In this document: positions 1 to 30,374 of the stretch, in pieces
Position numbering within the stretch: the stretch's first letter is position 1
Layout: each line of letters begins with the position of its first letter
DNA from: a virus
Strand: one strand, 5' to 3'
IMG/VR virus record: IMGVR_UViG_3300050119_000067
Coordinates: 1 to 30,374 of that record
Length of the DNA: 30,374 bases
Made by a program: the position numbers and the translations under genes
Notes under the pieces: generated by a model
Databases searched by the model: none
The model's input: the letters and a program-made list of their open reading frames with translations, nothing else
Told to the model about the DNA's origin: nothing

Positions 1-280
1 CGCCGCCGCGCTCGCCGCGCTCCTCGCGCTCCACGCCGCGCTCGCCGCCGCGCTCGCCGCGCTCCTCGCGCTCGCCGCGCTCCTCGCGCTCTCCGCGCTC
101 TCAGCCGCGCTCGCCGCGCTCCTCGCGCTCGCCGCGCTCCTCGCGCTCTCCGCGCTCTCAGCCGCGCTCCTCGCGCTCCACGCCGCGCTCCTCGCGCTCC
201 ACGCGCTCCTCGCGCTCTCCTCCGCTCTCCACGCGCTCGCCGCGCTCTCCGCCGCGCTCTCCTCCGCGCTCTCGTCGACA
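1..280. repeat. GC-rich 9-base-type tandem repeat tract
   Basis: The tract is built almost entirely from cgcgct joined to cct, cgc, ctc or cca units, giving blocks of 9 and 12 bases. Several longer blocks recur, for example the stretch that begins ctcctcgcgctcgccgcg appears more than once between 60 and 170. It codes for the Ser-Ala-X tail of the leftward gene. Such a tract is prone to slipped-strand length change and to assembly error. Confidence 0.85.
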
Positions 281-702
281 GACTGTCCTTTGATCAGCGG
301 CAGCAGCACGTCCGCGCACGCGCGGACGGCATCGCGCACAAGCAGGTGATTGATACCCGGGTTGACGCTCTCGTCCGTCAGCAGCCAGTGCAGAAATTGC
401 CAACCGACCCGCGAGAGATCGGACCCCGGCGCGATTGCGCCCATAAATCGTTCGGGCCATTGCTGCGCAAGCGCGTTCGGCAATCCCTCAAAAATATAAT
501 CCTCGAGCCGCGCGAGCATCTGCGGGACGCCAAACCGCGGCTCATATTCCGCATGGTTGCTGGAGTGGATTGTACACGCGACCGCGCAGCCCTTGCCGTC
601 TTCCCAATATTGTCCTTTGACAAGCTTGTCGGCCACCCGGTGCAGGGCAAGTTGCTTGAGGATATTGGCCTTGATTTTCGGATTGTTGTGATACGCGAGC
701 AT
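1..702 (-). CDS. Ser-Ala-X repeat protein, partial (runs off the left edge)
   Basis: An open frame reads leftward from ATG at 702-700 to the window edge with no stop, so only the first 234 codons are seen. The start has GGAG about nine bases upstream and sits four bases after the stop of the next gene upstream. Residues 1-140 look like an ordinary globular protein (it begins MLAYHNNPKIKANILKQLAL). From about residue 145 the chain becomes a low-complexity repeat of Ser-Ala followed by Glu, Arg, Ala or Trp, encoded by AGC GCG plus GAG, AGG, GCG or TGG. Repeat tails of this composition occur in hypothetical proteins of alphaproteobacterial phages and prophages; their role is not known to me. Overlapping frames here are shadows of the repeats. 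Confidence 0.8.
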   Translation of the reverse strand, partial: MLAYHNNPKIKANILKQLALHRVADKLVKGQYWEDGKGCAVACTIHSSNHAEYEPRFGVPQMLARLEDYIFEGLPNALAQQWPERFMGAIAPGSDLSRVGWQFLHWLLTDESVNPGINHLLVRDAVRACADVLLPLIKGQSVDESAEESAAESAASAWRAEESARSAWSARSAAWSARSAAESAESARSAASARSAASAAESAESARSAASARSAASAAASAAWSARSAASAAA

Positions 703-706
703 GATT

Positions 707-886
707 TCAGATCTCCGTAATGAGGGCGGATGCTTTGCGATGATTTTTGCAGTGCGAGAACCCGTGATCGCCTGGGCCGAAACCTCTCCCGCACTGGCTG
801 CATGACGTGAGTTCAAATCTGTACCTACGCCGAATGCCAGAGGTATCGAAGAGGCTGTGCGTCGGCTGCTTCTCGCTCATGATCAT
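707..886 (-). CDS. Small zinc-binding-like hypothetical protein
   Basis: This 59-residue protein shows a Cys-x2-Cys pair (CSQCG) followed by a His-Cys-x2-His group (HCKNH), a pattern that could bind one zinc ion. I chose ATG at 886 because it overlaps the stop of the preceding gene as ATGA and has GGGAG close upstream. A second ATG two codons later, at 880, has better spacing to the same GGGAG and is equally possible. The stop lies four bases before the next start, so the genes form an operon. Function is unknown; single zinc-knuckle proteins of this size are common among phage early genes. Confidence 0.65.
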   Translation of the reverse strand: MIMSEKQPTHSLFDTSGIRRRYRFELTSCSQCGRGFGPGDHGFSHCKNHRKASALITEI

Positions 887-1107
887 TCGTCTCCCGGTCC
901 GGCATTTGCCCAGATGCATGGGGCCATTGAATAGGATCCCAACGGCTTGATTGTCTCGACGCCATCAATGATGCGGATTCGCTTGGCTCCGCGCTCGGTC
1001 ACGACCGTCTTTTCTGTTCTGGATTTAATTATGACGCGGAACCATGAATCGTAATCGCATGCCGATCGCGTGGCGTATGTTTTCCCGACCTCGAATTTGG
1101 TAGTCAT
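883..1107 (-). CDS. Small hypothetical early protein
   Basis: This is a 74-residue protein with a strong ribosome binding site (AAGGGGG, about six bases before ATG 1107). The N-terminus (MTTKFEVGKTYATRS) followed by a Trp-Phe-Arg-Val strand and a basic beta-like segment resembles small all-beta phage proteins of the FxVGkxY type, which often fold as SH3-like barrels. No catalytic motif is visible. It is the third gene of the leftward operon and overlaps its downstream neighbour by four bases. Confidence 0.7.
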   Translation of the reverse strand: MTTKFEVGKTYATRSACDYDSWFRVIIKSRTEKTVVTERGAKRIRIIDGVETIKPLGSYSMAPCIWANAGPGDE

Positions 1108-1322
1108 GATTTCCCCCTTAAAAACACCCGGTCAGCATCGACCGGGCCGAGACCGCTTTGCAGACGCCATGCTCGTACCAGGGCCGCGCAAGGATGCTCT
1201 TCTCGGCCGTATGGCGCCCCTAGCGATTCAGTGATCAGTTCCGGTATTTCTGGGCGCGGTCGGCGCTGCCTGGCAGGAATTTTCGGTTCGTCATTTTCTC
1301 TCTCCTGGTTTGAGGATCCCAT
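1104..1322 (-). CDS. Possible small hypothetical protein
   Basis: An open frame of 72 codons fills the gap between two better-supported genes, and its TGA overlaps the next ATG in the ATGA arrangement seen elsewhere here. Against it, no ribosome binding site precedes ATG 1322. The composition is rich in Pro, Arg and Glu with no recognisable domain. A strong binding site lies inside it but serves another frame (1294). The true coding frame is uncertain. Confidence 0.35.
   Translation of the reverse strand: MGSSNQERENDEPKIPARQRRPRPEIPELITESLGAPYGREEHPCAALVRAWRLQSGLGPVDADRVFLRGKS
1235..1294 (-). CDS. Possible 19-residue ORF with strong ribosome binding site
   Basis: ATG at 1294 is preceded by GGAGAGAGAAA, one of the best binding sites in the leftward cluster, yet the frame closes after 19 codons (MTNRKFLPGSADRAQKYRN). 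It lies inside the overlapping 72-codon frame. It may be a true microprotein, a leader peptide, or the start of a gene truncated by a frameshift. I cannot tell these apart from one sequence. Confidence 0.3.
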   Translation of the reverse strand: MTNRKFLPGSADRAQKYRN

Positions 1323-1357
1323 GGAAGGCGCGCTCGCACGCGCCCTCGGCGTGATGC

Positions 1358-1588
1358 TCAGAACGCTATAATTTTCACGCGGGATCCGACGCTAGAGTAG
1401 GTAGCAATCGCCACCATCCCCGCCCGTCTCGCGAGGCGCACGCTCTGGTCAGGACAAATGGGGTCATCGCCGCCAAATGTGGCCAGCTTACCATGAGCAT
1501 CCAGCGCGAGGACAGGGCACCCAGAGGCGTTGTGGCGATTTCCAGGGAAAAACGAGGTGGGGAACTTGGTGTTGATGTCGTTGGTCAT
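1358..1588 (-). CDS. Small hypothetical early protein, first gene of leftward operon
   Basis: This is a 76-residue protein (begins MTNDINTKFPTSFFPGNRHN). ATG 1588 was preferred over longer starts because AAGGGG stands about six bases upstream and the leftward promoter at 1630-1657 would start transcription near 1622, excluding upstream ATGs. The sequence holds two Cys residues and a Gly-Gly-Asp-Asp turn but no motif I recognise. It is the promoter-proximal gene of the leftward set. Confidence 0.65.
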   Translation of the reverse strand: MTNDINTKFPTSFFPGNRHNASGCPVLALDAHGKLATFGGDDPICPDQSVRLARRAGMVAIATYSSVGSRVKIIAF

Positions 1589-1629
1589 TTTCGGCCCCTT
1601 GGTTCGGCAAATCGCCGTGCGATGACGCC

Positions 1630-1657
1630 AAGATAAGCCCAGCCGTGTGAATGTCAA
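1630..1657 (-). promoter_or_regulatory. Leftward sigma-70-type promoter
   Basis: Read on the minus strand, a perfect -35 box TTGACA (1657-1652) is followed after 16 bases by TATCTT (1635-1630). Transcription would begin near 1622, leaving about 35 bases of leader with a ribosome binding site before ATG 1588. The strength of the -35 box and its place at the head of the leftward cluster make this a good early promoter candidate. Confidence 0.65.
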
Positions 1658-1673
1658 TCGCAATCTGCGCGAG

Positions 1674-1703
1674 TTGACGAAAAAGGCGGGATGGGGCTAT
1701 TGT
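1674..1703 (+). promoter_or_regulatory. Candidate rightward promoter, divergent from the leftward one
   Basis: TTGACG (1674-1679) is followed after 18 bases by TATTGT (1698-1703). The -35 boxes of the two divergent promoters lie only 16 bases apart, as is typical of a shared early control region. Transcription would begin near 1710 and run through the hairpin cluster at 1737-1825 before the first rightward gene at 2151. The match is weaker than that of the leftward promoter. Confidence 0.4.
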
Positions 1704-1736
1704 CCCCCGGTCGGCTGGCAAGGAGCCAGAACGACG

Positions 1737-1825
1737 AAGGCCTCCGACGCAAACCGGAGGCCTTCAAGCAAAACTGTCCTAATGGGGGGGCAGGACAGTA
1801 AGGCTCAATATCGTTTAATTGAGCC
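1737..1825. promoter_or_regulatory. Three consecutive perfect hairpins in the divergent control region
   Basis: Three inverted repeats follow each other with short gaps. AAGGCCTCCG (1737-1746) pairs with 1755-1764, a 10-bp stem with an 8-base loop. ACTGTCCT (1773-1780) pairs with 1792-1799, an 8-bp stem whose loop holds seven G. GGCTCAAT (1802-1809) pairs with 1818-1825, an 8-bp stem with an 8-base loop. None is followed by a T run on either strand, so simple intrinsic terminators are not favoured. If the rightward promoter is real, these would be the first folded elements of its RNA. Confidence 0.7.
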
Positions 1826-1855
1826 GAATGTCAACCACCTCCCCTCTGGACGACC

Positions 1856-1901
1856 AGCGATCGAACGAGCCGCGTGGCCACGCGAATCACACTCGATCGC
1901 T
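1856..1901. promoter_or_regulatory. Composite palindrome
   Basis: A perfect 14-bp palindrome (cgcgtggccacgcg, 1871-1884) is nested inside a 9-bp inverted repeat, AGCGATCGA at 1856-1864 and TCGATCGCT at 1893-1901. It lies just beyond the triple hairpin. It could be a protein-binding operator or a further RNA hairpin. Confidence 0.55.
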
Positions 1902-2150
1902 GTTTCCAAACCAACCTAGGCGCTCAGACGCGCTTTTCGGAACGCGATTGATTTGCCAAAAGCAAGTATTGTCTCTCTCTCGCGCGGGTGTGATCGCGCG
2001 CAATGTTACCTAACTACTAAAAACTCTTACTTACTTGTTGTAGACCCCTTTAACTAAGTCTGAGCCTTACATTGATAGGGGGGTCTGGGGGGTAAAATTA
2101 AAAAATCTTTTCGATAAAAACGCAGCGATAGAAAAACGGAGAACGGGAAA
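1902..2150. other. Non-coding stretch before the first rightward gene
   Basis: I see no convincing gene here. The region turns A+T-rich after about 2000. A 7-bp inverted repeat, AGACCCC (2042-2048) and GGGGTCT (2080-2086), encloses 31 bases. A second promoter or a long leader is possible, but no clear -35/-10 pair stands out. Confidence 0.4.
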
Positions 2151-2411
2151 ATGAGCGGCAGAATGAATTATCGAGGCACACAGCTTCGCCAGCATGTTCA
2201 GCGAGACGGGAAACTTCCATTGGATTTTTCGCTCGTTTCGCCGGATGAAATTTTGGCAGCGAGCAAGGGCGGCCTCGGCAAGGAATGGAGCAACCAAACC
2301 CTGCGCGAATGGGGCATTCCGATCCCGGCTCCTATGGGCTGGCGGCGCCTATTGGAGCGCCGATGGTTCGCAGCCGTGGCCAAGCGCCTGGTGACGAGAA
2401 AAAAACCGTAG
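2151..2411 (+). CDS. Hypothetical protein, first rightward gene
   Basis: This is an 86-residue protein starting at ATG 2151 with a GGAGAACGGGAAA ribosome-binding stretch upstream. It has a Trp-Ser-Asn-x-Thr-Leu-Arg-Glu-Trp-Gly-Ile segment (about residues 46-56) that could be a helix-turn-helix-like DNA-recognition unit choosing between positions by a Trp-Gly-Ile turn, followed by a basic C-terminus. I do not recognise the family. Its place as the first gene after the control region would suit a regulator, which is an inference. Confidence 0.6.
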   Translation: MSGRMNYRGTQLRQHVQRDGKLPLDFSLVSPDEILAASKGGLGKEWSNQTLREWGIPIPAPMGWRRLLERRWFAAVAKRLVTRKKP

Positions 2412-2491
2412 GCTACCAGATTGCGATTGCATTCTGATCCGGTTTGTGGAATTCATCTGAGTTCTGATTTGACGAGTAGGGGCGGAAATCG

Positions 2492-2716
2492 ATGAAGCCA
2501 ACCACAGTTCGTGAGGTTTACGAGGTTCTGGGAGGGACCACGGCGGTTGCCTGTCAGTTGGGCGTCAACCAGTCGGTTACCGGCAGCCACGCGGTCCGCA
2601 ATGGCATCCCGCCGCAGTATTGGGCGCAGATTATTTCGTTTGCGAAACGCAGGCGGCACAAGGAGATCACCGCGCAGCTCCTCGCCGAAATACATGATCC
2701 GAGGCGTCAATCGTGA
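2492..2716 (+). CDS. Small helix-turn-helix protein, Cro/YdaS-like candidate
   Basis: This is a 74-residue protein with AGGGGCGG about seven bases before ATG 2492. Residues about 7-45 read as an HTH of the type in which a bacterial-like Gly-Gly-x-x-x-Val/Ala-Cys-x-Leu-Gly-Val-Asn-Gln-Ser helix pair is followed by a recognition helix and then Trp-Ala-Gln-Ile-Ile. This pattern (growth of a Gly-Gly-Thr-x-Ala-Val-A turn, then N-G-I-P) is known from Cro- and YdaS-like phage regulators. Its stop overlaps the next gene as GTGA. DNA-binding early regulator is the likely role. Confidence 0.65.
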   Translation: MKPTTVREVYEVLGGTTAVACQLGVNQSVTGSHAVRNGIPPQYWAQIISFAKRRRHKEITAQLLAEIHDPRRQS

Positions 2717-3429
2717 CGCGCGGCCGGTCCCCCTCGGTCGCTGGCGCAGGTCTCGCGTTGCCGGCGGCTGGGGGAGGACTGACGCCTAGAGGCGCTGGCG
2801 CCGTTATGGCGTCAAGGCGCGAGCCGAAGGATTCATTGGAATTTTTCCCGACGCCCGCTTGGGCGACCCGCGCGCTCTGCGAGTGGCTTGTCGATCAAAA
2901 CCCGTTGCCCCTGTTGTCGGAGATGTCGGTTTGGGAACCAGCATGCGGCCAGGGGCACATGGCTCGACCCCTTGCGGAATATTTCGCAACCGTCCATTCG
3001 AGCGATGTCTGCCGGTATGGCGCCGGCGACGTCGAAGACTTCCTTTTTCCGACCGATAGGCGCGCCAGTTGGATTGTGACAAATCCTCCTTTTCGCTTAG
3101 GAGAGCAATTCGCCAAGACGGCGATCGAGCGGGCCGATAACGGTGTCGCCCTCCTTGTTCGCACCGCTTTCCTTGAGAGCGCTGCGCGATTCGAAAGCCT
3201 ATTCATCCGCAACCCGCCGTGCGACATTCTGCAATTCGTCGAACGCGTTCCGATGTTCAAGGGCCGCGTAGATCCGAATGGTTCAACGGCAACGGCCTAT
3301 TGCTGGCTCGTTTGGTCAACATGGTCGAAAGAGCCAAACCGTAGCGGAACGAGGTTTAATTGGCTCAGACCTTGCCGAAAAGCCCTTGAGCGGCCAGGAG
3401 ATTATCTGACTGAGGAGGCTGCGGAGTGA
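2713..3429 (+). CDS. Phage DNA N6-adenine methyltransferase-like protein
   Basis: This 238-residue protein carries a SAM-binding motif I (EPACGQG, about 75-81) and the catalytic motif IV NPPF (124-127). This Asp/Asn-Pro-Pro-Tyr/Phe tetrad is characteristic of adenine-N6 and cytosine-N4 methyltransferases. The order of motifs and the short length fit stand-alone phage enzymes that methylate their own DNA. GTG at 2713 overlaps the previous stop and has GAGG about nine bases upstream. The family usually begins near the FFPTP motif, so ATG 2806 is an alternative start. No restriction endonuclease is nearby, so it is an orphan methylase. Confidence 0.8.
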   Translation: MTRGRSPSVAGAGLALPAAGGGLTPRGAGAVMASRREPKDSLEFFPTPAWATRALCEWLVDQNPLPLLSEMSVWEPACGQGHMARPLAEYFATVHSSDVCRYGAGDVEDFLFPTDRRASWIVTNPPFRLGEQFAKTAIERADNGVALLVRTAFLESAARFESLFIRNPPCDILQFVERVPMFKGRVDPNGSTATAYCWLVWSTWSKEPNRSGTRFNWLRPCRKALERPGDYLTEEAAE

Positions 3430-3629
3430 CTAAATTGTTCGATGGAATTTCTCGTATCTTTAGGCTCCTCACCACGAGCGGCATTGATGACGTGCCCCTG
3501 CGGCTGGAAGTCGAGCGCCAATGCGCGGCGGCGAATGCATATGCTTCACTTCGACGTCAACGCACCCTTCGACCCGACGGCATCTTGCCGTCAAACACAG
3601 GAGGCCAGAATGGCCGAAAAGCTGAGTAA
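3426..3629 (+). CDS. Small hypothetical protein
   Basis: This is a 67-residue frame starting at GTG 3426, which overlaps the stop of the methyltransferase gene as GTGA and has GAGGAG upstream. The sequence is basic towards the C-terminus with no recognisable motif. Its end overlaps the start of the next gene (3610) by 20 bases. The coupling argues for a real gene, while the lack of any motif keeps confidence moderate. Confidence 0.5.
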   Translation: MTKLFDGISRIFRLLTTSGIDDVPLRLEVERQCAAANAYASLRRQRTLRPDGILPSNTGGQNGRKAE

Positions 3630-4113
3630 AGCAGGATCTTCAAAAGCGGTCACCGGCCGCATGCCGACAAAGACCGATCTCGATAAGTTCGGGTCGCGCT
3701 GCGGAAGCCTGATGGAAAAGGCCAAGGAAGCGCAGGGCGAAGTCGGAAGCACCACGCGGGAGTTTGCCGACAAGTTCCAGATCGAGGCCAAATCCGTCAC
3801 TCTCTGGCGCTGGTTTCGCAATGCGGATCGGTCAAAGAGCGCGCTCGTCTGGGATCAGCTCAACATGATGATGGACACATCCGGTCTGAGCGACACGGAC
3901 GATTTGATTAAGCATGCGGCGTCCGATGACGGCGCTGTTGACCATGACTTCGATGAGGTTGGCGAAGGCGCTCCTCAGAACGGCGACGAGCCGCCTAATC
4001 CTGACGCGCAGGCGGCCGAGAAAAACGCCGCGGCGATCAAGAAAGGCATCAAGGCCGACAAGGCCGCCGCCGCCGCCGAGAAAGCGAAGACGCGCCAGTC
4101 GCCTATGCACTAA
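3610..4113 (+). CDS. Hypothetical early protein with acidic and Ala/Lys-rich tail
   Basis: This is a 167-residue protein starting at ATG 3610 behind a textbook AGGAGG. Residues about 18-100 form the conserved-looking part: Phe-Gly-Ser-Arg-x-Gly-Ser-Leu-Met-Glu-Lys-Ala-Lys, then a helix, then Leu-Trp-Arg-Trp-Phe, and an Asp-Thr-Ser-Gly-Leu-Ser turn. The second half is acidic, then Ala/Lys-rich and probably disordered or coiled. Proteins of this outline sit just before the resolvase in several alphaproteobacterial phages, as far as I recall. The function is unknown to me. Earlier in-frame ATGs lack a binding site. Confidence 0.65.
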   Translation: MAEKLSKAGSSKAVTGRMPTKTDLDKFGSRCGSLMEKAKEAQGEVGSTTREFADKFQIEAKSVTLWRWFRNADRSKSALVWDQLNMMMDTSGLSDTDDLIKHAASDDGAVDHDFDEVGEGAPQNGDEPPNPDAQAAEKNAAAIKKGIKADKAAAAAEKAKTRQSPMH

Positions 4114-4138
4114 ATCTCGATCATAAGGGGGGGGAGTT

Positions 4139-4195
4139 ATGAAAATCACGATCAGGAGCACGGGCGCATTTTCGCCCGTGCCGACACGCCAATGA
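4139..4195 (+). CDS. 18-residue leader ORF coupled to the resolvase
   Basis: ATG 4139 follows a strong GGGGGGAG ribosome binding site and opens an 18-codon frame (MKITIRSTGAFSPVPTRQ). Its TGA overlaps the ATG of the resolvase gene as ATGA. The resolvase start itself has no visible binding site, so ribosomes probably reach it through this leader. A strong hairpin lies inside the leader. It may be a regulatory leader peptide rather than a functional protein. Confidence 0.5.
   Translation: MKITIRSTGAFSPVPTRQ
4159..4180 (+). promoter_or_regulatory. Hairpin just upstream of the resolvase start
   Basis: CACGGGCG (4159-4166) pairs perfectly with CGCCCGTG (4173-4180) around a CATTTT loop. The stem ends 12 bases before the resolvase ATG (4192) and lies within the leader ORF, so translation of the leader would melt it. 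This is the layout of a translational attenuator. Confidence 0.55.
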
Positions 4196-4761
4196 CGGGC
4201 CCAATCATGACCCTCGATTTGGCCACGGTCACAGGTCATGCGTTCGGAATTCCGGGCGAAACGATCACTTACGGCAGCACGCGGATGGGTCATCCTGGCG
4301 CTTCTCCTGGCGCAAAACTCCATGCATTCCGTGAATGGTTTTGGGACTTCACCGAGGCTCATAGACCGTTGGCGCTCGTGTTCGAGGCGCCGTTTAATCT
4401 CGCGATGATGTCGCGCACGGACAAGAAGAATAAATTCATGACGAACGAGGCGACGATTCGCTTCCTATTCGGCATCGTTGCGGTGGCTGAGGAGGCGGCG
4501 ATTGCGCGCCGGATAGAGATCATCAAAGAGGTTGGCGTCCAGGACGTTCGCGCTCATTTCGTTGGGCAGCGCACATTCCGCCAAGGCGGTCGAGAGGCGG
4601 CTAAGAAGGCGACAATCGCGCGCTGCTATCAACTCGGATGGACGCCGATTGATGACAACTGCGCCGATGCGCTGGCGATCTGGTCTTACGCGGAGTCGAT
4701 CTTTTCTCCGCGAACGTCGGCGCAGCGCCAGGTTAACGCCATGAGGGGGTTGCGCGCGTGA
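4192..4761 (+). CDS. RuvC-like Holliday junction resolvase
   Basis: This is a 189-residue protein of the RNase H-fold RuvC-like nuclease group used by phages to resolve branched DNA before packaging. An N-terminal strand holds LDLATVTG with the first acid at Asp9. A second acid follows in VFEAP (Glu65). The C-terminal motif DDNCADALAIW supplies Asp154/155 and Asp159, matching the final acidic pair of the fold. Length agrees with RuvC and its phage relatives. The start overlaps an 18-codon leader and has no binding site of its own. An in-frame ATG at 4207 is an alternative. Confidence 0.85.
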   Translation: MTGPIMTLDLATVTGHAFGIPGETITYGSTRMGHPGASPGAKLHAFREWFWDFTEAHRPLALVFEAPFNLAMMSRTDKKNKFMTNEATIRFLFGIVAVAEEAAIARRIEIIKEVGVQDVRAHFVGQRTFRQGGREAAKKATIARCYQLGWTPIDDNCADALAIWSYAESIFSPRTSAQRQVNAMRGLRA

Positions 4762-5819
4762 GTGCGCTGTACAACGACAACGATGAGGCATGTGCGCACG
4801 TCCTGCGCGCGCTGATCGAAGATGAGGTGATTGCGCCGGGTATGGTTGATTCGCGCTCGATAAAGGATCTGCAGCCAGATGACATTCGCAATTTCACACA
4901 GGTCCATCTCTTCGCGGGCGGCGGCATATGGTCAGTTGCGGCTAAACTTGCTGGATGGGCAGATAATCGACCAATCTGGACCGTCTCCTGTCCCTGCCAG
5001 CCCTTCTCAGTCGCAGGCAAAGGCGCCGGCTCCGCCGATGCAAGGCATCTGTGGCCGGACGTCTTTCGCCTCGTCTGTTCCTGCCGGCCCGCTGTCATCG
5101 TGGGAGAGCAGGTTGCGCGAAAGGCTGGCGAGAATTGGTTCGACGGAGTTCGATCTGATCTGGAAAGTGCGGACTACGCCTGCCGGGCGGTCTCTATCCC
5201 AGCTCTCGCCGTCGATGCGCCGCATATCCGACAGCGGCTCTATTGGGTCGCCGTGGCCAACGCCGACAGCAGTCGACGGGCGGCGGGGGACGGAACCGTC
5301 GCGTCCTTGGGACAGGGGCGTCCCACTTACTCAAGCAGTCGCGGATCATACGGTCTGGCCGACGCCGGCGGTTGCGGACGTGACGGGCGGTCGCAAGAGC
5401 CGTTCGGGATCGCGGAACAACGAGCTGCTGCTGAATGGACTGGCGGCGGCGACGTGGGCGACGCCGCGCGCCAGCGACGGGGAGAAGGGCGGCCCGAACA
5501 TGAGTTTCGGAGCGGGCGGAACGCCACTCCCGGCGCAAGCTTTTGGCGCGGCGCAGAGTGGCGCGTCGGCGCCGACGGGAAAGCGCGGCGCGTTGGCACC
5601 TCGCTTTGTCGGATGGATCATGGGAGTCCCAGAGGAGTGGATGGCTTCATTGGAAGTGGCGACGAAGTTGTTCAAACGATCCCGCTCTTAACTACTGGAA
5701 CTGTCGGTCGCGTTCAGATGCTGCGAATTCTAGGAAACGCGATTGTCGCTCCATTGGCGGCAGAAGTCCTCAAAAGTTTAATGGAGGTCCTTGATGAGAT
5801 CGATACAACCGACCCATAA
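4758..5819 (+). CDS. DNA cytosine-5 methyltransferase (Dcm-type)
   Basis: This is a 353-residue protein. Motif I is LFAGGGIWS (51-59), and the catalytic Cys80 lies in the motif IV stretch CPCQPFS. Motif VI is present as GEQV in place of the usual ENV, which I recall from a phage-rich subgroup. Motif VIII is IRQRLYW (157-163), and motif X is represented by LGNAI (325-329). The stretch between motifs VIII and X (about 170-320) is the target recognition region and has repeated Ala-Asp-Ala-like units. GTG 4758 overlaps the resolvase stop as GTGA with AGGGGG upstream. A second long frame runs through most of the gene (see 4879-5691). Confidence 0.85.
   Translation: MSALYNDNDEACAHVLRALIEDEVIAPGMVDSRSIKDLQPDDIRNFTQVHLFAGGGIWSVAAKLAGWADNRPIWTVSCPCQPFSVAGKGAGSADARHLWPDVFRLVCSCRPAVIVGEQVARKAGENWFDGVRSDLESADYACRAVSIPALAVDAPHIRQRLYWVAVANADSSRRAAGDGTVASLGQGRPTYSSSRGSYGLADAGGCGRDGRSQEPFGIAEQRAAAEWTGGGDVGDAARQRRGEGRPEHEFRSGRNATPGASFWRGAEWRVGADGKARRVGTSLCRMDHGSPRGVDGFIGSGDEVVQTIPLLTTGTVGRVQMLRILGNAIVAPLAAEVLKSLMEVLDEIDTTDP
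4879..5691 (+). CDS. Second long protein-like frame inside the cytosine methyltransferase gene
   Basis: The frame one base later than the methyltransferase is open for 270 codons. It contains the repeated motif Trp-Pro/Ala-Thr-Pro-x-Ala-x-Asp (WPTPTAVD, WPTPAVAD, WATPRASD), a Leu-Ile-Trp-Lys-Val segment with Thr-Pro-Ala-Gly-Arg after it, and near the end FVGWIMGVPEEW. I recognise this motif set from database proteins annotated near or within phage cytosine methyltransferases. G+C at third positions over 40 codons near 5280-5400 is about equal in both frames (27 versus 28 of 40), so composition does not choose. No start with a good binding site is seen. It may be a translated overlapping gene or a conserved shadow. 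Confidence 0.35.
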   Translation: MTFAISHRSISSRAAAYGQLRLNLLDGQIIDQSGPSPVPASPSQSQAKAPAPPMQGICGRTSFASSVPAGPLSSWESRLRERLARIGSTEFDLIWKVRTTPAGRSLSQLSPSMRRISDSGSIGSPWPTPTAVDGRRGTEPSRPWDRGVPLTQAVADHTVWPTPAVADVTGGRKSRSGSRNNELLLNGLAAATWATPRASDGEKGGPNMSFGAGGTPLPAQAFGAAQSGASAPTGKRGALAPRFVGWIMGVPEEWMASLEVATKLFKRSRS

Positions 5820-6051
5820 ACACGAAGCACTCCGCTCCAAGATTCTTGCTGTGATCGACAAATACGCGGACCACTTATCTAGCGAGGAAATCCTGGCGGT
5901 CGCTGCATTTACTGTCGGGCAGATTATCGCGCTCCAGGACCAACGCGAGCTAACGCCCGCGCAGGCGATGGAGATCGTTACGAGGAACATTGAGGCAGGC
6001 AACGAATCTGTGCTGAGAGAGATCAAGAGCGCAGGGGGCATTCCGTCATGA
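5794..6051 (+). CDS. Small hypothetical protein
   Basis: This is an 85-residue, largely helical protein that overlaps the end of the cytosine methyltransferase by 26 bases. ATG 5794 has GGAGG six bases upstream, which decides it over the TTG just before. The sequence (about 15-75) reads as two amphipathic helices around Leu-Ser-Ser-Glu-Glu-Ile-Leu-Ala-Val and Leu-Thr-Pro-Ala-Gln-Ala-Met. I recognise no family. Its stop overlaps the next start as ATGA. Confidence 0.65.
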   Translation: MRSIQPTHKHEALRSKILAVIDKYADHLSSEEILAVAAFTVGQIIALQDQRELTPAQAMEIVTRNIEAGNESVLREIKSAGGIPS

Positions 6052-6830
6052 CCGCGCCCTCCGCGGTCGGGGATGGGCTCCAGGCGATCAAACCGACAAA
6101 GCCGCTGGGCGGAAAAGCATATGGCTCGATCGGCCATCTGCCTCGTTCTCGGGTCGGCCCCAGCGATTGGCATATCCACGAAGGTCAAGCGAAGATCTGT
6201 CTCGAAAAGCCCCGCAAGGGCGATCGGATCATCGTTTGCGAAAAACTCGACGGCGCTTGCATGGCGGTCGCCAATGTTGGCGGCAAACTGATTGCGCTCT
6301 CTCGCGCGGGCTATCTAGCGGCCGATGCTATCTATGAACATCTGACGATTTTCTCGGCGTGGTTCGAAAAAAATCGCCAAATGTTCGCGCGGCTATTTCT
6401 CGCGCCAGGAGAGCGAGTTTGCGGCGAATGGCTCGCAATGGCTCATGGCACGATTTACGATTCTCGGCACGAGCGCTTTTCTCCGTTTATTGCGTTCGAT
6501 ATCATTCGAGACGGAAAGCGCGTTCTTCGTGACGAGTTCCGCGAGCGGATCGAAAGCGCGGGATTCATCGAAGCGACGGTGCTTCACGACGGCCCGTGCG
6601 CATTCTCAATGGAGAATGCTATTGCCGCGCTCGGCCGAGGCGGCTTTCACGGAGCTGATGAAGTTGAGGGAGCCGTCTGGCGCGTTGAACGCGAGGGCCG
6701 CGTCGACTTTCTCGCAAAGTATGTAAGACCCGACAAGATCGACGGTAAATATCTCCCCAGCGTCGCAAAGACCGATCCAATCTGGATTGTTGACCCGATA
6801 ACGTTTGCGAAAAGGACAAACCATGACTGA
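6048..6830 (+). CDS. RNA ligase-family nucleotidyltransferase
   Basis: This 260-residue protein shows the ordered motifs of the covalent nucleotidyltransferase superfamily. Motif I is EKLDG with the adenylated Lys66; a motif III-like GEWLAMAHGT lies at 125-134 and FIAFDI at 147-152. Motif IV is EGAVWRVE (207-214), and motif V is LAKYVRP with Lys224. The size and the absence of an OB-fold domain fit phage RNA ligases of the Rnl2/DRB0094-like group rather than DNA ligases. Such enzymes seal breaks in RNA, for example in tRNAs cut by host defence nucleases. Its substrate here is not known. The start overlaps the previous stop as ATGA. Confidence 0.8.
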   Translation: MTAPSAVGDGLQAIKPTKPLGGKAYGSIGHLPRSRVGPSDWHIHEGQAKICLEKPRKGDRIIVCEKLDGACMAVANVGGKLIALSRAGYLAADAIYEHLTIFSAWFEKNRQMFARLFLAPGERVCGEWLAMAHGTIYDSRHERFSPFIAFDIIRDGKRVLRDEFRERIESAGFIEATVLHDGPCAFSMENAIAALGRGGFHGADEVEGAVWRVEREGRVDFLAKYVRPDKIDGKYLPSVAKTDPIWIVDPITFAKRTNHD

Positions 6831-7128
6831 CCCCACAGAATACGAGCGGCTGGTCGAGACGGCGGCGCGGGTGCGCGCTGGGAACGTCTCGAAATCGCAA
6901 TGGGACGCGAACCCGGAAGAGCATGGCTTTCATATCGAGGCCATCCTAGCCGTGTTCGAAGCCATCGGCCTGACCGCCGAGTCCTGCATCGTGCCGTGCG
7001 TGGCGACGCAATATATGCTGAATGCAGTTTGCGAGATTGGCGGCCCTCAGTGGGTCGCAAATGCTCAGGCGATCTGGCCAACAATGATCGCCGCCCGCCC
7101 GCAATTGGGGGATCGCTCCGATGGGTGA
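6823..7128 (+). CDS. Hypothetical protein
   Basis: This is a 101-residue acidic, mostly helical protein starting at ATG 6823 behind AAAAGGA. It overlaps the end of the ligase gene by eight bases. An in-frame ATG at 6805 lies further back in the ligase gene and lacks a binding site. It holds three Cys residues (one pair near CIVPC) but no known motif. It lies between the RNA ligase and the modular linker protein. Confidence 0.6.
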   Translation: MTDPTEYERLVETAARVRAGNVSKSQWDANPEEHGFHIEAILAVFEAIGLTAESCIVPCVATQYMLNAVCEIGGPQWVANAQAIWPTMIAARPQLGDRSDG

Positions 7129-8191
7129 CCCACGTTGGCCGATTGGATGTATTAAACCAAACTCATGCTCTCGGCATCGCACCTGCATGTATTCCTGCAA
7201 GCCCCACAAAGATCGAGAGATCAGCGGGGAGGTTGATCAGGCAGCCGCCGACGAAGCCGCCATCTCCCCTCCCGCAACAGAATCCATCACGGTCGAGTGC
7301 GTTGAGTGTGTATCTTACGAAAGCGGGTTCGAGCAACCTTCCGATCCGACCTGGCGCATAGAGATAAACGGATATTGCGCCGATTTCGCAACTGAGACAG
7401 CGGCGCATAACTTTGCGCGTCAGATCGGCTCTCTCCGCTCGCCTCCCGCAACAGATGCGAGCGTGCAAGCTCTCGCGACGGTGCTGAGGCCGTTCGCGAA
7501 CGTTAGCGTTAGGGACGCGGATGGGAGCGTCTGGCTCGCTGTCGCGTCCGGTGGAGATATGCTCGCCCGCATAGACAAGCAGAACTTCGTCGACGCGCAG
7601 GAAGTGCTTGCTGCCTATGACTCCCGCTCGCCTCCCACGCCAGCCGAAGACGCAGTCTTGGAGGCGTACAACATGGCGATCAAGGCCGCAGCAGAAGAGG
7701 GAGACAGATACAGTCACACTTGCTTTCTTGCAGGGCAGCGGGAAGCTTCAATTTCTGCGGGGATTGCCGCGCGCTTGCCTCCTGCAACAGACGACTCCAA
7801 AAAAGACGCGGAGATTGCACGGCTCAAGATCGAAATAGAAACCTATCAAGCCGAATGCGAGGCGCACGTTGTACACGGGAAAGGTGAAGACCACGTCGCG
7901 GTCATGATCTACTACGATCTGCGTCGCGAGCTTGGAATCGTCGGTCCTCAATACGAGCACGTCTCTCTGTTTGATACGGTAGTTGATCTGCATAGAAAAG
8001 TCGAAGCTATGAACGCAACAGACGACTCCGCGCTCGACGGGGCGCTGTTTAGGTTTTGGATCGCGATGCGAACAGGCGAACATAAGGATCCTGACCGCCT
8101 AACCAACCTTATTGGGTGCTGTCGCAATCTCACCCAGTACCGCACCGCCCTCATCGCGCTCGCCAAGCGCAAGGGGATTGATTTGGGATGA
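7121..8191 (+). CDS. Modular phage protein with repeated PPATD linkers (Ea22-like layout)
   Basis: This is a 356-residue protein. The first 30 residues hold several Cys and His residues that could bind zinc. The rest is divided by near-identical linkers: SPPATES, SPPATDAS, SPPTPAED, LPPATDDS and finally ATDDS. Between them lie unrelated modules, including a V-x-D-x-D-G-S-V-W-L-A strand pair, a helical stretch and a coiled-coil-like segment (KKDAEIARLKIEIE). This arrangement recalls the mosaic Ea22/ead-type proteins of temperate phages, whose modules are exchanged by recombination at shared linkers. I do not claim homology. The start overlaps the previous gene by eight bases and the stop overlaps the helicase start as ATGA. 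Confidence 0.65.
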   Translation: MGDPRWPIGCIKPNSCSRHRTCMYSCKPHKDREISGEVDQAAADEAAISPPATESITVECVECVSYESGFEQPSDPTWRIEINGYCADFATETAAHNFARQIGSLRSPPATDASVQALATVLRPFANVSVRDADGSVWLAVASGGDMLARIDKQNFVDAQEVLAAYDSRSPPTPAEDAVLEAYNMAIKAAAEEGDRYSHTCFLAGQREASISAGIAARLPPATDDSKKDAEIARLKIEIETYQAECEAHVVHGKGEDHVAVMIYYDLRRELGIVGPQYEHVSLFDTVVDLHRKVEAMNATDDSALDGALFRFWIAMRTGEHKDPDRLTNLIGCCRNLTQYRTALIALAKRKGIDLG

Positions 8192-9636
8192 GCGACGACC
8201 GCGCGCTCCCCATCAGCATAGAGGCCGAGCAGGCGGTGCTCGGCGCTATCATGATGAATAACGCCGCCTTTGAAAGTGTGTCTGGAATTCTGAGCGCCGA
8301 GCATTTCAGCGAGGAAATCCACGCGGGCATCTATACAGCGATGAGCGACATGATTTCGGAAGGCCGCGTGGCGTCTCCGATCAATCTGATTCCTTCGTTC
8401 GAAGGAGTCCAACTCTCTCCGGAAGTGTCCGCGCGCCAGTACATCGCCAACCTTGCCGGCGGCGCCGTCTCCGTCGTCAACGCGATCGATTACGCGCGCA
8501 CGATTGTTGACCTCTCGAACCGCAGGACGCTCATCACGACGGCGCGCGATCTGATCGAGGCGGCCTTCGTCTCGCCGATCCACATCCGGGCCGCGCAGCT
8601 CGCGACTGCAGCCATCGAAAATCTCGATGCTGTCATAGTTGAGGAGGCCACAGGCTCGCCTCGCGTCACGATCGCGCAGGCGGCCGACGATGTGATCGCC
8701 CGCGTCCAGGCGGCCGCGCAGGGCGATCCTGCGGATATCCTGGCGACAGGCCTCCATGATCTCGACCAGCGGATGAATGGCGGCATTGAGCCGGGGGAAC
8801 TCGTGCTGCTCGCCGGCCGCCCCTCTATGGGTAAATCAGCCGTCGCGTTGTCGATCGCGCTGAACGTCGCCAGCCGGGAGGTCGATCAAGGCGGCGTCGC
8901 GTTTTTCTCGCTCGAGATGCAGGCGGCGCCGCTCGCCTCCCGCGCGATCTCTGCGCTTTGCTATTTCGCCAATGCGCCGATCGAATACCGCGACATGCGC
9001 GGCGGGACGGCATTGAGCAGCGAGCGGATAGGCCGGATGGTGGACGCGCAGCGGTTGCTCCGATCCATGCCGATCGTGATTGAGCAGCAGGCGGCTCTCA
9101 CGCTTTCGCAAATCAGCCAGCGCGCGCGACGTATCCAAGGCCGGATGCTGACCAACGGCGTGCGCCTCCGGCTGATCGTTGTGGACCATCTGGGCTTGAT
9201 CGGAACCCACAAGCGCGACAACTCGCGCGAGCGTGAGGTCTCGGATATTTCGAAGGGGTTGAAGTCGCTCGCCAAGGATCTCGGCGTGGCTGTCCTGGCG
9301 CTCGCGCAGCTCAATCGGAAAATCGATGAGCGCAAGCTGTCGGACCGGCGTCCGATGCTTTCTGACCTCCGCGAATCTGGGTCGCTTGAGCAAGATGCGG
9401 ACACAGTTATCGGGCTCTTTAGAGAGTCCTATTACCTCCAGGCGAGTCAGGATCGCGATGACGTCGAGCGGTTCTACAATGTCAAAAACAATCTTGAGGC
9501 TCTGTTGCTCAAATCGCGGCAGGGTCCCACAGGAATTGCGCAGCTCTTCTGCGCAATAGGGTCGAATGCGGTGCATGACATCACGCGGCCCACGACGATG
9601 CAGCAAATGGACTTTGTAGGGGAAGAATTCTCATGA
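8188..9636 (+). CDS. dnaB: Replicative DNA helicase, DnaB family
   Basis: This is a 482-residue protein close to the usual length for DnaB. The N-terminal helical domain (about 8-110) opens with the family pattern IEAEQAVLGAIM. A RecA-type domain carries Walker A GRPSMGKS (210-217), the H1a-type FFSLEM (238-243), Walker B VVDHLGLI (330-337), the LAQLNR stretch (371-376), and SDLRESGSLEQDAD (391-404). It unwinds the fork during phage DNA replication and probably takes over host primase and polymerase. The start overlaps the modular protein stop as ATGA, and the next gene overlaps its own stop in the same way. Confidence 0.95.
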   Translation: MSDDRALPISIEAEQAVLGAIMMNNAAFESVSGILSAEHFSEEIHAGIYTAMSDMISEGRVASPINLIPSFEGVQLSPEVSARQYIANLAGGAVSVVNAIDYARTIVDLSNRRTLITTARDLIEAAFVSPIHIRAAQLATAAIENLDAVIVEEATGSPRVTIAQAADDVIARVQAAAQGDPADILATGLHDLDQRMNGGIEPGELVLLAGRPSMGKSAVALSIALNVASREVDQGGVAFFSLEMQAAPLASRAISALCYFANAPIEYRDMRGGTALSSERIGRMVDAQRLLRSMPIVIEQQAALTLSQISQRARRIQGRMLTNGVRLRLIVVDHLGLIGTHKRDNSREREVSDISKGLKSLAKDLGVAVLALAQLNRKIDERKLSDRRPMLSDLRESGSLEQDADTVIGLFRESYYLQASQDRDDVERFYNVKNNLEALLLKSRQGPTGIAQLFCAIGSNAVHDITRPTTMQQMDFVGEEFS

Positions 9637-10238
9637 AACTATCTGATACGCGGCTCGCGGTGACGGCAACAGTCCTGCACGAGGAACGGTCATTTCTGGT
9701 CGCAGTGTGCGGCCTGCTCAAGGAGAAAAAGACGGTCTCGGAAATTGTCGAGATCCTCGCTGTCGATCCTGAGAGGACGACGCAAGCCTCGATGGAGATC
9801 CTGTCGCTTCTTGATTACGATGCGACGAAGGGCAAACCAAAGGCCGAGCGCCGGCAAGCGCTGACGCCGATGGTCAAGGAATGGAAGCTTGCGGATGATG
9901 ACGTCAAATATGCGCGGCATTGGGGTTTCAATGATGGCGAGATTCACAGAGAAGCGATCGACTTTCGGGATTATTGGCTCACGCGGCCAGATCGGCGAAA
10001 CTGGTCGCTCACTTGGAACCGCCGCATCCGCGATCAAGCCACGCGCCTCGGCAAGCCGGTTCCTGCTGACGAGATGGCGACGAGCGGCAATGCGGGCGAA
10101 CCAAAAACTAAGGAAATTTCTGACGCTGTGTGGCGTCAAGCGCTGGGCGAATTCAAGCAGTCTGGCGTTTGGCATGCGGCCCTTGGTCCAGACCCGAATC
10201 AGCCAGGGTGTCGGGTCCCGGCGAACTATCGTCGGTAG
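9633..10238 (+). CDS. Probable replication-associated protein
   Basis: This is a 201-residue protein coupled to the helicase gene by an ATGA overlap. The N-terminal half reads as a winged-helix-like region (about 15-70). The segment near 112-135 (DFRDYWLTRPDRRNWSLTWN) closely follows the FRDYW-x-W-x-W-R-x-W-I pattern found in C-terminal parts of phage replication initiators and helicase loaders. The last residues resemble the Gly-Cys-Arg-Val-Pro ending seen in that group. Position next to dnaB supports a role as loader or replisome organiser; this is inference from motif and context. Confidence 0.65.
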   Translation: MKLSDTRLAVTATVLHEERSFLVAVCGLLKEKKTVSEIVEILAVDPERTTQASMEILSLLDYDATKGKPKAERRQALTPMVKEWKLADDDVKYARHWGFNDGEIHREAIDFRDYWLTRPDRRNWSLTWNRRIRDQATRLGKPVPADEMATSGNAGEPKTKEISDAVWRQALGEFKQSGVWHAALGPDPNQPGCRVPANYRR

Positions 10239-10249
10239 GATTTACGATT

Positions 10250-10293
10250 TGTGACCGGTGATCAGCGCTGCTATATAGATCCGGTCACATTTT
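10250..10293 (+). terminator. Terminator-like hairpin after the replication genes
   Basis: TGTGACCGG (10250-10258) pairs perfectly with CCGGTCACA (10281-10289) over a 22-base loop, and the stem is followed by TTTTG. It stands 12 bases after the stop of the last replication gene, where transcription could end. The T run is short and the loop is long, so efficiency is uncertain. Confidence 0.5.
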
Positions 10294-10548
10294 GCCGCTC
10301 GTCACGCGGAGCTGGCGCGGGATGTGAGATCCCGGCAGTAGGGGGCTAATCAAGCCCCCGACCCTATCGCGGGGCGAGCGCGGTGGGGATCTATCCGGCA
10401 GGGGATGTTGCTCCTCCCACAGCCGCGGCGGCAACGGGTGCGCGTGTGAGGCGCGATAAAGGTCTGGTTCGGGATTCCCTGTCGGCCTGGTTGGTCGACC
10501 TGTCAAATCAGGCAAGCCGCCACTTTCTCAAACGCAAGGATCAAGGCA
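10294..10548. other. Non-coding region with a second hairpin
   Basis: Over this stretch I see no gene with a binding site. A hairpin GGGGGCT-AATCA-AGCCCCC lies at 10341-10359, and a GTTGC/GCAAC pair and an 8-bp GGTCGACC palindrome follow. The region could hold a promoter for the accessory genes or a small RNA, but no clear -35/-10 pair is visible. A minus-strand frame of 76 codons here is Pro/Arg-rich and looks like chance. Confidence 0.35.
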
Positions 10549-10662
10549 ATGGATGACATTAAGACAAAAATTTGGGCTGTAGCGTGGGCTTTCATTGCAG
10601 GATTCGTTCTCGGCGGCATAGCTGCTCGCTATTGGATATTGAGTTCGCTCAACCTCTGGTAA
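10549..10662 (+). CDS. Single-pass membrane microprotein
   Basis: This is a 37-residue protein starting at ATG 10549 after AAGGATCAAGGCA. A charged start (MDDIKTK) is followed by one hydrophobic helix (about residues 8-33, including WAVAWAFIAGFVLGGIAA) and a short tail. It would sit in the inner membrane. The same upstream pattern (AAGGA...AAGGCA-ATG) precedes the next gene, which supports real translation. Role unknown; it is too small for a typical holin, though membrane microproteins with superinfection or lysis-control roles exist. Confidence 0.6.
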   Translation: MDDIKTKIWAVAWAFIAGFVLGGIAARYWILSSLNLW

Positions 10663-10724
10663 GGTTCCGCCACGCGACTTCCAGGGATCAACGCGACGCT
10701 TTTTCAACACAAAGGACGAAGGCA

Positions 10725-10934
10725 ATGAGTGAATTCAAAGTCGGCGACGTGGTTCAGGCGAAAAGCGGCGGTCCGCAGTTGACGATAGCAAGCATTCTTC
10801 CGGGCGGTGTCCTTGAATGCTTTGCGGTATCTGACGTCCACCAGTTTGTGACTATCAGGGCGCCTATTGCCTGCTTCCGGATCAAGAATTGCGGGCAGCC
10901 AGAAAGCAGGCTTATGCAAATTGGCGCTCCATAA
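10725..10934 (+). CDS. YodC/DUF2158-like small protein
   Basis: This 69-residue protein opens with FKVGDVVQAKSGGPQLTI, the signature of the YodC (DUF2158) family: a small beta-rich domain in which Lys-Ser-Gly-Gly-Pro-x-Met/Leu-Thr is highly conserved. The later half is less typical than in YodC, where a Cys-x-Trp-Phe usually follows; here the equivalent is LECFAV. ATG 10725 has AAAGGACGAAGG upstream, which excludes longer starts. The biochemical role of the family is not established. Confidence 0.75.
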   Translation: MSEFKVGDVVQAKSGGPQLTIASILPGGVLECFAVSDVHQFVTIRAPIACFRIKNCGQPESRLMQIGAP

Positions 10935-10969
10935 GTTCCTGATTTTTCTTGCAGCTTATAGGCCGTCAT

Positions 10970-11101
10970 GTGATCCGATATCGCACGATAGAGGTTCGAG
11001 ACAAGCCTGCGCGGCCGTTGCGCAAGGCAAGAAAGCGCCCGCGGCGGTTGCCCAAGGCGCCAAAGCCGAAATCGAAATCGACGCGAAAGGAAGCCAAGTG
11101 A
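10970..11101 (+). CDS. Very basic 43-residue microprotein
   Basis: A GTG-started frame encodes 43 residues, about half of them Lys, Arg or Pro (for example RKARKRPRRLPKAPKPKSKS). Its stop overlaps the GTG of the next gene as GTGA, the local coupling pattern. The binding site is weak (AGG about seven bases before). A nucleic-acid-binding role would fit the charge. A competing frame through the same DNA is Ala/Gly-rich and belongs to an upstream extension of the next gene. Confidence 0.4.
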   Translation: MIRYRTIEVRDKPARPLRKARKRPRRLPKAPKPKSKSTRKEAK

Positions 11102-11409
11102 CGAGCCCAGATCGACCAACCTTCCACATCGTATCGGCCGGCAGCGAGAAGAATGAACTCGCCAAGTTGATCGCCGCGGAGATTGCTGATGGTGTGCTGC
11201 ATCACGAGCGCAACTTCACGATCGAGATCAACGTCGAGACCTATTCCGCCATCATTGACCGCGCGCGCGTGACCCTTGATATCCGCATGCGCGCCATGCA
11301 CTCAGGCAGGCGCGTGAGCGACCATCGCCTGTTCGGGTCAGTCAACCTCGGCGACCCGCCTCCTGGCCGCTCTGCGCTTGACCAAAGGCAACGCGAGGCT
11401 AATTCTTAG
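11098..11409 (+). CDS. Hypothetical protein
   Basis: This is a 103-residue protein. I chose GTG 11098 because AAAGGAAG precedes it and it overlaps the stop of the basic microprotein; a longer frame reaches back to 10867 without a binding site. The centre (about 20-75) alternates helix and strand, with ELAKLIAAEIADGVL and FTIEINVETYSAIID. The C-terminus is Pro/Gly/Arg-rich. No known motif. Confidence 0.55.
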   Translation: MTSPDRPTFHIVSAGSEKNELAKLIAAEIADGVLHHERNFTIEINVETYSAIIDRARVTLDIRMRAMHSGRRVSDHRLFGSVNLGDPPPGRSALDQRQREANS

Positions 11410-11431
11410 GGCGTACCTCAAGGAGGATAAG

Positions 11432-11623
11432 ATGGACGAGCCAATCATTCAGTTTTTCGCCTATGATCACTTGCCGGTTGTCCTGCAGGAGAAGAGCAAG
11501 CCGTTCTGCCTTCTCGCGGACTGGATCATCTGCACGTTGCCTCGCAACCCAGAGCGAACGGTTGCCCTCCGCAAGCTTCTCGAAGCGAAAGATGCAGCGG
11601 TTCGCGCTTCTATTTTCAAATAG
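11432..11623 (+). CDS. Small helical-hairpin phage protein, Acb2/Tad1-hairpin-like candidate
   Basis: This is a 63-residue protein behind a perfect AAGGAGG five bases before ATG 11432. It reads as a short strand (IIQFFAYDHLP) and two helices joined by a Pro turn (KPFCLLADWIICTLP, then NPERTVALRKLLEAKDAAVRASI). This family is widespread in phages, always as a short stand-alone gene. The second helix follows the pattern P-x3-E-x3-AL-x-KLLEA-x4-A-x-I, which resembles the helical hairpin of Acb2/Tad1 cyclic-nucleotide sponges. That link is my inference from pattern alone. Confidence 0.75.
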   Translation: MDEPIIQFFAYDHLPVVLQEKSKPFCLLADWIICTLPRNPERTVALRKLLEAKDAAVRASIFK

Positions 11624-11654
11624 AGGAATACCACCGAGGTCAGGAGATGGTAGT

Positions 11655-12143
11655 ATGGAGATCAAACACTACGAGGGGATCAATTATACACCAGCCTTCC
11701 CCTTAGCTCTCAAAGGGAATTTCGAGCTATTCACGGCAGGATTTAGCCAGCCGTGCCAGACAATTTCATGGGATATGAACGCCGTCAGCGCGGAGGTTGA
11801 TGGCAAAGCCATTGGCGTCATCGTGTGGTCGAAAATTGCTCATATGAAAGAGGCGTTCGTCAATCTCGGCTATGTCCTCCCAGCGAGCCGAAACCAAGGC
11901 ATTTATCGGAAAATGTGGGACGCTCTTGTGATAAGGGCTCAGGAAGAAAAGCTGGACCATATCTCAGGCACGACGCATGTTCTGAATGAATCTATGCGAG
12001 CCGTAGCGCGATCTCTCGGACGCCGAGAGGAAGGTGTCACTTTATTTTTCCAACTGTCCCATACAATCCCATCATATTGCTCAGACGAGCAAAATGATGT
12101 GACTCACGCGAGCTGCTCAATTCCCCCAATTCCACGCAATTAA
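11655..12143 (+). CDS. GNAT-family acetyltransferase
   Basis: This is a 162-residue protein starting at ATG 11655 after AGGAG. The central fold follows GNAT enzymes: strands around VSAEVDGKAIGVIVW (44-58) and FVNLGYVLPASRNQGIYRKM (68-87) contain the acetyl-CoA-binding stretch V-x-P-x-x-R-x-x-G-I, followed by a helix and then THVLNESMRAVARSLG, matching the usual N-x-x-M/A-x-x-x-x-x-x-x-G. The final part after 150 is Pro/Ser-rich. The substrate is unknown. Phage GNAT proteins can modify host proteins, DNA-linked groups or small molecules. Confidence 0.75.
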   Translation: MEIKHYEGINYTPAFPLALKGNFELFTAGFSQPCQTISWDMNAVSAEVDGKAIGVIVWSKIAHMKEAFVNLGYVLPASRNQGIYRKMWDALVIRAQEEKLDHISGTTHVLNESMRAVARSLGRREEGVTLFFQLSHTIPSYCSDEQNDVTHASCSIPPIPRN

Positions 12144-12242
12144 AAACCGCTCAAACGCGATCCATGCAGCCCCTAAGGTTGCCTAAAGCCATTCTTTCCT
12201 CCATTTTCCCAATTCATCCCCCTAAACCCCACAGGGGCTACA

Positions 12243-13736
12243 ATGGCGAAACCGACACATAAAGATTCCCCGAAAATGCCAGGACAAATCGAGGTTTGGC
12301 CAATAGATTCAGTGGCTCCTTACGCGAAAAACTCGAGGACGCATTCGGCCGAACAGGTCGCGCAGGTCGCGGCGTCCATGCGCGAGTTTGGGTTTACAAT
12401 TCCGCTGCTCGTGGACGAGGCCGGGCAGATTATTGCGGGTCACTGCCGTCTCGAGGCCGCGCGCTCGCTGGGGATGGCCGAGATCCCCGTGATGGTCGCT
12501 GACGGCTGGAGCGAGGCGCAGAAGCGCGCTTACGTGATCGCTGATAACAAACTGGCCATGAATGCGGGCTGGGACGAAGATCTGCTGCGGGGCGAGCTGG
12601 CGGGCCTGCGGGAGTTTGGGTTTGACATCTCGCTGACGGGATTCGGGCTGGATGAGCTGTCGGCGCTGTTCGACGCGCCTGGCGAGGGGCTGACCCATCC
12701 AGATGAGGCGCCAGAGCCTCCTGCGAACCCCGTGAGCGCGCTCGGCGATGTTTGGGTGCTGGGACGCCACCGGCTGGTCTGCGGCGACAGCACGAACGCT
12801 AAGACGGTTTTACGGGCATTGGACGGCGCGAAACCGCATTTGATGGTGACCGATCCTCCGTATGGGGTCGATTACGATCCGGCGTGGCGGAACCGGGCGG
12901 ATCGAGCCAATGGGAAGCCCTATGGCGCCCGCGCCATAGGGCTCGTGACGAATGATGATCGCAGTGACTGGCGCGCTGCGTGGCAGTTCTTCCATGGCGA
13001 CGTGCTCTATTGCTGGAGCCCGGCGGGCTCCAATAGCGTGGCGTTCTACAGTTCTATTGTCGAAAGCGGATTTGAGATCCGGATGCAAATTATCTGGGCG
13101 AAGTCGCATTTTCCGATCGGTCGCGGTCATTATCACGTCCAACACGAGCCCTGCTGGTATGCGGTGCGCACGGGCGCGACGGGACACTGGGCTGGCGACC
13201 GCAAGCAAACGACGCTCTGGCAAATCGACAAGCCGCAGAAGTCAGAAACCGGCCACAGCACGCAAAAGCCTGTCGAGTGCATGCGCCGCCCGATCGAGAA
13301 CAATTCCAAGCCTGGAGATTCCGTCTATGAGCCGTTTAGCGGATCGGGGACGACAATCATCGCTGGCGAGATGACCGGCCGCACGATTCTCGCCATCGAG
13401 CTGGATCCTGCCTATATCGACGTCGCCGTTCTCCGCTGGCAAAACTACACAGGCAAATCGGCTGTGCTTGAGGAGACGGGACAGACGTTCCTCGAAACTA
13501 TGGCCGCGCGGAAGTCTGGAAAGAAAGCCGCGGCGCCGAAACTGCTGGGAGGCCTCACTCGAAAAGGCGGACACAACCCTGGCGTTTCGCAGATTGTGGA
13601 TCGCCCTCCTGCTCCGGCATCGATGAAAGCCGCCCGTGGTCGCCCGAAGTCCGCGCAGCCTTGGATAGCCGCTGGCGTCCCAAAGGCGACGTGGTATAGG
13701 CAGAAGAAGGAAAGAGAGCGAGGCGCCACCCCGTGA
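12243..13736 (+). CDS. ParB-domain / DNA methyltransferase fusion
   Basis: This is a 497-residue protein. Residues about 15-125 are a ParB/Srx-like domain (core AGHCRLEAARSLG at 65-77). Residues about 165-405 are an N4-cytosine/N6-adenine methyltransferase with catalytic DPPY (204-207), later FSGSGTT (365-371) for SAM binding, and STQKPVE between them. This motif order (IV before I) is that of the beta class. The last 35 residues contain RGRPKSAQPWIAAGVPKATWYRQ, a small HTH-like tail. This fusion is common in phages and mobile elements, probably as self-protection. AGGGG stands upstream of ATG 12243. The next gene starts within the stop as GTGA. Confidence 0.9.
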   Translation: MAKPTHKDSPKMPGQIEVWPIDSVAPYAKNSRTHSAEQVAQVAASMREFGFTIPLLVDEAGQIIAGHCRLEAARSLGMAEIPVMVADGWSEAQKRAYVIADNKLAMNAGWDEDLLRGELAGLREFGFDISLTGFGLDELSALFDAPGEGLTHPDEAPEPPANPVSALGDVWVLGRHRLVCGDSTNAKTVLRALDGAKPHLMVTDPPYGVDYDPAWRNRADRANGKPYGARAIGLVTNDDRSDWRAAWQFFHGDVLYCWSPAGSNSVAFYSSIVESGFEIRMQIIWAKSHFPIGRGHYHVQHEPCWYAVRTGATGHWAGDRKQTTLWQIDKPQKSETGHSTQKPVECMRRPIENNSKPGDSVYEPFSGSGTTIIAGEMTGRTILAIELDPAYIDVAVLRWQNYTGKSAVLEETGQTFLETMAARKSGKKAAAPKLLGGLTRKGGHNPGVSQIVDRPPAPASMKAARGRPKSAQPWIAAGVPKATWYRQKKERERGATP

Positions 13737-14128
13737 AAAAGAAAGCGCCACTGCCGCCTCCTACGCCAGCAAAGCGCGGTCGCAAGCCCGGCTCTGGGAC
13801 GAAATACATCCCCGGAGATCGCGAGCGCGGTCTTGTCGAGGGTATGTCCGCATATGGCGAGACGGCGCCAAACATCGCCTCCGTGCTGCGCATATCAATC
13901 GCAACGCTCACGAAATTCTATCGCAAAGAACTCGACGTCGCCGCGATCCAGGCGAACGCCAAAGTGGCCGCGAACCTGTACAGGATGGCCACCAGCACCA
14001 CGCACAAGAATGCGGCGGCATCAGCGATGTTCTGGATGAAAACCCGCGCGCATTGGCGGGAGAAAAGCGAACTCGACGTGAACTTCCCTCAGTTTGTCCA
14101 GATAGATGCCAAAGACCGGAAACTCTAA
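13733..14128 (+). CDS. Probable terminase small subunit / packaging DNA-binding protein
   Basis: This is a 131-residue basic protein coupled to the upstream methyltransferase by a GTGA overlap and lying directly before the large terminase, whose start it overlaps by 23 bases. After a Pro/Lys-rich N-terminus, residues about 30-65 form a helix-turn-helix (MSAYGETAPNIASVLRISIA then TLTKFYRKEL). Residues 70-112 contain ANAKVAANLYRMATS...AASAMFWMKTRAHWRE, a pattern shared by phage packaging proteins that recognise DNA ends. Position and fold suggest the small terminase; I have not excluded a separate regulatory role. Confidence 0.7.
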   Translation: MKKKAPLPPPTPAKRGRKPGSGTKYIPGDRERGLVEGMSAYGETAPNIASVLRISIATLTKFYRKELDVAAIQANAKVAANLYRMATSTTHKNAAASAMFWMKTRAHWREKSELDVNFPQFVQIDAKDRKL

Positions 14129-15698
14129 ACCTCTTCACAATCCCATTAGCGGCAAGCTCACGCGGGTCGGCGGCGCGGTGTTCGGTGAGCATCAGGAAGA
14201 CGCGCGAACCATGCTGTCGGGCCCGCAGCGCTATTCCTGCCTCGTGGGTGGCACGAGGAGTTCGAAAACTTTTCTATTCATGAGGATGATCCTCGTGCGC
14301 GCCATGGCTGGGCCCGGCTCGCGGCACGCCATTCTCCGCTTCCGCGCCAACGCCGCACGGGCCTCGATCGCCAATGAGACGCTGCCGTCGGTTCTGCGCA
14401 TATCGTTCCCCAGCCTCGTGGTTGAGCGACGCGAGGGCGATATCTACGAGCTCGCGAATGGTTCGCAGCTCTATATCAGCGGCCTCGACGAAAAGAAGCG
14501 CGTGGAACGAATTCTCGGGATGGAGTTCGCAACCGTCTTTCTGAACGAGGTCTCGCAAATCCCCTACAGCTCGGCGCTCGTGGCCTGGACGCGGCTTGCG
14601 CAGGTCGTTCCCGGCTTGAGGCAGCGCGCCTATGTCGATCTGAATCCTGTCGGCCGCAGCCATTGGACGAACCGCCTCTTCGGCGAACTCAAAGACCCGG
14701 TGAGCGGCCAGCCGATCGCCGATCCGCAAAACTACAAGCGGTTCTTCCTCAACCCGGGCGACAATGCGCACAACCTGTCGCCGGAATTCCTCAAGGACCT
14801 CGCCAACCTCCCCGACAAGCAGCGCAAGCGATTCTATGAGGGCGTCTATGTCGATGAGGTCGAAGGCGCGCTCTGGACATATGAGGGGATCGCCACCGGC
14901 CGCGTGGCTCCTGAGGACATACCGATTGCGAACCGCGCGGCGGTTGTCATCGCTGTCGATCCGTCTGGCGCCTCAGGCCGTGAGGATCTGGGCCACGATG
15001 AGATCGGCATCGTCGTCGCGGCGCGCGGGACAGACGGGCATGGGTACATCCTCGACGACCTCTCGATCCTCGGTGGCCCGACCGAATGGGCCAAGCGCGC
15101 GGTCTGGGCGTTCCACCACTGGCAGGCGGACTGCATAGTGGCCGAGTCCAACTTCGGCGGCGAGATGGTGCGCGCAACGATCCTCGCGGCTGATCCGAAC
15201 GTCTCGGTGCGCCTGGTCACGGCCAGCCGCGGCAAAGCAGTCCGCGCCGAGCCTGTAAGCGTCCGCTATGCCAAGGGCGAGGTCCACCACGCAGGGACGT
15301 TTCCGAAACTTGAGGACCAATTATGCGCGTTCTCAGGCACCGGTTATGCAGGCGCAGACTCGCCTGATCACGCGGACGCATGTATTTGGGCGCTAACTTA
15401 CCTGCTCGGCATCAGCAACACGGGCGGCATGATTGAATATCTCCGGCAAGAAAACGCGGCGAACGCGAAGGCGGCGATTCCGGGCGGATGGGAGTTCGCA
15501 AATCAAGCTAGTGGAGATCGTGGAAAGTTGATAAGGCTGTTTGCGCCGTCCGCTACAGGGACGTTCTACGGCATCTCCGGGCGCAGCTACTGGCCCAACT
15601 CGGATCGGATCATCGAAGTGCTTAAGATGGATGCAATCCCGTTCAGGCAGGCAGGCTTTATGCCTGTGGATGTCGACGAAAAGGAAGAGGCGCTGTGA
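14106..15698 (+). CDS. terL: Terminase large subunit
   Basis: This is a 530-residue DNA-packaging motor and nuclease. The ATPase domain has Walker A GGTRSSKT (48-55) and Walker B TVFLNE (143-148, with Glu148 as likely catalytic base). The RNase H-like nuclease domain begins with VIAVDPSG (Asp285), continues with IVAESN (Glu347), and ends with DHADA (Asp421, Asp424). About 100 residues follow the nuclease core and include a Gly-Ile-Ser-Gly-Arg-Ser-Tyr turn; this is longer than minimal terminases. The start overlaps the small subunit gene and the end overlaps the next gene as GTGA. Confidence 0.95.
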   Translation: MPKTGNSKPLHNPISGKLTRVGGAVFGEHQEDARTMLSGPQRYSCLVGGTRSSKTFLFMRMILVRAMAGPGSRHAILRFRANAARASIANETLPSVLRISFPSLVVERREGDIYELANGSQLYISGLDEKKRVERILGMEFATVFLNEVSQIPYSSALVAWTRLAQVVPGLRQRAYVDLNPVGRSHWTNRLFGELKDPVSGQPIADPQNYKRFFLNPGDNAHNLSPEFLKDLANLPDKQRKRFYEGVYVDEVEGALWTYEGIATGRVAPEDIPIANRAAVVIAVDPSGASGREDLGHDEIGIVVAARGTDGHGYILDDLSILGGPTEWAKRAVWAFHHWQADCIVAESNFGGEMVRATILAADPNVSVRLVTASRGKAVRAEPVSVRYAKGEVHHAGTFPKLEDQLCAFSGTGYAGADSPDHADACIWALTYLLGISNTGGMIEYLRQENAANAKAAIPGGWEFANQASGDRGKLIRLFAPSATGTFYGISGRSYWPNSDRIIEVLKMDAIPFRQAGFMPVDVDEKEEAL

Positions 15699-15877
15699 AA
15701 GACACCGATCCCCCTTCTTACGGCGACAGGCAAAAGATCGCTGATCTCGACCACGCGGCCGCGCAACTAAAGATCGCGCTCCGGCGCTGCATGGGCGACC
15801 AGTACACCGAAGGATTCAGCGTCAACATCGATTCCATGGTTGAAAGCGTCTGCCGTCTAAAATGGATCCAGCGATGA
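15695..15877 (+). CDS. Small hypothetical protein
   Basis: This is a 60-residue protein starting at GTG 15695, overlapping the terminase stop as GTGA with AGGAAGAGG upstream. It is mainly one helix (KIADLDHAAAQLKIALRRCM) with a short C-terminal part. No motif. Coupling on both sides supports expression. Confidence 0.55.
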   Translation: MKDTDPPSYGDRQKIADLDHAAAQLKIALRRCMGDQYTEGFSVNIDSMVESVCRLKWIQR

Positions 15878-16233
15878 TCAAAGCTCTTGCCGCCGCGCTG
15901 CTCGCCGGCGCGCTGATGTGCTCCGGCGCCCGCGCGCAGGTCGCCAATATGCCGACGACCATTGTCCCGACTGTCATAACGACAGGCAACACGTTTCAGA
16001 CGATTTTGCCACGCATTGTCCCGCCTAGCGTGCGCCACTCGCTGACGATTGAGGACAACAACGCCTCGGACAACTGCTGGCTCTACATCGGGCCAGGATC
16101 GGCGACAAAGGGCACAGCGATATTCATGGTGCCAGGCGGGTCTTACATGCGGTATTTTCCCTATGTGCCGTCCGACGTGATCCAGGCGACCTGCGCAACC
16201 AGCGCAGACACGCTCTATTTGGACATCCAGTAG
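15874..16233 (+). CDS. Exported hypothetical protein with signal peptide
   Basis: This is a 119-residue protein. Residues 1-21 form a typical Sec signal peptide: a positive start (MIK), a hydrophobic core (ALAAALLAGALMC) and a cleavage site after SGARA. The rest is Thr/Ile-rich, probably beta, with three Cys residues. I prefer ATG 15874 because it overlaps the previous stop as ATGA and begins the signal sequence directly; ATG 15862 is the alternative. Cys17 in the signal does not form a clear lipobox. No known family. Confidence 0.65.
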   Translation: MIKALAAALLAGALMCSGARAQVANMPTTIVPTVITTGNTFQTILPRIVPPSVRHSLTIEDNNASDNCWLYIGPGSATKGTAIFMVPGGSYMRYFPYVPSDVIQATCATSADTLYLDIQ

Positions 16234-17139
16234 ATGAGCGCCCTCCGGTCTATCCGACTCGCCGCCGTCGCTCTTGCGCTCGCCTTTGCCATTCCCGGCG
16301 CGCGCGCTGACGGCATATTCAATCCGGGCTCCAGCGGCTCCTCCGTCTGCGGCACATCCGGCCAAGTCCAGTACAACAATGCGGGCTCGTGCGGGGGATT
16401 CTCCCTCGGAACTAACGTCCAGACCGCGCTCGGCTTGACGCTCAATGGCTCCGGAGCTCTTGCGGCGACCACGAACCCGGCATTCGTGACGCCTGCACTG
16501 GGCGTCGCGACGGGAACCTCGCTTGCTCTCGGCGGCGCGACGCCCGGAACCAATGCGTTTGCGGTGAACGGGACGACCCTACTCAACGGGAACGTTACCA
16601 TTGGCAGCTCTAGTGTAACTGAGCTTTTTAACGTAGTTTCCACCTCTGGCGCCGTATTCTTATCCGCCTACGGCGGCTCGCCTTTACAATTGTCCTTGGC
16701 CAATAATGCTTCGTTCGGGTTTAATCCAAATAGCAGTGTTACGGGAGCGAATGACACCAATCTCTACCGCGACGCCGCGGGCATCCTCGCCCAGCGCTAC
16801 GGCGCGAACGCGCAAATCCATCGGGTCTACTACTCGTACACCGACGCCTCTGATGGCGCATGGGCCTCGATGGATGCGGGCGTCACGACTGCAGGCGTTG
16901 TCACATTCGGCACTAACGGCAACGGCACGGGCGCGAGCACGCTTGGTAAGTTGCAATTCAACGTGCTGGGCGTCAATAAACTAGATTATGGGGTGACGAC
17001 GGCCGGGACTTGGACAACCGGGGGAACGTTTGCCGCCGCCGCTTATATCGCCGGAGGATCGGCGGGGGTGTCATGCGCGGCCAACTCAGTCACTCTTTTA
17101 ACAGAAGTCGTGACGAACGGAATTGTCACCCATTGCTGA
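16234..17139 (+). CDS. Exported Gly/Ser/Thr-rich protein, possible fibre-like protein
   Basis: This is a 301-residue protein whose start follows directly on the previous stop. Residues 1-25 form a Sec-type signal peptide (core LAAVALALAFAI, cleavage after GARA). The mature part is rich in Gly, Ser, Thr, Asn and Ala and includes NPAFVTPALGVATGTSLALGG, a repeat style seen in phage tail-fibre and spike shafts (the A-L-G-x-A-T-G-T-S type). Two Cys lie near 38 and 53 and two near the end. Beta-helical or fibrous structure is likely. A signal peptide on a fibre-like phage protein is unusual. Confidence 0.6.
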   Translation: MSALRSIRLAAVALALAFAIPGARADGIFNPGSSGSSVCGTSGQVQYNNAGSCGGFSLGTNVQTALGLTLNGSGALAATTNPAFVTPALGVATGTSLALGGATPGTNAFAVNGTTLLNGNVTIGSSSVTELFNVVSTSGAVFLSAYGGSPLQLSLANNASFGFNPNSSVTGANDTNLYRDAAGILAQRYGANAQIHRVYYSYTDASDGAWASMDAGVTTAGVVTFGTNGNGTGASTLGKLQFNVLGVNKLDYGVTTAGTWTTGGTFAAAAYIAGGSAGVSCAANSVTLLTEVVTNGIVTHC

Positions 17140-17150
17140 GGATCCCTGAA

Positions 17151-17459
17151 ATGGCGTCGATTGTTTTCACCGCAACCATCGGAACTAACCCGCCCGACAC
17201 GATCACGGCCACATTGGCAGACGCTGATCTTGAGGCCGTGATTGGTGTCGCCGGTGCGTCGTATTTTCCGGAGGGGGTTATGGGCTCCAATGGGCTCCCA
17301 CAGAACCCGCCCGTCGCCCCAACCCCGTTGCAGGTCATGCAGGCGATGGTTGGCGGCGTCATCAACGGCTGGGCCGCCAATGTCCAGCAAGCTCAGAAGC
17401 AGGCCGCAGCCGCAGCAGCAACCGCGAGCATCAACCCGATCCCCGTGACGGTTACATAA
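17151..17459 (+). CDS. Hypothetical protein
   Basis: This is a 102-residue protein. ATG 17151 follows GAGG in TGAGGATCCCTGAA; longer starts lie inside the previous gene in another frame. The first half is beta-rich (IVFTATIGTNPPDTITATL), and the second has a helix and an Ala/Gln-rich stretch (VQQAQKQAAAAAATAS). No known motif. Its place among signal-peptide genes suggests a shared structural set. Confidence 0.6.
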   Translation: MASIVFTATIGTNPPDTITATLADADLEAVIGVAGASYFPEGVMGSNGLPQNPPVAPTPLQVMQAMVGGVINGWAANVQQAQKQAAAAAATASINPIPVTVT

Positions 17460-17469
17460 GGAAGTACCA

Positions 17470-17718
17470 GTGAAGTCCCTTCGCCTCGCTCTCCTCGTCA
17501 TCCTCCTCGCCTCGCCAGCAATGGCGCAGGACGCGCCCGCGCCCGTCAAAGCACAAGACATCATTGCCAACACGATTGGCAACCTCGACATCGCCAATGC
17601 CAATATGTCCGAGCAGATTGGCGCGCTCACGAAGCAGATCGCCGCTCTGAAAGCCCAGCTCGCGGACGCGCAGAAGGCGGCGCCGAAACCAGCTCCGAAA
17701 AAGGTCGCGCCGAAATGA
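17470..17718 (+). CDS. Exported coiled-coil protein
   Basis: This is an 82-residue protein with AAGGAAG before GTG 17470. Residues 1-19 are a Sec signal peptide (KSLRLALLVILLASPAMA, cleavage before QDAP). Residues about 30-68 form a coiled coil (EQIGALTKQIAALKAQLADAQK), and the tail is Ala/Pro/Lys-rich. It would lie in the periplasm. A spanin-like role could be imagined, but there is no partner lipoprotein and the position among head genes argues against it. Confidence 0.65.
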   Translation: MKSLRLALLVILLASPAMAQDAPAPVKAQDIIANTIGNLDIANANMSEQIGALTKQIAALKAQLADAQKAAPKPAPKKVAPK

Positions 17719-18158
17719 TGAATGGGAAGCTCGCGATCGATATTGAAGGCATCGCCGGATATGGCATCTCAGACGATGGCGAGCGCGTTGCGGTCAAATG
17801 CGTCGACGCGCTTGGCCTCGAACTCACGATCACGCTGGCGCTTGCAGCCATCCCGGTGCTGATCGACGGCTTGAATGCTGGGAAAAAGTCAGCCGAGGAA
17901 AAGCGCGGACGCGTCGACAACTCGACGACCGTTCATTTCCCGAAAACATGGAATGTACAAAACGCACATGCTCTTCCTGGAAACGTGCTGCTGATCTTCG
18001 ACAAGGCCGCGCCGTTGCAAGCGGTGTTCGCGCTCAACTCGGCGGCTGCGCGCGATATGGGGCGCGGCATGGTCGTCACTGCGCAGAAGACGTCAGGCGT
18101 CCAGAAGCCGGAGCCGAAGAGGCTCATTCTGCCCAACCATCTCAACGGGGCGCCTTGA
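17715..18158 (+). CDS. Hypothetical protein
   Basis: This is a 147-residue protein whose ATG overlaps the previous stop as ATGA. It shows alternating strands (KLAIDIEGIAGYGISDDGERVAVKCVD) and helix, with a second beta-rich half containing VLLIFDKAAPLQAVFAL. No known motif. It could be a small virion or assembly protein by position. Confidence 0.55.
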   Translation: MMNGKLAIDIEGIAGYGISDDGERVAVKCVDALGLELTITLALAAIPVLIDGLNAGKKSAEEKRGRVDNSTTVHFPKTWNVQNAHALPGNVLLIFDKAAPLQAVFALNSAAARDMGRGMVVTAQKTSGVQKPEPKRLILPNHLNGAP

Positions 18159-18400
18159 TGGCCAAGCCAACTGTCGGCCGCATCCTCTGGTATCGCGCGG
18201 CGGTGAACGATCCTGGCGGCAATCATGGCGGCGCGCCGCTTGCGGCTATCGTGACGCGCGTCAACTCGGACATGACGGTCAATCTCTCTATTTGTGATCC
18301 CTATTGGGGCACATGGAACAGGGTCGATGTCCTGCTTATCCAGGATGGCGCGTCGACAAAGGATTTGCGCTCGTGGGCTGAATGGCCGACGCGCGAGTGA
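18158..18400 (+). CDS. Small hypothetical protein
   Basis: This is an 80-residue protein starting at ATG 18158, which shares its A with the previous stop (TGATG). The sequence (VGRILWYRAAVNDPGGNHGGAP...IVTRVNSDMTVNLSICDP) matches a pattern I recall in short phage proteins where a Gly-Arg-x-Val/Ile-x-Tyr start precedes an Ala-Ile-Val-x-Val strand and then N-L-x-V-x-D/D-P. These look like small SH3-like beta barrels. Function unknown. Confidence 0.65.
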   Translation: MAKPTVGRILWYRAAVNDPGGNHGGAPLAAIVTRVNSDMTVNLSICDPYWGTWNRVDVLLIQDGASTKDLRSWAEWPTRE

Positions 18401-18436
18401 GGAGTCTGGCCCGCGTGGCTGACGCAGGAGAGTGAA

Positions 18437-19165
18437 ATGGCAAAAATGATAGCGCCCGCCGTGACCTCGGGAATCGTCCAGGGCTCCGGAATCACCTATA
18501 CGACTGCGGCTGACGGCACGATCTCGGGCGTTCTCCCGGCCGACATCATCCCTCTGATCCGCGCCGGCTGGCGGTTGTTTTCCACATTCGTCGGCAAAAC
18601 GTCGTTCGGCTCGCCGCTGCCGGCCGATCTGATCAGTATCGTTTCGGCGGTGACGCCGAGCAATGTGGCACTCACGATCGCTGCGCAGCCCCCGCAGGCG
18701 CGCAAGCTGCAAATCCGCGTCGTCATAGGCACGACGACCACGACGGCCATCACAGCAGGCTCTCTCGCCATCGTAGGCGTAGATCAGGACGGCAATTCCG
18801 TCTCTGAAAACGTCAGCCTGATCGAGAATGCTAGCGCGACGCTTAAATCTGTGAACGCCTATTCGCAGATCACGAGCGCCACCGTCTCCGGCTATGTCGC
18901 GAGCGGCTCTGGAACCGGCAACACGGTCGGCGTCGGCCTGTCGAATGACTTCGGCGTTCCGACGACTCCTGGCGTGGTTGATTTCGCGATCATCAAAGCC
19001 ACGAAGGTCACGAAGGTGCTCGGGACGAGCAACGTGGCGGCCGACGACGTGGCTTCGACCGCGACCGTCGATCCGGTGGCGCGTACGATCGCTCCAACCA
19101 CGGCGCCAGCCGCGAATGGGCTGGTGGACTTTGAGTTTACGTATTCATATGGCCTAGCCGCATAA
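18437..19165 (+). CDS. Probable virion structural protein
   Basis: This is a 242-residue protein with AGGAGAG upstream of ATG 18437. Residues about 90-200 are Thr/Ser/Ala/Val-rich beta strands including the glycine-rich VSGYVASGSGTGNTVGVGL. The C-terminal part ends in LVDFEFTYSYGLAA. The pattern G-N-S-V-S-E-N-V-S-L then S-V-N-A-Y-x-x-I occurs in phage surface or decoration proteins as far as I recall. Virion association is inferred from composition and place. Confidence 0.6.
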   Translation: MAKMIAPAVTSGIVQGSGITYTTAADGTISGVLPADIIPLIRAGWRLFSTFVGKTSFGSPLPADLISIVSAVTPSNVALTIAAQPPQARKLQIRVVIGTTTTTAITAGSLAIVGVDQDGNSVSENVSLIENASATLKSVNAYSQITSATVSGYVASGSGTGNTVGVGLSNDFGVPTTPGVVDFAIIKATKVTKVLGTSNVAADDVASTATVDPVARTIAPTTAPAANGLVDFEFTYSYGLAA

Positions 19166-19238
19166 ACGAGCGACTGCATCAGCGTCGCCAAATCGACGAC
19201 GCATGAATGAGCCTGCGGGCTGATAGAGGAGAGCGTTT

Positions 19239-19820
19239 ATGCAAGCCAAAATCGTGATGAAAGCGCCTGCAGGTCTCGGCGGTATGATCCAAGCCAGCGC
19301 GAGCGGCCGCAACTATCTGATCGACGAAGACGGCCTCGTTGTGGTCGACGCCATCGACGTTCAGGACCTCCATGGCGCTGGGTTCATCTCGCAGAACCAC
19401 CATGGCGATCCCTCGACTGCAGCCGCCTTGGCGCCAGCAGCCGTCACCCATCGTCGGGAGGTTGAGCAGCCGGGACTGCAGCAGAGCCAGGACTTCGGCG
19501 GCGCGCGGCCGTTGCATGGTCTTGCATATGACGCCAACGAGCCGTGGGAGGATCGCCGTGCGGAGGAAGACGCCGCGCTTGAGCGCCAGACGATGGAGTT
19601 GTCCGGCATGAAGGCTCCTGTGCCGGCGTTCCAGCGCGACGCGCGAGCTGACCTTGCAGAGCGCACGCGCCGGAGATTGGCGGGTGAGGGGGGTGAGCAC
19701 GATTCCGATCAGGAGGAGCGCGAGCGCCAATACGCGGCTCAGAGCGAGCATGAATCTGAGCATGACGAACCGCATCACCAGCCTCCGGATAAGCCAGCGC
19801 CGGACGCGGACAAGTTCTAA
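19239..19820 (+). CDS. Hypothetical protein with acidic charged tail
   Basis: This is a 193-residue protein with GAGGAGAG upstream of ATG 19239. The first 55 residues look folded and conserved in style (IQASASGRNYLIDEDGLVVVDAIDVQDL), like short phage head-region proteins. From about 75 onwards the chain is rich in Glu, Arg, Gln and His and likely disordered. The charged tail could be a low-complexity extension. A long minus-strand frame opposite is a shadow of it. Confidence 0.55.
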   Translation: MQAKIVMKAPAGLGGMIQASASGRNYLIDEDGLVVVDAIDVQDLHGAGFISQNHHGDPSTAAALAPAAVTHRREVEQPGLQQSQDFGGARPLHGLAYDANEPWEDRRAEEDAALERQTMELSGMKAPVPAFQRDARADLAERTRRRLAGEGGEHDSDQEERERQYAAQSEHESEHDEPHHQPPDKPAPDADKF

Positions 19821-19886
19821 ACCGGGTAGGTTCAACATCGGGACTCGGAATTGAACCCGGGTCCCGATAGCACAGGAATCTCGCCA

Positions 19887-20093
19887 ATGGATGCGAAAGC
19901 CCAAGCTGCCCTTGAGGATCTGATCCCGCGCATGAAAGCGCTGGAAAGGCGCGTTTACGATCTGGAGAACCGCAAGATAGCCGGCGGCGCGGTCATCACG
20001 GAGCGGCCGGATCTTGCCTATACGCGGACAGAGCATGCCTACCGCGAAGCGCTGGAACTTGACGGCGATCGCCGTAAACCTCTGAGGAAATAA
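19887..20093 (+). CDS. Small coiled-coil hypothetical protein
   Basis: This is a 68-residue protein. ATG 19887 follows AGGAA; an earlier ATG at 19851 lies inside a hairpin and has no binding site. Residues about 7-30 form a helix with heptad spacing (LEDLIPRMKALERRVYDLE). The stop TAA ends at 20093 and shares its last A with the portal ATG. It may assist the portal, by position only. Confidence 0.6.
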   Translation: MDAKAQAALEDLIPRMKALERRVYDLENRKIAGGAVITERPDLAYTRTEHAYREALELDGDRRKPLRK

Positions 20094-23000
20094 TGGCAGA
20101 CGCTCCGAGCCGAGGCGGCCAGACCGGGTCCTTTCTAAGCCCCACCAGCGTGCAGGTCAGCTATTCCGGCTCGTATGGGCAGGCGCAAGGACAAGGCGCG
20201 TCGTGGTTTGGTCCAGGCAAAACGATGCTGCCTACAGCGCCCCCCGAGGTCGCTGGACGCCAATGGGATTTTGAGTACTCCCGCAATCTCCTAATCACGC
20301 CGCGCGCCTATGAGCGAGTCTCGTTTCAGATGCTCCGCGCGCTCGCCGACGGCTATGATCTTATGCGCCTCGTGATCGAGACCCGCAAAGATCAGGTCGC
20401 GCGCATGGGCTGGACAATCAAGCCGCGCGAGAAGAAAGGCAGCACAACGCTCGTCAAGCCGATCACGAAGTTTTTCGAGAAGCCGGATGGCGTCCACTCA
20501 TGGGCGGACTGGATTCGAGCGCTGCTCGAAGATCTGTTCGTGATCGACGCGCCGACGCTCTATTGCCAGCGGGATAAGCTCGGGCGGCTATTGGCGCTCA
20601 ACTATATGGACGGCGCGCGAATCCTGCCGGTACTTGATGACTGGGGCCGCACGCCGCAGCCATATATGCAGGACGGCAAGAAAATCTATCCTGTCGCCTA
20701 CCAGCAGAACCTCAAGGGCCTGCCCGCGGTCGATTATTCCGTGCGCGATATGATCTATCGGCCGCGCAACGGCCGCACAAATAAAGCCTACGGGTTCAGC
20801 CCGGTCGAGCAGGTCATTACGACCATCAACATCGGCCTGCAGCGCCAAGTATCGACGCTTGCCTATTACACCGAAGGAAGTTCGCCTGAGGCGATGATCG
20901 GCTGCCCTGACACATGGACGCCGCAGATGATCTCGGCCTATCAGCGCGAGTGGGACAACCGGCTTGCTGGCGAGGTCGAGAGGCGGCGCCGTGTCACGTT
21001 CACACCAGGTGAGCTAGCGAAGAACTATGTGGCGATCAAGCCGAACCTGCTGAAGGACGAATTCGACGACTGGCTCGCGCGGGTTATCTGTTTCGCATTC
21101 TCTACCTCTCCGCAGCCATTCATCAAGCAGATGAATCGCGCCTCTGCTGAGACGCAAAAGGAAATCTCCCAAGAGGAAGGGCTCGAGCCTGTCCTCGACT
21201 GGATCAAGGCGCTGATCGACGATGTGATCGCAAACGAGTTCGGCGCGCCGGATCTTGAATTCGGCTGGGCTGAGGATCAGGAGATCGATCAGGCGGCGCT
21301 TTCGATCATCATCCAGGGCAATGTGGCCAAAGGACTTATGACGATAAACGATGGTCGCGGCATGCTTGGGCTTGATCGGTTCGCCAATCCTGCAGCCGAC
21401 ATGCTGATGGCATGGACGGCGACAGGATATGTCCCGATCGAGGCCAATACCATTGATGGTAAGAAAGCTAACATGGATGCATTCGGCGTTCTTCCAGGCG
21501 CGCCGCCGGCGCCGGGCGAGGATGAGGAGAGCGACGATGAAGGTGAAGCGGGAAACATGCCGCCTAAACCCAAAAACGGAAAGGGAAGCAAAACTGGCTC
21601 TAAAGGCCAAGGAGCGGCGTCTGCAAAAACCGGCTCCGTGGGAGCACCCAAGGGTGGCAAGGCAAGCCCAAAGCCCGGAAAAATGATCCTAGATGGTGAT
21701 TTAGCAAAGGCCGCCGATCCTGACGGAGGCGGCGCGGAGATCCTCCCTTTTGACAGGTCTGCGTCGCGCAAAGCCATCAAGGGCATGGCGGCGGGCCTGC
21801 TGAAAGGCTTTCGCAAGCTGGCCAAGACATCAGCCAAGACGGCCAAGGACGCCCTTGAGGACCTCGGCAAGGCAAATGCTGACAGGCTTTCGAAATATAG
21901 CGAGGATCAGCCTCGCGACGATCATGGCATGTGGACGGGGGATGGCGGATCGACTTGGTATCACGGCTCTGATGTTGAAATTGAAGGGCCATTAACGACC
22001 GATAAGTTCGGCAGCGGAGCATTCACGGAAATTGATGGGACGACAAAGCGCGGTTATGCACCAGCAGTTTATTTGACAGACAGCAAGGAACATGCGGAAC
22101 GTTATGGAAACGTGAGCGCATACAAGCTTGATGAAAGCAATGCGACCTACCACGACGCCGTTCCTGGGCTTAATGAATGGGCAAAAGATGAAGGTTACGA
22201 ATCAGGGCAGGATATGGTTGATAAATATTACGAAGGCGATGTGTATGCAGCGACCAATGCTGATCAAATGTTTAATCAACAAATCAGACAAGCGCAGTCA
22301 GAAGGTAAAGGTGCGGCGATCATAGACTTCGGCAATTTAGTTCATGGCGGCAGGGTGGCCCTTGGAAAGGTGGCTGTTGTCAGCAATACTAAGTTAATCA
22401 AACCAGTTGCATCGAAAGGTGTTTCCCTCGCTATTGACGGAGGCAGTGCGATCGTCAAGGCGCAGCCGGCCAAGGATGACAAATCAGACAGCGACATCGC
22501 GCAGGACATCGTTGACGCCATCGATTTCGAGGCGCTTGACGCCACGGTCGAGACCAGCGCCGAGAACATGGCCGATATCGTCAAGGACGCGGTCGACGGC
22601 GCGATGGCGCAAATCGGCGTGGACAAGGAATCCGAGCTGGTCGATCAGGTGAGCGAGCAGGCGGTCAAGATGGCCCGCGCGCGCGCCGCGGAGCTGGTGG
22701 GGATGCGGTTCAACTCCGATGGCGAGCTGGTGGCGAACCCGCGGGCTGAATATGCGATCACGGACACGACGCGCGATATGATTAAGCAAATCATCACGGA
22801 CGGCCTCGCTGACAACATCGGATCCGACGCAATAGTGGACAACATTCAGAGCGCGACGGCATTTTCGGCGGATCGGGCTTATGCGGTCGCGCACAATGAA
22901 ATAGCCGACGCCAATAGCCGCGCCGCTCTCTTGGCCTACAAAGGCGCCCGCAGCCACGGCGTCAATGTCAAAAAAGGCTGGGGCTTAGGACCAAATCCGT

Positions 23001-23137
23001 GTGAGATATGTCAGGAAAATGCTGATGCTGGAGCAATCGACCTAGATGACGACTTCCCGAGCGGCGATTCAGAACCGACAGCTCATAACCACTGCGAATG
23101 CGTTTTGCTGCCGATTGTGATTCGTGACAAAGAGTAG
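20093..23137 (+). CDS. Portal protein fused to an ART-like module and a Mu gpF-like minor head domain
   Basis: This is a 1014-residue protein, about twice the length of an ordinary portal. Residues about 60-470 are the portal (for example YDLMRLVIETRKDQVARMGW and YGFSPVEQVITTI). A Pro/Gly/Lys linker covers 480-550. KYSEDQPRDDHG (601-612) is a linker motif that recurs before effector domains in phage head proteins. Residues about 618-772 look like an ADP-ribosyltransferase-like fold: YHGS (Tyr623, His624), later VYLTD and HAERYG. Residues about 800-1014 end as Mu gpF-like proteins do, with CEIC (970-973) and HNHCEC (998-1003). The ART-like part has much lower G+C than the rest. The catalytic Glu expected before the last strand is not evident. 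Confidence 0.9.
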   Translation: MADAPSRGGQTGSFLSPTSVQVSYSGSYGQAQGQGASWFGPGKTMLPTAPPEVAGRQWDFEYSRNLLITPRAYERVSFQMLRALADGYDLMRLVIETRKDQVARMGWTIKPREKKGSTTLVKPITKFFEKPDGVHSWADWIRALLEDLFVIDAPTLYCQRDKLGRLLALNYMDGARILPVLDDWGRTPQPYMQDGKKIYPVAYQQNLKGLPAVDYSVRDMIYRPRNGRTNKAYGFSPVEQVITTINIGLQRQVSTLAYYTEGSSPEAMIGCPDTWTPQMISAYQREWDNRLAGEVERRRRVTFTPGELAKNYVAIKPNLLKDEFDDWLARVICFAFSTSPQPFIKQMNRASAETQKEISQEEGLEPVLDWIKALIDDVIANEFGAPDLEFGWAEDQEIDQAALSIIIQGNVAKGLMTINDGRGMLGLDRFANPAADMLMAWTATGYVPIEANTIDGKKANMDAFGVLPGAPPAPGEDEESDDEGEAGNMPPKPKNGKGSKTGSKGQGAASAKTGSVGAPKGGKASPKPGKMILDGDLAKAADPDGGGAEILPFDRSASRKAIKGMAAGLLKGFRKLAKTSAKTAKDALEDLGKANADRLSKYSEDQPRDDHGMWTGDGGSTWYHGSDVEIEGPLTTDKFGSGAFTEIDGTTKRGYAPAVYLTDSKEHAERYGNVSAYKLDESNATYHDAVPGLNEWAKDEGYESGQDMVDKYYEGDVYAATNADQMFNQQIRQAQSEGKGAAIIDFGNLVHGGRVALGKVAVVSNTKLIKPVASKGVSLAIDGGSAIVKAQPAKDDKSDSDIAQDIVDAIDFEALDATVETSAENMADIVKDAVDGAMAQIGVDKESELVDQVSEQAVKMARARAAELVGMRFNSDGELVANPRAEYAITDTTRDMIKQIITDGLADNIGSDAIVDNIQSATAFSADRAYAVAHNEIADANSRAALLAYKGARSHGVNVKKGWGLGPNPCEICQENADAGAIDLDDDFPSGDSEPTAHNHCECVLLPIVIRDKE

Positions 23138-23155
23138 AGAAAGCGGAGACCTGCC

Positions 23156-25051
23156 ATGCCTGATCTGAAAATGTTCATCCCCATCACGAAAGTCGATCTC
23201 GAGCGCAGGCTCGTCTACGGCATCGCCACCGGAGAGACAGCCGACCGTGTAGGCGAGGTCTGCGATTATGCGACCACGAAACCGTTCTACGAGAAGTGGT
23301 CAGCCGATATCCACAAGGCCACGGATGGCAAGTCTCTTGGCAACGTTCGCGCCATGCATGGCAAGGTCGCGGCCGGCAAGGTGACCACGATCAACTTCAA
23401 CGATGACGCCAAGAACATAGAGATCTGCGCGAAAATCGTCGACGACGCAGAATGGAACAAGGTCGAGGAAGGCGTCTATACCGGGTTCAGCCAGGGCGGC
23501 GCCTATGTGAAGCGCTGGAAGGACGAGGCGGGCGCGCAGCGCTATACGGCAGATCCGAGCGAGGTCAGCTTAGTTGACCTGCCCTGCCTCCCTGAGGCGA
23601 CATTTAAAGTCCTAAAGGCGGATGGCGCCGAGGAAGAGCGGAGGTTTGTGATGCCGGCCCAGATTGGCAACGTGGAAGTCGCGAAACGCGCGGAAGAGTT
23701 GGCGAAGGCCGCCGGCAAGGAGCCGTCGACATGGACGGAATATATCGAGGCCGCGCGCGCAGAGCTGACCAAGGCCGCGGCCGCCTTCATCAAGGAAGCG
23801 GCAGTGGTTGATCCCGCGCGGCCGCCAGTGCCGGTTGTCGAGAAAGCCGCCGCTGATCCCGTGCCAGCCGATCCGGTCGCTGATCCAAAGGCCGCGGCGA
23901 CAGACAACGATCTCGTCAAGCAAGTCTGGATGTCCAAGGACGACAAACCGTTTGCCAAGAAGGCCGACGCCATCGCCCACAACGCGCAGATCGACGCGCA
24001 GGCGGCCGTGAGGACGACGACTGATCCAATGCTCTCCGAGGTTCGCAAGCTCGGCGCGCAATTCGGGATCAAGAACGCCGATCCCGCGCCGGAACCTGAT
24101 CCGCTCGGCAAGAAAGACTATTCGGACACTGATCGCACGAAGATGGCGACGGCGGGCGAAGCGATGAAGGACGGATCGTACCCGATCAAGAACAAGGGCG
24201 ATCTGAGCAATGCGATCACGGCTTACGGTCGCGCCAAGAACAAGACAGCGGCGAAGCGCCATATCACAAAGCGGGCCAAGGCGCTCGATTTGACCGATAT
24301 GCTGCCGGCCGACTGGTCTGGGTCGACGAAGGACAAGAGCGCCAAGGCGGCAGGCGGCGATCTTGCCAAGGGCGCGACGCTCTATTCGATCTCCAATCTT
24401 GTGCAACTGCTCGCATCGGTTGAAAGCGCGGAAGACTGGATGGAGGGTGACAACGACTATTCGGGGACGGCCGTGCCGAGGGAGATAACGACGCGGTTCG
24501 GAACGGTGCTGGTCGATCTTGGCGACGTGGTTGCCGATGTGCTCGACCTCCTGCTCGACGCCATGAAGGACGAAGAGGCCAGCGAGGCGCTTGCGGCAGC
24601 GGCTCCAATGGGCAACCTGATCAAGCTCGGCGCGCGCACCAGCAAGTCTGACAAGGCCAAATTGCAGGCCATGCATGACACGACTGTCGATATGGGCGCG
24701 ACCTGCGATGCTGAGAACGCCAAGGCGGCATCTGGAGCCGGGTTGAGCAAGGCTGCGGATGATCTCGCCAAGATGACCGGCGAGCGCGATTCCTTGCTCG
24801 CCAAATATGATGCGCTCAACAAGACGTTGACGGATGACTTCATGCCGCTCATCAAGGCAATCGCCGCGCAGCCGGTCCCGCAGCATCTTATCGGCCGCGC
24901 GATCACGAAGAGCGAGGACGCTGACGGTTCTGCCGCGCCTGAGGCGAAAGAGGTCGAGGAGCAGTTCTTGAAAATGGATCCAGACGCGCAAGCAAGGCTC
25001 ATAATCAAGATTTCTCAGCGCAACCCTCACCAGTTGGCTCTTGGCGGCTAA
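23156..25051 (+). CDS. XkdF-like head maturation protease with scaffold-like extension
   Basis: This is a 631-residue protein behind AAGCGGAG. Residues 1-165 follow XkdF-type putative prohead proteases: VDLERRLVYGIATGE at the start, then VRAMHG, AKIVDDAEWNKVEEGVYTGFSQGG and YTADPSEVSLVDLPCLP. Such proteases cleave scaffold and capsid during head maturation. Residues about 335-388 hold the separate conserved segment DGSYPIKNKGDLSNAITAYG...AKRHITKRAKALDLTDMLP that is often attached to these proteins. The long Ala/Lys/Glu-rich parts (170-330 and 480-600) look like scaffold helices. Context directly before the capsid gene agrees. Confidence 0.8.
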   Translation: MPDLKMFIPITKVDLERRLVYGIATGETADRVGEVCDYATTKPFYEKWSADIHKATDGKSLGNVRAMHGKVAAGKVTTINFNDDAKNIEICAKIVDDAEWNKVEEGVYTGFSQGGAYVKRWKDEAGAQRYTADPSEVSLVDLPCLPEATFKVLKADGAEEERRFVMPAQIGNVEVAKRAEELAKAAGKEPSTWTEYIEAARAELTKAAAAFIKEAAVVDPARPPVPVVEKAAADPVPADPVADPKAAATDNDLVKQVWMSKDDKPFAKKADAIAHNAQIDAQAAVRTTTDPMLSEVRKLGAQFGIKNADPAPEPDPLGKKDYSDTDRTKMATAGEAMKDGSYPIKNKGDLSNAITAYGRAKNKTAAKRHITKRAKALDLTDMLPADWSGSTKDKSAKAAGGDLAKGATLYSISNLVQLLASVESAEDWMEGDNDYSGTAVPREITTRFGTVLVDLGDVVADVLDLLLDAMKDEEASEALAAAAPMGNLIKLGARTSKSDKAKLQAMHDTTVDMGATCDAENAKAASGAGLSKAADDLAKMTGERDSLLAKYDALNKTLTDDFMPLIKAIAAQPVPQHLIGRAITKSEDADGSAAPEAKEVEEQFLKMDPDAQARLIIKISQRNPHQLALGG

Positions 25052-25083
25052 CAGGCGCGGTGCTATAGCAGCAACCGAGACGA

Positions 25084-25184
25084 GCGCCGGGGACGGTTCG
25101 CAAGTCTTCTGAGCGGGGCGCTTACGAGCGTCCCAAAGTCGACCGCAAGCGCGCCGGGGACGGGCAGCGCCAGGCGACGTCCCC
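25084..25184 (+). promoter_or_regulatory. Structured leader before the capsid gene
   Basis: The 152-base gap before the capsid ATG holds a 13-base direct repeat GCGCCGGGGACGG (25084-25096 and 25151-25163). It also holds a hairpin GGGGCGCT-TACG-AGCGTCCC (25115-25134, with one G-T pair) and a GGGGACG/CGTCCCC stem (25157-25163 with 25178-25184). The capsid start has only a weak, distant binding site (AGGCGAG near 25187), odd for a gene that should be very highly expressed. The leader may control translation or carry a late promoter. Confidence 0.5.
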
Positions 25185-25203
25185 ACAGGCGAGTCCAAAC
25201 CCC

Positions 25204-26700
25204 ATGACCGAACACAATCCGTCAGCCGCGCTGATCGCGCTGCATAAAGCTCAGGAAAAAGCCATTGGCATTCCTGGCCTTGAGAAATCGACGTTTACGC
25301 AGTCCGGGAGCGCCATTACCGGCCTCACGTATTACGACCTCGAGATCGGCGCGAAGCTCCTCTATCCGGTCCCCACGCCGCTGCGCAACATCATCCCGCG
25401 CGTTTCCGGCAAGGGCGGCATTCAGGCGAATTGGCGCGCCATCACCGCGATCAACACGGCCGGCATGCAGGCGGGCGTCTCCGTAGGCAACCGCGGCGGC
25501 GTGCTCTCCAACCAAGTCACCAACTACACGGCGAGCTACAAAGGCATCGGCCTTGAATCGAATGTCGACTTTGAAGCTCAGTATGCCGCGGAAGGCTTTG
25601 ACGATGTCCGCGCGCTGGCGGCGACGACCGGCCTGCAGGCGCTCATGCTGCAGGAAGAGGGAATTCTGCTCGGCGGCAATACGTCCGTCGCTCTCGGCCA
25701 GACGCCGACTCCGACGCTCTCCGGATCGACCACAGGCGGCACGCTGACCAACCAGACGTGGTCGATCATCTGCGTCGCGCTGGCGTTCTTCGGCGTCGTC
25801 AATGGTTCGGTCGCCGGCGGCATCCAATCGTCCATCACGCGCACGAATGCCGATGGATCCTCGGATACGTTCGGCGGCGGCGCTTCCAAGCAGTCGGCGA
25901 ACGCCACTGTGGCCACCACGGGATCGACCGGCTCAATCCTCGGGTCTGTCGCAGCTGTCTCCGGCGCGCTCGGCTATGCGTGGTTCTGGGGCTTGGCTGG
26001 CTCTGAGGTGCTTGGCGCGATTACGACCATCAACTCGGTCTCGATCGTGGCGGCTGCTGCGGGCACGCAGACGGCGGCTTCTCTTGGCACAACCGATCAG
26101 TCGCAGAACGCCCTGATCTTCGACGGCTTGCTGACGCAGGCGTTCAAGAGCGGCTCCGGCTCGTACATCTATACGATGGCGAGCGGCACGGCTGGCGTCG
26201 GAACGCCGCTGACTGCGGATGGCGCCGGCGGCGTGGTCGAGATCGACATCGTCCTGAAATATATGTGGGACAATTTCCGACTCGGCCCGGATACGATGTG
26301 GGTGAACTCGCAAGAGGCGCTCAACATCTCGAAAAAGATCCTGCAAGGCTCTGCGGGAGCCGCATTCAAGTTCGAATTCAGCGCCACGCGCGACATGATC
26401 GGTGGCGGCATCATGGTTCGAACCTACCTGAATCGGTTCTCGATGCAGGGCGGGACGAACATCGACATCAAGGTTCATCCGAACATGCCGGCTGGAACTT
26501 GCTTGTTCACCTCCCGCACGATTCCCTACCCGATGTCAGGCGTGGGCAACGTGATGCAGGTCCGCACGCGGCAGGATTACTATCAGATCGAGTGGCCGCT
26601 CGTGTCGCGCAAGTACCAGTATGGCATCTATGCCGACGAGGTGCTGCAGCACTATTTCCCGGCCTCGATGGCCGTGATAACTTGCGTCGCGAATGGGTAG
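25204..26700 (+). CDS. Major capsid protein (HK97-fold candidate)
   Basis: This is a 498-residue protein. The early part has LLYPVPTPLRNIIPRVSGKGG and ANWRAITAIN, the usual lead into the capsid core. Residues about 85-150 (NYTASYKGIGLESNVDFEAQ... LQEEGILLGG) match the capsid pattern in which an E-loop-like region is followed by a metal-free E-E-x-x-L-L-G-G helix. A Gly/Ser/Thr-rich insertion with GYAWFWGLAG (about 258-267) looks like a surface Ig-like or decoration element. The end (QIEWPLVSRKYQYGIYADEVLQHYFP) resembles capsid C-termini. Position after protease/scaffold and before connectors supports it strongly. Confidence 0.85.
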   Translation: MTEHNPSAALIALHKAQEKAIGIPGLEKSTFTQSGSAITGLTYYDLEIGAKLLYPVPTPLRNIIPRVSGKGGIQANWRAITAINTAGMQAGVSVGNRGGVLSNQVTNYTASYKGIGLESNVDFEAQYAAEGFDDVRALAATTGLQALMLQEEGILLGGNTSVALGQTPTPTLSGSTTGGTLTNQTWSIICVALAFFGVVNGSVAGGIQSSITRTNADGSSDTFGGGASKQSANATVATTGSTGSILGSVAAVSGALGYAWFWGLAGSEVLGAITTINSVSIVAAAAGTQTAASLGTTDQSQNALIFDGLLTQAFKSGSGSYIYTMASGTAGVGTPLTADGAGGVVEIDIVLKYMWDNFRLGPDTMWVNSQEALNISKKILQGSAGAAFKFEFSATRDMIGGGIMVRTYLNRFSMQGGTNIDIKVHPNMPAGTCLFTSRTIPYPMSGVGNVMQVRTRQDYYQIEWPLVSRKYQYGIYADEVLQHYFPASMAVITCVANG

Positions 26701-26712
26701 GGATAAGAGCGC

Positions 26713-27180
26713 GTGCGCAAGCTGACGGAAGCCGACTTTTGGTCCAGGGTTAAGCGCGGACGCAAGTCTGAATGCTGGCCCTGGACCGGGCCTAAAATGG
26801 GTGGCGGATACGGGTCTACAAATCTTAATTGCAAATCGACCACGGCGCACCGCATCGCATATAAACTTACGCGCGGTGATATCCCATCTGGACACAATGT
26901 CCTTCATAGATGCGACAATCCACCTTGCTGCAATCCAGAGCATTTATTTACGGGGACGCAAAAAGAGAACCTGGCCGACATGGATGCGAAAGGACGGCGC
27001 AAAAATAACCCTCTCTATGGGCCTGAGCATGGGCGCTGCAAAATTTCTACCGATGGCGTTCGGATGATTCGGATTATGCGCGCCGTTGGAATGTCGCAAC
27101 AGTCGATCGCGGATAAGTTTTGCATAGGGCAGAACCATGTAAGCCGCATCCTTCGTGGAGAAAACAGGAGAATTGCATGA
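26713..27180 (+). CDS. HNH endonuclease, free-standing homing-type
   Basis: This is a 155-residue protein starting at GTG 26713. Residues 46-94 form the HNH nuclease: AHRIAYKLTRGDIP, then VLHRCDNPPCCNPEHLFTGT with His65, Cys67, Cys72/Cys73, Asn74 and His77, and ENLADMDAKGR. The N-terminal FWSRVKRG...CWPWTG is usual for this group. Residues 110-150 form a helix-turn-helix (MSQQSIADKFCIGQNHVSRIL) for target DNA. Local G+C (29 of 60 at 26821-26880) is below the flanking genes. It sits between capsid and connector genes, a typical site for phage homing endonucleases. Its stop overlaps the next start as ATGA. Confidence 0.9.
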   Translation: MRKLTEADFWSRVKRGRKSECWPWTGPKMGGGYGSTNLNCKSTTAHRIAYKLTRGDIPSGHNVLHRCDNPPCCNPEHLFTGTQKENLADMDAKGRRKNNPLYGPEHGRCKISTDGVRMIRIMRAVGMSQQSIADKFCIGQNHVSRILRGENRRIA

Positions 27181-27485
27181 CCACACGCATGTTGCCGCCC
27201 GTGCTGCCGCTCACTTCGGCAATGCAGAAAATCACCGTCAACGGGCGATCCTATTCGGCCGCAGCCGGATCCTATCTCGACGTCCCAGACACGGACGCCG
27301 TGGGCCTACAGGCGAATGGATGGACACTTGTCGCTCTGGTTGGAACGACCGCTGCGCGTCCGACCGGAACGCTTGGCGTCAACAGTCAGCGGGCAGGGAC
27401 GCTATATCTCGACACGACGTTGACGAAATTCATCATCAGCGACGGCGTGAACTGGCGCGACCCGACCTCGGGGACCGCCGTCTAA
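27177..27485 (+). CDS. Hypothetical protein, connector region
   Basis: This is a 102-residue protein. ATG 27177 follows AGGAG and overlaps the HNH stop, which supports it over an earlier ATG at 27120 that lies in the HNH gene. The sequence has VNGRSYSAAAGSYLDVPDTDAVGLQANGW, a pattern of short beta-rich proteins in phage head-tail regions, then LYLDTTLTKFIISDGVNWRDP, the kind of segment found in virion surface domains. Function unknown. Confidence 0.65.
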   Translation: MTTRMLPPVLPLTSAMQKITVNGRSYSAAAGSYLDVPDTDAVGLQANGWTLVALVGTTAARPTGTLGVNSQRAGTLYLDTTLTKFIISDGVNWRDPTSGTAV

Positions 27486-27498
27486 ACAAGGAGCGCGC

Positions 27499-27993
27499 AT
27501 GATTACGCAGGTGAAACTCAGGTGGCCGGAAGGCAAGTCGGATTTTGCAATCGAGGGCCACAACATCCGTCCTGATGCAGATGGATCGGTCATAGTTCGA
27601 TCCGACCATGTGCCGACGTTCTTGAGCCACGGCTTCGCGCCATGGGACGCCCCGGAGCACGATCTTGCGGCGTCCGCGCGCGTCGTGGTGCAAGCAGGCG
27701 CGCCAGCCGATATCGATCCGCGCCGGCAAGAGATCTTCGCGCGGCTGTTCGCCATGCCGACAGATCAGCTTGAGGCGTTGCTCGAAGGCGAACTTGGAGA
27801 TTTAGGCGAGGTAGAGGATTTTGAGGAAGACACAAACCTGCCTCCCGATCCTGAGGACGGTCCTGACTTCGAGAGCATGTCGCGCACGCAACTCTTCGAA
27901 TATCTGAAAGCGCGCAACGTCCGTTCCTCGCCGCCGATCACGAATGAAAAGCTTCGTGAACTCGCGATCAACGCGCCCGCCGAGGCAGGATAA
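27499..27993 (+). CDS. Hypothetical protein, head-tail region
   Basis: This is a 164-residue acidic protein with AAGGAGCGCGC before ATG 27499. The first half is beta-rich with HGFAPWD. An acidic stretch follows (about 95-125), and the last 40 residues (MSRTQLFEYLKARNVRSSPPITNEKLRELA) look like a small SAP-like or LEM-like helix-extended-helix unit. Such units are frequent at the end of short phage connector-region proteins. Role unknown. Confidence 0.6.
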   Translation: MITQVKLRWPEGKSDFAIEGHNIRPDADGSVIVRSDHVPTFLSHGFAPWDAPEHDLAASARVVVQAGAPADIDPRRQEIFARLFAMPTDQLEALLEGELGDLGEVEDFEEDTNLPPDPEDGPDFESMSRTQLFEYLKARNVRSSPPITNEKLRELAINAPAEAG

Positions 27994-27997
27994 CGCG

Positions 27998-28855
27998 ATG
28001 GCGGCGTCCGATCTCGTAGGGCTCGCGGCTCTCAAGACATGGCCAAGCATCTCGGCATCGGGGCAGGACGCCCAGCTTGCCCAGCTCATCACGGCTGTCA
28101 GTCGCTCAATCCTCGCCGAGATCGGACGCTATTCTATCCTTCCATCAGCATTTTCCGAGCTGTACGAGCCCAGCAAGACAGGCTCGATCCAACTGCGGAA
28201 CTGGCCGGTGAATTCGGTCACATCCGTTATGTTCGGGCGCCGCGTCATTCCGCCGGCCGCATATATCGACGGGCCCGGCTGGTGGCTCGACGCCGCGGAC
28301 AGCGACGCGCCTCCCGGCATGCCGCAGCGATTGTTCTTCGGCCGCGGGGAATGGCAGCTAGGATGGGGCTACGAGCGCCGTGAGCGCCTATCGGTCGTTT
28401 ACAGGGCCGGTTATCAGGTTGCGGACGAAGTGGCGTCAGTGCCCGCCGCAGGACCATACACAATCGCAGCGCTCGCGCCCTATGGCGCATGGGCCTCGGA
28501 TGGCGGCGTCGCCTATGCCGATGGAACGCCGCTCCTGGCCGTCGCCAGCAGCCCGGCTATTGGCCAATATTCGGTCAGCTCGAATGGAGCCAGTTCCTCG
28601 CCCGCGCCCGGCCTGTACACATTCAATGTGCTCGATGCTGGCGCCGCCGTGCTGCTGACATACGGCTACACGCCCGCTGATCTCGCATATGCCGCTTTGC
28701 AATGGATGATCGACCAGTGGGCATATCAGGCGCGCGTCGGCTTGCGTTCGAAAACGCTCGGCGGTCAGGAAACTATGTCTTGGATCGTGAGCGCGATTCC
28801 AGCCTTCGTGATGTCGGCGATCATGCCCTACAAATCTGTGGCGCTGATCCAATGA
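27998..28855 (+). CDS. Head-tail connector (gp6-like adaptor) candidate
   Basis: This is a 285-residue protein. ATG 27998 stands just after the previous stop; a longer frame overlaps that gene. The start (LVGLAALKTWPSIS...DAQLAQLITAVSRSILAEIGR) matches the helical opening of HK97 gp6/SPP1 gp15-like adaptors, followed by a beta part (ELYEPSKTGSIQLRNWPVNSVTSV) with YRAGY. Residues 145-220 carry a Gly/Ala/Ser insertion, probably exposed. The helical end (YAALQWMIDQWAYQARVGL) is again typical. Location between capsid and tail terminator agrees. Confidence 0.75.
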   Translation: MAASDLVGLAALKTWPSISASGQDAQLAQLITAVSRSILAEIGRYSILPSAFSELYEPSKTGSIQLRNWPVNSVTSVMFGRRVIPPAAYIDGPGWWLDAADSDAPPGMPQRLFFGRGEWQLGWGYERRERLSVVYRAGYQVADEVASVPAAGPYTIAALAPYGAWASDGGVAYADGTPLLAVASSPAIGQYSVSSNGASSSPAPGLYTFNVLDAGAAVLLTYGYTPADLAYAALQWMIDQWAYQARVGLRSKTLGGQETMSWIVSAIPAFVMSAIMPYKSVALIQ

Positions 28856-28862
28856 GGACGCC

Positions 28863-29372
28863 ATGCCTCTAACCGTCGAATATGACGACTCCCATGCGAT
28901 GGTCCGCTTCGGATCCATGTCAGCGCGCGTGCATGCGTCTGTTCTGAAAACGGTCGAGAGCCTATCGCTCGAACTCAAAGCGCTGGTTGTCGCGAAATTG
29001 TCTGGGCAGGTTCTCAACGTCCGCACCGGAGATTTGCGCCGTTCGATCACATCGGAAGTGGCCGATAGCAGCACGTCAGTTGTCGGAAAGGTCTTTTCGG
29101 CAGGCGATGTCAAATATGCGGCGATCCACGAATTCGGCGGCGTCATCCATCACCCTGGCGGCACGCCGTATATCGTCACCAAAGACATGGCGATGGGCGC
29201 CTTGTTCGTATCGAAGGCGACGGCCGCGAATTTCAAACATCCGCTTCCGGTGACCAAGCCGCATGATATCCCGATGCCAGAACGATCTTTTATGCGTTCG
29301 AGCCTGAAAGATATGCGCGCCGAGATCATCGAACGGCTCAAGGCCGCCGTCCATGAAGAGGTGGTCAAATGA
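28863..29372 (+). CDS. HK97 gp10-like head-tail/tail completion protein
   Basis: This is a 169-residue protein. Its pattern is that of the HK97-gp10-like family: a helix LELKALVVAKLSGQVLNVRTGDLRRSI, then VGKVFS-GDVKYAAIHEFGGVI and a Pro-rich turn before ERSFMRSSL. R-T-G-x-L-R-x-S-I and Y-A-x-x-x-E-F-G-G are the two hallmark motifs. These proteins close the head-tail joint. A stretch between them (TPYIVTKDMAMGALFVSKATAANF) is a usual insertion. The stop overlaps the next start as ATGA. Confidence 0.85.
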   Translation: MPLTVEYDDSHAMVRFGSMSARVHASVLKTVESLSLELKALVVAKLSGQVLNVRTGDLRRSITSEVADSSTSVVGKVFSAGDVKYAAIHEFGGVIHHPGGTPYIVTKDMAMGALFVSKATAANFKHPLPVTKPHDIPMPERSFMRSSLKDMRAEIIERLKAAVHEEVVK

Positions 29373-29812
29373 GCGGCCAGCGTGAGACGGCGATCGCCGC
29401 ACTCATGGCCCTTGTCACAGGCGCCTATGCCTGGACCACGCCGCCCGCCCGTCGCCTGCAATTGTGGGCCGATGTGCCGCCCGCTCTTCGTCCTGCCGTT
29501 TTCCTGTTCGAAGGCGGCGAGGAAACCTACACATGGCAGACGGGCGCGGTTCCCAAGCGGATCATGCCGGTTCGGCTGTTTATCTACACGGACGCCAAGG
29601 ATCCGACAGTCATCGGATCGATCCAGCAGAACGAGATCATGGACGCGCTCGATGCTGCCTTCGCGATCAGCGGCGCCGATCTGAGCAGGGGTCGCAACAC
29701 GCTCGGCGGCGCTGTCTACTGGGCGAAGATCGACGGCGCGCCATTCAGAGATCCCGGCGACCTCGACGGCGATGGGATGCTTATCGTGCCTTTGAAATTG
29801 ATGCTCCCGTAG
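29369..29812 (+). CDS. Tail terminator-like protein
   Basis: This is a 147-residue protein. The opening (RETAIAALMALVTGAYAW), the mid part PAVFLFEGGEETYTWQTGAVPKRIMPVRLFIYT and the late ALDAAF-x-LGG-x-V are the pattern of phage minor tail/terminator proteins that end the growing tail tube. It follows the gp10-like gene as in HK97-type orders. No unusual residue is visible. Confidence 0.7.
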   Translation: MSGQRETAIAALMALVTGAYAWTTPPARRLQLWADVPPALRPAVFLFEGGEETYTWQTGAVPKRIMPVRLFIYTDAKDPTVIGSIQQNEIMDALDAAFAISGADLSRGRNTLGGAVYWAKIDGAPFRDPGDLDGDGMLIVPLKLMLP

Positions 29813-29821
29813 GAGGACCAG

Positions 29822-30082
29822 ATGGTTGACGAACCGAACAGACAAAATCCCGGCATGCAAAGGCCTGCGCAAGAGGCGATCAAGACCGATCTCGCGCGCG
29901 TCGAGGCGGACGTCGCGGTCGAGCAGGCAGTCGCCGCCCAGCCCGGCAAGAACGAACTGATCGTGCGAACCTGGATCAACGAGCAGCTTCTAAGCTCCCC
30001 GGTCTCGCAAAACACAGCCGCGTGGAATCACCTCCAAGCGGCCATCCCGCAGCTCGTTGCTGCTCTCGATAGCGGAGTCTAA
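29822..30082 (+). CDS. Small hypothetical protein
   Basis: This is an 86-residue protein behind a strong AGGAGGACC before ATG 29822. A Pro/Gln-rich start is followed by helices (KTDLARVEADVAVEQAVAAQ and ELIVRTWINEQLLS...WNHLQAAIPQLVAAL). No known motif. It lies between the tail terminator and the tube-like gene and may be a small tail-assembly protein. Confidence 0.55.
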   Translation: MVDEPNRQNPGMQRPAQEAIKTDLARVEADVAVEQAVAAQPGKNELIVRTWINEQLLSSPVSQNTAAWNHLQAAIPQLVAALDSGV

Positions 30083-30085
30083 ATC

Positions 30086-30374
30086 ATGTTTGTTTTTGGC
30101 TCCGGCGTCTGCATCGTGACGCCAAGCGGAGGGACGCCCGTCAACGTGGGCCTCCTGCAAGGGATCACTATCGATGAGAGCGTCACTCTCAAAGAAGCGC
30201 ACGGCCAGTATCAGGACGCCCTGGCGATCGGCGCCGGCACGCGCAAGCGAACCGGGAAAGCCACCGTCGCGCGGTTCTCCGGGCTCGTGCTCGCATCGAT
30301 TTTCTACGGGATCGTGCCGGTAGCTGGTCAGATCGGGACAGCCTTTGCGGAGGCCGCGCCGGTTCCGACGACGC
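30086..30374 (+). CDS. Tail tube-like protein, partial (runs off the right edge)
   Basis: From ATG 30086 a frame stays open to the end of the window (96 codons seen). It begins MFVFGSGVCIVTPSGGTPVN and continues with VGLLQGITIDESVTLKEAHGQYQDALAIG, then RKRTGKATVARFSGLVLASIFYG. This matches a phage pattern in which a strand with V-x-L-Q-x-I/V-x-x-D is followed by K-E-L/A-x-G-Q-Y-x-x-P/A-L-A-I-G and T-G-K-A, found in tail-tube or tube-like proteins as I recall. The place after the tail terminator agrees. Confidence 0.65.
   Translation, partial: MFVFGSGVCIVTPSGGTPVNVGLLQGITIDESVTLKEAHGQYQDALAIGAGTRKRTGKATVARFSGLVLASIFYGIVPVAGQIGTAFAEAAPVPTT

Follow-up and report, generated by a model that had tools for sequence, protein, structure and literature searches.

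An uncultivated phage carries, in the gap separating two divergently oriented early gene clusters, a compact row of near-perfect hairpins that is non-random and far beyond what chance would produce. The block is probably a regulatory leader or control region, and the reading that we prefer, tentatively and with somewhat less than even confidence, is that it serves the rightward early transcript as a structured regulatory leader. The whole stretch of DNA analysed, here called the window, is the IMG/VR virus record IMGVR_UViG_3300050119_000067 with a length of 30,374 bases.

The window encodes a DNA methyltransferase, a RuvC-like resolvase and a DnaB-like helicase, followed by packaging and structural genes on the plus strand. 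Since the closest phage and prophage relatives of the methyltransferase come mostly from Alphaproteobacteria, the host is probably an alphaproteobacterium. The hairpin block sits in a 561-bp gap. At the left end of the window, small genes run leftward from position 1588; to the right of the gap, an early operon starts with a small gene at 2151 and continues with a Cro/YdaS-like gene and the methyltransferase gene (2713). The small genes next to the gap are the following:
1358 to 1588, minus strand: 76-aa gene that opens the leftward operon, with AAGGGG before its ATG.
2151 to 2411, plus strand: 86-aa gene that opens the rightward operon, with its ATG at 2151 and GGAG upstream.
2492 to 2716, plus strand: Cro/YdaS-like small gene, with a weak Pfam match below cut-off (PF15943, E 0.007).
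The 76-aa gene has no family match, and for the 86-aa gene a single distant counterpart was found in locus L148, with 40% identity over 50 aa. At the far left, the leftward gene at 1-703 (MLAYHNNPKIKANILKQLALHR...) has a low-complexity C-terminal repeat and is truncated by the left end of the record; its relatives (L452-L470) are at most 75% identical, and L452, the one that was read, closes with an Ala-rich repeat whose sequence is different. In L400, two adjacent perfect hairpins without T runs (3914-3966) lie directly 5' of a gene homologous to the one at 883-1107 in the window.

The structured region is made up of these elements:
1709 to 1735, plus strand: CUGGC-AAGGA-GCCAG, a short stem-loop extended on its outer side, which minimum free energy (MFE) folds place at the 5' end of the predicted transcript.
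1736 to 1765, plus strand: hairpin 1, an 11-bp perfect stem GAAGGCCTCCG/CGGAGGCCTTC (arms 1736-1746 and 1755-1765) with the 8-nt loop ACGCAAAC and a pairing probability of 1.0.
1773 to 1799, plus strand: hairpin 2, an 8-bp perfect stem ACTGTCCT/AGGACAGT (arms 1773-1780 and 1792-1799) with the 11-nt loop AATGGGGGGGC and the leftward tail TTTTGCTT.
1802 to 1825, plus strand: hairpin 3, an 8-bp perfect stem GGCTCAAT/ATTGAGCC (arms 1802-1809 and 1818-1825) with the 8-nt loop ATCGTTTA.
1855 to 1902, plus strand: hairpin 4, composite, a 10-bp stem CAGCGATCGA/TCGATCGCTG around the 7-bp palindrome CGCGTGGCCACGCG.
The earlier note had described stems of 10, 8 and 8 bp in a row; the two 8-bp stems are as stated, and the first stem is one base pair longer. 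Stretches with at least three non-overlapping perfect stems of at least 8 bp occurred in none of 3000 dinucleotide shuffles of 1590-2150. Over the whole window such hairpins number 10, against 7.9 in shuffles, and because this count is near chance level only the cluster of hairpins 1 to 3 is exceptional. Clusters of at least three hairpins were found three times in total, this one included, in 3.69 Mb made up of the window and related phage and prophage loci. RNA folding gave z = −6.1 for 1730-1830, and for 1736-1910 it gave −9.3 on the plus strand and −6.9 on the minus strand, the unusually stable block extending to 1902 with hairpin 4 included. The rest of the leader, about 250 nt at 1905-2150, is ordinary (z = +0.7), which limits the structure to a single block; the stability of the 5' stem-loop is modest (z = −1.9 for 1705-1735). 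A 90-aa open reading frame that runs across the block (1647-1919) was rejected as coding. Its G+C content by codon position is flat (0.57/0.56/0.59), and it has neither a PHROG nor a tblastn match; its non-coding appearance speaks for the leader reading.

Hairpins 1 to 3 consist of perfect Watson-Crick helices that have no sequence in common. They are therefore not copies of one operator, and the unrelated stems suggest selection for pairing, not for one binding motif. In the fold of the full leader, the pairing probabilities of hairpins 1, 3 and 4 are near 1 (0.999 for hairpin 4). Hairpin 2 is absent from the full-leader MFE structure. Nested long-range pairings take its place there, joining its 5' arm to 1848-1852 and its G7 loop (1784-1790) to CCUCCCC:
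1838 to 1844, plus strand: CCTCCCC, complement of the hairpin 2 G7 loop in the MFE fold, with a duplex energy of −15 kcal/mol; a candidate for long-range or pseudoknot pairing.
The long-range arrangement is predicted to be about 12 kcal/mol better than a forced local hairpin 2. G7 pairing and hairpin 2 could also coexist as a pseudoknot, a type of fold that the folding program cannot model. Because 11% of shuffled linkers pair equally well with G7, the pairing is a lead only.

Four promoter candidates belong to the region:
1674 to 1703, plus strand: rightward candidate TTGACG-18-TATTGT (TTGACG 1674-1679, TATTGT 1698-1703), 9/12 in a consensus scan.
1630 to 1657, minus strand: leftward candidate PL1, TTGACA (1657-1652), a 16-nt spacer and TATCTT (1635-1630), 10/12 in the consensus scan.
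1807 to 1834, minus strand: second leftward candidate PL2, TTGACA-16-GATATT, 10/12 in the consensus scan.
2072 to 2098, plus strand: TTGATA-15-TAAAAT, from a relaxed scan, a site with a short, G-rich spacer 53 nt ahead of the first rightward gene that may serve the rightward operon from closer by.
The first of these had been proposed in the earlier note and is present as described. From its position we infer a transcription start near 1710, in agreement with the proposal that the first stem begins at about +27 and, counted to the ATG at 2151 of the first likely gene, that the leader is about 440 nt long. Taken alone the match is weak; the gap of about 560 bp holds three of the four promoter-like matches in 6 kb. 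That a promoter candidate lies just 5' of the block and that gene order places the block in the early leader both speak for the leader reading. PL1 stands upstream of the leftward gene starting at 1588, and PL2 faces the rightward candidate, the predicted start sites lying face-to-face and about 90 bp apart. A 9-nt direct repeat GAATGTCAA (leftward TTGACATTC) at 1649-1657 and 1826-1834, 177 bp apart, provides the −35 element of both leftward candidates. It is the only repeat of its kind, and no iterons were found in the region.

Taken as DNA, hairpin 3 is a dyad covering the spacer and −10 element of PL2, which is a classical operator position. The dyads might then be repressor binding sites of the early switch and the hairpins incidental. 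Such operators would be in keeping with TTGACATTC being common to PL1 and PL2, with a dyad in L353 that overlaps a promoter-like site 5' of a leftward gene, and with spacers of 8-11 nt, a separation of 8-11 bp between half-sites being usual for dimeric regulators; the spacers and the overlap of hairpin 3 with the leftward promoter thereby count against the leader reading. However, the three dyads lack a common sequence, unlike the usual repeated phage operators, binding of three different proteins at adjacent sites 2-7 bp apart is unlikely, and the strand asymmetry of folding would not be expected. We therefore regard DNA operators as an unlikely explanation of the block.

The end of the structure at 1902 would also suit a stand-alone small regulatory RNA, roughly 190 nt long, that starts at the 1674 promoter and has its end or a processing site beyond hairpin 4; transcription of the operon would then begin at 2072-2098. 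The promoter-like sequence there is nearer to the first gene, and an operon leader started from it would not include the block, which counts against the leader reading. The 15-nt spacer of this site is suboptimal, however, the hairpin 4 tail TTTCCAAACC is a poor terminator (score −25), and no homologue of such an RNA was found in the collections searched, all of which makes a small RNA quite doubtful. An RNA processing site is another alternative.

Intrinsic terminators, that is a GC-rich stem followed by a T tract, were scored against a threshold with a formula that is reportedly that of d'Aubenton-Carafa and colleagues. The reference was this phage's own canonical leftward terminator at 1147-1126 with a score of −0.6. 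None of the hairpins reached the threshold on either strand; scores were negative for all stems both ways and clearly worse rightward for hairpins 1 to 3. Their rightward tails hold 0, 1-2 and 2 T in 8 nt (scores −20, −60 and −70) and their leftward tails 4, 5-6 and 4 T in 8 nt (scores −11, −19 and −35). The earlier claim that the stems have no T run thus holds in the rightward direction; leftward, hairpin 2 runs into TTTTGCTT. Unpaired bases on the plus strand comprise 15 A and 5 T (p = 0.02, in a test chosen after seeing the data), which is equivalent to T-richer tails leftward. The hairpin 1 stem is a widespread terminator-type stem, which recurs letter for letter in 12 other viral contigs, most of them scoring above 0 on at least one strand. 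Among these intrinsic terminators with GGCCTCCG/CGGAGGCC stems, most are flanked by a T tract on one side or both, whereas the window copy, placed between divergent genes, has TTCAAGC or TTCGTCG. The canonical terminator (1116-1147) lies between leftward genes and consists of a 9-bp stem, a loop of 4 and GTTTTTAA; its T run is followed without a break by the ribosome-binding site of the next gene, whose start is at 1107.

The T counts, the tail of hairpin 2 and the recurrence of the hairpin 1 stem, in many contigs with T runs, would fit a leftward terminator or insulator array that halts RNA polymerase coming from the right and so keeps it out of the divergent promoter region; the T-richer leftward tails therefore weigh against the leader reading. 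Set against this are leftward scores that stay below threshold, well under the value of the canonical terminator, and the lack of any leftward gene to the right of the block. An insulator is in our estimate rather unlikely, though the strongest of the rivals; along with DNA operators and a small RNA, it stays a serious alternative to the leader reading.

Homologues of 1590-2160 were found neither in searches of viral contigs, genome contigs, phages and plasmids nor in samples of alphaproteobacterial genomes drawn at three ranks (order, 397; class, 385; family, 297), and Rfam gave no match at the gathering threshold, its two sub-threshold matches having E values of at least 1.8. Both results count against the leader reading. 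Relatives were also sought through single genes: the first gene at 2151, DnaB (at most 40% identity), the methyltransferase at 2713 (at most 66%, a common gene without synteny), the 883 gene and the leftmost gene (at most 75%, no synteny). Neither these relatives nor those reached through the large terminase (at most 68%) carry the hairpin region; in the records searched for the latter, nothing convincing of the early region is shared. Related phages thus have single genes in common with the window, without synteny at the early region. Rhizobial phages (L042, L061, L062, L189 and others) share a double hairpin that was considered as a put-like family and rejected, since it lies inside a conserved gene on the opposite strand. 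This small gene, on the strand opposite the early operon, is found at L042:2276-2617, L062:3208-3546, L016:1954-2220 and about 13 more loci; RHph_N28_2 lists it as a hypothetical CDS, whereas phiLM21 has no annotation for it. Its hairpins are adjacent and near-perfect, with loops GACGAGG and GCGGCGG and covarying stems. Because this pair lies in a conserved gene, tandem hairpins alone are no proof of RNA function.

In the leader reading, which we prefer, transcription from the 1674 promoter would yield an RNA element from about 1710 to 1902, composed of the short 5' stem, hairpin 1, the hairpin 2/3 domain and hairpin 4, with about 250 nt of ordinary leader between it and the first gene. The hairpin 2/3 domain would switch between local hairpins and long-range pairing through the G7 loop. 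Acting as RNA and in cis, the element would shape early elongation or termination, shield the 5' end from decay, or both, and the level of the early operon would be set by it. Early control regions in phages of non-model alphaproteobacteria are poorly known, and the block between divergent early promoters is a small, concrete target for reporter tests. An operator or insulator region would be ordinary. Put, in enterobacterial phages, is essentially the one documented case of antitermination by RNA alone, and if the block itself acts on RNA polymerase it would be a second, independent case.

Among known systems, structured 5' leaders of phage and bacterial mRNAs include stabilising leaders of the ompA type and RNase III sites. 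The block resembles these in having strong stems close to the 5' end and a long leader behind; its stems of 8-11 bp are shorter than typical RNase III sites, and no known Rfam leader family matches.

The comparison with the put RNA of phage HK022, made in the earlier note, did not survive. We located HK022 putL and putR, gathered put relatives from phage records and built a covariance model, R1, from 11 put sequences. Known put sites score 72-90 bits with this model (HK022 putL 90, putR 72, HK639 78). The best score in the window at 1590-2200 is 2.5 bits, at 1640-1666, with none of the hairpins above 0, and in local alignments with putL and putR 93% and 10% of shuffles, respectively, score as high. 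The block is therefore not a put RNA. In the searched collection, put was found in phages of Enterobacterales. Elements without such annotation are present in phiEt88, UPF_BP1, CobraSix, S9-5 and PdC23 (L369, L370, L371, L372, L374, L376), the PdC23 copy being shorter and placed between divergent early genes. Put lets RNA polymerase read through terminators without a phage protein, an effect blocked by mutations in the beta-prime zinc-binding domain. In its two adjacent stem-loops, bulges and non-canonical pairs break up the helices and make contact with RNA polymerase, and its function requires the bulges, a triplex and specific unpaired bases (PMC9378689). The perfect stems of the block lack these interruptions, sequence and covariance matches are absent, and no second copy was identified on the other early transcript. 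Factor-independent, put-like antitermination by an unrelated RNA is accordingly very improbable, even though adjacent hairpins lie near an early phage promoter much as putL sits just 3' of PL (PMC9378689). We give equally little credence to an independently arisen put analogue, a new, sequence-unrelated cis-acting leader RNA whose two-state hairpin 2/3 fold would modify RNA polymerase without a phage protein. The strongly conserved put sequence CGAACGGC...GTCGG...GGCGGG...CAAT has no counterpart in the block, and put spans about 70 nt with two interrupted stems, whereas the window has four perfect or composite ones. What the two have in common is adjacent stem-loops without T runs at the start of an early phage transcript, a start that is here a predicted one.
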